The notes beneath the pieces are model-generated. The model worked only from the letters and a program-made list of their open reading frames with translations. It ran no database searches and was not told where the DNA came from. A stretch of DNA of 64,000 nt from Dromiciops gliroides (taxonomy: Eukaryota; Chordata; Mammalia; Microbiotheria; Microbiotheriidae), in the NCBI RefSeq assembly GCF_019393635.1, contig NC_057861.1:54387532-54451531 (forward strand), given 5' to 3'. Position 1 is the stretch's first letter; each line of letters begins with the position of its first letter. This document shows positions 1-64,000 of this stretch, one piece after another. Made by a program: the position numbers and the translations under genes.

Positions 1-1090
1 TTCTTTGAAGCTTCACCTATAGCCATTTTGGTACTATCGTCCTCCTCTAAGTTTATGCCTTGATTTTCCCTATCACCATTAGTAACTTTCTATAGTCAAG
101 CTTTTTGTTTGTTTGTTTTTTGGGGGGGTTTTTGCTCATTTTTGTGCTTTTTTGGTGACTTGGTGTTGTCATGAGAAAGTTGGGCTCTGTTCTTGCACTG
201 TCTCAAGTTTCTGTCCTGAGGCTCTGGGTCTTACTGGTAACTTTCACTGGGCTGCAGGGCTTATCTGCTTGCTTTCTCTGTAAGGTAAGTTTCTCTTCTG
301 ACTAGTATTGGGGGGGGGGAGTATTAGTCCTCTCTTTTGACCTTCCCTGGATGTGGGCTGGCCTTCTCCAGGGGTGGTGCCCTGAGAGTCTTTCTGGTGG
401 CTGGCCTTGGAGGAAGGACCTTGTTGCTGGTCTGCCCTTGGGTGGTGCTCTGTTGCTGGGTTGCTCTATCAATAGGGCCTCTCTGTTATCCCTGGAGGAA
501 TAATTTTGTTGCAGATCTACCCAAAGGTTGGGGCCCTGCTGCTGGGTTGCTATGGTAACAGAGTCTCTCTACTAGCAGGCCCTGAAGGAGTAATTTTGTT
601 GCAGATCTGCCCAGGGTTGGGGCCCCCTGCTGCTGATTTACTATGGAAAAAGAGTCTCTCTGTTGGCAGGCCCCAAGGGTGGGATCTCACTATTGGCCAG
701 CCTCTAGTCAGCAGTGGGGGCAAGGCCTCCCTGGTGGTTTGCACTGGGGGTGGGGTGGGGTGCCTGTTGAGAGTCTGTGCCGTGTTGCCCCAGACTGCTC
801 ACCTGCCCAGGGAACTGGTGATTTGCAGGAGGGTAGGGCCTCACTGGTGCATTGCCCCAGGCTTAGAACCCTGCTTCAGGCCCCCTACTGTGAGCCTAGC
901 TGCTGCTGCTCCTGCTGCTCTTGGACCTCACTTCCCTCCCACCTGGGTAAGACAGGCCTTTCTTGCCAGGCTGGTGGGATGCTTCCCTGCTCCTGGAACG
1001 ATTCAGAGGTGGTTTTCTATTGGTTTGGAGGGGAAATTTGGGAGAGCTCCAGAGGGTTCCTTCCTCATTCTGCCATCTTGGCTCGGGAAG
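1..1090 (-). mobile_element. L1 LINE, 5' end (5' UTR and start of ORF1)
   Basis: Reading the minus strand, the element begins near 1090 with GAGCCAAGATGGC, the usual L1 5' start with a YY1-type site, runs through a GC-rich 5' UTR, and reaches an ORF1-like start at about 146 (MSKNPPKK...), followed by remains of ORF1. The rest lies outside the window. Confidence 0.7.
508..690 (-). repeat. Two ~92-bp tandem monomers in the L1 5' UTR
   Basis: The block beginning GTTGCAGATCTACCC at 508 recurs at about 600 with moderate divergence, and a third partial copy precedes it. Short promoter monomers are known in other L1 5' UTRs. Confidence 0.6.
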
Positions 1091-1424
1091 TCGAACTTAC
1101 AATGGCACCTTTTTGCTTTTTGGTTTGTTTTGCTACAACAAAAAGTGCCTCTGATAGTACATGCCCAGGAATGGGGTCACATGACATCAACTGGCGTGTG
1201 TGGTGGACTAACTTTTCTCTCATAATTCCAAATTGTTTTTCAGAATGGCTGGACGGATATTTGCCAGCATCCACCCTTTCCATCTTATTATCATCTTTGC
1301 CAATTGGATGAGTATGAAGCAAAAGCTCAGAGTGGTTTTAATTGCATTTCGTTTTTATTAGTGACTTGGAACATCTTTAATATGGTCACTGGCCATTCGC
1401 ATTTCTTCTTCTGGAAACTGGTTG

Positions 1425-1815
1425 GCTACTGGCATAGTGGATAGAGAACTGGACTCAGAGTCAAGAAGACCTGAATTCTAATTCTGCCTCAGATACTTAC
1501 TAGCTGATTGACCCTGAGCAAATTATTTAATCTCTCTTACCCTCAGTTTCCTCATCTGTATAATGAGTCTAATAATAGCACCTACCTCATAGGGTTGATA
1601 TGAGGAACAACTGAGACTATATGAGTTTGAATCCTTCCTCAGATGCTTACTAGCTGTGTGACCCTGGATGAGTCACTTATCTTCTGCTTGCCTTAGTTTC
1701 TTCATCTGTAAAATGGGGATAATAATAACACCTTCTTCTGAGGGTTGTGTTATGGGGATCAAATGACATAATATTTGGAAAGTATTTTGTAAGCCAGCAA
1801 GTACAATATAGCTAT
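1425..1815 (+). repeat. Two MIR/MAR-type CORE-SINE copies in tandem
   Basis: Both have the CORE segment (CTAGCTGTGTGACCCTGG-like) and the TTTCCTCATCTGTAAAATGG tail; the first covers about 1425-1620 and the second about 1625-1815. Confidence 0.75.
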
Positions 1816-1904
1816 ACTTATACTTAATAATTATAAAGTGATTAGCACAGTGACTAGCAAAAAGGAAGCTCTATATAAAGGTGGTGGTTTTCTTCATTCT
1901 TCTT

Positions 1905-2021
1905 ATTCCTCCTTCTTTCTCTTCCTCCTCCCTCTTCCTTGTCCTCCCTCATCCTCCCTCTTCCTCCTCCTCCACTACCATCTCCTCTTTCTCCTCTTCC
2001 TCTTCCCTCCTTCTTATTCTT
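1905..2021. repeat. Pyrimidine-rich (TCC/TTC)n tract
   Basis: A long interrupted CT-rich stretch next to the A-tail of a minus-strand SINE. Confidence 0.8.
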
Positions 2022-2180
2022 TTTTCTTTTTCCTTTTTTTTTTTTTTTGAGGCAATTGGGGTTAAGTGACTTGCCCAGGGTCACACAGCGAGTAAGTGTT
2101 AAGTGCCTGAGGCTGGATTTAAACTCAGATCCTCCTGAATCCAGGGCCAGTGCTCTATCCACTGTGCCACCTAGCTGCCC
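2022..2180 (-). mobile_element. WSINE1-type SINE
   Basis: Full-length, flanked by the target duplication CCTCCTTCTTATTCTT (2006 and 2181). Confidence 0.85.
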
Positions 2181-2399
2181 CCCTCCTTCTTATTCTTAAT
2201 TTAGGAAATACTCAGTGTGCTTTCTATTAACCTAGTCAAGCCCTTGAAGGAACTTTCTATCTCTGGCTGCAGCAGCTGTTTATGCAAGGTTTGGCATGTC
2301 CCCTCAGTGACAAAATAACTGCTGGGGACAGGGAAAGTTATGCAAATAGGTCTTGTGGAGGGTGGAAACAACACTATTTACTAGGCTTACTGGTGAAAT

Positions 2400-2565
2400 T
2401 GGGCAACTAGGTGGCACCATAGAACAGCACAGAGTGCTGGGCCTCAGGAAGATGAGTCTTCCTGAGTTCAAATCCAGCCTTAGACACTTACTAGCTGTGT
2501 GACCCTGGGCAAGTCACTTCATCCTGTTTGCCTCAGTTTTCTCATCTGTAAAAGATGCTGGAGAA
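2400..2565 (+). mobile_element. MAR1-type SINE, 5' part
   Basis: Has head, CORE segment and GTTTGCCTCAGTTTTCTCAT tail; it is interrupted by the next SINE, after which GATGCTGGAAGGGAAA resumes. Confidence 0.7.
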
Positions 2566-2715
2566 GGGGCAGCTAGATGGCGCAGTGGATAGAGCACTGG
2601 CCCTGGAGTCAGGAGTACCTGAGTTCAAATCCGGCCTCAGACACTTAATACTTAACTAGCTGTGTGACCCTGGGCAAGTCACTTAACCCCAATTGCCTCA
2701 CTAAAAAAAAAAAAA
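2566..2715 (+). mobile_element. WSINE1-type SINE (type description)
   Basis: Best read as the reference copy. The head carries a tRNA-like A box (TGGCGCAGTGGATAG) and B box (GAGTTCAAATCC); then come the CORE-SINE segment (CTAGCTGTGTGACCCTGG), CAAGTCACTTAACCCCAATT, and an A-tail. This layout and the A-tail fit an L1-mobilised marsupial CORE-SINE. Target duplication AAAGATGCTGGA. The family name is from memory; the subfamily is not assigned. Confidence 0.9.
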
Positions 2716-3419
2716 AGATGCTGGAAGGGAAATTTCTTGCCTTCTCAATGAGGGGAAAAGGGGAAGGAGGGAGAGAATTTGGAATTCAAAATTTGAAAAT
2801 GTTAAAATCATTTTTACATGTAATTGGGCAAAATGAAAATATTAAAACAAACAAACAAAAAGAAATTAAATACTTTCCACATGGTCTAATGAGTGTTGAT
2901 GCCAGGACTCAGATCCAGGCCTGCTGACTCCCAGACAGGGGCTCTTTTATGCTGACCAGTAAAGCAATCACGCTATAGGCAGATAAACTACCTTGATTTA
3001 GCAAAGTAGCCAGAAGGACTTTGCATTTACATTGCCTGTCATTCTCTTTGTTATCCCTGACATTTGTATAGCACATTAATGTTTCTATACATCATCTTAT
3101 CCAAACTTCACAACAGTGCTATGTAGATGGGTGCTATAGGCATCATTATCCCCATCTTATGGATGAGGAAACTGAGGTTTGGTGACTCATCTAGGATCAC
3201 AAAGCTAGCAGATGTCAACAACAGATTCAAACCCAGGTTGTCCTGACTGCAAGACCAGCATTCTCTTCTTTAGGTCTCACTGGGTCTCTGCTGGGGTTTT
3301 CACACTTCGACTTCCGAATTCCCATCTGACCCAGGGCACCAATGGAAGTTTGACTTTCCCTCTAATTTCTTTGTTGGAATCTTTCATGTGGCCACATTTT
3401 CTATGTGCCAGCAGATCAT

Positions 3420-3590
3420 AGGGTCATAGTTGGAAGGACTTCTGGGATCATCTGGCCCTTTCTCCTCAATCTAGAGATGAGAAAACCTAGGTCTGTAGAA
3501 ATTAAGTGATTCTCCTAAGGTCACATAGGTGATAAACCCAGGACTTCTAATTCCAGATCCATTGTCCCATCCACTGCATCTCTGTTAGAG
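3420..3590 (-). repeat. MIR-like SINE remnant
   Basis: Reads as a reversed MIR-type sequence (GAGATGAGAAAACCTAGGTC, GGTCACATAGGTG). Confidence 0.6.
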
Positions 3591-3631
3591 GTAGACTTTG
3601 CAACATTATATGACATTTTAAAAACATCTCA

Positions 3632-3773
3632 GGGGCAGCTGGGTGGCACAGTGGACAAAGCACTGGCCTTGGATTCAGGAGGACCTGAGTTCAAATTCGA
3701 CCTCAGACACTTGACACTTAACTAGCTGTGTGACCCTGGGCAAGTCACTTAACCTCCATTGCCCCGCCCCCCC
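3632..3773 (+). mobile_element. WSINE1-type SINE
   Basis: Full-length with a C-rich rather than A-rich end. Confidence 0.85.
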
Positions 3774-4349
3774 AAGTTATTAAAAATATTTCAAACAATT
3801 TGCATTGCTATAGCACTTTAAAGAATTTGCAAAAGGTAGACAATGCAAGTATTACTCTACCCATTAGGGAAACAGGTTCAGCAAGAACAAGTGACACTGT
3901 GAGTCACTGGCAAAGCAAGGTCTTGAACTCAAAATCAAATATGCTACAATGTGCAGAAGTAGCCCATCGCATGGAATGTTGCATAAACTTAGATTGTTAA
4001 TTAGACCGGTTACTGCAGAGAACTCAGAGCTAAAGGAGTTGAAGGAAGAAAGATGCTAACTTAGTGGTTCTAGCTCTACACTGGGATGAGCTGTGTGCAA
4101 AGGCACAGAACTCCCCATCGCTGGAGGGATGCAAGTCAGGAGTGCACACCATTCACTGGTAAGTTATTTAAGGATGCCCAGAATTTGTCATCCACTCAAA
4201 ATATGGAAAATGTGAACAACTGCTTTCTTAAGATATCAAGCAGACATTTTAGTGCTTTTATGGGATCACATAAATTCAAAGCTAATTCCAGCCCCCTTGT
4301 TTTATAGATGGAGAGACTGAGACCTAGAGAGGTAAAATGATATTGTGGA

Positions 4350-4493
4350 GGGGCTGCTAGGTGGTGCAGTGGATAGAGCACTGGCCCTGGAGTCAGGAAG
4401 ACCTGAGTTCAAATTCAGCCTCAGACACTTAACACTTACTAGCTGTGTGACCCTGGGCAAGTCACTTAACCCCAATTGCCTCACATACACACA
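4350..4493 (+). mobile_element. WSINE1-type SINE
   Basis: Flanked by AAAATGATATTGTGGA and AAAATGATACTGTGGA, a diverged target duplication. Confidence 0.88.
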
Positions 4494-4896
4494 AAAAAAT
4501 GATACTGTGGAAAGAGCACAGGACATCAGGACCAGTTGTGATGCAATCCAGAAAGGACTGCATTCTGAGTCCGGAGAACTGGGTTTGTGTTCTAACTCCA
4601 GTGCTGTTAGGAGGGCAAGGCACCTAGGGCTTTGCCTCAGGGTGGGAAATTTACAGGGTTCTGACACCAATTTCCTCAATATTCTTCCTCTGTTCCCTGT
4701 GTGGTTCACCATACCTCCCCCCACCCCAACAGTGATGGCATCTGTAACCTCAGCAGGCAAGATTGCCCTCTCTTTGCTCAGGGTAGCCACACCACTTCCC
4801 TTCTTCCTTTCCTTTTTCCAACAGAGATCAGTTTAAACTTCAACACAGGAGAAAGCAAAAAGCATCTGGAGGCTTCTGCCCTAGTACAGGTGGCTG

Positions 4897-4900
<4 letters not shown>

Positions 4901-4971
<71 letters not shown>

Positions 4972-4972
4972 C
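4901..4972. repeat. (CT)n then (CA)n microsatellite
   Basis: About 24 CT units running directly into about 12 CA units. Confidence 0.95.
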
Positions 4973-5105
4973 TGTGACCCCATTAACTCACCCAACTTGT
5001 CCATGGCACAAAAATTGCTTACTCATACCTTTGCCCATCTCTTTCATTTGCTGGTTGTGTGGTCTTAAGCAAGTCATCTCCTCATCTTTAAAATAGGGTT
5101 GGGGG

Positions 5106-5244
5106 GGGGCAGCTAGGTGGTGCAGTGGATAGAGCACCGGCCTTAGATTCAGGAGGGCCTGAGTTCAAATCTGGCCTCAGACACTTGACACTAGCTGTGT
5201 GACCCTGGGCAAGTCACTTAACCCCAATTGCCTCACTTAAAAAA
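5106..5244 (+). mobile_element. WSINE1-type SINE (first of a pair)
   Basis: Flanked by AAAATAGGGTTG on both sides; a second SINE follows at once. Confidence 0.88.
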
Positions 5245-5256
5245 AAAATAGGGTTG

Positions 5257-5394
5257 AGGGGCAGCTAGGTGGCGCAGTGGATAGAGCACTGGCCCTGGAG
5301 TCAGGAGGACCTGAGTTCAAATCCGGCCTCAGACACTTAACATTTACTAGCTGTGTGACCTTGGGCAAGTCACTTAACCCCAATTGCCTCACTT
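5257..5394 (+). mobile_element. WSINE1-type SINE (second of a pair)
   Basis: Shares the target duplication AAAATAGGGTTG with its neighbour; the third copy reads AAAATAGGCTTG. Confidence 0.88.
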
Positions 5395-6649
5395 AAAAAA
5401 AATAGGCTTGGAATAGGTGTTTGCTAAGAGTCCTTCAGATCTAAATGTTGTGACTTACCCAAGGGAACACAAGGTTTGAATGAATAACCCACCCAGGGTT
5501 CAAGCCCTCATTTTCTGAGTTCTACTACTCCAGAAGCCTCAGATTTCCTATGGCTACACCACTATCATGGGATTTCTGAGCTAGACTGAGTCGAGTGTAT
5601 GCAGGTGGGAGAGCCCAGGTCAAGAGAGATGGGGTTCTAAGTGTGGTTAGACATCCTGGGTGTTCAGACCCAGCTCCCCTATCAAAATACTTCAGGGAAG
5701 GGTTCCTGCGTGGGGTGGGACGTGTAGCTAAAATGACTTCAAAGGTCCCCCTCCTGCTCCTAGATTCTGTGATCTTGTCAGTTACCTCCCTGGCTTTTTT
5801 TCCCAATTCTCTATCTGTGAAATGGGAACAATATTTGCCCTGCTCTCCCTACCTCACAGGGAGGTTGTGAGTCAGCCTGTTTTTGAAAAGCACAGAGCCT
5901 TATGACATGCAAACTCTTGTTAACAGGGTTTGTTTGTTGTTCTGGTGAACAGGCCCCAAGTCCTAGGAGAGTCATCATCCTGGGACTGAGCCCGAGGTAG
6001 GAGAGTACAGCACTGGCGTAACGGAGACAGTTGGTGGGCCTGGGGAATTGGATACTTTGGGTACTTTCTTGTTTCAAGGACCTTGTGAAAACACTGGAAG
6101 TGAGTGAGGAGGAAGGGGCACTGTGGCTGCCTTCAAATGTTTGCAGAGCTGTCATGAGGAAGAAGGCTGAGGCTTGAAGTGCCTGACACCAGAAGGGATG
6201 GGACTAGGACCAATAGGAGGGAAGGTCCAGGGAGGCAAATGTGAGCTCATTGTAAAGGAAGAACTTTCTAGCAGGCTGCTTATAAGATAGTGAGCTTTCA
6301 GTCACTGGGGGTATCCAAGGGGAGACTGGATTGCCATATGTCAGGGAAGCTGTTAATGGGTGGGTGGGTGGGGTAAGAGAAGGGAAATCTCCTGCATTCA
6401 CTTTGTTCTTTCATCTAATTTTAGCTTTTTAATGAACAAAAATCTATTTTCTCTCCCTCTCACATTTCTCCCCAACCCCACCATGGTGTAGGAAAAACAA
6501 CAACTTGTAATAAATATGCATAGTCAAATCAATCAAATTCCTCTGTTGGCCAAGTGCAACAAAATATGAGTCTCATTCTGTACCCGAGTCTGCCGCCTGT
6601 CTGTCAGGAGGGAAGTAGTACCTGCATTCACTTTGAAGTTGATTGAAAT

Positions 6650-6819
6650 GGGGGGCAGCTAGGTGGCACAGTGGATAGAGCACTGGCCCTGGATTCAGGA
6701 GGACCTGAGTTCAAATCCAGCCTCAGACACTAGACAATAGCTGTGTGACCCTGGGCAAGTCACTTAACCCTCATTTCCCGAAGAAGAAGAAGAAGAAGAA
6801 GAAGAAGAAGAAGAAGAAG

Positions 6820-6846
<27 letters not shown>
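6650..6846 (+). mobile_element. WSINE1-type SINE with (AAG)n tail
   Basis: The tail has become about 23 AAG units (6780-6849). Target duplication AAGTTGATTGAAAT. Confidence 0.88.
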
Positions 6847-6850
<4 letters not shown>

Positions 6851-7535
6851 TGATTGAAATTATTTTTGTGGGCTCATCTGGCTCTGGATTTCCATGGAAA
6901 GGAAAAGGTTGGGATGGATATTTTCTGTCAATTTGTTTTATTCAGGAGCCAGCAAGCTGTTCTTTTAGATAAAGATGCAAAGGACTTTTAGAAACTCCAA
7001 AACAACTGGATCATAAGGAATCATGGAATGTTATATAAAGCCCTGATGCAGGTGGGAGCCTCTCCCACAAGGCCCCAGCTTTGGACTCTCATGGATTTGG
7101 TTCAGTCCTAGGGGAGGGAGCTTTGCTCTAAAGAGAGGAATCAGGCTATTTTCACTCTGTTTTTTTTTTTTTGTGTGTGTCAAGAAAAATATATTTTTTA
7201 AGAAAAATCTTTTAAAGTTTAGGATTAGCATATGTCTAGGGTCTCCCCAAAAGGGCCTAATAGCCCCTTCAAAAAGGGAATTCAATGTACCAAGTAAACT
7301 GAGTATAGGACAGCTATTTATTTCCTTTACCACTAAAGAAATGTGTCAACACAAAGGACTCATAAGCTTACAATGACAAAGACTCAAAACATTATGCGGT
7401 AATCTATAACTCATTTTATACTCTCCCAGAGATGGACACTTTTACAAAGGGTAAGGTTCCACACCCCACCTCAATTTATGTTATACATTCATTGACAAGA
7501 CATGATAAAATTATGAATGTAGTCTCATATAATTA

Positions 7536-7712
7536 AATAGCTGTTCGACCCTGGGAAAGTCATTTAACTGCTGTCTGCCTCAGTTTCCTCATCTATAAAA
7601 TGAAGTTAGTAATAGCACCTACCTCCCAGGGCTATTGTGAGAATCAAATGAAATAATATTTATAAAGCACTTTGAAAACTTTAAAGGCTATAATAAATAA
7701 TAGTTGTTACAA
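7536..7712 (+). repeat. MIR-like SINE
   Basis: CORE segment, TTTCCTCATCTATAAAATGA, then an AATAATATTTATAAAGCACT tail. Confidence 0.65.
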
Positions 7713-7879
7713 AAGGTATAAATAGGATGTTTTGCACATTTATGTAAATGTGATCCATTTATGAGACACAAATTTCCTTAATCGTGTCAAGAAATGACTA
7801 GATTGATTGAAATGACTAGGTGGCATGGTGGATAGAGTGCTAGACCTGGAGTCCAGAAGACCCGAGTTCCAATGGGGAG

Positions 7880-8650
7880 TGGAAGAATGTCACACAACAG
7901 AGGAAAGAAGGGGAAACCCTGAACATAGACTCTGCTAAAAACCAGATTTGTCCCTCATCCTGGAGAGGAAAGGGATGTGTATTCTGAGGTCATGGTGACC
8001 ATTATAGCCAGGGGACTCTGGAACTATGCTCTATGAGGATTTATTGAAGTATAAAAGGAGATTGACCAATAAACCTGGTCCTTAGGAGCTTGATTAGAAG
8101 GTATCGACATGCTGCTCTGATGCAATTTCCCACAATCCAGAGTCTGGGAGCCTGTTTCTGGAAGAGTCGTGATGATGCATATAATGGAGAGACTTTGGAA
8201 CACCTGTAGGCAGCCTGTGACTGCTTCTGGTCCGCTGACTGCCTGGTGAAGGGAAATCTCTTTGGTGGGAGGCAGTTTCGGAGCCAGGACTGGAGGTGTC
8301 TTTAAAAAGATATCAGTTGACCTTGGCCTCGTTAACTCTTTTTGTCTAATTTCTCTTTGGCTGGCTTCTTCCTGGTACACGATGTTCAGTGACAGACAAG
8401 ACCTCTAACAATATTCCCATGAAAATAGACCTGGGGCTTCATAAACTTGTGGGTTTTAAGAGGTCAGGAAAGTAAGTCATCCAAGAGTCCAGGAGGTGAG
8501 TCTACACTGGGATTTGCAGTCAGCCTAGCAGAGATACCCCAGGGAGTGAGGAGCAAAGTTTGCGTGGTCCAGCAGTACCTGAGTGGATGACTCATCCCTC
8601 AGTAATTGAACATTTAGACCTGAATTTCCTGAGGAGTGGGGGTTGGGGGT
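7880..8650. other. Unassigned sequence
   Basis: No gene seen. A TATAAAAGG near 8051 followed by CAATAAACC is LTR-like, but I find no matching ends. Confidence 0.25.
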
Positions 8651-8739
8651 GGTGGACGGAAGGAACATTTTATTAAGCATCTACTTTGGGCCAGGCACTG
8701 TGCTAAGTACAAATATTATCTCATTAGTGTGACTATTGC

Positions 8740-10020
8740 TCTGTTGAAACCGTACTAAATGATGCCATTCACTCCAGAGACCAAGGTGGTGTCAAGGAGA
8801 GTGTGTCCCTTGAGGTGTTTGGTGAAAATGTTTGGTTTTGTTCTTAGACTTTCTTTGAAGGAAATACCCTTTGTAAAAGCTAATTGATGTGAATTGGTGA
8901 AATGGAACTGGGGTCCTAGTCGGTAGGTGTCTAATAATGGAGGGAAATACACCCAGAAATGAGAACTCATGTCAAAGACATTAGAGACAACCCATCTTTA
9001 ACCCCTTAGGTGTACCCCTAGACTACTAAGGGGGAGATGCAGCTTGTCTTCCCCAGTAGAGTAAAGCCAAAGAGTACCCTCATCTGGGATAAAATTAGTC
9101 CCTTTGATTTTGGGGGGGATCCTGGAGAGATCCTCCACCTGGGACTTGTTTTTTGAGACCACAGTTTTTAGGATCCTAGAGAAATTGGCAAATCTTTTTC
9201 TCTCTTTGTTTTAGGCTATAATTGATGGGTTGTTTTTGTTTTGTTTTTTGCCTATGCTTCCCTTATGTCAGATCTGGAAAAATTTTTTGAGAGTTTCTTT
9301 TGCAGACCTTTGTCTGTGTTGATTCATTGAATGTTGAAATGCCATCACTGGCTATATGACTACATCATGTGTAGATACTGATATTGACATTAATATGAGA
9401 AGTATGTCTTTGCATCATTTAAATCTGGGTGCCCAGTTGAGAAATGTCTTTTTTTTTCTTTTTGCATTTAAACAAGACCTGAATTATTTGCCTTATTGTG
9501 AGATCCTTATTCATACAAATCCATTTGGTAAAGTTTGCTTGCATGCCTAGAAAAGTCCAAATAATCAATCCTTAATGCTTAATTTCTTTTCTTGGGAGTC
9601 TTTTCCTCGGGGCTTATTTACTACCTTAGCCTACTTGTCCTGTTACTGAGTGAGTTTGGAATTCCAGTTGGAATGCCCTTGCACTGGTAGGGAGCCATTG
9701 GGGGAAATTTGGGGTGCCCTTTGGAATAAGGATCCAGAAGAAATCTATTTGGACCTCTAAGGTTCTAAGTTTCAGTACAGGGACTCTTAGAGAAATTCTG
9801 GTGTACCCTGTATAGAAAGGGACACTTGGAAATTTTTGTCTAGACCCCAGCTGAATGGCCTTAAGTATGGAGAGAATGGTGGAAGACTTTTCAACCAGAA
9901 CAGTTGGTTTCTTACCAGAGGGAGAGACTTTCAGTTGATCTCAGATCACTAATCCCTGAGAAGAGAGTCCCACATATTCTGGGATTTTGATTGGGACACA
10001 ACTTGCCATATCTTTGAAAC
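8740..10020. other. Unassigned sequence, possibly a decayed LTR-type element
   Basis: No gene seen. A stretch of about 60 bases near 8865-8915 (CTTTGTAAAAGCTAATTGAT) recurs around 10200-10530, which could be the remains of two terminal repeats of an old element. Family, borders and age cannot be fixed from the sequence. Confidence 0.2.
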
Positions 10021-10030
10021 AAATATCCCT

Positions 10031-10187
10031 GGGGCAGCTAGGTGGCACAGTGGATAAAGTACCAGCCCTGGATTCAGAAGGACCTGAGTTCAAATCCAGC
10101 CTCAAACTTGACACTTACTAGCTGTGTGACCCTGGGCAAGTCACTTAACCCTCATTGCCCCACAAAAAAAAAAAGAAGAAGAAGAAG
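10031..10187 (+). mobile_element. WSINE1-type SINE
   Basis: Tail of A plus GAA units; flanks AAATATCCCCT-like on both sides. Confidence 0.85.
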
Positions 10188-10223
10188 AAGAAAGAAATAT
10201 CCCCTTTGTAAAAGCTAATTAGT

Positions 10224-10369
10224 GGGGCAGCTAGATGGCGAAGTGGATAGAGCACCGGCCCTGGAGTCAGGAGTACCTGAATTAAAATCTGACCTCAGAC
10301 AACACTTACTAGCTATGTGACCCTGGGCAAGTCACTTAACCCCAATTGCCTCACTAAAAAAAAAAAAAA
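10224..10369 (+). mobile_element. WSINE1-type SINE
   Basis: Target duplication AAAAGCTAATTAG, shared with the MAR1 fragment that follows. Confidence 0.87.
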
Positions 10370-10380
10370 AAAGCTAATTA

Positions 10381-10487
10381 GAAAAGGAAATGGCAAACCA
10401 CTCCATCATCTTTGCCAAGAAAACTCCAAATGGAATCATGAAGAATTGGACATGACTGAAAACTGAAAAATGACTGAAACAACAAAA
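10381..10487 (+). mobile_element. MAR1-type SINE, 3' part only
   Basis: RTE-like tail (GGCAAACCACTCCA ... GGACATGACTGAAA), truncated at 5'. The flank AAAAGCTAATT reappears after it. Confidence 0.75.
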
Positions 10488-10639
10488 GCTAATTGATGTT
10501 AATTAGTTAGTGGAACTAGGCTATTAACCATTGGTATCTGACAGGTTAAAATTTTTTTTTTCTGAGGGGGAATAATACAACTAGCGATGATTCAAGGTGA
10601 GAATATTAAAGAAAAAAACCCCAACCCTTCGGGAGTACC

Positions 10640-11240
10640 CCTAGAGCCCTGAGTGAATAATAGAGCAGGCTTTGTTCTAGGATAGTGAGCCCAGAGAAAT
10701 GCAGAAAGAACTGAAGATGTTTAGCACAGGAAAGAAAACTTGGGGGGTCAGGATGGGTATGATAGCTGTTTTCAAATATTGAAGAACAATCATGAGGAAA
10801 AGGGATCAGGTGGTGGTATACACTTGTAATCCCTGCTGCTGGAGAGGCTGAGGTGGATGGATTGCAGGAACTTGGGGGTTTTGAGCTATAATGCACTTAG
10901 CCCATCAGGTGTCCTCACTAATCCTGGCAACAATATGGGAAATCCTCAAGAGGGTTCATAGGCGCTAAAAAAAAAGGGAGGTAAAAGCTTCCAGAACTAT
11001 CTGGAGTGGGATTGAGCCTGAGAATGGTCACTAAACTCCCAGCTTTGGTTTCCCTGCAAAAAAGGAAGAAGGATCTGCTTGGCCCATCAGAAAGCAAGAC
11101 CGGGGAGCAATGGGTAGGAGTTTTCGAGGAGCCACATTTGGTTTTGATATTAGGAAAAAAATGTCCTAATAATTAGGACTTCCCCTGAATGGAATACATT
11201 GTCTTGAGAGATGGGTTCTCTCTCCTTGGAAGTCTTCAAA
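10640..11240 (+). mobile_element. CR1/L3-type LINE 3' remnant
   Basis: Segments GAAGATGTTTAGC, GATAGCTGTTTTCAAATATT and GGAGCAATGGGTAGGAG follow the common CR1/L3 3' end in order. A 7SL pseudogene interrupts it. Confidence 0.55.
10806..11058 (+). pseudogene. 7SL (SRP RNA) retropseudogene
   Basis: Aligns in order with 7SL RNA: TGTAATCCCTGCTGCT, GGAGAGGCTGAGG, then the S-domain pieces CATCAGGTGTCCTCACTAA and CAACAATATGGGAAATCCTC, and a 3' part GAGTGGGATTGAGCCTGAG. The S domain shows that it is not an Alu-like dimer. It is strongly diverged, with many small changes, so it is not a functional SRP RNA gene. Confidence 0.75.
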
Positions 11241-11246
11241 TAGAAT

Positions 11247-11409
11247 CTTTTTTTTAATAAACTTTTTTTTTTTTTGCAGGGCAATGGGGGTTAAGTGACT
11301 TGCCCAGGGTCACACAGCTAGTAAGTGTCAAGTGTCTGAGGCCAGATTTGAACTCAGGTCCTCCTGAATCCAGGGCTGGTGCTTTATCCACTGCACCACC
11401 TAGCTGCCC
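11247..11409 (-). mobile_element. WSINE1-type SINE
   Basis: Target duplication CTTCAAATAGAAT on both sides. Confidence 0.87.
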
Positions 11410-11645
11410 CTTCAAATAGAATTTTAAGAGTAAGGATTCTTTTTGTGTATAACAAAATGGCTTTCCAGCTCTCAAGTTCTGCTATTCTGCAACTGGTTAC
11501 TGATGTGAAAGTAATTTCCAAATGGATCAAACATGTATGGTCAGACTATTGACTTGTTAGAACAAAGATTAAAATCAAATTACACTAAAAAATGAAAAAG
11601 AAAGTATGATATAGTGAATAAAGAGTTGGATTTGAAGGCAGTGAT

Positions 11646-11755
11646 ATTGTTGTTGTTGAGTCATTCAGTTGTGTCCAACTCTTCATGACCCCACAGACCA
11701 GATCATGCCAATACTGTCTGTGGGGTTTTCTTGACAAAGATACCAAAGTCAGTAT
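11646..11755 (-). mobile_element. MAR1-type SINE, 3' part
   Basis: Reversed RTE-like tail (GTGTCCAACTCTTCATGACC, GGGGTTTTCTTGAC). Confidence 0.65.
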
Positions 11756-11769
11756 AACTGAGGTTTAAG

Positions 11770-12655
11770 TCTTGCCTCTGACACGTACTTGTTTGTGACC
11801 CTGGGCAAATCACCCAATTTTTCAGTGCCCTAGACAACTCTCTCAGGCAAAAAAGTTGCAGAGAAGATACTGACCTGCATTGGTAGAGAGAGTTTCCTTA
11901 TTTGGGGGTTCCTGATGCCAATGAACTCTCAGGTCCAGTCCCTCTCCTCTATCACTTACTGAAAATAAAGAACAAAGATGAGAATGTGTGATGCCCAATT
12001 AAGCTAACTCCAACCTGACCTATTTAAACAAATTGTTGATGGCCCCAAATGGGAAACTGATAAAAGAACAGATATCAACACAGTCTATCACCATTCCCTA
12101 AGGGAATTTAACAAGTTAGGTTTGTCGCTGCTCAAGAATAAAAGAGAAGAGAGGACAAAAAGAAGAGAGAACAAAATTGCCTAGAAACTAACTCTGGCTG
12201 CAAACATTTGATCCCCTTGCTAAACTGAGAGATATAGAAAGCAAAGGCAACACCTGTTCAGAATATAAATTCATTTCTAAAATCCTACAGAGGGGATGTT
12301 GGAAGATTATGGGTAGTATTATTTCATAAAATAAAAGCAGTAAAGGCAAGAGACTCAAATAAGCAAAATCATCCTGAGGGTACTTAAGGATAAAAATGGA
12401 AGGAGAGAACAAACAGATGAAAAATAGAAAATATTTTTATAACATTGACAGTGACACATCTGGACACTCCACTGTCTTAAATCAATAGGTGGAAATAGCT
12501 CGGAGGAAAACATACACAGGAAGAGCAGCCAGAGAAGACCTGATATACACAGAGAAAGCTGTATTTAAAAGCAACACCCTTTCAAGAATGTTGAGGGATT
12601 AATCTTCAAATTATCTTAAAGTCTGGGGAAATTAAGTTCAATAGAATAAGCATTT
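11770..12655. other. No gene or clear repeat
   Basis: A-rich, AT-biased sequence without long open frames. An element remnant is possible, but nothing is recognisable. Confidence 0.5.
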
Positions 12656-12660
12656 ATTTG

Positions 12661-12794
12661 TTTGCTTTGGTTTGGTTTGGTTTTTGTGGGGCAATGACAC
12701 AGCTAGTAAGTGTCAAGTGCCTGAGGCAAGATTTGAACTCAGGTCCTCCTGAATCTAGAACTGATGCTTTATCCACTGAACCACCTAGCTGCCC
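12661..12794 (-). mobile_element. WSINE1-type SINE with internal deletion
   Basis: Lacks the segment between the tail and the CORE part. Confidence 0.8.
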
Positions 12795-12802
12795 CTTCTC
12801 TT

Positions 12803-12960
12803 TTCCTTTTTTTTTGGAAGGTGGTGGTGGGGCAATGAGGGTTAAGTGACTTGCCCAGGGTCACACAGCTAGTAAGTGTCAAGTGTCTGAGGCCGTATTT
12901 GAACTCAGGTCCTCCTGAATCCAGGGCCAGTGCTTTATCCACTGTGCCACCTAGCTGCCC
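12803..12960 (-). mobile_element. WSINE1-type SINE
   Basis: Full-length, directly next to the previous copy and in the same orientation. Confidence 0.87.
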
Positions 12961-13019
12961 CGCTCTGACCTCTTTATTCTAAGGCTGCTCCTAGATCTAA
13001 ATCAAATTCTGTTTGTAGG

Positions 13020-13200
13020 ATAATAGCGTTAGAGCAGGAAGGGACCTTGGAAGCCACATCTAGTCCAAATGTCTCATTTTATAGATGAAGAAACGGAGGT
13101 TGGGAAAGGTTAAGTAGATTCAAGTCACTGGCATCCACAGCTAGTGTCAGAGATTGGATTTGAACCCAGATCCTTCTGATACTATATACACTGCTTTTAG
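13020..13200 (-). repeat. MIR3-like SINE remnant
   Basis: AGAGCAGGAAGGGACCTTGG then CATTTTATAGATGAAGAAAC. Confidence 0.6.
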
Positions 13201-13473
13201 AGTTAATATTCTATGTTCTGTGTTCTACGTTTTCTTCCATACTATGTTCTATGCACTCTCTCAGCTCTGACATTCTGTGTTCTAAGCACCTTCTCTGCCC
13301 TGTCAATTTCAGTTCTGATGCTTCCTCTGCCCCTCTCTATGGGTTTTGTGTTCCACTTGAATTCCTTTCTTCCCCCTCATGAAGGATTCATAGTTCTGCT
13401 ACTCATTTTTAGACCTGTGATGCCATCTATCAGCACATAGAGAGGTATTACAAGCCTCTGGGTTTTGAAAAGC

Positions 13474-13765
13474 AGCAGGGCGGTACATGTCTGCAGTCCT
13501 TGCTCACTACCAGGGAGGCCAAAGCTGGTGGATGACTGGAGTCTGGGAATTTTGAGCTTCAGTGGGGCTAAGGCTGTGCAGGTGTCTTGCACTCAATCCT
13601 GTACCAGTTGTCTGGGGTCAGGGTAACGGGGGGGACCTTGGAAGCAGGGGGCTACTATACTGCTTAAGGAGAATTGAACTGGCCCATATCAGAAATGGAG
13701 AAGGCCAAAGCTCCCAAGCTGATCAGCTTTCGGTTGGGTCTTTGAGTGGCCACTTCAAGGTATCT
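13474..13765 (+). pseudogene. 7SL (SRP RNA) retropseudogene, second copy
   Basis: Matches 7SL in order: GGGCGGTACATGTCTGCAGT at the 5' end, GGGAATTTTGAGCTTCAGTG, GCAGGTGTCTTGCACTCA, and the best-kept part GAACTGGCCCATATCAGAAA through CCCAAGCTGATCAG. It is strongly diverged and independent of the copy 2.7 kb upstream. Confidence 0.72.
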
Positions 13766-13917
13766 AACCTTTAAGCTGATTGGTGGCTATACCTAACCAC
13801 GATTGGAAGTCAAATACTTGAATCTTTGCTTATGCTTGTAGAGTAGACAAGTTAGCATTTGCCTTAGCTCCTTTCAATATCTATCTTACTCTTAAGCTAG
13901 TAAAGAATATCACAGTT

Positions 13918-14076
13918 TGGGGGCAGCTAGATGGTGCAGTGGATAGAGCACTAGCCCTGGAGTCAGGAGTACCTGAGTTCAAATCCGGCCTCAGACACTT
14001 AACACTTACTAGCTGTGTGACCCTGTGCAAGTCACTTAACCCCAATTGCCTCACCAAAAAAAAAAAAAAAAAAAAA
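13918..14076 (+). mobile_element. WSINE1-type SINE
   Basis: Long pure A-tail; flanks AAGAATATC and AAGAATAGC. Confidence 0.87.
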
Positions 14077-14089
14077 AGAATAGCAATTT

Positions 14090-15360
14090 AGCAGCTGTGT
14101 GGAGGATGGATTGGAGAAGAGAGACTTATGGCAGAAGGAAGTGATTGCACAATTCAACACAAGAGCTGATTAGGACCTGGCTAAGGGATGGGGCAGAGTG
14201 AATGGAGAGAAGGGAACAGATGTGAGATATGTTGCGGATGTACAATTGATAAGACTGGGCAACTGATTAGATATGAGGACTGAGGGAAGGGGAACATTCA
14301 AAGATGACTCCGAAGTTCCAAACCTGGGTCACTAGAAGGATGTCGATGCCCTCAATAACAACAGGGGACATAGGAGGTGGGGAGGGTTTGGGGAAAGAGA
14401 TAATGAGCTCTGTGTAGTAGTATGGAGTCTGAGATGCCCACGGAGCATCCAAGTTGGAAATAACCAATTGGCAGTTTATGACGAACAGGAGTTTAGAAGA
14501 GAGACTGAAGCTAGATAAGAAAACTGGGAATTGTCAGCATAGAGATGATAGGTTATCCTACAATCTGATAAGCTCACTGAGAGTGGATGTAGAGAACAGG
14601 GTGCTCAGATGAGAGCCTTGCAAAGGGGGTAGTACAACATGAATCATCCAGCAAAGGAGATTGAGACAGAACAGTCAGAGGAGGAAGAGAAGAAGAAATT
14701 ATTATCACAAAATCCCAGGAAGGAGATAATATCTAGGGTGAGGCAGGTGAGAAATTCATTCATCTGAATTTGGTAATTAATCGATCATTGGTAACCTTGA
14801 AGAAAACTAGTGATGAAGTTAGAAATCAGATTACTATGGATTTAGACGTGAGAATGATGTCTGAAAGCAGACACAAAGAGCATAGATATATTTTCCTTTC
14901 CTTTTGAATTTATCTTTGAAAAAGAGAAGAGATATAGGGGTAGTAGCTTGAAAAGACAGTAGAATCAATCCAAGCAACTGGGAAGGAGACAATAGATAAG
15001 GAAAGATTAAAGGTTAAAGAAGAAAGGGGGTGATTAAAGTGACAAGTTCACAGAGGAGATAAGGGGGTGAGAGCAAGAACACAAGTAGAGAGCTTGGCAT
15101 CTGCTTTGACATGGGAGCAAAGGGGAAAGAGTTGGAACTAAGGTTAAGATTATTTAAAGCAGAGCTGGAGAGAAGGAAAAGTCTGTGGCTTCCTTTTTTT
15201 TTTCTTCAGTTGAAGTATTTGGAAAAGTCCTCTGCTGAGAAAGAGAAATGAGGGATAGGGCAAATAGCTTGAGAAAATAGTCTTGGAACAGACATTAGGG
15301 AAAGTAGGATAGAGAGACAATCACAGAAAAGTGAAAGAGTTGGTGTCCAGCAGTGAGGGC
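14090..15360 (+). repeat. Old dispersed repeat, family unassigned (copy 1)
   Basis: Purine-rich text with landmarks AAAGATGACTCCGAAGTT, GTCTGAGATGCCCACGGAGC, CAGCATAGAGATGATAGG. The same order of landmarks occurs at 36230-38060. No coding potential is seen on the plus strand. Confidence 0.45.
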
Positions 15361-15365
15361 CCAGT

Positions 15366-15600
15366 TAAGATTGTCATGACTCTCTGTGACCCCATTTGTT
15401 ATTTTCTTGGCAGAGATACTGGAGTGGTTTGCCATTTCTTTCTCCAGCTCATTTTACAGATGAAGAAACTGAGGCCAACAGGGTTAAGTGACTTGCCCAG
15501 GGTCATACAGCTAGTAAGTATTTAGGGCCAGATTTGAACTTGGAAGAGGGAGTCTTCCAGACTCCAGACCTGGATATCTACATCTTACGGCACCACCTAG
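15366..15600 (-). mobile_element. MAR1-type SINE
   Basis: Nearly complete, ending GGCACCACCTAG. Confidence 0.8.
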
Positions 15601-16154
15601 TGGACATAGTTAAGATTATGCAACAGAAATTTGTAGCAGACCCAAGTCAGTTACTGTTGTGTGATTTTTTTCCATCTGTGTTCGGCAGCATAAGTGTGGG
15701 GTAAAGAAGACATTTAATAGGAATAAACCAGAGTCGGAGTTTAGAAAGGGACATGTACCAACCAATAGGGAGCAATAGGGTAGACTTGAGGGTAGAGAAC
15801 AGTGTAAAGTTTAACTGAAGGGTCAGACTCTGGTTTAGGAAAGCAGAGAGGACTAGAGAAACTAAAGGTTACAGTGAGGATGGAGAACAGGTCTGGGGAG
15901 GGCAAGAGAAGAAAGGTTGGGAGGTGACGGTGAGATAGAGGACTATCACAGTTATGGATGGCAGAGGTGGAACCCATGTAGTTCATCTGTGGTTCAGGTT
16001 TGATGGGAACACAAAGTCCCAGTCACAGGATAACTTTTAATTAGCCAGAGTCGCTGTTCAATGATGCTCAGATGTATTAATAAATAGAGGCAAAGCCCAA
16101 TCACCAATCTATACAGACTGTATTGTCACAAATGCCTGTAGAGGCATCTGACAG

Positions 16155-16359
16155 GGCAGCGAGGTGGCACAGTGGATAGAGCACCAGCCCTGGAGTCAGG
16201 AGTACCTGAGTCCAAATCCAGCCTCAGACACTTAACACTTACTAGCTGTGTGACCCTGGTCAAGTCACTTAACCCCAATTGCCTCACTAAAAAAAAAAAG
16301 AAGAAGAAGAAGAAGAAGAAGAAGAAGAAGAAGAAGAAGAAGAAGAAGAAGAAGAAGAA
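16155..16359 (+). mobile_element. WSINE1-type SINE with (AAG)n tail
   Basis: The tail expanded to about 20 AAG units. Target duplication GCATCTGACAG is perfect. Confidence 0.9.
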
Positions 16360-16829
16360 GCATCTGACAGAGGAAATATTATTCCTCAGAACACTTTCCA
16401 GGGATCCTCGCATGGAAATGCCTGGTCCTGCCTCCAACTGACTTGAAATGAATGATCCTTGATTATTGTAGTGTGAGATTTGTGAGACTGGCCCCCATCA
16501 CCGGGGTCCCTGGGATTTTATCCATCCTGTTGCTTTCCTTAAGCCAGTGAATTATCAGCAGGAACGGACCTTTAATTAGCTGGGTGCAATATCTAAATTT
16601 AACACCAGGTGATGCTCTATCAGCTTTATTTTCATTAAATTTTTATTTATTTTTTACATAAAAAAAATTATTTACAAATTCTCTCCCTCCTTCCATCCCC
16701 TCCCCCTCTCATTGAAAAGGCAAGCAATATAATATATTATACATGTGAATTCATGCAAAACAATTTCCATATTAGTCATGTTGCTCTCCCCCCCTCCCCT
16801 ATCCCCCAAAGCAAGAAAAATAAAGGAAA

Positions 16830-17335
16830 AATGTATTGATCCAGGAGAATTCCAAAAGACTCATGATGGAAAATGCTATCCTTATTCAGAGAAAGTATTA
16901 TGGAGTCTGAATGCAGATCAAAGTATGCTATTTTCACTTTTTTTTTTCATGATTTTCCCCTTTTGTCCTGTTTCTTTGTTCACAACATGACTAATGTGGA
17001 AATATGTTTAACATGATTGCACATGTATAACCTATATCAGATTTCTTGCCATTTGGGGGAGGGGAGGGATGGGGGAGAAAAATTTGGAACTCAAATCTTA
17101 TAAAAAATGAATGTTGGGGGGCAACTAGGTGGCACAGTGGATAGAGCACCGGCCCTGGATTCAGGAGGACCTGAGTTCAAATCCAGCCTCAGACACTTAA
17201 CACTTACTAGCTGTGTGACCCTGGGCAAGTCACTTAACCCCAAATGCCTCACCAAAAAAAAAAAAAAAAAAAGAATGTTGAAAATTATTTTTACATATAA
17301 TTAGAAAAAATAAAATGCTATTTACAAAAAAAATG
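16830..17335 (+). mobile_element. L1 LINE 3' end, inserted in the outer L1
   Basis: Contains AGACTCATGATGGAAAATGC, TATGGAGTCTGAATGCA and CCTATATCAGATTTCTTGCC. Flanks AAAAATGT on both sides. It contains a SINE. Confidence 0.75.
17116..17268 (+). mobile_element. WSINE1-type SINE
   Basis: Inserted in the plus-strand L1 fragment; GAATGTTG-type flank on both sides. Confidence 0.88.
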
Positions 17336-17490
17336 TTTGCTTCACCCTGCTTTCAGAGTTCATCACTTCTTTCTCTGGAGATAGATAGCATTTTTCATCA
17401 TGGGTCTTTTGGAATTGTCTTGGATCATTGTCTTGAACACTGTAGCCAAGTCTTTTGCAGTTGATCATCATTACACTATTGCTGTTAATG

Positions 17491-18009
17491 TGTTGCGAGA
17501 AAATAATGGGATTTGGCAGATACTCAAAGGCCCACCTGGAGATTAATCTAAACTGATTGAATTAAGTGAGAGTGATTGATTTTGCTGATTAGCCTACTTC
17601 AAGTTAATTAGATTGTAATCACACCTGGCTAGCCCTTAAGAAGGTATTGTTCTCAGAAGCTAAGGACTTTGAACTCAACTTGAGACCACCTTCAAGTCCA
17701 GTGAACCAATGGATTTGGATGACACCTACCAATCAGCTTGAAGCAGTGTGTAAGGACTGCCTCTGCTCCAGACCTATAAAAAGCTTCCACACTCAGTTTG
17801 AGAGCAGTTCGTGTTTGAAGCAGGCTCATGGTGGAAGACTTGAGGAAGAACCAAACCAGGCTGGAACTCTAGGTTAGATAGGGCTTTTCTTAACTCCACG
17901 TGTTTTCTTTTTTCTAATACCTAGTATGCTTTAATAAATGCTTAATGCCCAAAGGCTGGTGCTAAAGCTTCTAATTTAAGGAGACCACACCCATTTAGAT
18001 TTTAAACAA
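17491..18009 (+). mobile_element. Solo LTR of an endogenous retrovirus-like element
   Basis: Begins TGTTGCGAG and ends near AAACA, with a TATAAAA promoter motif at about 17777 and an AATAAA signal at about 17933. No internal region is attached. The L1 sequence on each side would be continuous without it. Family (possibly ERVL-type) and age are not fixed. Confidence 0.6.
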
Positions 18010-18886
18010 CACAGGGTACAATGTTCTCCTGGTCCTGCTCACTTCACTTTTTATCGGTTCATATAAGTCTTCCCAGGTCTTTCTGAAACCATTCTGCTAG
18101 TCATTTCTTATAGCACAGTAGTGCTCCATCACAATCATATACCAAAACCTGTTCAGCCATTCCCAATTGATGGGCATTCCCTTAATTTCCAGTGCTTTGC
18201 CACCACAAGAAGAGCTGCTATAAATATTTTTGTGCATGTGGGTCCTTTTCCTTTTTCTTTGATCTCTTTGGGATACAGATATAGTAGTAGTATTGCTGGG
18301 TCAAAGAGTATGCAGAGTTTTAGAGCTCTTTGGGCATCATTCCAAATTGTTCTTCAGAATGGTTGGATCAGTTCACAACTCTACCAACATGGCATTAGTG
18401 TTCCTTTTTTCCCCCACATCCCCTCTAGCATTTGTCATTTTCCTCTTCAGTCATATTAGCCACTCTGATAGGGGTGAGGTGGTACTTCAGAGTTGTTTTA
18501 ATTTCCCTTTCTCTAATCAGTAGTGATCTAGAGCATTTTTTCACGTGACTATCGATAGGTTTGATTTCTTCTTCTGACAACTGCCTGTTCATATCATTTG
18601 ACCATTTATCAATTGGGGAATGCCCTTATTTTTATAAATTCGTTTCAGTTCCCTATATATTTAAGAAATGAGGCCTTTATTAGAAAAACTTGCTGTGAAA
18701 TTTCCTCCCATTCCCTGCTTTCCTTCTAATTTTTGACTTCATTGTGTGTTTTTTTTTTTTTATTGTGGAAACACTTTTTAATTTCATATAATCCAAATGA
18801 TCTATTTTAGTTCCTATTTTACTTCCTTTGGTCATAAACTCTTCCCTTATCCATAGATCTGACAGGTAAAATATTCCATTCTCTTC

Positions 18887-19035
18887 TTCTCTTTTTTTCT
18901 TTTTGCGGGGCAATGGGGGTTAAGTGACTTGCCCAGGATCACACAGCTAATGTCAAGTATCTGAGGTTGGATTTGAACTCAGGTCCTCCTGAATCCAGGG
19001 CTGGTGTTTTATCCACTGCGCCACCTAGCTGCCAC
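18887..19035 (-). mobile_element. WSINE1-type SINE
   Basis: Inserted in the outer L1; flanks TTCCATTCTCTT and TTCCATGCTCTT. Confidence 0.85.
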
Positions 19036-20026
19036 TTCCATGCTCTTTTAATTTACTTATGATATAACCCTTTTATGTCTAAATCATGTACCTATTTTAA
19101 CCTTTTTAAAAAACATTATCATATAAATAATTTTACATAAAAAGACTCAAGTAAAAAAAAAAAGAAAGAAAACACAAAATAGTATGCTTCAGTCTGTGTT
19201 CAATCAATACCAGTTCTTTCTCTGTAGGTGGATAGTATGCTTTATCATTAGTCCTTTAGGATTGTCTTGGATCCTTGTATTGCTAAGAGTAGTTAAGTCA
19301 TTCACAATTGCTCAAAGAACAATAATGCTGTCATTGTGCACAATGTTCTCCTGGTTCTGCTCACTTCACTACACATCAGTTCATATAAGTCCAAGTTTTT
19401 CTGAAATCAACCTGCTTGTCATTTCTTATAGCATAATAATATTCCATTACAATCATATAGCAAAAGTTGTTTAGTCATTCCCCATTTGATAGGCATTCCT
19501 TTGATTTCCAATTCTTAGCTACCACAAAGAGTTGCTATAAATATTTTTTTGTGCAATTTTTTTCCCTTTTCTCTTTTTCACAGTTACTACTGTTAACTGT
19601 TTCCCTCCATCCTATTCCCTTCCCCATGGTATTTATTCTATTATCTATCTTTTTTCACCCTATCCCTCCTCAAAGGGGATTTGCTTCTGACTGCCCCCTC
19701 CCCCAATTTGCCCTCCCTTCTTTCACCCCTCCCTCCTTATCCCCTTCCCCTCCTACTTTCCTGCAGGGTTAGATAGATTACTCCACCCAATTGAGGGTGT
19801 ATGTTAATCCCTCCTTGAGCCAACTCTGATGAAATTAAGGTCTTTGAGCCAATCCTGATGAGTATAAGGTTCATTCACTGCCCTGCTCCTCCCTCATCTC
19901 TCCCCGCACTCAATAAGCTCCTTCTTGTTTCTTTCATGTGGGATTTCACCCCATTCTATCTTTCCCCTTCCCCCTCCCCCAGTGCAGTCCTCTCACCCCT
20001 CAATTTTACCCTAAATATGTCATCAT

Positions 20027-20168
20027 GGGGCAGCTAAGTGACACAGTGGACAAAGCACCTACTCTGGACCCAGGAGGACCTGAGCCTAAATCTGGACCCA
20101 GTCACAAGACACTCACCCACTGCTAATCCCCGGGCATGTCACCCAACTCTGACCACCCCACAAAAAAA
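20027..20168 (+). mobile_element. Divergent WSINE1-type SINE
   Basis: Keeps the overall layout but differs at many sites (ACTCTGGACCCAGGAGG, CCCGGGCATGTCACCC), unlike the near-identical copies elsewhere. Confidence 0.7.
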
Positions 20169-20745
20169 AGATAAACAAAAATATATGCTTTACAGATATC
20201 ATCCCTTCATAATTGATTCCCACCTGTGCCCTCTGTCTAAATTTACTTCTATCATCTATCCTAATACTGAGAAATTTCTTATGAGTTAGACATATCATCT
20301 TTCCATGTAGGAATGTGAGCAGTTTAACCTTTTAACATCCCTCTTAATATCTTTTTCCTGTTTATCTTTTTATGCTTCTCTAGGGTCTTATATTTGAAAG
20401 TCAAATTTTCCATTCAATTCAGGTCTTTTCATCACAAATACCTGAAAGTCTTCTTTTTCACTGAAGCCCCATTTTTTCCCCCTGAAAGATCATACTCAGT
20501 TTTTCTGGGTAGGTGATTTTTGGTTGTAATCTCAATTCCTTTGCCCTCTGGAATAGCATATTCTATGCCCTCCAATCCTTTAATGTAGAAGCTGCTAGAT
20601 CTTGAACTATCCTGACTGTGGCTCCACAGTACTTGAATTGTTTCTTTCTACCTATTTGCAAAATTTTTTCCTTGACCTGGGAGCTCTGGAATTTGTTTAT
20701 AATATTCCTGGGCGTTTTCCTTTTGGGATCTCTTTCAGGAGATGA

Positions 20746-20937
20746 TCAGTGGATTCTTTCAATTTCTATTTTGCCTTCTGCTTCTAGAATATCAGGGCAA
20801 TTTTCCCTGACAATCTCTTGGAGGATGTTGTCTAAGCTCTTATTTTGGTCATGGTTTTCAGGTAGTCCAATGATTTTCAAATTATCTCTCCTGGATCTAT
20901 TTTCCAGGTCAGCCGTTTTTCCAAGGAGATATTTCAC
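20746..20937 (-). pseudogene. L1/HAL1 ORF1 fragment
   Basis: Translates as TADLENRSRRDNLKIIGLPE followed by NKSLDNILQEIV, the start of the RRM-like domain of L1 ORF1 protein. The frame is short and broken on both sides, so it is a dead copy. Confidence 0.8.
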
Positions 20938-21596
20938 TTTGTCCTTTATTTTTTATTCATTTGGATTTGCTTTATTGTGTCTTGATTTCTCATAAAGTCA
21001 TTTGCTTCTATTTGCTCAATCCTAATTTTTAAGCAACGATTTTCTTCAGAGAGCTTTTGGCCAGTTTGGCTTTTCAAGCTTTTGCCTTTTTTTCATGACC
21101 CTCCTTCATCACTCTCATTTCTCTTTACATTTTTTCCTCTATTTCCCTTACTTTATCTCCAAAGTGCTTTTTGAGTGCTTCTATGGCCTGAGACCAATTC
21201 GTATTTTTCTTGGAAGCTTTGGATGTAGGAGCCCTGATGTTGCTATCCTCTTCTGAGGGTGTACCTCAATCTTCCTTGTCCCTAAAGAAACTTTCTATGG
21301 TCTGCATCTTTCTCTACCTGCTCATCTTGCCCTTCTTTTACTTGACTTTTAACTCCTTCTTAAAGTGGGACACTACTTCCAGGATATACTATCCCAAGCT
21401 TCAGGGGGTCTAAGGTGGTATTTAAGGAGGGACAGGTTTTTCTTTTTTTTTTTTAATTAATAAAGTATTTTATTTTTTTTCCCGTTACATGTAAAGATAG
21501 TTCTCAACTTTTGTTTATACAAGCTTTCCAATTTCAGATTTTTCTCTCTCCCTCCCTTCCCTCCCCCCTCCCCTAGACAGCAGGTAATCTGACATA

Positions 21597-21690
21597 GGTT
21601 TTATATATACACATACATACATATACATACATACATACATGCATACATGCATACATACATATACATATATATACACACACATAATAACAT
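21597..21690. repeat. (ATAC/ATGC)n microsatellite
   Basis: ACATACATACAT-type repeats inside the 3' UTR of the truncated L1. Confidence 0.85.
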
Positions 21691-21917
21691 TAAACATATT
21701 TCTGCATTAGTCATGTTATAAGAGAAAAATCAGAATAATGATGAAAAACCTCAAAATAGAAAAAACAACAGCACCAAAAACAAAAGAAATAGTATGGTTC
21801 ATTCAGCATCTATACTCCACAGTTCTTTTTTTTTCCCCTGGATTTGGAGATCCTCTTCTATCATGAGTTCCCTGGAACTCTTCTGTACCATTGCATTGGT
21901 GAGAAGAATATAGTCCA

Positions 21918-22772
21918 TCACAGTAGATCAACACTCAATGTTGATGATACTGTGTACAATGTTCTTCTGGTTCTGCTCATCTCACTCATCATCAGCCCAC
22001 ACAAGACCCTCCAGGTTTCTCTGAACTCCTCCTGCTCATCGTTTCTTACAGCACAATAATATTCCATTGTATTCATATACCACAACTTGTCCAGCCATTC
22101 CCCAATTGATGGGCATCCCCTCATCTTCCAATTCCTTGCCACCACATAAAGAGCAGCTATAAATATTTTTGTACATGTGGGTCCCTTTCCCCCTTCCATG
22201 ATTTATTTGGGGAAAAGACCTAAAAGTGGGATTGCTGGGTCAAAGGGTATGCACAGTTTTATCGCCCTTTGGGCATAATTCCAAATTGCTCTCCAGAATG
22301 GTTGGATCAGCTCACAGCTCCACCAACAATGCATTAGTGTTCCAATTTTCCCACAGCTTCTCCAACATTTATTATTTTCTTTTTTTGTCATTTTAGCCAA
22401 TCTGATAGGTGTCAGGTGGTACATCAGAGTTGTTTTTATTTGCATTTCTCTAATCATTAGAGATTTAGAGCATTTTTTCATATGGGAATAGATAGCTTTG
22501 GTTTCTTCATCAGAAAACTGCCTGTTCATATCCTTTGACCATTTCTCAATTGGGGAATGACTTGGATTCTTATATATTTGATTTAGTTCCCTATAGATTT
22601 TAGAAATGAGGCCTTTATCAGAAGTACTGGGCATAAAAATTGTTTCCCAGCTTTCTGCCTCCCTTCTAATTTTGGATGCATTGCTTCTGTTTGTACAAAA
22701 TTTTTTAAATTTAATGTAATTAAAATCATCCATTTTGCATTTTATAATATACTCTATCTCTTGTTTGGTCAT
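21918..22772 (-). pseudogene. L1 ORF2 C-terminal remnant
   Basis: Two adjoining open stretches (22772-22203 and 22199-21918), separated by one frame break, encode the zinc-knuckle-like CWxxCxxxxxxxHCWWxC region and the C-terminus of the L1 reverse transcriptase protein. The reverse transcriptase and endonuclease domains are absent through 5' truncation. Confidence 0.9.
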
Positions 22773-23332
22773 AAACTGTTTTCCTTTCCAAAAATCTGAT
22801 AGGTATACTATTCCTTTCTCTCCTAATTTACCTATGGTATCACCCTTATGTCTAAATCATGTATCCATTTTGACCTTATTTTAGTATAAGGTGTAAGATG
22901 TTGGTCTATGCCTAACTTCTGCCATACTATCTTCCAGTTTTCCCAGAAGTTTTTGTCAAATACTGAGTTCCTATCCCAGAAGCTTGAGTCTTTGGGTTTA
23001 TCAAACACTACATTACTAGTGGAGGGACAGGTTTTTCACTCACCTGGCCTGTTCTCTGGTCCATAGATAACCCCAGGCCAACTTGCTAATTAACCAGCCA
23101 GCAAAACTTTGTGTGCTGTTGTTGTTAGCTCTAAAGAGCCTGCTCCCTTCCCCCACCTGGGCCACCACCACTCAAGCCTACTTCCTGGTTCCTAGCAGGA
23201 GTGAAACACCCAAATTCTGCCTCAGCGCCAGCAGAGACCCCTGTAATATCCCTCCAACCAACTACTTAGCCCTGTCACCAGACCATGAGCTTAGTTCCAG
23301 ACAACACTGGTGCTGCAGCTGATTCAGAGGCT

Positions 23333-23356
23333 CCGGGGGGGGGGGGGGCGGGGGTG
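23333..23356. repeat. Poly-G run
   Basis: Fourteen G, one C, then five G, inside the GC-rich 5' region of the HAL1-like element. Confidence 0.95.
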
Positions 23357-24111
23357 TCTCTTTTTCTGGTGAGGCCTGCCTGGGACTGGATCTGTGTCAG
23401 TGTGACTGTGGGGTTGAGCTCCACTCTCACCCTGGCACAGCAGCCCCCTCCTACTGACCTTCTAAGCCATCTTTGGCTGGAAAATAATCTCAGCCCATTC
23501 TTTTATGGGTTCTGCTGCTCCAGGAATTGTCCTATGGCATTATTTTGAAGTTTTTTGGAGTGATCATGTTATGAGTTCCAAGAACTTACTGCCTTTCCTC
23601 CATTATCCTACCTATTTTAACCTTATCTTGGTATATGGTATGAATGTTGGTTTATGTCTAGTTTCTGCCAAATTGCTTTCCAGTTTTTCCCACAATTTTT
23701 GTCAAATTGGTGAGTTCTTACCCCCAAAGGTTGGATCTTTGGGTTTATCAAACACTAGATCACTATGGTTATTTATGTATTGTGTACCCAATCTATTCCA
23801 CTGATCTGGGGTGCTCTGTTTGAACCACCAGGACAGTCTTATCAAGTTCTTTCCAGGGCATGGGAAAGATAGCTTTCCCAACATCCTGCAGTATCCCCAG
23901 TGTCCGCCAGAGGACACCCAGCTTGCAAGTCAGATACTGTGTGATAAGAGATACAAAAAAAAAAAAATCCCAATCTCAAGAAACTCACATTCTAATGGAA
24001 GAAAAAGTAAACAACTAGGTGTAGACAAGATATACACAGAGGAGATGGGAGGTAATCTCAGAGAGGGAAAGAACTAGGAGTGAGGAGGAAGGGGATGAGA
24101 AAAGCCTCCTG

Positions 24112-24480
24112 AATTCAATTCAATTTGATAAACCTTTATTAAGCACCAACTATGTACTGGGCACTGTGCTAAACACTGGGGATACAAAAAGAGGTAAAAG
24201 ACAGTTTGCCCTCAAGGAGCTTACGGTCTAATGAGGGAGACAACATGCAAACAATTACACATAAAGCAAACTATACACAGGCTAAATTAAAAAAAATTGA
24301 GAGGGAAAGCACTGGAATTTAGAAGGGTTAGGGAAGGCTTCCTACAAAAAGTGGGATTTTAGTTGAGACTTAAAGGAAGCCAGGGAGGTCAGTAGCTGGA
24401 GTGGAGGAAGAAGAACCTTCCAGGAGGTGATATTTGAGTTGAGATTTGAAGGAAGTCAGAGAAATTAAGAAAAGGAAGTG
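24112..24480 (+). repeat. Dispersed marsupial repeat, family unassigned
   Basis: Landmarks ACCTTTATTAAGCACCAAC, GGGCACTGTGCTAAACACTG, CAAGGAGCTTACGGTCTAAT, GGAAGGCTTCCTACAAAAAG. Shorter copies lie near 8663, 26830, 33460 and 51216. Confidence 0.6.
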
Positions 24481-24664
24481 AAATGGTAGGCATTTAAAGC
24501 ATGGGGGCAGCCAGCAAAAATGAAAAAACAAACTAATATTTATATAGAACCTACTATGTGCCAGACACTGTGCTGAGTACTTTACAAAAATCTCATCTGA
24601 CTCTCCAAACAATCTTGGTGCTATCTCTATTTTGGGGTGTATGAGGTATTATGGGGGGATTAGT

Positions 24665-25165
24665 ACCTCTTGTGTGAGGGCTTGCTGAGCTGTTTTCAAG
24701 GCTGTTCATTCACCATTGGTGTGTACCTGTCTGCCACCTTTCACTTGTGGTTCTAAAAAGCGGCCCGTGCTCCAGTAAAACTTTCTTGGCAGAGGGCTAA
24801 CCAGGTTGAGGGTAACCAACAGGCATCAAACCTGTTTCTGAGTTAGGGGGATGTCCACCCCAAGCATGTGAAGACTTCTTCCAGCAGAATGGGAGGATGA
24901 GAACTATTTGTTCCAAAGGCCATGAAGGTGGCTGAAGTAGGTTCTGTGGAAGCGCTTAGAGCTTGGTCAGACATTGAAGATGCCAGGTCATCCATCCCCT
25001 GCCTCCTAGGCCATTGCCAGTCATCCTGACTTTTGTCCTGCCACTGGACTTTAATGACTCTGGAAGAGAGAGTGAGACTGATGACTTTGTGTGACTGTCT
25101 CACTTCAATTCATTCGAAAGTCAAGACATCACATTGTGATGTCATTGGTCCTTTTTAAAAACGAA
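24665..25165 (+). repeat. Dispersed repeat with RTE-like 3' end, family unassigned
   Basis: Contains AAGGCCATGAAGGTGGCTGA, GAGCTTGGTCAGACATTGAA and an end GATGTCATTGGTCC, a text I recall from other marsupial loci. No gene is seen. Confidence 0.45.
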
Positions 25166-25169
25166 AGAT

Positions 25170-25264
25170 GAGAGGCAACTAGGTGGCACAGTGGATAGAA
25201 CACTTACTAGCTTTGTGACCCTGGGCAAGTCACTTAACCCTCATTTGCCCACAAAAAAAAAAAG
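25170..25264 (+). mobile_element. WSINE1-type SINE with internal deletion
   Basis: The head (GGTGGCACAGTGGATAGA) joins directly to the CORE part (CACTTACTAGC), losing the B box. Confidence 0.8.
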
Positions 25265-25319
25265 AAAAGGAAAGGAAAGGAAAAAACTGAACATTATCTG
25301 TGAACTCTCTGTTTCTCTC

Positions 25320-25440
25320 TAGTAGAATATAAGTTCTCTGAGGGCAAGGGCTGTCTCTCATTCTCATCCTTGTGTCCCACACATCTACCTCAGAGTATGG
25401 CCCATGGAAGACGCTTATACATGCTTCTTGATTAGGTGGA
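25320..25440 (+). repeat. L2-type LINE 3' end
   Basis: AATATAAGTTCTCTGAGGGC followed by CTTGTGTCCCACACATCTAC. Confidence 0.5.
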
Positions 25441-25804
25441 TATAAATAACTATTTGCTTAATACCATTTACATTTAAATTAGTTGATTTAATGCATAATT
25501 AATTGATTTTAATGCTTTTGTGGTTCCTGGCTCTGAAATCCCCATTAGGATTCTTCTTCCCTTCATTCTTTTCCAGCTTTCCTTGCCTGACTTAAGTAAC
25601 CATGTGTACTATTCTTCTGCTTTCTTTTTCTACTTTCATCATTTCAGAAAGTCCTTTCCAGATTTCTTTTCATTTCTCATATTTTTTTTCCATTTTAATT
25701 GTTTTATAGCATCCCATTGCAACAGTGGACCACGATGGACCTTTTCCTTGTTGTTGGACATTTGAACTGCTTCCAGTTTTTATTTTCCTGACAATTACAG
25801 TGCT

Positions 25805-25985
25805 ATAGATTTAGAGTTAGAAAGGACCTTAGAGACTATGTAAGCTAACCCCTATGCCTTTATTTTTACAGATGAAGAAACTGAGACCCAGAGAGGTGAA
25901 GTGATTTGCCTCAGGTCACACAGCTAGTAGGTGTCTGAGGAAGGATTCGAACCTGGGTATTTATGACTCCAACTTTAGTCCTCTG
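25805..25985 (-). repeat. MIR-like SINE
   Basis: ACAGATGAAGAAACTGAGAC, GGTCACACAGCTAGTAGGTG. Confidence 0.65.
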
Positions 25986-26430
25986 TTACCAGAGATGTCA
26001 AACACACACCTATGGTGGGCTACAAGTGGCTCACAACACTCGAGGACAGCCCAAACCAGATTAAAATGTAGTTCCTATCTGATTCCAATGTGTTGATGTA
26101 TTAATAATGAAAAAGGAAATATATAAACATGGGTGGTTTTCTAAGTCAATGTGGAGGCCACAGGGATCCCTATGTACAGTCGAGTGGTCCCCATTTCTTT
26201 TTGAGTTAGACATCTCTACATTGTATTGCACCTGCCTCCTTATGTGTACTGATGCAACATTTGGTCCATCCATCTGTTACCCCTTACCCTTACCACATAA
26301 CCAGCTCATCTATTATTTCTCTGGTCAGTTATGTCCTTGACATCCATTGTACTTCTCCTCTAGTGCCTCCTTGTGCCATGGAGGCAATGCTGGGTTCTCT
26401 AAATCTACACCATCAGAGCGCAAACTTTAG

Positions 26431-26683
26431 CAGGTTCTGTTTTGTTCGTTCAGTCTTTTTCAGTTACATCTGACTCCTCCTGACCCCATTTAGGGTTTTC
26501 TTGGCAGAAATACTGGAGCAGTTTGCCGTTTCCTTCTCCAGCTCATTTTACAGATGAGGAAACTGAGGCAAACAGGGTCTTGCCCAGGCTCACACAGCTA
26601 GTAATCATTTGAGGACAGTTTGGAAGTCAGGTCTTCCTGACTTCAGGCCTGGCACTCTATCCACTGTGCCATCTGGCCATCCC
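26431..26683 (-). mobile_element. MAR1-type SINE
   Basis: Near full-length; the RTE-like tail is at the low-coordinate side. Confidence 0.82.
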
Positions 26684-26814
26684 TAGAAGGTCCTACCGCA
26701 TTGGAAAGGATATGGACCCAGAGACTGACTGTGAAACAACCTAGGAAAGTGTGAAAGGCCCAACACTGGAAGGCTGGAGCCCAGGTGAGGGCTTGTATAT
26801 CAATCTACTCTCAG

Positions 26815-27165
26815 TCAATCGGTCGTTCAATAAGCATTTATTAAGCACCTATTGTGTACCCACATCTGTATGAGGCATTGAGAGTACAAAGATAAAAACA
26901 AAAAAGTCCCTGCCCACAAGGAGCTTACACTCTATTGGGGAGACTGCATATACACATATAAATATCGAGAGGCAGTGTGGTGCAGCTAACAGAGTGCTAG
27001 ATTTGGACTTGGGAAGACCTGGTTAGAATTCCACCCCAATGATTTATTATCTTTGTGTCTCTGCACTGGTCACTTCATTTCTCTGACCCTCAAGTTTCCT
27101 TATGTGTAAAATGAGGGGACTGGACTGAATGGCCTGTGAGGTCCCTTTGTGGCTCTGAATCCCTG
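26815..27165 (+). repeat. Dispersed repeat followed by MIR-like SINE
   Basis: The first part has CATTTATTAAGCACCTATTG and AAGGAGCTTACACTCTATTG; the second ends GTAAAATGAGGGGACTGGAC. Confidence 0.55.
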
Positions 27166-27728
27166 ATCTATGCTAGACACATGTGCACAAGTGGACATGC
27201 AGTCCTTTGTGCTCCCCTTCTGTTTCCATAGTAGTGGCAGAAAAGGGGGGACAAGAACCTCACAGTTCTAGGAGGAAGAGAGTAACTTAGAACAACCTCC
27301 CTTTTTCTGGCTCTGACCAAAGCTAGGTTAGAAGCTCAAATCCTGCCCCCAATATTGCTTCCCTGTGTGACCTCCTGGCAAGTAATTTCCTCCCTCTTGG
27401 TCTCAGCTACAAAATGAAAACATTGAACTACGGGTCCCTTAGGAGGTTCTGATTCAATATTTACCTTTAGATTAAAGACTGGGAGCCCTCATTCCATGGG
27501 GCTTTGCAGGGGGTGGGTGGGAGTGGGGGATTCTGTGTGAGAAGCCCTGCGACCAATGCTCTTTCTCCACAGGAGAAGGCTTTTGGGGGGTGAGGGACAG
27601 GACAGAAAGGTGGGGGATGAGAAGGTGAAGTTCCCAGGCAGGATGATCATTGTCCCTATTCTCTGAGGAGCTGGAGCTGGGAGCCTCTTAGATATTCTAG
27701 GAGACTCCCTGGGCACTTCCAAGGGCGC

Positions 27729-28610
27729 TCAGTGCCCACCAACTGGCAATTGGCCCCATAGCAGCTCCAGAGCCCAGCCCACTGTGTGTGGTGAGGCTTC
27801 GGTCAGATATTGGCAACAGAGCCAGTCCTCAAGTCCGGCGGCCTCCCCACCGCCCGCCAGGCGCTCAGCCAACTCTAGGGGCAGCAGGGCCCGGTGGATG
27901 TCCAGCCAGGGTCCCAGGGGGAGGCCTCGGGTCTGGAGTTCAGGCCCAGGCCCCCACAATATGGTCTGCAGGGCCACTCGGATCTGGGCCATAGGGGGAC
28001 GGCTGCCCGGCTCGGCCTGCAGCAAACGCGGGGCCAGGTGAGCCAGAGCCAATGAGTAGGCTGAGCGGATGGGCAGAGGTGGTGGGGATACCCCCCGGGC
28101 TTGGGCCAGTGAAGGGCCTTGGCCCAGCATCTCATAGATAAGGAGGCCCAACTGAAGTTCATCTTCCTGGGCAGGCAGCTGTGGTACCAGTGGCCGGGCC
28201 CTGGCAAAGTTTGTGAGAAGGAGCTGGGGCAGGGCTCCTGTTGGTTGGCCCCGGGGGGAGGCCAAGAGCAGGTTCTCAGGCCTCAGGTCCCCATGGCCCA
28301 GACTGTCCACGTGCAGCTGTTTCAAGGCTCCACACAACTGGAGCAGCAAGAGACACACAAGGCGCTCATACTGTCCCGGACAGACCCGATGCAGCTCCTT
28401 GTTGGCTATAACCCAATCGGCCACAGTCTGAGTGGGCACCTCGGCCACCAGAGCCACTGGCCCTTGCCATGGTGCTCCTAGCAGTGTCCCTGCTGGCAAC
28501 TGGCCACACAGGCTCTGCACATTAAAATGAGGCTGGAGCGTGGCCTGGAGGGCCAGCCCAGGGGGCTCAGCATCCAGGGCCTCAGAGGTCATTGACCAGG
28601 GCTTAGGGAC
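27729..28610 (-). CDS. PEAK3: PEAK3, last coding exon (pseudokinase and SHED region)
   Basis: This exon encodes residues 222-514 of PEAK3 (C19orf35), a cytoplasmic pseudokinase scaffold of the PEAK/NKF3 family. Seen: kinase-fold segments with a degenerate N-lobe (VALVAEVP where an active kinase has VAIK), an HGDLRPENLLL catalytic-loop equivalent at about 327, LLLTNFARA in place of the DFG region at about 355, and a C-terminal helical segment with LEDWLCCQYLTEA at about 481, the split helical dimerisation (SHED) signature of the family. The acceptor CCCCTCAG is at 28618-28611. The upstream exon ends AAG, so the join reads AAK-VPKPW, as in the human protein (recalled). The stop codon lies at 27729-27731. 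Nothing is broken. Known role (family): oligomeric adaptor affecting CRK and GRB2 signalling; catalysis is not expected. Confidence 0.93.
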   Translation of the reverse strand, partial: VPKPWSMTSEALDAEPPGLALQATLQPHFNVQSLCGQLPAGTLLGAPWQGPVALVAEVPTQTVADWVIANKELHRVCPGQYERLVCLLLLQLCGALKQLHVDSLGHGDLRPENLLLASPRGQPTGALPQLLLTNFARARPLVPQLPAQEDELQLGLLIYEMLGQGPSLAQARGVSPPPLPIRSAYSLALAHLAPRLLQAEPGSRPPMAQIRVALQTILWGPGPELQTRGLPLGPWLDIHRALLPLELAERLAGGGEAAGLEDWLCCQYLTEASPHTVGWALELLWGQLPVGGH

Positions 28611-28969
28611 CTGAGGGGAAAGAGCGACATTGGGATCAGAAATTAAAAGTCACATCTTGCCTTTCTCCTAGTGGCTGCTCCAGGTAGAGTATACTGTCCC
28701 AAGCAACAGGCATGCCTTAGCCATTAAGCAGAGGAAATTGGGGAACAGGGAGGATTGGGCAAAAGTTGTCCTCCCTGCTTCCTCTTTTGGGGCCCCCTTT
28801 CCATTTCCTTATCACCAAGACCCTCACCTTGGGTACCTCTTGTGAGCTCCTCTCCTCATGGCTCCTAATTCCCCTTCAAGGACTCTCCCTTATACATCCC
28901 ATGATTCCTTTGCTATGTACTTCCACAAGCCTGCAATTCTTCCCATGATGGCCTAGGATTCTCCTTCTT

Positions 28970-29126
28970 TTTTTCTTTTCTTTTTTTTTTGGTGAGGCAA
29001 TTGGGGTTAAGTGACTTGCCTAGGGTCACACAGCTAGTAAGTGTCAAGTGTCTGAGGTCAGATTTGAACTCAGGTCCTCCTGAATCCAGGGCTGGTGCTC
29101 TATCCACTGCACCACCTAGCTGCCCC
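28970..29126 (-). mobile_element. WSINE1-type SINE in a PEAK3 intron
   Basis: Target duplication GGATTCTCCTTCTT on both sides; sense to PEAK3. Confidence 0.9.
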
Positions 29127-29169
29127 AGGATTCTCCTTCTTAATGGCCTGGCTTTATCCTGCCTTGGAG

Positions 29170-29236
29170 TCCAGGATTCATTCTCTCTCTGTCTCTCTCT
29201 GTCTCTGTCTCTCTTTCTCTCTCTGTCTCTCTTTCC
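29170..29236. repeat. (CTGT/CT)n tract
   Basis: Interrupted CT repeat with regular G, in a PEAK3 intron. Confidence 0.85.
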
Positions 29237-29424
29237 TATTGTTCTCCCCATAAAGAGGCCAACAGCCATGTCCTCACCTTCCTCCACCACTCTGTCTGCC
29301 CTGCAGTCAAACATACTATCCAGGAAGACTCTCCTGCCTAGGCGTGAGGTCTCCACCCTCTTGATTTAGCTTGGGATTTCCAGCTGCACCTCCCACAGAA
29401 GGCCCCGGCCCCCCAGACACTCAC

Positions 29425-30005
29425 CTTGGCGGCCAGCAGGTGCCAGGTATCTCCAGTGATCCGAACCACCCTGTAGTACCAGGCATCCCCGCTCTGGGCA
29501 CAAGGCTTGCTATCCAGCAGGCGGAAGCCCTGACCTGGCCCTCCCCTGCCGGGCCACGGCCCAGCCAGCCGGGTCCCCAGCCGGCTCTCTATGCAGCGCA
29601 GGGAATCCAGCTGGCGGCCTCTGAGAACCTTGTACACCTCCCGGGGGCTCCCCAAATCCTGGAAGAAGTGAGCCAGCTCAGAGTCGGGGGTAGCAAAGGT
29701 GAGCTGCTGAGGGCCTGGCTCGAAGCGGCTCACCCTGCCATATGGGATCTCTTCCAGGCTCCGAGACTCTAGCAAGGGTCTCCTCAGGGTCTCCCAGGGG
29801 GGCTGGCCTGAACTGGGTTGACGCTCCCTCCTGGGAAGGGAGTTGTAGCCGGAGGAGGAGGAGTGGAGAGTTCTGCTGGTAGGAAGAGAGCGGGTCCGGC
29901 TCAGGGTCTTCTGAGGCAAGGGAGGGGGCGACAGGTCGCTGGAGGAAAGTCTGGGCATCCATGGGCGGCAGGGTTTGGAGGGCTGTAAGTGGGCCCGGCC
30001 CTGTC
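29425..30005 (-). CDS. PEAK3: PEAK3, middle coding exon (proline-rich region and start of kinase-like fold)
   Basis: This exon encodes residues 28-221. It begins in phase 2 after a TTCTGCAG acceptor. The first codons (QGRAHLQPSKPC) continue the YSNLG of the upstream exon, as in human YSNLGQIRAHLLPSK (recalled). Motifs seen: PPPLPQK at about 54-60, a CRK-type SH3 ligand; RTRSLP at about 64-69, which fits a 14-3-3 mode I site (Arg at -3, Pro at +2); and FRLLDSKPCAQSGDAWYYRVVR near the end, conserved in PEAK3. The donor AAG|GTGAGT is at 29424. An in-frame ATG at 29958 is internal and is not the start, because the conserved sequence runs upstream across the splice junction. Confidence 0.92.
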
Positions 30006-30410
30006 CTGCAGAACGAGGGAAGGAGGGAGGGAGGCATGTTGGGGAGGGAGAGAAGCCACAGGTGCCTTTCCTGCTAGGATAAGCCCCGGGCTGGGGAGTT
30101 AGGAGAGCTGGGTTCTAGTCTCACCCCCTGCACTCAGTAATCTCGGGGCATGGAAGTCATACAACTTCTCTGGATTTCGGGGGTTCCGTTGATAAGATAA
30201 AGAGGTGGGTTTGGGTGCTGTGGACCTGACTTTGACTCTGAGCTCTACCTGGGTCACCCACCCTTGTCGGGCCTTGGTTTCCTCATCTGAAGGGGGTTAA
30301 ACTAGATAACCTCTAGATTGGGGATCCTATGACTCAAGGGTGTCCAAGGTCACTTGCAGCTCTGATGCTTTGTATTCTGTGACCTGGCGTAAGGCTTCTT
30401 GCATGTAGAG

Positions 30411-31040
30411 TCTTAGAATGTCAGAGCTGGTGAGGTCCTTAGAATGGACAATGTCAGAAGAGTCCTTAGAAGGGAGAATGTCAGAGTTGGGAGGGTCCTT
30501 AGAACACAGTGTCAGAGCTCGGAGGGCCCTTAGAACATAGGATGTCAGAGCTGGGAGGGCCCTTAGAACATAGTGTCAGGACTAGGAGGGCCCTTAGAAC
30601 ACAGGATGTCAGAGCTGGGAGGGCCCTTAGAACATAGTGTCAGGACTAGGAGGGCCCTTAGAACACAGGATGTCAGAGCTGGGAGGGCCCTTAGAACATA
30701 GTGTCAGGACTAGGAGGGCCCTTAGAACACAGGATGTCAGAGCTGGGAGGGCCCTTAGAACACAAGCTATCAGGGCTAGGAGGGTCCTTAGAACACAGGA
30801 TGTCAGAGGTGGGAAGGCCCTTAGAAAACAATGTTAGGGGCAGCTAGATGGCACAGTGGATAGAGCACCGGCCCTGGAGTCAGGAGTACCTGAGTTCAAA
30901 TCCGGCCTCAGACACTTAACACTTACTAGCTGTGTGACCCTGGGCAAGTCACTTAGCCCCAATTGCCTCACTAAAAAAAAAAAAAAAAAAGCCAAAGAAA
31001 ACAATGTTAAAGCTGGGAGGGATCTTAAAATGTGGAATAT
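30411..31040 (+). repeat. Minisatellite, 31-33 bp unit, with dimeric higher-order pattern, in PEAK3 intron 1
   Basis: About 13 units of the form TTAGAACACAGGATGTCAGA + GCTGGGAGGGCCC. In the middle, two unit types alternate as a 64-bp dimer repeated about four times (GGATGTCAGAGCT type and AGTGTCAGGACT type). Edge units are diverged and resemble the 3' tail of a MIR3-like SINE. A SINE interrupts the array at 30837-30995. Confidence 0.9.
30837..30995 (+). mobile_element. WSINE1-type SINE inside the minisatellite
   Basis: Target duplication AGAAAACAATGTTA; antisense to PEAK3. Confidence 0.92.
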
Positions 31041-31192
31041 CAGAATTGGGAGAAACCTCTAGTACAACCTTCTCATTTTACAATTGAGGAAACTAAGTTA
31101 CAAAGAAATCATCTTAGGAATTTTCCTGGTCTGGGCCAGGGGAGGGGGGCTCTCCCTCTCTGGCTTTTGCTGTGCCTTCCTCTTTCCTCTTA

Positions 31193-31340
31193 TTTTACAG
31201 ATGAGGCAAACTGAGGCAAACAGGGTTAGTTAGGTAACTTGCCCAGGGTCACACGGCTAGGAAGTATCTGAGGCTGCATTCGAACTCAGGTTTTCCTGAC
31301 TCCAAGCCTGGCGCTCTATCCACTGTGCCACCCAGCTGCC
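31193..31340 (-). mobile_element. MAR1-type SINE fragment in PEAK3 intron 1
   Basis: Reads from ATGAGGCAAACTGAGGC to GTGCCACCCAGCTGCC. Confidence 0.75.
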
Positions 31341-31423
31341 TCTTTCCACCATCCCCACCACCCCAGCTCAAACCCTCACTCTGGCCTGTGGCTGACCAGC
31401 CTTCAAGACCCCGGCTCACTTAC

Positions 31424-31505
31424 CAAGGTTGCTATAAGGATAATGCAAAGATGAGGAGGGGAGATCTTGATTGGGTGCAGAGGACAGTAGGTCTGAATCA
31501 CTCAT
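31424..31505 (-). CDS. PEAK3: PEAK3, first coding exon (residues 1-27 plus one base)
   Basis: This short exon was found by its splice sites and homology. It reads MSDSDLLSSAPNQDL... and ends YPYSNLG, with the donor G|GTAAGTG at 31423. The length up to YSNLG (28 residues) equals that recalled for human PEAK3. Tyr24 lies in YSN, a GRB2 SH2-type pYxN motif. The ATG has A at -3. The exon begins at 31527 after a CTCTCTTACAG acceptor, leaving 22 bases of 5' UTR. The open frame upstream of the ATG is only translated CA repeat and is rejected as coding. Confidence 0.88.
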
Positions 31506-31545
31506 GCTTCTGATGGCAAAGGGCTTCCTGTAAGAGAGGAAATAT

Positions 31546-31640
31546 ATGTGTGCGTGTGTGCGTGTGTGTGTGTGTGTGCGCGTGTGTGTGTGTGTGTGTG
31601 TATGTCTGTGTGTGTATGTCTGTGTGTGTCTGTGTGCACG
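31546..31640. repeat. (TG)n/(CA)n microsatellite
   Basis: Imperfect TG repeat with a few C and A changes. Read on the PEAK3 strand it is a CA tract ending about 20 bases upstream of the acceptor of the start-codon exon. Confidence 0.9.
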
Positions 31641-32083
31641 CACGAATCATCATAAAACCCTAGCATTAGAAAAGGACTCAGAGGTCATCTGTGACTCAAC
31701 CTCCCTGGGACTTCAGGCCCCTCATCTGCAAAATAAGAGGGTTGAAATAGATGCCCAGCTAAGGTCTCTCCCGGCACTAAATCTATGATTCTACAAACCT
31801 CTGAGGTCTTGTGAGTCATGTGTGTATTCTGTGTGTGTGATATGCACACAGGTATCAGTGTGTGTCTTCACATACTTGCAGGTACACATATATGTGGGTA
31901 TGTTATGTGTGTATATGTATAAAACAGATAAAAATATAGAATTTTTGAATTGGAAAGGACCTTAGAGGTCATCCAGTCCATTTAGAAGATTTAATTCCAT
32001 CTATAGCATCCCTAACAAGTAATTGCCCTGCCTCTACTTGGATACCTCTAAGAACAGGGAGCTCACTATCTTACAAATCATCA

Positions 32084-32084
<1 letters not shown>

Positions 32085-32130
<46 letters not shown>

Positions 32131-32131
32131 T
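32085..32131. repeat. (TG)n microsatellite
   Basis: Nearly pure TG run upstream of PEAK3. Confidence 0.9.
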
Positions 32132-32599
32132 GTGTGAACATGAACTCTGGCAGGGCTCAAACAGCACCCAGCCCAGACTGAGCTGTGAGCCGCATCAATC
32201 ACCCTGTGTCTGTCACCAGTCAGAATCCATTCCCCTCTCTAGACAACAAAGAAGGCCGGGGTACTGAAGACATGGCCCAGGAGTTGAAGCCTGGAGGAAG
32301 CTCCTGGAGGAGTCAAAAACCTGGGTTCAAATCCTGATCCTGCTACTTAGTAACTGTGACTCGGACAAGTACTTGTGCTCTCTGCGCCTTTGTCTCACTC
32401 CTCCAGTTCTAGCCCCTAGAAGCCCCTCTAGGGAAGATGCTGCCACCTCCCCCAGTTTAAGGGGTGCCCTTCTCCCCAGCCTGCCAGCTTGCTTGGGGGA
32501 GCCCGGTCTCCTGCCTTGGGGCACTGCCTCCTCCCTCCTGGCCTTTCTCTTCTGGATGGGGGGTTGGCCCCTCTCCAGCCCCATCTCTGCTGGGCTTAC

Positions 32600-32890
32600 C
32601 TGCCTAGCCTGATCCAGGGCCTTCCCTGGGTGTGTTCTGGTGTGGCTGGGCCCTGAGGGTCACCCCGTGTAAATGGTCTTCAGTCAGTGGGAGCCACGGT
32701 CTCCAGGGAGATGTCAAGCTGGGACTCCACCCCTGGAGAAGAGGAAGCAGCAGAAACAATTACACCACAGGCCAGGGCCCTTGCGCAAACACGGGGCGGG
32801 GGAAGGAACGCTCCTCTATGCACTGGACTAACTATAGCTAGTGCAGAAGGAACAACCCCAGAGACCTCAGGGCAACTTCCTTCTCTACTC
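32600..32890 (-). promoter_or_regulatory. Candidate PEAK3 promoter and non-coding 5' exon
   Basis: On the minus strand a TATA-like GCATTATATAGACC (about 32916-32903) is followed by about 290 bases of non-repetitive sequence ending GCAG|GTAAGC, a good donor at 32599. It could splice to the acceptor of the start-codon exon at 31528. The stretch also has a GAGGAAG core of the PU.1/ETS type, which would fit myeloid expression. No transcript evidence is available to me. Confidence 0.35.
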
Positions 32891-32919
32891 CTTGTCAGAG
32901 GAGGGTCTATATAATGCAG

Positions 32920-33151
32920 GCAGCTAGGTGGTACAGTGGATGGAGGACTGAGCCTGGAGTCAGGAAGACCTGAGTTCCAATCCCACCTCAGATACTTACT
33001 AGCTGTGTGACCTCGGGCAAGTCACTTAACCTCTGTCTGTCTCAGTTTCCTTAACTGTAAAACAGGTGATAAGAGTACCTGTTGCCATGAGCATCAAATT
33101 AGATAATATTTGTAAAGTGTTTAGCACAGTGCCTGCCACACAGTAGAGGCT
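32920..33151 (+). mobile_element. MAR/MIR-type SINE
   Basis: tRNA-like head, CORE and a MIR-like end (GTGTTTAGCACAGTGCCTG). Its head abuts the TATA-like motif upstream of PEAK3. Confidence 0.7.
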
Positions 33152-33298
33152 TATTTTTTTTTTCAGGGCAATGAGGGTTAAGTGACTCACCCAAGGTCAC
33201 GCAGCTAGTAAGTGTCAAGTGTCTAAGGCTGAATTTGAATTTGGGTCCTCCTGAATCCAGGGCTGGTGCTTTATCCACTGTGCCACCTAGTTGCCCCC
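33152..33298 (-). mobile_element. WSINE1-type SINE
   Basis: Inserted in the end of the preceding SINE, whose AGCTTATT text resumes after it. Confidence 0.85.
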
Positions 33299-33552
33299 TA
33301 GTAGGAGCTTATTAAAAGTGTATTTCCTTCCTTATTTCCTGTTGAGTAAGAAAAGAGTTTTTTAGGGTGCGTGTGGATTGATATGAGCATGTCTGCATAT
33401 ACATGTGTTACCATAAACATCTGCTTTTTACATGTGTGGGCAAATGTCCTCATCGGGGAATGAATGAAAAGGGATATATTAAGTGCTTGCTAGGTGCAAC
33501 ACACTGGGGATTCAAAGACAAAAATAAGTCCCTGCCCTCAAGGAGCTTACAG

Positions 33553-33696
33553 CTTTTTATTTTTTTTTTGGCGGGGAAATGAGGGTTAAGTGACTTGTCC
33601 AGGGTCACACAGCTAGTAAGGGTCTGAGATGAGATTTGAACTCAGGTCCTTCCAACTTTAGACAGTGTTCTATTCACTACGCCACCTAGCTGCCCC
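33553..33696 (-). mobile_element. WSINE1-type SINE
   Basis: Inserted in an unassigned dispersed repeat (33458-33552). Confidence 0.83.
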
Positions 33697-34468
33697 ATTT
33701 CTGATCCTACAGTTGAGAATGCACTCCAGGGTGTGCCTTTGGAAATGCCAGGCATCTAAGAGGAAGTGGAAGAGGTGTGGTGTTGGACTTTACTTGGGGG
33801 TGGAGTGGGTGGAATGTCACCTCTTGAGACTCAAAGATGACTTTGGTATGTTTAATCCCCATGGCAATGATCAGTCCTGCATCAGAAAGGCAAGAGCCAA
33901 AGGGATCACACATTAAAAGCGATTATTGGCAGTTTTCATAATCTATAACCAAGACAAAGACTAGATACAACCAAAACTGATCTTTAGGACTAAAAGGAAG
34001 CTGGTCCATCAGGATACCAGGCAAGTTTGTTTATGGATGTGTTCTTTTTTTTAATTTAATTTAATTATTTTCCAGTTACATATTACATATAAGGATAGTT
34101 TTCAACATTTGTTTACACTGGATTTTTAGTTCCAAATTTTTCTTTTCTTCCCCCCTCTCTTCCCTCCCTCCTCCCCAAGACAGAAAGCAATCTGATATAG
34201 GTTGTATATGTACAGTCATATCAAACATATTTCTACATTAGTCATATTGTGAAAGAACAATCAGAGCACAAAGGAAAAGCCTCAAACAAACAAAAAAAAA
34301 CAGTCCAAAAGTAGAAACAGTATGATTCAATATGCATTCATAATTCACAGTTCTTTTTTCTGGATGTTGAGAATATTTTCTATCACTAGTTCTTTGAAAC
34401 TGTTTTGGATTGTTGCACTGCTGAGAAGAGCTAAGTCTATCCCCATTGTTCATCATACAATGTTGCTG

Positions 34469-34828
34469 TTACTGTGTACAATGTTCTCCTGGTTCTACTC
34501 CTCTCAGCATCAGTTCGTATAAGTCCTTCCAGGTTTCTCTGAACTCCTCCTGCTCATTGTTTCTTTCAGCACAATAGTATTCCACTATGTTCATATACCA
34601 CAATTTGTTTAGCCATTCCCCTATTGATGGGCATTCCCTTGATTTCCAATTTTTTGCCACCACAAAGAGAGCTGCTATAAATATTTTTGTACGTGTGGAT
34701 CCTTTTCTCTTTTCTATGGTCTCTTTGGGATACAGACCTAGCAGTGGTACCACTGGGTCAAAGGGTATGAACAGTCCCATAGCCTTTTGGGCATAGTTCC
34801 AAATTGCTCTCCAGAATGGTTGGATCAC
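34469..34828 (-). pseudogene. L1 ORF2 C-terminal remnant
   Basis: Open stretch of 119 codons covering the last part of the L1 reverse transcriptase protein; no catalytic domain is present. Confidence 0.88.
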
Positions 34829-34982
34829 TTCACAGCTCCACCAACAATGTATTAACAGTCCAATTTTTCCACGGCTTCTTCAACATTTGTTATTTTCCTT
34901 TTTTGTCATATTAGCCAATCTGATAGGTGTGAGGTGGTACCTCAAAGATGTTTTAATTTGCATTTTTCTGATCAATAGTGAG

Positions 34983-35073
34983 ATTCAAATCTGACCTCAG
35001 ACACTTAACACTTACTAGCTGTGTGACCCTGGGCAAGTCACTTGACCCCAACTGCCTCACTTTAAAAAAAAAA
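34983..35073 (+). mobile_element. 5'-truncated WSINE1-type SINE in the L1
   Basis: Begins within the B-box segment (GATTCAAATCTGACC) and ends in an A-tail; flank AGTGA on both sides. Confidence 0.8.
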
Positions 35074-35593
35074 GTGATTTAGAGCATTTTTTCATATGGC
35101 AATAGATAGCTTTGACTTCATCAGAAAACTGCCTGTTCATATCCTTTGACCATTTCTCAATTGGGGAATGACTTGGATGTTTATAAAGTTGATTTAGTTC
35201 CCGATATATTTTAGAAATGAGGCCTTTATCAGAAATGCTGGCTGTAAAAATTGTTTCCCAGTTTTATGCCTCTCTTCTAATTTTGGCTGCATTGCTTCTG
35301 TTTGTACAAAAGCTTTTTAATTTAATGTAATCAAAGTCTTCCATCTTGCTTTTCATAATCTCTAACTCTTGTTTGGACATAAATTGTTTTCCTTTCCATA
35401 GATCTGAGAGGTAAACTATTCCTTCCTCTCCTAATTTATCTATGGTATCACCCTTTATGTCTCAATCTTGAACCCCATTTCGACCTTATCTTTGTATAAG
35501 GTGTAAGATGTTGGTCTATTCCTAGTTTCTGCCATACTGTCTTCTGTTTTCCCAGCAGTTTTTGTCAAATACTGAGTTCCTGTGTTCTTTTTT

Positions 35594-35646
35594 TTTATTT
35601 AATATTTTATTTCCTCCCCCAATTGCATGTAAAAACATATGGATGA
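35594..35646 (-). mobile_element. L1 3' end fragment
   Basis: TTAATATTTTATTTCCTCCC then AATTGCATGTAAAAACA. Confidence 0.55.
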
Positions 35647-35800
35647 GGACAGCTAGGTGGTACAGTGGATAAAGCACTGGCCTTGGATTCAGGAGGACCT
35701 GAGTTCAAACCCAGCCTCAGACACCTGACATTTAACTAGCTGTGTGACCCTGGGCAAGTCATTTAACCCTAATTGCCCTGCAAAAAAACAAAAACAAAAA
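35647..35800 (+). mobile_element. WSINE1-type SINE (first of a pair)
   Basis: The tail is (CAAAAA)n. Target duplication AAAACATATGGATG. Confidence 0.88.
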
Positions 35801-35815
35801 CAAAAACATATGGAT

Positions 35816-35962
35816 GGGGGTAGCTAGGTGGCATAGTGGATAGAGCACCAGCCCTGGATTCAGGAGGACCTGAGTTCAAATCTGGCCTCAGACACTTAAC
35901 ACTTACTAATTGTGTGACCCTGGGTAAGTCACTTAACTCCAATTGCCTCACAAACAAACAAA
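35816..35962 (+). mobile_element. WSINE1-type SINE (second of a pair)
   Basis: The tail is (CAAA)n. Shares the flank CATATGGATG with its neighbour; three copies of the target are present. Confidence 0.88.
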
Positions 35963-36229
35963 CAAACATATGGATGTATTCTAATGAGTAAGTTGAGACC
36001 ACTCAAGACTAAAGTGCCAGTTGGTGGTATGCCCAAATATAGCACTCTGGCATAGATGCCTTTGGCTCTGGTACCCCTAATGCTCTCGATAGATTGAAAC
36101 ACTTGTCTTACCTCAGTCAAAGTATCATATGAATATTTAATTATTCAGGTAGCTTTATGAAGGATAGATCAGAGAAAGGAGGGACAAGAAGCCAGAAGAC
36201 CTTTTTAGAGGGGAAGAAAAGGGAATACG

Positions 36230-36850
36230 CATTTATTAAGCACCTACTGTGAGGGATGAGGTGAGCAAGATTTAAGGGGAAGAATGATGAATTCCATCTT
36301 GGATGTGCAGAGCATCCAGGTGAAGATGCCCAGTAGGTGGCTGAGTTCAGGTAAGAGCTTAAAGCTGGATATATAATAGGAAATTATTGGCATAGAAAAG
36401 AAAGGTTGAACCCATGGGAGCTGATACAATCAGCAAAACACAGTGAATGGGAAGGAAACTAAGGCTGAGGAAGAATTCTAGGGGGACACCTAGGTTCAGG
36501 GGCTGAGAGATGGATGATGAAGTAGAAAAGAATGCTAAGGTGGAGGGGGCAGAAAGGTAGAACCTAAAGAGACAAGTATCACAAAAGCCAAGAGAAGAGA
36601 GAACGGTATCCAAGGGAGGATGTGATCAGTAATGTCGAATCTGTAGAAAGGCCTAGGATAAGAAAGCATTAAGGTGTTAGCAGAACCTTGATTTCAGGTA
36701 AGTGGTGGCATCAGGAACCTGATTGTAAATGACTGAGTGATAAAACAGGTGTAAACAACTTTCTAGAGTTTTGGCTGTGAAAGGGAAGAGAGACTTAGGA
36801 CGACAGGTTGAGGGAATGAAAGGGTCACAAAGGAAGGTTTTGTTGTTATT
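36230..36850 (+). repeat. Old dispersed repeat, family unassigned (copy 2)
   Basis: Same landmark order as at 14090 (CATCTTGGATGTGCAGAGCA, GGTGAAGATGCCCAGTAGG, TTATTGGCATAGAAAAGAAA). Continues around later SINEs to about 38060. Confidence 0.45.
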
Positions 36851-36859
36851 TTTAATAAT

Positions 36860-37002
36860 TTTTTGGGGGGTGGGGCAATGAGGGTTAAGTGACTTGCCCA
36901 GGGTCACATAGCTAATAAGTGTCAAGTGTCTGAAGCTAGATTTAAACTCAGGTCCTCCTGAATCCAGGTCCAGTGCTTTATCCACTGTGCCACCTAGCTG
37001 CC
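36860..37002 (-). mobile_element. WSINE1-type SINE (first of a pair)
   Basis: Flank TGTTGTTTTT recurs between and after this pair. Confidence 0.85.
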
Positions 37003-37017
37003 TGTGTTGTTTTTTTG

Positions 37018-37182
37018 TTGTTTTTTGCGGGGGAGTTTGTTTGTTTGTTTGTTTGTTTGTTTGTGGGGCAATGAGGGTTAAGTGACTTGCCCAGGGTCAC
37101 ACAGCTAGTAAGTGTCAAGTGTCGGAGGCCAGATTTGAACTCAGGTCCAGTGCTTTATCCACTGTTCCACCTACCTGCCCCA
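37018..37182 (-). mobile_element. WSINE1-type SINE (second of a pair)
   Basis: Carries a (GTTT)n tail and a short internal deletion; followed by CCTGTGTTGTTTTT. Confidence 0.85.
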
Positions 37183-37334
37183 ATGCCTGTGTTGTTTTTA
37201 AAGGATGGGGATGGGGTCAGGTCACCTGGGTATGTTTGTTGGCAACAAGAAAAGCAACAGTTAATAGGGAAAGACTGAAGAACACTGAGAAAACACAATA
37301 ATAGGTTTTGATCTGGACTTTTAAATTCTCTTCC

Positions 37335-37485
37335 AACCTCCTAATTTTACAGATGAGGAAACTGAGGCTCAGAAGGGTTAAGCATCTAGCTTACAGTCAC
37401 ACAACTAATAAAGGATCTCAGGCAAAATTTGAACCCAGGTCTTACTGACTTTAAATCCAGTACTCTATCCATTACACCATGCCTG
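37335..37485 (-). repeat. MIR-like SINE
   Basis: TTTTACAGATGAGGAAACTG, CAGTCACACAACTAATAAAG. Confidence 0.6.
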
Positions 37486-37608
37486 CCAAGGATTGAGGAC
37501 ACAAGCAGCGGGGTCGGCCTTATTAAAGAAAAGAGTCACTCTATCCTCTGAGACTGAAGCAAAGAATAAGAGTATGACTAAAGATGGAGAGATTTTAGAC
37601 AGGTAGAG

Positions 37609-37755
37609 AATTTTTTTTTTAGGGGAAATGAGGGTTAAGTGACTTGCCCAGGGTCACACAGCTAGTAATTGTCAAGTGTCTGAAGCCATATTTGAGCTCA
37701 GGTCCTCCTGAATCCAAGGTGAGTGCTTTATCCACTGAGCCACCTAGCTGCCCCC
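37609..37755 (-). mobile_element. WSINE1-type SINE
   Basis: Full-length copy in the second unassigned dispersed repeat; flanks GGTAGAGAATTTT and GGTAGAAAATATT. Confidence 0.85.
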
Positions 37756-38111
37756 TATGGGTAGAAAATATTCTTGATAAAGTAGAAGGTGAGATCAGCT
37801 GAAAGAAGGTTGAAGATGGCATTGGAGGGCATGAGGAGAGGAACAGCTGCTAGCATAAAAAAGAGAGGATGAAAGGATTGCCTTGCTGCACAGATGACCC
37901 AGTTGAGATAGGAGACCGTGATTAATGAGGGGGAATTTCAGAATTCAGGATCATGGAATCCAAGCAAACCTGGGGGATGGTGAGGTTCAATATAGGAACA
38001 CTCCTGTGGGTGGCTGAGATGGAGGGGACATTTTAGGTCATGGGAGAGCTGAGAGGGTGGGTGAATTATGAGGCCAGACTGTTTGAACGAATGTCATGAT
38101 ATGAAAATGTC

Positions 38112-38140
38112 ATGAATGAATGAATGAATGAATGAATGAT
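38112..38140. repeat. (TGAA)n microsatellite
   Basis: Seven TGAA units. Confidence 0.9.
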
Positions 38141-38390
38141 ATAACATGAACAAATGTCACCAAAGATCTCTGGAGTGAACAAGACTGTGAACCAGGCAAA
38201 GATCTTCAACATGCTATGGTCCATAGAGACTTGAAGAATTGGATATGACTGAATGGCTGAACAACAACAACCACAACCTTAATATGTATTTTTTTTTTGC
38301 CAAAGGGAATATTCTTTGGATTGGAAAGCATAAATAGATATGTTTGATAGGGAGATGGTACCCAGTATGAGTAAGGAAAGAGTAAGAGAG

Positions 38391-38800
38391 CATATAGGTG
38401 GCACAGTGGATAGAGTGCCAGGCCTGGAGTCTTCTCTTGGGCTCATCTTCCCAAATTCAAATCCAGCCTCAGACTTTCACTAGCTGTGTGACCCTGGGCA
38501 AATCACTTAACCTTGTTTACCTCAGTTTCCTTATTTGTAAAACAAGCTGGAGAAGGAAGTAACAAACCACTCCAGTATTTTTTTTTGTGGGACAATTGGG
38601 GTTAAGTGACTTGCCCAGGGTCACACAGCTAGTGTCAAGTGTCTGAAGTCAGATTTGAACTCAGGACATCCTGAATCCAGGGCCAGTACTTTATCCACTG
38701 CGCCACCTAGCTGCCCCTACCATTCCAGTATTTTTGCTAAGAAAACCCCAAATGGGGTCATGAAGATCAGACATGACTGAAAAATGACTGAACAGAACAA
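38391..38800 (+). mobile_element. MAR1-type SINE interrupted by a minus-strand SINE
   Basis: Head at 38391-38580, RTE-like tail resuming at 38718 (GCTAAGAAAACCCCAAATGG). Confidence 0.82.
38580..38717 (-). mobile_element. WSINE1-type SINE
   Basis: Inserted in MAR1; flanks ACCACTCCAGTATTTTT and ACCATTCCAGTATTTTT. Confidence 0.88.
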
Positions 38801-38984
38801 AGAGAGCATCTAGCTACCCTTATGAGTTCAAGTCACTTGGAACAAGTGACATCCACAGGTCCTGGAAAAAAACCAACAACACAGAACTGGCAGATGTTAG
38901 TGCTGAACCACTGTGAGTGATCTTGAAAGATGATCAAGAGTGGGAAAGTACCGATGGATTAGAGGGGGATAAATGTCCCAGTTG

Positions 38985-40680
38985 TCAAAAAAAGGGAAGA
39001 AAATGGAGTCAGTGCACTCAAGGTAGTGAACTTGACTTTAGTTTCTGGCAACATTCTAGGGCATTATTAATGGAGTTATTATCATTATTATTAAAGGTTA
39101 GGGGGCATCCAGAAAAGGAAGCAGCGACTACACAGTTTGGCTTCCTCAAGAACAGGTCATGCCAGGCTAACTTTATTTTCTGATTTAAGAGGGTTACTTA
39201 ACTGGTAGGTCTTGGGACCACTGTAATTCGAGCTTACTTCGATTTTAGTGAAAGATTTGTTAAAATTTCTTGAGTTGTTTTTGTGGAAATTCTCATTCCT
39301 CTGTAGGCTGCACTCAGGACTTTCTCCATAATGCCCTGCCCCCTACTACTTTTTAGCTTCTTTTATGTGTGGTCTTCTCCTATTAGAATATAATCTCCCT
39401 TGAGTGAGATGAGCAGAACCAGAAGAACATTATACACAATATCATCAACATTATGTGTTGATCAATTGTGACAGACTAGATTCTTCTCACCAATCCAATG
39501 GTACAAGAAAGTTCCAAAGGACTCATGATGGAAAAGGCTCACCAAATCCAGAAAAAAAAAGGGAACTGTAGAATATGGATGCTGATTGGACCATACTATT
39601 TCTTTTCTTTTTGGTGCTGTTGTTTTTCTTTTTTGAGGTTTTTCCTTTTTGCTCTGATTCTTCTCTTATAACATGACTAATGCAGAAATATGTTTAATGT
39701 TATATATATATATATATATGAAACCTATATCAGATTCCTGCTGTCTAGGTGAGGGGGGAGGGAGGGGAGGGAGAAAAATTGGAAATTGGAAATCTTCTAT
39801 AAACAAATGTTGAAAACTATCTCTATGTGTAACTGGAAAATAATAAAATACTTTTATTTTTAAAAATAGAGAAAAAGAGGAGAGAAAGGAAGGAAGGTAA
39901 CAAGCAAGAAAGGAGGGGGAAAGAAAGGAACAGGATGGGGTTAATTATATTATAATTCAAATGGAAATCATGGGATTGATGAAGGCCTGAAGTCAAGCAA
40001 GAGTGAGAACTCTAAGGATCCTTTTAGAACCCTCCTATCCCCTTTCTTTTTCTCCACATCTTTGTAAAAATTACTTCTAAAGAGAAAAATCAATAAACAG
40101 CAGCTTTATGAAAACTAAATCCTGAAAAGAAAAAAGGAATATAATCTCCTTGAGGGCAGGGATTGTCATTCTTTCTACTCATATTTGTATATCCAGCACT
40201 TAGCACAGTGCCTGGTACACAGTAAGTGCTTAATAAATGCTTGTTGACTGCCAGACTGGAAAGATGGAGAGATGTAGCCTAGATGATAATGCAATTCAAC
40301 AGAGTTAGTACTGGTTTCCTAGTCTGATTGACAAAGGGTAATTACTAAGAGATGGAAATCACTTTGAAAGGCGGCCCCTGACCGTGAGTCTCCAGGATCT
40401 GGGTTTGACCCTTGCTATTGAACACTATTATCAATGACTTGGATAAAACCCTGAGATGGCATGCTCTTCCTGCTTCTCAAGGCTGTAGATGACACAAAGC
40501 TAATGTACTGGAGGAAAGGGGATTGAAAAAATAATCCTTACAGGCTAGAACACTGTGATAAGGTTAATCAGATGACATTTAATAGGCATAAGTATCTTAT
40601 CCTTGGATTCAAAACCTGAGCTTCACCGGTACAAAATGGGAGAGATGTGTGGCCAGACATTGGTTTGCCTTTAAGAGAAT
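38985..40680 (+). mobile_element. CR1/L3-type LINE remnant
   Basis: Landmarks CAAGAACAGGTCATGCCAGG, ATCAATGACTTGGATAAAAC, GATGACACAAAGCTAATG in CR1/L3 order; interrupted by an L1 3' end and an L2-like end (40140-40250). No open frame is left. Confidence 0.55.
39394..39868 (+). mobile_element. L1 LINE 3' end
   Basis: GATGAGCAGAACCAGAAGAA, AAGGACTCATGATGGAAAAG, CCTATATCAGATTCCTGCTG, ending in an A-rich tail. Confidence 0.85.
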
Positions 40681-40688
40681 TAGGGGGC

Positions 40689-40829
40689 TGGGCAGCTAGG
40701 TGGTGCAGTGGATAAGGTACCAGCCTTGGATTCAGGAGGACCTGAGTTCAAATTCAACCTTGAACACTTGACACTAGCTGTGTGACCCTGGGCAAGTCAC
40801 TTAACCCTCATTGCCCCCCCCAAAAAAAA
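40689..40829 (+). mobile_element. WSINE1-type SINE
   Basis: Full-length copy; flanks GAGAATTAGGG and GAGAATTAGGG. Confidence 0.87.
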
Positions 40830-40874
40830 GAGAGAATTAGGGTTTTTATTGAACTTAACCCCATTTTAGTGATG

Positions 40875-41090
40875 TGTGACCTGTAGTCAGGAAAACCTGA
40901 GTTCAAATACAGTTTCAGATACTTATTAGCTGTGTGATCCCGGGCTAGTTACTCAACCTCTACTTGCTTCCATTTCTTCACCTGTAAAATGGAGATAATA
41001 ATTGTACCTACTTCTCAGGGTTGTTGTGGGGATTAAATGAGATAAAATTTGTAAAAAGTGCTTAGTATAGTACATAGTAAGCACTTAATA
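40875..41090 (+). repeat. MIR-like SINE
   Basis: CORE segment, CATTTCTTCACCTGTAAAAT, AAAGTGCTTAGTATAGTAC. Confidence 0.65.
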
Positions 41091-41432
41091 AATCCTTCCT
41101 TTCCTCCCTCCCTCCTTCTTTAGTCCCCCTTTCTCCCTCCTTCCTTTCTTCTCTCCACCCCCTCCTTCCTTCCTTTTCTTTCTTTTTTCCTTCCCTCTTT
41201 CCTTCCTTCCTTTTTTCCTTTGCTCCCTCCCTCCTTCCTTCCTTCCTTCCCTTCTTTCTTCCTTCCCTCCTCCCTCCTTCCTTCCTTCCTTCCCTCCTTT
41301 CTTCCTTCCCTCCTTCCTTCCTTCTTTCCTTCCTTCCTTCCCTACCTCCTTTCCTCCCTCCCTTCCTCCCCTCTTCTTTCATTGACTCCCCCTCTTCCTT
41401 CCCTCCTTCCTCTCTTCCTTCCTCGTGGGGCA
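41086..41432. repeat. (TTCC)n microsatellite
   Basis: About 340 bases of interrupted CCTT/CCCT repeat. Open frames in it are artefacts of the repeat. Confidence 0.95.
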
Positions 41433-41469
41433 ATGGTCCTGCTGTCCTCTGAACTTGTCAGATGCCATC

Positions 41470-41985
41470 TGAAGCATCCCGGCAGTGATGCATGCCGTGT
41501 TTTAGACAAGACACTTGAAATGCTGAAGGGGGTCCAGACAGGGCAACCAGAAGGGTGCAGAACCTTGAATCTGTGCCTCACAAAGGAACTGGGGAGGCTT
41601 AGCCTAGCAAAGACCCAGGGGAGACATGATGATTTTCTTCAAGTACTTGAAAGGCTGTCATGTGGAAAAAGGATTAGCCACTGTACTAGGCCTCAGAGGA
41701 CAGAGGAGAAGAAATGGATAGAAAGTGCAGAGGCAAACTTGGGTTCAATGTAATTAAAAGCAAACAAAAATCCCTGACAACTTCTGAACAATTGGAACGC
41801 CACAAACATAGAGTGGGCTGCCCCGAGAGGCAGTGGGTTCCCCTTCACTTGGAGTCCTCAAGCAAAGGCTGAATAAATATTTGGGGATGCTGTAGAGCAG
41901 GCTCTTATTTAAGCAAGGGGTAGAATAGATAATCTCTGAGATGCCTTGCATATCTGAGATCCTATGATTCTGTAAACTTCTGGGA
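41470..41985 (+). mobile_element. CR1/L3-type LINE 3' end
   Basis: Good match in order: GGGCAACCAGAAGGGTGCAG, GGGGAGACATGATGATTTTC, GGCTGCCCCGAGAGGCAGTG, ending GATCCTATGATTCTG. Confidence 0.7.
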
Positions 41986-42069
41986 AGAGGAAGGCAAGGC
42001 ATAGTGAGGCTCTGGACTATATGTAGGCTGGACACTGATGAGGTATGCCTCGAAAAAAGAGTAATTGGG

Positions 42070-42226
42070 GGGCAACTAGGTGGCACAGTGGATAAAGCAC
42101 CGGCCCTGGATCCAGGAGTACTTGAGTTCAAATCCGGCCTCAGACACTTGACACTTACTAGCTGTGTGACCCTGGGCAAGTCACTTAACCCCCATTGCCT
42201 CAATAAAAAAAAAAAAGAAAAGAAAA
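42070..42226 (+). mobile_element. WSINE1-type SINE
   Basis: Inserted in a second CR1/L3 fragment (42000-42360). Confidence 0.87.
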
Positions 42227-42360
42227 GAAACAAAAAGAAGGGCATTTATAAGTTTGGAGAGTGTCTAGTGGAGGACAAACAAGATAATAAGGGGCTTTGA
42301 GATCACACTGTATGAAGATTGTTTAAAAAACAGGGAGTGTTTAGCCTAGAAAAGAGTAGA

Positions 42361-43115
42361 CTTGTGGCAAAAAATTGAAAATCAAGGGAATGCCCATTAA
42401 TTAGGGAATGGCTGAACAAGTTGTGGTATATGAATAGAATACTATTGTGCTATAAGAAATGGTAAGCAGGGGGCAGCTAGGTGGTGCAGTGGATAAAGCA
42501 CCAGCCTTGGATTCAGGAGGATCTGAGTTCAAATCCGGCCTCAGACACTTGACGCTTACTGACTATGTGACCCTGGGCAAATCACGTTGCCCTGCAAAAA
42601 CAAACAAAAACAATTTTTAAAAAAAAGAAATAGTAAGCAGATGGATTTCAGAAAAACCTGGGAAGACTTAGATGAATTGATGCTGACTGAAATGAGCAGA
42701 ACCCAAGAGAACATTATACATAGTAACAGCAACATCGTATTATGATCAACTGTGATAGACTTAGCTCTTCTCAGCAATACAATGATCCAAGACAATTCTA
42801 AAAAACTCATGGTAGAAAATGCTCTCCACATTCAGAAAAAGAACTATGGAGTCTGAATGCAAATTGAAGCAGACTATTTCCACTTTTGTTGTTAATTTGT
42901 TGTTGTTGTTTATTCTTTCTTGCATTTTTTTCCTTTTGTTCTGACTAATGTGAAAATATGTTTAACATGATTGTAATGTATAACCTATATCATACTGTTT
43001 GCTTGCCTTGGGAAGGGGGAGGGAAGGGAGGATGGGGGGAAAATTTGAAACTCAAAAAATATCTTTACATGTAATTGGAAAAAATTTTTAAAATCAAATC
43101 AAATTAAATTTGGGG
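42361..43115 (+). mobile_element. L1 LINE 3' end
   Basis: CCCATTAATTAGGGAATGGC, GCAGAACCCAAGAGAACATT, TATGGAGTCTGAATGCAAAT, ending in an A/T-rich tail; split by one SINE. Confidence 0.87.
42470..42624 (+). mobile_element. WSINE1-type SINE in the L1
   Basis: Target duplication AAGAAATGGTAAGCAG, one mismatch. Confidence 0.9.
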
Positions 43116-43119
43116 GGGC

Positions 43120-43860
43120 AGGGGGGACATGGGATTACATCTGTTCTGCTTGGCTCTGGGAGTCAGACCAACTAAGAGTAATGGGAAGGCCATTTTGGCT
43201 CCATTAAAAGGGGGAACCCCAAAACTCCCTGACAATTAGTGCCATCACAGGAAGGAGAAAGTTTCCTCTCACCACAAGTTCACAAGCAAAAGTAGGATGA
43301 CTTGTAAGGGATGTGGTAGAGGACATTATTGCTCAAGAACAATTTGGACATTTTATCTGCTGAAAGGGGCAGAGAAAGGACATTTTATGCAAAATTCTGA
43401 GAAAAATTGGTTATCATATAAAAATTCTGAGATGATCTAAGAGAGAATATTTCCTCAGAGGGAAAGGCTGAAGGGCATAACTGTGGGGCATTGTTTCCCA
43501 GTGGTTAATTTAAATAGAGCAGTTTTTTTAGCACTTTGAAGTTATTGCTGGGGAATTCTGAATCAAAGACTGGCTTGGAGGCTATGAGACTTTTTGTATC
43601 ATCTGACAGATGTGGATTTGGGGTTTTCTCAATGTAAGTTAGAGAAAAGGCCCTGATTTGAGGCATTAGATGCAAGAGGTCCACGATCAGAGACATCAGA
43701 AGACAGAACACAAGACACAGAGGCCAAGAAGCCCCTGGAGCTGAGAAGCCAACAGAAGCTGAGCTTAGCTGACAGGCTCTGCTCATGTAGAGAGCTGATC
43801 TGACTGGAGGAGAGCTGTGCTGTTTGAAATAGCTGATTGGAGGAAAGGAGCTAGTATTTA
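43120..43860. other. No gene or clear repeat
   Basis: Only short open frames. Some text (about 43180-43260) may be a further CR1/L3 scrap. Confidence 0.4.
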
Positions 43861-44005
43861 TATAGTACTTTATAAAGTTTATTTGAACAATGCTGGGAGG
43901 TAGGTACTATTATTATCATCTTCATTTTACAAATGAGGAGACTGTCAGGATTTTAACTCAGATCTTATTTAGTTCAGGTCCAGTGCTCTGTCCACTGTGC
44001 CCCTT
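43850..44005 (-). repeat. MIR-like SINE remnant
   Basis: CATTTTACAAATGAGGAGAC and GTCCAGTGCTCTGTCCACTG. Confidence 0.55.
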
Positions 44006-44009
44006 TTTA

Positions 44010-44900
44010 CTATAGCTGAGAGAAGCAGGGGAAAACTGCCTTGCCCTCTAGCAAAATCTATGCCATAAAGACTAACTTATTCCTTTTATTGCTCTCTATG
44101 GCTTTAAGCAGAGACGAGAGGTGGGAGAATCCCACAAAGCCTATAGAGAGCAAGACATGATTGGCTTGGCAGATCCTGGGTTCAAAAGTAATTGCTTTTT
44201 CACTCAGAACATCCAGCTGCTTCAATGCTTAGCCAAGGAAGCCGACCTTCAAAACTGCTTATTCTAGTCTTAAGGGTACTGTTAGCCTAAAAGAGCTTAG
44301 CATTGCTTCAGAGCTTTTTCTAGCAGGAGAGTGGAGGAACTCTAAAGAGGACTGGTGTCACCCAGCCAGTGATCCATGGTATAGAATGTTCTATAAAGAG
44401 AACATAGACATCTGGGCCTGAAGTCCAGAGTCCTAAACTGACCTTGGGTCACATGGGTTTCCCTATTCATATACCTCATTGCTAGGTTTCTGTAAGTTTG
44501 TCCCCCTTCTTCCCCCAAAAGATACTCCGTGTGTATGTGTGTGTTTTGGTGGGAGAATATAATCCAGGTTTATGGGTACACTGTTACACTTTGATTATCA
44601 TTGCTTTTGTCTTTTATTTAGAAAATGTTATGTTTTGATTATTCTTCCTTTTGCCTTCTCATTTAATAAATGTTTCATGTTTAAGAATTAATGGTTTCAT
44701 GGTGACTCATTTGGGTAATTAGGAAGCACACTGGTGGTGGCTCAGGAGCTATCATCATGAATTTAGGTGTGTATTTCCCCCTGCACCCCTCCCCAACCAC
44801 CAAGGTTACCCCTAGGGCCTTAGCAGTCATGACTAGCCCACCCCTCTGGAAACTTCACCCCCCACCCCCGCCCTCCATCCCCAGACCTGCCAGTATGAGT
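44010..44900. other. No gene or clear repeat
   Basis: Mixed sequence without splice-bounded open frames or a recognised family. Confidence 0.45.
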
Positions 44901-44923
44901 TCAGAGTGGAGGAGACAGAGACA

Positions 44924-44954
44924 GAGAGAGAAGAGAAGGAGAGAGAAGGAGAGA

Positions 44955-45024
<70 letters not shown>

Positions 45025-45067
45025 GGAGGGAGAGAGAGGGGGGGGGAGAGAGAGGGAGAGAGAGAGG
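44924..45067. repeat. (GA)n microsatellite
   Basis: About 140 bases, with a pure GA core at 44958-45012. Confidence 0.95.
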
Positions 45068-45402
45068 TGTCTAGGAGTTTCTGTGAGGATAGAAATTCAT
45101 TCGGGATGAGAATGTCAGGGTAGGTAACAGATGGAGGGAGACTTTCACCTCCACAGACAGACTCAGTCACAGAGATCAAGGGAACACTGTGTAGGGATTT
45201 ACTAATCTGATAGGGCAGAGAAGGTACTAGTTGGTAAGGGCAGGGGACGAAAGGGTCGATGGAACTGGCAGGAAGGGAAGCTACTCTTCAATATGTTTAA
45301 TCTGGATTTAGGTGAAAGGTCTCTTCAAGCATTTGAAAGACTGTTATGTGGGATTAGATTTATTCTGCTTGACCCCACAGGGAAAATTAGCATTGGAAGT
45401 GC

Positions 45403-45806
45403 ATGTTGTTGTTATTGTCATGTTTGACTCTTTGTGATTCCATTTGGGGTTTTCTTGGCAGAGATACTGGGGAGGTTTGCCATTTTCCTTCTCTAACTCA
45501 TTTTACAGATGAGGAAATTGAGGCAAACAGGGTTAAGTGACTTGCCCAGGGGGCAGCTAGATGATGCAGTGGTTAAAGCGCTGGCCCTGGATTCAGGAGT
45601 ACCTGAGTTCAAATCCAGCCTCAGACACTTAACACTTACTAGCTGTGTGACCCTGGGCAAGTCACTTAACCCCCATTGCCCCGCAAAAAAAAAAAAAGTG
45701 ACTTACCCAAGGTCACACAGTGAGTAAGTGTCTGAGGCTGGATTTGAACTCAGGCCTTTCTGACTCTAGGCGTGGCATTCCATCCACTGTACCACCCAGG
45801 TGCCCC
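45403..45806 (-). mobile_element. MAR1-type SINE split by a plus-strand SINE
   Basis: Both halves join cleanly at GTGACTTGCCCA, which is duplicated. Confidence 0.87.
45550..45698 (+). mobile_element. WSINE1-type SINE in MAR1
   Basis: Target duplication AGTGACTTGCCCA / AGTGACTTACCCA. Confidence 0.9.
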
Positions 45807-45814
45807 TTGAAAGT

Positions 45815-46000
45815 TTATAGGATCACAGATTTTAGAACCAGAAGAGATTTTAGAGGACATCTAGAACAACCCCCTCATTTTACATATGAGGAAACTGAAA
45901 GTTAGAAGAGTTAAGTGTCTTGCCCAAGCTCCTACAGGTAAGTGGCCAAAGCTAAGATTCAAACTCTGGTCATCGACTTCAACTCCTGTGACCTTTCAAC
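45815..46000 (-). repeat. MIR-like SINE
   Basis: CATTTTACATATGAGGAAAC then CTTGCCCAAGCTCCTACAGG. Confidence 0.55.
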
Positions 46001-46555
46001 TGTACCGGGAGCAATGGAGGGAAGTCCTAGGGATTGGATCCAATGCTATCTGAGGTCTCCTCCATCTTTAGTGCGCAGTGCCTGGCACGCAACAGGCATT
46101 TGATAAATACTTCCAAAATTCAGAATCTCTGAGACCATGATTCTTTGCAACTATTCAGACAGGAGCAAATTCTGCTCTCTGAGGCCTCTTCAAATTCTAA
46201 GGTCTTTTGTTCCTACACAGAGAAAAGGCTTTCTTCCCCTGAAGGCCGGTGGAAATATTCATCATGATAATAGCACATTAGCACATCTGAGCTTGAAGGT
46301 GCCTTCAAAACCATCTGGTTCCTATTTCCTCTTTGCCCTGATTTAACCCAGAGCTGATCCTTAGTCCCACCCCCTAAGGCTTCTGCTGTGGTCTAGAAGA
46401 CTAAGGGGTAGCTGGTTTATCTGGAGACTCCCTTTGAGGAAGAGGATAGGAACCTTTTGGGAACCTGGAGGAGATTGTGTGGGTCATAGAGGCCTAGGGA
46501 AGGCTCTACCCCTTCTCTCCCAGGCCTTTCAAGGGATTGCTCTTGGGGGAGAGGT

Positions 46556-46693
46556 ACTTTTTTTTTTTTTGGCAGAAAAATGGGGGTTAAGTGACTTGCC
46601 CAGGGTCACACAGCTAGTAAGTGTCAAGTGTCTGAGACCATATTTGAACTCAGGTCCTCCTGAATCCAGGGCTGGTGTGCCACCTAGCTGCCC
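46556..46693 (-). mobile_element. WSINE1-type SINE
   Basis: Flanks GAGAGGTACTTT and GAAAGGTACTTT; short deletion near the head. Confidence 0.87.
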
Positions 46694-47057
46694 CAGGGGA
46701 AAGGTACTTTAAGAAGACAGAGATGGAAGGTCATCCAGTGCCTTCTATACTAAATAGGAATCTCATTTACAAAATTCTCCAGTGTTGATCCAAATTCCAC
46801 TTGAAGACCTCTATTGATGGGAAATTTGTGTCAACCAGATCAGAACTGGCCTCTAACCTCCTGAGACAATCCATCCCACTTTTGGACAGCCAAGTTGGTC
46901 ATGAGTTACAGCCGGAATTATTGCCTTATCAGAAATTTCTACCCACTTATTGCTGCTGGTTCTGCCCATTTAGCAGATGGAGTTTAACCCCACTTTCCTA
47001 TGACAGACCAGTACATATTCTCTTCTTCAGGCTAAACAAACTCATTTCCTTCAACCC

Positions 47058-47211
47058 ATTTTTTTTTCTTTTTTTTTTTTTAGTGAGGCAATTGGGGTTA
47101 AGTGACTTGCCCAGAGTCACACAGCTAGTAAGTGTTAAGTGTTTGAGGCTGGATTTGAACTCAGGTACTCCTGACTCCAGGGTTCTATCCACTGTGCCAC
47201 CTAGTTGCCCC
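47058..47211 (-). mobile_element. WSINE1-type SINE
   Basis: Flank CTTCAACCCATTTT on both sides. Confidence 0.88.
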
Positions 47212-47887
47212 CCTTCAACCCATTTTCAAATACCCTGGGTCTCCAGTCTTCTCCCCATCCTGGCTGACCTCCCCAAGAAAATCTCTAGCTTGTCAACATC
47301 CTTCCTAAAATGTGAGCCACACATGGTACTCCATGGGTCTGGGGAGGGGGCACTGTCTAACCAAGGAAGAGGATACCCGGGGTAGCCCCTCACCTTTTGG
47401 GGCTCCACGTTCCACTGCTCCCAGCTGGGAAGTAGGACTGGCCTGGGGCTGGGGCAACCAACCTCAACCTCTCATCCTGATCTGATTATCATGCCATTCA
47501 TTCTTATTCCAAAACATCTGTCACATTTTTCAAAGCCAAGCACCTGCCAGGGCTTTGTTCTGATTTTAGGAAGGGCAGTGGATACGGAGGATTACCCAGG
47601 AACGGGGAGGATTTACCCTCTCCTGACTCTGGTTTCATCTGCAGCTCGTGTCCCCTCCAGGACAGCAACACAGGCAGAAACGGGGCTGCTAGTCTGTGAC
47701 AGAGACAAGATTTAGAATCCCCATTTCAGATAGGAGATGCTGCAGTGCTTTGGAAAAAGCCCAGGACTTGGGAATCAGAATGTCTGGGTTCTAGGCCTAG
47801 ACCAACTATTAATATTGTGTGACCATGAGCAAATCACTTCCCCTTTCTGACCCTCTCTTTTTTCCTCTGTAAAATGAGGGTGTTGGA

Positions 47888-48745
47888 CTGGCCCTCCCAG
47901 CTCTAACATCCTGTGTTCTAAGGGCCCTCCCAGCTCTGACATCCTGTGTTCTAAGGGCCCTCCCAGCTCTGACATCCTGTGTTCTAAGGGCCCTCCCAGC
48001 TCTGACATCCTGTGTTCTAAGGGCTCTCCCAGCTCTGACATCCTGTGTTCTAAGGGCTCTCCCAGCTCTGACATCCTGTTCTAAGGGCCCTCCCAGCTCT
48101 GACATTCTATGTTCTAAGATTACTCCTAGTTCTGACATTTTGTGTTCTAAGTGTCTTTCTCATTACTTTCATTTTTTTGTTCTGAGGTACCTCCCAGCTC
48201 CGACAATCCATGTTCTAAGGTTTCTCCTAGCTCTAATATTTCTTTCATGTTCTAAAGTTCCCTCCTAGCTCTGATATTCCATGTTCTAAGGGCCCTCCCA
48301 GCTCTGACATCCTGTGTTCTAAGGGCTCTCCCAGCTCTGACATCCTGTGTTCTAAGGGCTCTCCCAGCTCTGACATCCTGTTCTAAGGGCCCTCCCAGCT
48401 CTAACATTCTATGTTCTAAGATTACTCCTAGTTCTGACATTTTGTGTTCTAAGTGTCTTTCTCATTACTTTCATTTTTTTGTTCTGGGGTACCTCCCAGA
48501 TCCGACAATCCATGTTCTAAGGTTTCTCCTAGTTTTAATATTTCTTTCATGTTCTAAAGTTCCCTCCTAACTCTGATATTCCATGTTCTAAAGGCCCTCC
48601 CAGCTCTGACATCCTGTGTCCTAAGGGCCCTCCCAGCTCTGACATCCTGGGTTCTATGGACTCTTCCCAGCTCTGACATTCTATGCTCAATGGGCCCTTC
48701 CAGCTCTGACAGTTTACCCTTTAACTCCTTCCCGCTCTGATATCT
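47888..48745 (-). repeat. Minisatellite, ~33 bp unit, inverted relative to the PEAK3 array, with a 302-bp higher-order repeat
   Basis: About 25 units of CCCTCCCAGCTCTGACATCC + TGTGTTCTAAGGG, the reverse complement of the unit in PEAK3 intron 1. A block of about nine distinct units starting at 48021 is repeated from 48323, a 302-base period. The array starts directly from the tail of a MIR3-like SINE (about 47790-47890: GTAAAATGAGGGTGTTGGAC then the first unit). Confidence 0.92.
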
Positions 48746-48749
48746 TATG

Positions 48750-49900
48750 GTTTTATCATTTAGTGTCTGAACATGTGTGTATATGAGAGACAGACCCACA
48801 GACCGATGACACAGATAGACAGACAGTCCTCCAGGCACGTGTGTCAGGGACTGCTAGTCCTGGGATCAGAGCAAACTCTGACCCTCCATCTTTTGTGCTC
48901 TCAGCATCTCTCCTGGGATAATTGATGGTTCCTGCCTCCAATAAAAGCATATCCAGCCTAAGGCCCAGAGACAAGATCTTTAATATGTCCTTGGCTGATT
49001 ACAAGATACCATGGCCTTCCAGCCTCTAATCAGCTTGTTTGTTTCAAGTCAGTCACTTGCCTGCAGGGGTGGGAGGATTATGTGTGTGTGTATACATCCA
49101 CAATATGTATATATACCCATACATATACACATATGTTTATATGTGTATATATAATCTACATTTACATCTCCATATGTTAGCTCTCCAAGAGAGTGTAAGC
49201 TTCTTGAGAGCAGGACCTGTTCCATTTTTGTCTCTGTATTACCATTGGCTATTACACATAGAGTAGTTACTTAATAAATGCTTATTGATTGAGCCACTCC
49301 CACTTTCCCAAAGCAATTCTCTAGGGGGCAGGAGTAATGCTGTCTTTTGAGGATCCCCATGCCCCATCAGGCTTTTAGCTACAGGGAAGTCATCAGTTGA
49401 GGAATGGTTGTGAGTCTATGCCTGAGAGGCAGCCAGCCTGGTATAGCCAATCCAGTGCCAGGCGTTGTTCAGAAGAGGCCCAGGTTGGATGCCTGGCCCT
49501 GCCACTTACCAGCTTCCCAGTGGAGGCAAATCACTTGGAGGCAGCTGGCTGTGTAGTGAAAAGAGCCTCAGATCCCCCAGGAGTCAAGTTTGAGGCTAGA
49601 GGAAGAGGTTCCAGGCAACTAATGTATTTGCAAAGCACTTTGGGAACTTCAGTCTAGGCTGAGCTTTAATATCTTATTTGTAAAGGCGTGATAATATTTG
49701 TCCTGTGTCCCTAGCTCATTAGAAACCATAAAATGCTATGGAAACACAATCATTAATTAACCATGAAATGGGAGTGAAAATCCTTGTCCTCTCCATGTCA
49801 CCATGCCACAAATCACTGAGTACTGCAGATGTGGGTTATAAACTAGTAGATTCTTGGAGCTGAGAAGTCACCTAGTCCAGCAGCTCATGGGACCCCTTTA
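48750..49900. other. No gene; minor repeats only
   Basis: Includes an AT/GT-rich microsatellite (about 49080-49160) and an L2-type 3' end (49180-49290, ending AATAAATGCTTATTGATTGA). Confidence 0.5.
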
Positions 49901-50001
49901 TACTCTTAAAAATTGAGAATCCCACTCCCTAGGAGCTTTCATTTATATAGACTATATCTGGCAATATTTACTACATTATATGTTAAAATATCTCAGCAAT
50001 G

Positions 50002-50146
50002 GAGGCAGCTAGGTGGCGCAGTGGATAGAGCACCGGCCCTGGATTCAGGAGGATCTGAGTTCAAATCCGGCCTCAGACACTTAACACTTACTAGCTGTGT
50101 GACCCTGGGCAAGTCACTTGACCCCAGTTGCCTCACCTCCCCCCTA
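50002..50146 (+). mobile_element. WSINE1-type SINE
   Basis: Target duplication AAATATCTCAGCA. Confidence 0.9.
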
Positions 50147-50353
50147 AAAAAATATCTCAGCATTATTATGAAAATGGTTTTGACCATGAGGAGTCCCTGG
50201 AGCCCCCTGGATCACACTTTGAGAACCACTGACCTCTTGCTTTTGTAAATGGGGCAACTGAAACCCAGAAAAGGAAGGTTACACAGTGAGTTTGTGGCAA
50301 AGCCAGGACTAATATACTTCACTCCTGAGTCCCTGAGTTTCTAGGGGATGAAG

Positions 50354-50623
50354 AGACTGGGTAGCTAGGTAGCACAGTGGATAGAGTGCTAGGCCTGGAG
50401 TCAGGAAGATTCATCTTCCTGAGTTTCAATCTGTCCTCAGATACTTACTAGCTGTGTGACTCTGGACAAGTCACTTAGCCCTGTTTGCCTGTTTTCTCAC
50501 CTGTAAAATGAGCTAGAGAAGGAAATGGCAAACCACTCCAGTCAGTATCTTTGCCAAGGAAACCCCAAATGGGGTCGGTCATGAAGAGTTGGATGTTACT
50601 GAAAAATGACTCAACTACAACAA
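50354..50623 (+). mobile_element. MAR1-type SINE (type description)
   Basis: Best complete copy: tRNA-like head, CORE segment, TTTTCTCACCTGTAAAATGA, then the RTE/BovB-like tail GGCAAACCACTCCAGTCAG ... GAAGAGTTGGATG ... ACTACAACAA, which suggests RTE-driven mobilisation, in contrast to the A-tailed SINEs. Confidence 0.88.
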
Positions 50624-50679
50624 AGAACTGGATTGATGAGACAATTCACAACTGGATATGGTTAAAAGTTCATAGGCTT

Positions 50680-50832
50680 TGGGGCAGCTAGGTGGTGCAG
50701 TGGATAGAGCACCGGCCCTGGAGTCAGGAGGACCTGAGTTCAAATCCGGCCTCAGACACTTGACACTTACTAGCTGCGTGACCCTGGGCAAGTCACTTAA
50801 CTTTCATTGCCCAGCAAAAAACCAAACAAAAA
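50680..50832 (+). mobile_element. WSINE1-type SINE
   Basis: Target duplication AAAAGTTCATAGGCTT. Confidence 0.9.
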
Positions 50833-51535
50833 AAGTTCATAGGCTTCAGAGATCTGAAGCTGGAACAAACCTCAGAGGCCTTCTAGTCTAAGCACCTCAT
50901 TTAACAGATGAGGAAACCAAAGCTGACAATCTAAGTGACTAGCTCAAGGTCACACAGGGACTAAGCATCGGAGGTGAGATTTGAACCTAATTCCTATAAC
51001 TTGAGAACCAATGGTCTTTCCCCTCTTCCATGGAGTGACTCAGACATAACTAGGGAGATAGGGAAGCAGAGAATAAAAGGAGGGAAAGCATTTTTGGAGA
51101 AAGTGAGGTCCAATAGCATCAGGGAGCTGCTGGGAGGATAGGTCTGCCTCAGAGAGAAAGGCTTTAGCAGACAGCCAGCCACCTGCTTCCTCAGTGGTCA
51201 GAGTCAGTCTGTTAGAATTTATTAAGTGACTGCTATGTGTCACTAAGCCCTGGGGGTACAAAGAAATGGAAAAACCAGTCCCAGCTCTTAAGGAATTTAC
51301 AATCTAATGAGGGAGACAACATACAAAGAATTATGTTCATACAAGCTACTTATAGGATAAATTGGAACCTGCTGGGATAGATCCAAAAGGGAAGAACTGG
51401 ACAAAACTGCCGAGAGTGGAATCTGGGTCCGAAATGGGTTGTCCTTAGTGGATTGGTCCAAGGCATCCAGGATGGAGAAATCTCTAGGAAAGGATAGCAA
51501 ATATCTCAGCCGGTTTTTGAAATAATGTCTACTGG

Positions 51536-51682
51536 GGACAGCTAGGTGTCGTAGTGGATAAAGCAACTGGATTCAGGAGGACCTGAGTTCAAATCCAGCC
51601 TCAGACACTTGACACTTACTGGCTGTGTGACTCTGGGCAAGTCACTTAACCCTCATTGCCCTACCGAAAAACAAAAACAAAA
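51536..51682 (+). mobile_element. WSINE1-type SINE
   Basis: Target duplication GAAATAATGTCTACT. Confidence 0.88.
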
Positions 51683-52039
51683 TGATGAAATAATGTCTAC
51701 TTGGAGTCAGGCACTGAACTGTACTTATGTTTGGTGTTTCTTATACTGGACAGAAAGTCTTTGGGTTGAAGGGGAGGAGGTGGGAAGGAGAGAGAGTAGA
51801 TTTTTGTTCATTAAAAAAAAATAAAAGAAAAACACTTAAAAAAAAAAGAAAGTAGATGGATCAAGTCTTTTTTTCCTGAAAGGAAGTAAGGGGAGGCCAT
51901 TCATTATCCCTCAGTTGTAGCCTCAGGGAGGATCCTGGGTGTGATGTTGCCGAAGGGGCAGAGGATGTTAAATTTGATAAGGTGCTGAGATCAGAATCTC
52001 AAGACTGGAAGCAATTAGTCCAATCCGTACCTCAGTGAA

Positions 52040-53060
52040 GGTCCCCCCATGGATCTTTAGACCATTTCACTTCTCATCAGCTGCCATGCACAATTCTCAG
52101 GTGTATTTGTCCATCCCTGATCTCCTTCCTAACATCATCTTGAATCTCAACTACTTCTCACAAGTCTCAAACTGGATGACCCGTACACACCTTAAACTCA
52201 ACATGTACAAAACCGAACTCGTTATCTTTCCTCTTCTGTATTTCCCTATTCCTTCCTGGTGAAGGGATCACCATCCTCCCAGGCACCCAGGTTCATAACT
52301 TGCTGTTATCTTCCACTCCTCACTCTCACCTCCCCCACCCCCCACCCCTCAACATATCCAATCAATTGTCACGTGCTAACATTTCTACCTTCAAAGAATC
52401 TCTCCAATGTGGTCCCCTTCTCTTCTCTGACACCGCCACCACCATGGAGCATCAGGGCCCTCATCACCTCCTGCCTGAACTATCGTCATACCCTGCTGAG
52501 GGTCTCTCTGCCTCGAGTTTCTCCCCCCTCCATCCTCCACTCAGCTGTCAAAGTGAGCTTCCCAAAACTTAATCTGACCATGTCACCTTCCTCTCCCCCA
52601 CTTAATCAACTCCGGTAGCTCTCTAATACCTCCAGGATGAAATATAAAAGCCCATTCAGCTTTTAAAGCCCTTCTGAATTTTCCAGTCTTTGTGCACCGT
52701 ACTCTCCTTTAGGTATTTCTGGGGACTCTGTCCTCCTTGCTATCCCTCCACCTCAGGACACTGGGCATTTCCATGCCTGAAATTCTCTTCCTCCTCATCT
52801 CTGCCTCCCGGTTTCCTTCAAGTCTCAGCTAAAATCTCACCTCCTACAACAAGCCTTTCTGGATTCTTCTTAAAGCTATAAAGCCAGTGCCTTTCCCCCC
52901 GAGGCCACCTCCCATTTATCATCGAGATTTCTTGCTTGCAAATAGTCGCTTGCATTTTGTTGCCCCCTCCCTCCCCCCCCATTAAACTGTGAGTACCTTG
53001 AGACTGACAGTGCCTGGCACATAGGTGTCACTTAATACATTCTCATAGACTGGCTATGAA
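52040..53060 (+). mobile_element. L2-type LINE, ORF2 C-terminus and 3' UTR
   Basis: ACCTTAAACTCAACATGTAC, CAGGGCCCTCATCACCTCCT, CATGTCACCTTCCTCTCCCC and CAGTGCCTGGCACATAGG occur in the order of the L2 consensus as I remember it. Several short open frames are remains of the reverse transcriptase end. Confidence 0.7.
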
Positions 53061-53156
53061 CTACCTGACTATAATGACCCGGAGAAGTGATCCTCCAGCC
53101 TCTGATTGAACGCTTCCAGTGATGAGGAACTCACTACCTCATGGGGTTTGGGGGTG

Positions 53157-53300
53157 TTTTTTTTGTTTGGTGGGGCAAGGGGGGTTAAGTGACTTGCCCA
53201 GGGTCACACAGCTACTGTCAAGTATCTGAGGTCAGATTTGAACTCAAATCCTCCTGAATCCAGGGCTGGTGCTTTATCCACTGTGCCACCTAGCTGCCCC
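53157..53300 (-). mobile_element. WSINE1-type SINE
   Basis: Flanks ACCTCATGGGGTTT and ACCTCATAGGGTTT. Confidence 0.87.
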
Positions 53301-53738
53301 ACCTCATAGGGTTTTTGGACCACCTTTAAGGTCAGAATTTCTTTGTCAGGCTGGCATCAGCTTCTTCAGTTTCCACTCCCCGATTAGGAGCCATATAGTA
53401 CAAGTGCTTCTTCCACATGACGTTGCTTTAATATCCACCCCCCCCCCACACACACACACACATGCTTTTTTTTTTCTCCAAGCTAAACGTTTCTGATTCC
53501 TTCAGCCAGTCCTCTCCCCATCTCTGGATGGATATTGGTTTGTTGACACCCTTCCCAAAATGTGTGGCTGGCAAGAGATGCAGTATTACTGGTAGGTGAA
53601 GTCTTACCATCGTGGGTCATCTACTTTCTAAACCCTAATTTGGCCACTCATTTCTCCAGCCACATGGGAGAAAATCCCATTTGTTGCAGCTGTGATCAAT
53701 GGTCCTATCTGCCCTCCCCCACCCTGGGCTCCCCCACT

Positions 53739-53886
53739 TCTTTTTTTTTTTTTAGTGAGGCAATTGGGGTTGTCACTTGCCCAGCATCACACAGCTAGTA
53801 AGTGTTAAGTGTCTGAGGCCGGATTTGAACCCAGGTACTCCTGACTCTAGGGCCAATGCTCTATCCACTGTGCCACCTAGCTGCCC
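53739..53886 (-). mobile_element. WSINE1-type SINE
   Basis: Target duplication CTCCCCCACTTCTT. Confidence 0.88.
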
Positions 53887-54579
53887 CACTCCCCCACTTC
53901 TTGCTGGACCTTTCTACTAACTGAACATATGAGAGTTCTGCTGCTCAAGAACGATCCGTTCACAGATTTGGGTGTGGGGACAAGGGGAGAGGGCCCTCGG
54001 CAATGTTCTGAGGACTTCCTTCCCTAGGTTTTCGGGGGCCAACTCTTTAATGTCTGCAGGAACGACTGGGGTTGCCATTTTTTTGGCAAGTAGCAAGCCC
54101 GGTGTCTCTGCAGTGCCTGTACCCCCGTACAATGAATGGTGGCCTCAGATGAGGTTTCCCCCCACAGCCACATACCCCAAGAAGGAAGAAGTCAATGGGG
54201 GCTTAGAGAGATCACACATGCTTTTATACAGAAAATCAAGTGTGGGGACAAGATATTTTATGGGGAAAGGGGCCAGAAAGGGATTTACTCATTTCTTCTT
54301 CTGCAAAAGAAAAACAAATCAGATGGAGATGGGAAAATGTCACTGTTTCTGAGGCCTGTCTCTGCCCACAGCCAATCAATTCTCTGGCCCCAAGGGATCC
54401 AAGACTTCTCATCTCAAAAAAAAAAAAAGGCCTCATCTATCTTTGGGAAGGGCAGAAAGAAGGTAGGATTCTCCCATTTTACAGAAAAGAAGAATTAGGC
54501 CCAGAGACGATGAGTTGTCCTAATTCTCCCACCACATCCATTGCTGTTGGGATTTCAGCCTAGGAGACCCAGGGGCCAG

Positions 54580-54580
<1 letters not shown>

Positions 54581-54649
<69 letters not shown>
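54581..54649. repeat. (CT)n microsatellite
   Basis: About 34 uninterrupted CT units. Confidence 0.97.
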
Positions 54650-54652
<3 letters not shown>

Positions 54653-55436
54653 CCTCCTATCCCCTTACTCTCCACAGACCAGGGGTGCTCACCCCAGTCT
54701 TTGTTAGCAGCTTTGATCATTCCCTGCTTTGACAACCTTCATCTCTGGATCCCCAGGGATGGTATACCTGAAGCACCCCTAAAAAGAAAAGCCAGGCTTT
54801 GTTTCGTTTCAACCCAAACCAAAAAGGCCTTGGGGGAGAGGTGGTGTGATCAGAGGCAGAAAGGGAATTGCAAGCCCCTCCTCCAAATGGGGAATGTTAT
54901 CGAAGGTAGGAGCCTAAAGAACACAGAACACTCAAAACAAGTGCTGGGAGGGCCTTGGGGACTTAGTCCAACCCTCTCCCTGTATAGCAGATACTGAAGT
55001 GGGGAGAAAGGCAGGCAGGCTTTTACCCAGGGTCTCAAAGCTAGTCGATGGTAGAGCTATCTCAACCCCTGCTGCCAGTTCAGGAGTTCTCTCTGCTCCT
55101 TCTGTCCCCATTGCTGGACTTCAAAGGCCCTTGATTCCAAACAATTTTGCAAAGAACCCCGAGCTTAGAATATTGGACCACTACAGGAGGGTGGGAGGGT
55201 GGCAGCACTCATGATTGCCTGTGGGTCACTGGAGTGGCTTAAATTCCTAGCAGGCAGAAAGACCCTTCTACCAGGTCCCTGGGATAACCCAGGCCTTCTT
55301 CTCCTCTTGTGACCTCTGGATCTGAGGTTCACTTCACCCATCCCGGACTCAGTTTCCAGCTATAAAATAAGGGATTGGTATAGTAAGCATTGAAGTTGGA
55401 AGGGACCTCAGAGGTCATCTAGTCCAACCCCTTCAT

Positions 55437-55582
55437 TTTTTTTTTTTGCGGGGCAATGGGGGTTAAGTGACTTGCCCAGGGTCAGACAGCTAGTAAATGT
55501 CAAATGTTTGAGGCCGGATTTGAACTCAGGTACTCCTGAATCCAGGGCCAGTGCTTTATCCACTGCGCCACCTAGCTGCCCC
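55437..55582 (-). mobile_element. WSINE1-type SINE
   Basis: Target duplication AACCCCTTCATTTT; inserted in a MIR3-like copy. Confidence 0.9.
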
Positions 55583-55801
55583 CGTAACCCCTTCATTTTA
55601 CAAATATGGAAACAAGGGGGGGGGTACACATCTTGGCCAAGTTCACACAGGTAGTCAGCATCAGAAGCAGGATTTGTCATTGTTCTTTCCATTGTACCAC
55701 ATTGCCTCCCTACAACATGGTCTCCAAGGACTTTTCCTGCAGTGACATTTCATAGTCACTATGATTCTGGAGAACACAAAAGTAACTATAATTTCTACTT
55801 T

Positions 55802-55807
55802 TTTATT
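55802..55807 (-). terminator. Candidate LINGO3 polyadenylation signal
   Basis: AATAAA on the minus strand is followed within about 25 bases by a U/GU-rich stretch (ACTTTTGTGTTCTC). It is the first canonical hexamer I found downstream of the LINGO3 stop and would give a 3' UTR of about 2.65 kb. Position and context are suggestive only. Confidence 0.3.
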
Positions 55808-58453
55808 GATAATTTTTTTTAAAAGTGTTTCCTCCCAATAAGCAAACTTCCAGTGATTGCCCAGTAAAGGGAGGGCTCCAACTCTGTGACAGGAAAAGCC
55901 ATGCTGGGGTGGTCAAAACTGAAGAAATGATTCAGGCAATGAAATAAATCAGGGTTGTCTAAATCTTCCGCCCACCTCCAGCTCCACCATGTAGAGGGGG
56001 AAACCGAGGCCACAACCCAGTTCTCTTGAAATAGAGAGCAGCAGGATGAGAAATGGAGTGTGATGAGCAGGCCTTTGAACCACCCCCCATGCCCGACTAT
56101 TGAGGAAGAACAAGGTCATTGGCAAGCATCCCATCCCTCTTCTCCCCCTTCCCTTTCATCACAGCTCACCTAACCTTTCTGAGCCTCAGTTTCCTCTGAA
56201 AAATGAGGGGGCTGAACAGGATGGTTTATAAAGACAAGCCTTCCCCTCCCCTTCTCCCCATGTTGCTGGGACAAACTCTTTGAAAAGAAGCTTCACTGGG
56301 TGGCAAGAGGACCACACTGCCAGCCATCATCCCCTTCAGGGCCCACAATCCCATGAGCATCCCATCCATATCTTCTCTGAAACGAATTGTTTCTTTCCTG
56401 GTTGATTCCCTCCCATCTCCATTTCCAGGCCCCAGGGCCCAAGCTGGTTTCTCTTAAACCAAGGCCACCTTTGCCTGTCCCTGCTTCTTCCTCCTCCCCA
56501 CTGACCCCATCGCTCCCTCTCCTCTAGAGTCCAGTCTATACAGTCTCCAAGACGGAAGTTACGTACCCGACTAGTGGGCAACTTGAGCCAGTGCTGTAGG
56601 ACCCAACTTTCTCCCAAGACAATTCATTCCACTTGACACAAGTGTTAATTGTTGGGAAATTTCTTCCCCCCCCCTACATACAACTAAAACCCATCTCTTT
56701 CCCTAACTTCCACCCATTACTCTTTGTTCTGCCCCCCTAGGGTCAAGCAGAATAAATCTCTGTTCCATAGGCCAGCCCTCAGAATACCTGAAGACAAGGA
56801 TCATCTATATCCTACCCAAGTCTTTTTTTCTCCAGACTAAGCACAGAGTTCCCTTCAACTGGTTCTTACAGGGCGTGGCCTTCAATCAGTGCTCTCCCCA
56901 TGCAGATCACCCTCCTCTGAATGCATCCCTATCACAACCCCCCCACCCCCTTCCCCATTCCTCTCTGATGAATTCCCCATGTATGTAAGACAGCTGAGTG
57001 GGGTTAGGCATCAGTCTAGAGTCCAGACCTCAGCTGGGAGTTGGGTTCAGGCCTCTGGCTGGAGGCACAGAACATAACGTGGCAAAGCCAACTCACCAAC
57101 TTGAAGCAGTGGCTTTGGCCTCACTCACAGAGGAGCTCTAACCACTAGGGCAACAGACCACTTACCTGGTCATAAACACCAAGCATTTTGGTGGTGTGGC
57201 AGCTGAGCCCATGTTCCTTCTGGTCAATCCCCTCCTCCCTCCCTCATCCCCCTTATGTGGCTGTATGAGAGAATATGAGCCATGAAAATGGAGTGGGAGA
57301 TGCTGGGGGCAAAGGTCACTCCAATCCCTATTGATGACCATAGGCAGTAGTGAGGGCACCTAGAGCTGCCCCCTAGGTGGAGGCTCTGGGTGGCAGCTCT
57401 GTGGTCACCGGGGCTCCGAGTTTGAGCTGCTCATATGAACTGGGTGGAAATTGCATGATTCCCCCCCACACACACACCATGGGCTATGGTGCTGTTTCAG
57501 GCGGGAGCCCCCAGTGTTGGGGGGGGGGGATGTTATTGATTTCTCACCTGTGTGCCTCACAAGCAGCTGAGAGCTGGCACAGGATGTCTCAGCCCCCTCC
57601 ATTCCCTTCTCTGGGGGAACCTAAGTTCTGCATAGGGCAGGAGGGGGTTAGGGAGGGAGAACATCTCCTGTTTACCCCAGAGTTGCAGCCCCATCAAGGC
57701 TTTGGAGACCTTGGCTGAAAACCCTTTAGAAATGCATCCTGGGAAAAAAGCATCTCTGCCAGAAGGCATTTTTCTATTATTGAAAAGGAAATTAATCCTC
57801 CTCCACCAGCCCTGGCTGTGTCTCCCCTTTCCTTCCCCACCCCTTGAGAAATGCATAGTTGATTATTGTTTTTAAAACCAGGTTAAGGTAGGGTGGGAGA
57901 CACTCACCCAGGGCCTGCAGGAGGTGGATAGATGGGAGATTAAGTTCTGAGGTCAGGTTTTCCTCACTGGATGCCAGGGCCTTGCGTTTCCTAGGCATGG
58001 AAATCTCTTCCATGTTCCCTCCCCCTCTAGACACTGGGGTGACTACACGCCCCTTCCCCACATCACATCACCCCAGCTGAGGTGCCTCTGGATAGACACC
58101 TTCCCCTTCCCCCTGGGCGGGGTCTACTCCCCAGTAGAGAGAAGGATCATAGGACCACTGCATTTAGTCAGAAGGGAAGGGACCTTTGGAATCATTTGCT
58201 TGATCTCCCCTCCCACCCTCCCCATTTTACAGATAAGCAAACAGAGGCCCCAGAGAGGGGAAGGGACTTCCCCTAAGTCATACAGCTAGTAAATGGTAGG
58301 GCTGGGATTGGATCCCAGGTCGTCTCCTCCCCAACTCCAAACCCAGGGCTAACCGTCCCTCTTCACACCATGGGGCAGGTGAAAGGAGGGGACACCTGAG
58401 GGAGGTAGGAAGGAGGCAGACGGGGAGAGGTCATCCCAGGTGGCCGGGGGGAG
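55808..58453 (-). other. Probable LINGO3 3' UTR and flank
   Basis: About 2.6 kb with few clear SINEs, in contrast to the dense repeats on both sides, which fits an exonic 3' UTR under insertion constraint. It contains C-rich and G-rich tracts and MIR-like scraps (about 56170-56230 and 58160-58340). No second gene is convincing. An open stretch near 57910-58020 ends at a GTGAGT donor but lacks other support. Confidence 0.35.
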
Positions 58454-59533
58454 TCAGATCATCTTCATGTTGAATTTGCGGGCACCCCCTTGGCCCGCAG
58501 CAGCAGCTGGCCCGTCCACCTTGCGGAAGGAGTACTCCACGGAGAAATTGCTCTTGTGCTGCCCTCGTCCCCTGCTCCAGACAAAGAGCAGGAGGAAACA
58601 GAAGAGGACGACGCCCAGAAAGGTGATGCACCCCATGGCTGTGGACACCAAGATGGTGGTGAGGTCCAGGGGGAAGCGCGGCAGCTGCGTGTCGTTGCGA
58701 GCGGCCAGGTCCCCCGGCTCCCCGGGCCCCAGGGTCCGGTTGGCCCCGGGGCGCACCATCAGCGTGGCAAAGTACGTGTCGTTGCCGCCTGCATTGCTGG
58801 CGACGCAGACGTAGGTCCCGCTGTCCTGGGCCTGGGCCTCCCGGATCTCCAGCGTGCCGCCCACCAGCACCCGGGTCCTGTCGCCACCGGCGCCTGCCAC
58901 CACTCGGTGCTGGGGCGTCACCCAGGTGATGCTGGGCTCCGGCTCGCCTTCGGCCCGGCAGAAGAAGCTGACCGCCTGGCCCTCGGTGGCCGTGACGTGC
59001 TGGAGCCTCCGCTCACGGATCTTGGGCTTGCGGCACACGAAGTACTCGAAGAGGGCCGAGTCGGGCAGGGCGCGCAGCGCATCGCCCCGCACCTCAGCCG
59101 GGCTGGCGCACGACGGCAGGCGCCCGTCGAAGTTGAGCGTCTTTCTCCGCTGCACGATCCACAGCAGGCGGCAGTCGCAGGCCAGGGGGTTGCCGTCCAC
59201 GCGCAGCGTCTCCAGGGTGTTGACCGAGTGAAAGGTGCTCTCCTCCAGCGTGGCAAGCAGGTTGTTGGAGAGGTTGAGCAGGCGGATCTGCCGCAGGCCC
59301 AGGAAGGCCTGGGGCTCCACCACAGCCAGCAGGGCCCCGGCCAGGTGAAGCTCCCGCAGCCGCACCAGGTCACGGAAGGAGCCCCGCGGCACCGTGCTGA
59401 TGGGGTTGTAGGAGAGGTTGAGGGACGTGAGGTAGGCCAGGTGCCGCAGGGCCGCGGCGGGCACCGCGCTGATGTTGGTGTAGGTGACCGACAGGGAGCT
59501 GAGGTTGAGGCCTTGAAGACTGCTGGCTGTGAC
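58454..59533 (-). CDS. LINGO3: LINGO3, 3' coding exon (codons 240-598)
   Basis: This exon encodes the rest of LINGO3, numbered for the 598-residue form. It holds the last LRRs, the LRR C-cap (NPLACDCRLLW at about 353, with further cysteines to about 406), an I-set Ig domain with its cysteine pair at about 431 and 482 (FFCRAEGEPEP and YVCVASNAGGND), N-glycosylation sequons (NDT, NRT), one membrane span at about 531-558, and a short basic tail ending ARKFNMKMI, the LINGO-type C-terminus. The acceptor is TTCCAG, with a CTGAC branch-like sequence about 20 bases upstream and a T-rich tract between. The first codons read VTASSLQGLNLSSL and join in phase 0 to the EE that ends the upstream exon, matching the continuous human sequence EEVAAGSLRGLNLTSL (recalled). 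The exon is very GC-rich and CpG-rich. I see no frameshift or stop, so the gene looks intact. Confidence 0.96.
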   Translation of the reverse strand, partial: VTASSLQGLNLSSLSVTYTNISAVPAAALRHLAYLTSLNLSYNPISTVPRGSFRDLVRLRELHLAGALLAVVEPQAFLGLRQIRLLNLSNNLLATLEESTFHSVNTLETLRVDGNPLACDCRLLWIVQRRKTLNFDGRLPSCASPAEVRGDALRALPDSALFEYFVCRKPKIRERRLQHVTATEGQAVSFFCRAEGEPEPSITWVTPQHRVVAGAGGDRTRVLVGGTLEIREAQAQDSGTYVCVASNAGGNDTYFATLMVRPGANRTLGPGEPGDLAARNDTQLPRFPLDLTTILVSTAMGCITFLGVVLFCFLLLFVWSRGRGQHKSNFSVEYSFRKVDGPAAAAGQGGARKFNMKMI

Positions 59534-59712
59534 CTGGAACAGATCGAAAAACGTCAGAGCCAGGGAGGGGGCAAGCTGAGAATACAGATCTACACCTGGA
59601 AAGGGCTGCAGACCTAGGTCAACTCCCTCATTTTACAGGAAAGGAAAACTGAGGCATGGGGGAGCACCAAAATGACTTTGCCAACTTTATTGAATGTTAA
59701 AATGAGAGCCAG

Positions 59713-59850
59713 GGGGCAGCTAGGTGGCACAGTGGATATAGCACCAGCCCTGGATTCAGGAGTACCCAAGTTCAAATCTGGCCTCAGACACTTGACACTT
59801 ACTAGCTGTGTGACCCTGGGCAAGTCATTTAACCCTCATTGCTCCCACTT
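59713..59850 (+). mobile_element. WSINE1-type SINE in the LINGO3 intron
   Basis: Flanks AAAATGAGAGCC and AAAATGAGAGTC; antisense to LINGO3. Confidence 0.88.
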
Positions 59851-60828
59851 AAAATAAAAAATGAGAGTCATTCCCCAATTGATAGATGATCAAAAGACAT
59901 GAAGTTTTCAGATGAAATCTGAAACCTATAGCCATATAAAAAAATGCTCTAACTCACTATTGATTGGAAAGATTCAGGTCAAAACAATTCTGGGTACTAC
60001 CCCAACTTTAGTGGAAAAGAAACCCCTGAAGTGCTCTTTACATATATTTTCTTCTGCCATGGAAGAGCGATCACCCTTCAAGTCTCCTCATCTGGGAGCA
60101 CAGAATGTCAAGGGCTGGAAGGGCCCTTATAAATGATCTGTTCCCCAGATATCCAATCTGCAGCCGGCCTACCACATGTGGCCCTCCTGAGATTTTTAGC
60201 AAAAAATCCTTTCCCTAATTAGCTAGCACACAGGAATCAGTAGGGTCTAAACATCTGCCTGCCACAACCAGATGTCATGCTAGCAGCCTTGGCTTAATTA
60301 GGAATTTAAATGAAGCTGAAAATAATTAAAAAGATAACAAAAATCCCACATATGGATTTCTAATAATAATGTTGGAGCTGGATGGGACCTTAGGGGAAAA
60401 AAAACACCATTATCCAATCTCCTCCTTTGACACTGTTTACAGAGAAGGAAACTGAGGCATAAAGCAGTGAATGGACTTGACTGTTGCTGGAGACACAGAT
60501 GTAGGTCCTGGGTTTGTCCAGGGTTACACAGGAAATTAATTAAGAAAAGAGAATCTGTACTTGAACCCTGCACTCCTTGACTCCCAGTGAAGTGGTTTTT
60601 CCAATATATCACGTTTCCTCCTTGGGTGCTCCTAATCCAGTCCAACCCCCTTATTTTATAGATAGGGGAAATGAGACTGTGCATTTTCACAGGCCTTCCC
60701 TCCTCTCTGGCCCCAATCTTCCTTCAGATCCCAGCTAAGATTTCTCCTTCCCCAGGAAGCCTTTCCCAATTAGACTGTGAGCTACTTGAGGGCAGAGACA
60801 GTTTTTTGCCTTTATTTAGGTACATATT

Positions 60829-61050
60829 GTCCTTCAGTCTTGTACTACTTCTTCATGACCCCCTATGGGGTTTTCTTGACAAAGGTACTGAAGAAATTTG
60901 CCATTTCCTTCCCCAATGGATTTAAGCAAATAGAGGTTAAGTGATTTGCCCAGCATCACACAGCTGATGAATGTCTGAGGCCAGATGTGAAGTCAGGTCT
61001 TCCTGACTCTAGGCCCAGCATTCTATCCACTGAGCCACCTAGCTGCCTCC
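60829..61050 (-). mobile_element. MAR1-type SINE in the LINGO3 intron
   Basis: Near-complete, diverged, sense to LINGO3. Confidence 0.8.
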
Positions 61051-61084
61051 TTAAGTACACAGTAAGTACTTAATAAATGCTTGT

Positions 61085-61220
61085 TGGGGGTGGCTAGGTG
61101 GCGTAGTGGATAAAGCACCAGCCTTGGATTCAGGAGTACCTGAGTTCAAATCCGGCCTCAGACACTTACTAGCTGCGTGACCCTGGGCAAGTCACTTAAC
61201 CCCCATTGCCCGCAAAAAAA
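61085..61220 (+). mobile_element. WSINE1-type SINE in the LINGO3 intron
   Basis: Target duplication AAATGCTTGTTG; antisense to LINGO3. Confidence 0.88.
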
Positions 61221-61417
61221 AAAAATGCTTGTTGACTTGACTTGCCTAAGATCCCACAGCTAGTAAATGACAGTGTCAGGACTTGACCCAACACCCTCAT
61301 TAGACCAATGAGGAATTCCTCATTAGACCAATGCAGAAAAATGAGGCAGAGGAGGTGATGTCACTTGTACCAAGTCGCACAGGTTTTGAACCCAGGGTCT
61401 CGGGGCTGCAAACCCAA

Positions 61418-61576
61418 AGTTTTTTGTTTTTGTTTTTTTTTTGCGGGGCAATGAGGGTTAAGTGACTTGCCCAGGGTCACACAGCTAGTAAGTGTCAAGT
61501 GTCTGAGGCCAGATTTTAACTAAGGTACTTCTGAATCCAGGGCCGGTGCTTAATCCACTGCACCACCTAGCTGCCC
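61418..61576 (-). mobile_element. WSINE1-type SINE, cluster member 1
   Basis: Follows AACCCAAAGTT; the AAACCCAAGTTC text recurs between cluster members. Confidence 0.87.
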
Positions 61577-61587
61577 CAAACCCAAGT

Positions 61588-61746
61588 TCTTTTTTTTTTT
61601 TTTTTTTTTTGGCAGAGCAATGGGGGTTAAGTGACTTGCTCAGGGTCACACAGCTAGTAAGTGTCAAGTGTCTGAGGCCAGATTTGAACTCAGGTACTCC
61701 TGAATCCAGGGCTGGTGCTTTATCCAGTGCACCACCTAGCTGCCCC
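61588..61746 (-). mobile_element. WSINE1-type SINE, cluster member 2
   Basis: Long T-run at its tail side; same orientation as its neighbours. Confidence 0.87.
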
Positions 61747-61756
61747 AAATGTTTTT

Positions 61757-61904
61757 GTTTTTGTTTTTAGTGAGGCAATTGGGGTTAAGTGACTTGCCCA
61801 GGGTCACACACCTAGTAAGTGTTAAGTGTCTGAGGCCGGATTTGAACTCAGGTACTCCTTATTACAGGGCCGGTGCTCTATCCACTGCGCCACCTAGCTG
61901 CCCC
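61757..61904 (-). mobile_element. WSINE1-type SINE, cluster member 3
   Basis: Belongs to the CAATTGGGGTTAAG subtype, unlike its three neighbours with CAATGGGGGTTAAG or CAATGAGGGTTAAG. Confidence 0.87.
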
Positions 61905-61910
61905 TGCAGA

Positions 61911-62093
61911 GGTTTTTTTTTTGTTTTGGGGGGGGGTTTGTGTTGTTGTGTTTTTTTGCGGGGCAATGGGGGTTAAGTGACTTGCCCAGGGTCACACAGC
62001 TAGTAAGTGTCAAGTGTCTGAGGCCAAATTTGAACTCAGGTACTCCTGAATCCAGGGCTGGTGCTTTATCCACTGCACCACCTAGCTGCCCCA
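61911..62093 (-). mobile_element. WSINE1-type SINE, cluster member 4
   Basis: T/G-rich tail of about 45 bases; followed by AAACCCAAGTTCTTTATG. Confidence 0.87.
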
Positions 62094-62284
62094 TCAAACC
62101 CAAGTTCTTTATGCAGCACCACACTGGTCCTACCTCAGAGTTTACCTGAAAATCACCTGAGTTACTTCTCCAAAAAGATTAAAGATTCCAACCCCCCCAA
62201 AATCTGGGAAGTTCTTTTACCCCTCCCCCTCCCATGCTTTGACTTCAGCCGCCGCCGCCCAGCCCCCTCTGAAGCCAAACCCAC

Positions 62285-63001
62285 CTCCTCCAGCAGCGGC
62301 CAGTTGTCGATCTCCAAATGGAGCAGACCCGGCAGGCGGCGGAAGTTGTGCTCCTCCAGGGCGGGGATGCCCAGGTATCGCAGCCGCAAAGCTCCGAGGT
62401 TCTGGAGGTGCGCCAGTGACTCTCCAGAGAGCGTGGTGAGGTTGCAGCGCTCCAGTGTGAGCTCCTCCAGGGCCAGCAGCCCTGAGAAGGCCCGCTGGGA
62501 GATGAAGACCAGGTCGTTGTCCCCCACCTCCAGCCGCTTCAGGTTCCTGAGATCCTGGAACATGTGGTCCAGTAGGATAACCAGCTTGTTCTCGCTCAAG
62601 TCCAGCAAGGTGAGGTTGCTCAGCTTGGTGAAGACCCCCGGGGGGATGAGCTTCAGCTGGTTGCCCCGCAGGCGCAGGGTCTGCAGGTGCAGCAGGTTCC
62701 CGAAGGCACCGGGCTCCACGTGGGCAATGATGTTCTCACTCAGGTCCAGCTCCTCCAGGAGGGGGTAGGGCGCTAGGTCACCGGGGTTGAGGCAGCGGAT
62801 GCGGTTGCGGCTCAGCTCCAAAATTCGGGTCTCTGTAGGGATGCCCTCTGGGATGGCCGTGAGGCGTCTGCGGTGGCACACCACGGACCGCAGCTGCGGA
62901 GCACACTCGCATCGGGCTGGACAGCCAGCCCCCGGAGCCCCGTTCAGGAGCACCAGATGAAGGCTTAGGAGCTGAAGCCAACATGTCATGGTGTGGGACA
63001 T
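62285..63001 (-). CDS. LINGO3: LINGO3, 5' coding exon (codons 1-239)
   Basis: This exon encodes the N-terminal half of LINGO3, a type I plasma-membrane protein of the LINGO family (leucine-rich repeats plus Ig domain, mainly neural). Seen: a hydrophobic signal peptide after MTCWL, a cysteine-rich LRR N-cap (CPARCECAP) and then tandem LRRs with LxxLxLxxN spacing (for example LELSRNRIRCLNPGDL, LLDLSENKLVILLDHMF, LEELTLERCNLTTLSGESL). From memory the sequence follows human LINGO3 almost codon for codon. Two in-frame ATGs, at 63001 and 62989, both have A at -3. The second matches the human start (MTCWL), giving 594 instead of 598 residues. A polypyrimidine tract and AG at 63037-63036 mark an acceptor, so 63035-63002 is 5' UTR and a non-coding first exon lies upstream outside the window. 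The exon ends GAG, followed by the donor GTGGGT at 62284-62279. Confidence 0.95.
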
Positions 63002-63035
63002 GGTCTTAGGGCCTTGCTATCATTCTCACGGGCAC
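63002..63035 (-). other. LINGO3: LINGO3 5' UTR part of the coding exon
   Basis: A TTTTTTCTCCCCCAG acceptor at about 63050-63036 precedes 34 untranslated bases and the first ATG. A spliced non-coding leader is the usual arrangement in the LINGO family; the leader exon is not visible before the window end. Confidence 0.6.
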
Positions 63036-63089
63036 CTGGGGGAGAAAAAACAGAATGTCTGAGGAACCTGACACTATGGAATGTGGGGA

Positions 63090-63362
63090 GCTTGTTGTGG
63101 TAGAGTCATATCTGATTCTCTATGACCCCATTTGGGGTTTTCTTGGCAAAGATACTGGAGCGGTTTGCCATTTCCTTCTTCAGCTCATCTGTAAACTGAG
63201 GCAAACAGGGTTAAGGGACTTATACAGAGTCATACAGCTAGTAAGTATCTGAGGCCAGGTGCTCTATCCACTACGCCACCCGTGTGACTTGCCCAGGGTC
63301 ACACAGCTAGTAAGTGTCAAGTGTCTGAGGCCAAATTTGAACTCAGGTACTCCTGAATCCCC
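63090..63362 (-). mobile_element. MAR1-type SINE followed by a WSINE1-type fragment
   Basis: MAR1 covers about 63090-63282. The second piece (63283-63362) holds only the CORE and B-box part. Confidence 0.78.
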
Positions 63363-63473
63363 TTAGAAAAGAGACTATCGGTGCTGGCAGGAGACAGAAT
63401 ATAGAGAATGGCTGAGACCGGAGGAATGCTAGAATGGCAGAAATGTCAGGAAGGCCTTTAGAATATTGAGAGC

Positions 63474-63620
63474 TGGGGCGGCTAGATGGCACAGTGAATA
63501 AAGCACTAGCCCTGAATTCAGGAGGACCTGAGTTCAAATTCGACCTCAAACACTTAGCACTAGCTGTGTGACCCTGGGCAAGTCATTTAATCCTCATTGC
63601 TCTGGGGGAAAAAAAAAACA
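63474..63620 (+). mobile_element. WSINE1-type SINE upstream of LINGO3
   Basis: Flanks GAATATTGAGAGCTGGG and GAATATTAAGAGCTGGG. Confidence 0.88.
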
Positions 63621-63624
63621 CAAA

Positions 63625-64000
63625 AGAATATTAAGAGCTGGGAAAGATCATCCTGGTTACGTAAGAAAACTGAGGCTTAGAGCTCCAGGACCATAAAATA
63701 TCAGAGAAGACCTTAGCAGTAAGCATGGTTACCTTATATTGTGTAAATGGGCACTGACCTGGGAAGACCTGCCCATGCAGAGAGAGCCCTTAGAGCTGAA
63801 CCAGAAGAACCATGCGCACAGTGAGAGTAGGACGATGCAAATAAATGTTACGCTCAAAAAGACGTCAGATACAGCGGCCAACGTTGGGACCATCTATTGG
63901 AAGTTAGAGAGTGAGGGTTTCCGTTCCAGTAACAAACGGCAGACAAGAGTACCATCGGTCACCAGTCATTATCTGACAGCTTTGCTTAACTGTTTTGGGG
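63625..64000. other. Unassigned end of window
   Basis: No exon can be supported. A few words resemble the L1 3' end (GAACCAGAAGAACCATG), but the rest is not recognisable. Confidence 0.35.

Follow-up and report, generated by a model that had tools for sequence, protein, structure and literature searches.

Older work, as recounted in PMC12124190, held intron gain in mammals to be extremely rare, and the same paper counts 342 gains, spread over 293 human genes, on the human lineage (Hoh and Salzberg 2025, PMC12124190). With these numbers, the phrase 'extremely rare', which the initial annotation of the locus described here had applied to new mammalian introns, turns out to be overstated. There is no settled account of how mammals acquire new introns, and apart from retrogenes and genes of transposon origin, few cases appear to be described. 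The LINGO3 intron presented here resembles the human-line gains in being a candidate for a coding intron newly acquired by a vertebrate orthologue, recognized from presence and absence across relatives, and in its ordinary length and splice-site strength (PMC12124190). It also has something in common with three other described systems: with fish melanocortin receptors, the insertion of an intron into an otherwise intronless coding gene (PMC3151243); with notothenioid slc26a2, the gain of an intron by an intron-poor vertebrate gene (PMC12357937); and with domesticated genes, mammalian intron gain from an intronless ancestral state (PMC3257199).

The analysed window is a 64,000-nucleotide stretch of DNA, at positions 54387532-54451531 of its contig, from Dromiciops gliroides, the monito del monte, which is a small marsupial of South America. 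Translation placed LINGO3 on its minus strand, in two pieces between 63001 and 58454. Coding exon 1 (62285..63001, minus strand; 239 codons by translation) encodes the protein start and the first LRRs and ends with ...CTG GAG GAG, and coding exon 2 (58454..59533, minus strand; 359 codons and the stop) encodes the last LRRs, the Ig domain, a predicted membrane segment and the C-terminus RKFNMKMI. Pfam models detected LRR_8 in exon 1 (167 bits) together with LRRNT at 22.6 bits, under its cut-off of 25.8 bits, and LRR_8 and I-set in exon 2; the putative signal peptide of exon 1 and the membrane segment of exon 2 were both recognized by eye. Joining of the exons gave an intact 598-aa frame, split at codon 239/240, with 100% identity over 100% of the length to database protein P0001 (ncbi, uniref, nr), an entry which may itself be a gene prediction. 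The closest solved structures to the joined protein, among the matches listed, were chains 4oqt_A and 2id5_A, which we take to be LINGO1. The same window holds PEAK3 on the minus strand (27729-30114), where positions 27732-28649 showed 99% identity over 97% of the query to a Dromiciops gliroides PEAK3 record; PEAK3 adjoining LINGO3 is presumably the same arrangement as in human 19p13.3. The locus therefore carries the features of a LINGO3 orthologue, namely LRRs, an I-set Ig domain, the C-terminal RKFNMKMI and PEAK3 as neighbour, with LRRNT seen only below its cut-off.

A genome search with exon 2, in which 113 of 430 candidates were scored, found neither a second LINGO3 nor a retrocopy, and the nearest same-genome relatives were LINGO1 and what we take to be LINGO2, with next-best identities of 55% and 51%. 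LINGO4 was not seen among the candidates scored; it may be absent, diverged or among those left unscored. If the split copy were a retrocopy or pseudogene, the true LINGO3 would lie elsewhere. We found no point in favour of this explanation; it is opposed by the single LINGO3 locus recovered in the search, by the adjoining PEAK3, by the intact frame and by the identity to P0001. Among the 113 of 430 candidates scored, there was no parent gene elsewhere, nor did the locus show decay, and the chance that this explanation is correct appears negligible. A processed copy or broken pseudogene had already been called unlikely in the initial annotation, and one LINGO3 locus with both exons intact agrees with that judgement.

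Between the exons lies a GT-AG intron of 2,751 bp in phase 0 (59534..62284, minus strand), which starts with GTGGGT, ends with TTCCAG and has a GC content of 0.46 vs. 0.63 and 0.68 in the exons. Its 5′ splice site GAG/GTGGGT (62279..62287, minus strand) scored 8.91 bits and ranked 1 of 267 GT sites, and the polypyrimidine tract with the 3′ splice site, TTTCGATCTGTTCCAG/G (59533..59549, minus strand), scored 9.93 bits and ranked 4 of 370 AG sites; the ranks were obtained with a general-knowledge splice matrix for all GT and AG sites in 63400..58000. A CTGAC at 59553..59557 (minus strand), with its A at 59554 being the 21st base from the intron 3′ end, is branch-like. GT..AG ends, donor, polypyrimidine and branch-like signals and the restoration of an intact, conserved frame upon intron removal are all indicative of a U2-type intron. 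The intron coordinates, the donor, the acceptor TTCCAG/GTC and phase 0, as first annotated, were all reproduced from the sequence, as was the claim that the pieces rejoin to an intact LRR-Ig protein with a canonical C-terminus. With the same ranking, a strong acceptor immediately upstream of the ATG (63035..63051, minus strand) came 1 of 370 AG sites and probably marks the end of a presumed 5′-UTR intron.

The position of the splice sites was compared with relatives of the protein. Out of at least 1,334 relatives found, 120 were listed, P0001 being counted among them, and 118 of these cross the junction in an ungapped alignment, the other two, P0050 and P0096, lacking residues at that point. 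Per base, counting both strands of the window, sites as strong as those of the LINGO3 intron occur at 3.8e-4 for donors and 8.7e-4 for acceptors, and with such low frequencies a donor and an acceptor falling exactly on the homology break are not to be put down to chance. The intron is predicted, from its sequence, to be spliced in vivo. We considered that the 2.75 kb might instead be an insertion that is not spliced out or an artefact of assembly, with the gene broken or only seemingly split. Strong splice signals at both ends exactly at the homology break, the exact rejoining of the frame and the intact state of both exons speak against this explanation, which we regard as highly improbable.

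In the intron, the frame of exon 1 continues as a 40-codon read-through (62165..62284, minus strand) up to a stop, and an intron-retaining mRNA would encode a truncated LRR protein without Ig domain or membrane segment. A search with exon 1 plus the read-through revealed no truncated marsupial frame among the best 120 of 148 matches. Exon 1 makes up 86% of this query, and among the same best 120 of 148, no match with over 50% identity extended across more than 87% of it.

Taken with the structure of its relatives, the LINGO3 split is very probably a functional intron of the U2 spliceosomal type, acquired in the marsupial lineage by a coding sequence that was ancestrally single-exon. In the same genome, LINGO1 (L003, 613 aa, named for its similarity to the structures 4oqt_A and 2id5_A) and the presumed LINGO2 (L002, 606 aa) have uninterrupted frames across the site matching the LINGO3 junction. 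Dog LINGO3 is described with an 'only exon' (PMC9602046), and the coding regions of LINGO genes are said to be confined almost entirely to one exon (PMC2225406). Since LINGO1, LINGO2 and dog LINGO3 are uninterrupted, we read the intron as a gain. An ancestral intron would have been lost separately in eutherians, LINGO1, LINGO2 and other vertebrates. This would require several independent exact losses, and its absence in LINGO1 and LINGO2 of this genome and in dog LINGO3, along with the almost exclusively single-exon coding part of the family, makes an ancestral origin very unlikely. The polarity, gain rather than loss, appears strong but unproved, and draws on two papers and two same-genome relatives. 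In the initial annotation, the uninterrupted coding sequence of the LINGO family had been assumed, and these four sources agree with it. The mammalian gain that it proposed is likewise supported, in a marsupial, by single-exon LINGO1, LINGO2 and dog LINGO3; what did not stand is the degree of rarity that it stated and the sign of duplication that it saw at the intron ends.

That sign was AGGT at both intron ends. The match between the ends stops after those four bases, and any GT-AG intron in an AG/GT site would give the repeat anyway, so it is no evidence of duplication. The site itself was approached through the residues flanking the junction in the 120 listed relatives, where the pair is E-V in 49, D-V in 31, D-I in 27, Y-I in 5, E-I in 4, A-L in 1 (P0029), S-I in 1 and absent in 2. 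E-V permits the codons GAG GTN, containing AG/GT. This pair is present in LINGO3 of the bilby Macrotis lagotis (P0002, 90% identical) and, among the matches listed, in four of the five placentals named (P0013, P0033, P0045 and P0065; not P0034) and in many birds. Its presence in bilby, placentals and birds suggests that the AG/GT site probably predates the insert, as judged from residues and not codons. In platypus (P0029), with A-L at the junction pair, the AG/GT site may be absent.

Inside the intron, 1,478 of 2,751 bases, SINEs included, match other places in the window. Three clustered young CORE-SINEs (61617..62092, minus strand; K 0.041, 0.066 and 0.049) form a 518-bp insert flanked by the repeat AAGAACTTGGGTTTG at 62109 and 61591. 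The young CORE-SINE at 61447..61577 (minus strand; K 0.075; 168-bp insert) has the same target as the three-SINE block, with an inexact second copy, AACTTTGGGTTTG, at 61421. Two more young CORE-SINEs lie on the plus strand, at 61087..61210 (K 0.071; 148-bp insert; target repeat AACAAGCATTT) and at 59713..59842 (K 0.049; 159-bp insert; target repeat CTCTCATTTT). An older SINE with a longer tail (60840..61060, minus strand; 235-bp insert) was aligned with three window copies; it gave a K of 0.191 over 60929-61047 against the CORE-SINE consensus and has a possible decayed target repeat, TGTACTTAA/TGTACCTAA. All K values were measured from the consensus of 53 window CORE-SINE copies, the intron's seven included, with a median of 0.066 for the 53. 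Five insertions, the three-SINE block taken as one, appear to lie between like target sequences, one of these repeats being inexact and that of the older SINE short. Multiple SINEs bounded by target repeats are what long-resident DNA would show, which argues further against an unspliced or mis-assembled insert. An old fragment at 59857..60004, with 72-78% identity to three further copies in the window, is L1-like. The length of the intron is 1,758 bp without the six young SINEs and 1,523 bp without the older SINE too. Elsewhere in the window, two minus-strand frames (22203-22856 and 34469-34879) look like C-terminal pieces of a LINE reverse transcriptase.

For the age of these insertions, we used the figure of 0.0045 per site per Myr given for WSINE1 in dasyurid work (PMC3403934). 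At this dasyurid rate, and thus roughly, the young SINEs (K 0.041-0.075) date to about 9-17 Myr and the older SINE (K 0.191), which may belong to another subfamily, to about 42 Myr, or more with slower clocks. With its content of six young SINEs, an older one and an L1-like fragment that is itself old, the intron probably goes back tens of millions of years. If the older SINE landed in place, the intron is at least as old as this SINE and may be shared with Australian orders, a view that we lean towards. If instead the block was copied from elsewhere, its older repeats could predate the intron and the age bound fails.

The proposed course of events for the gained intron is as follows. DNA not visibly derived from exons would have come into the AG/GT site at codons 239/240 (GAG/GTC). 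The AG and GT on the exon side, together with a good donor at the left end of the insert and a right end bearing pyrimidines and a branch, would have formed splice sites. These would remove the insert exactly and so leave the protein unchanged, and the insert would later have accumulated SINEs. SINEs were also considered as the cause of the intron and rejected, as they lie within it, flanked by target repeats of their own. The full intron showed no overall similarity to the exons. Within the window, its donor end (62093-62284) has no copy elsewhere and its acceptor end (59534-59712) has one 29-base match. An Rfam scan of the window gave 0 matches.

A different form of gain, in which the intron started as a tandem duplication of an AGGT-bearing exon segment, deserves separate mention, as the AGGT found at either end accords with the model of PMC3443670 and one piece of the intron resembles an exon. 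This 25-base piece (60508..60484) shares 88% identity with Ig-coding sequence of exon 2 (58818..58794) in gene orientation, with E 0.001, and its score was equalled by 1 of 200 shuffles and by 0 of 40 window stretches, the 40 being the same stretches in two orientations. A gapped-alignment control was uninformative, with 175 of 200 shuffles reaching the score, and tblastn of LINGO3 against the intron widened the match to 19 residues at 37% identity, with a best E of 0.19. Yet there is no other likeness between intron and exons (next matches at E 0.61 or worse), the piece is short, sits in the middle of the intron and has its exon counterpart a long way from the junction, and the AGGT match extends no further than four bases. 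We consider a tandem duplication quite improbable, and the 25-base piece, too short to decide, is kept as a lead and not as an explanation. Read as protein, 60484-60508 gives TYICVSSN vs. TYVCVASN at 58794-58818, a likeness that may be coincidental or left over from exon-like DNA.

A more specific version of the entry of outside DNA is that a repeat-laden genomic block was captured in break repair, in the Dromiciops line alone, entered the AG/GT site of the single-exon gene and was immediately usable as an intron. We offer it tentatively and think it rather unlikely; if true, it would be a datable birth of a mammalian intron, and every relative would still have the empty site. Intron origin by double-strand-break repair would leave short direct repeats at the two ends, where AGGT is indeed present, although an AG/GT site with a GT-AG intron yields this in any case. 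Two tandem arrays in the window, at 47873-48319 and 30597-30760, have units of about 33 and 64 bases as estimated from match spacing, and both share a 37-base piece, about 84% identical, with intron bases 60096-60132; the first of them yields a repetitive frame, ALPALTSCVLR.

Judged by titles and the openings of abstracts among the papers listed, we found no description of an intron gain in LINGO3, and 'lingo' is absent from the main text of PMC3257199. LINGO3 is a neuronal receptor gene with one locus found in the genome, and its sister genes and dog orthologue are without the intron; comparison of a handful of marsupial genomes would date the intron and could reveal what was inserted. The survey of human-line gains started from human introns, so that a marsupial-only gain lies outside its reach, and the LINGO3 host gene differs from that setting in being, by our reading, single-exon in its coding part (PMC12124190). 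The melanocortin receptors are fish genes of the GPCR family, likened to LINGO3 by gene structure and not by mechanism (PMC3151243). For slc26a2, a transposon insertion was proposed from the intron sequence (PMC12357937), whereas the SINEs of LINGO3 are read as later insertions. The domesticated genes are transposon-derived (PMC3257199), whereas LINGO3 is an old vertebrate receptor gene. Set against these systems, the LINGO3 intron is a new case of an already known phenomenon, lineage-specific intron gain.
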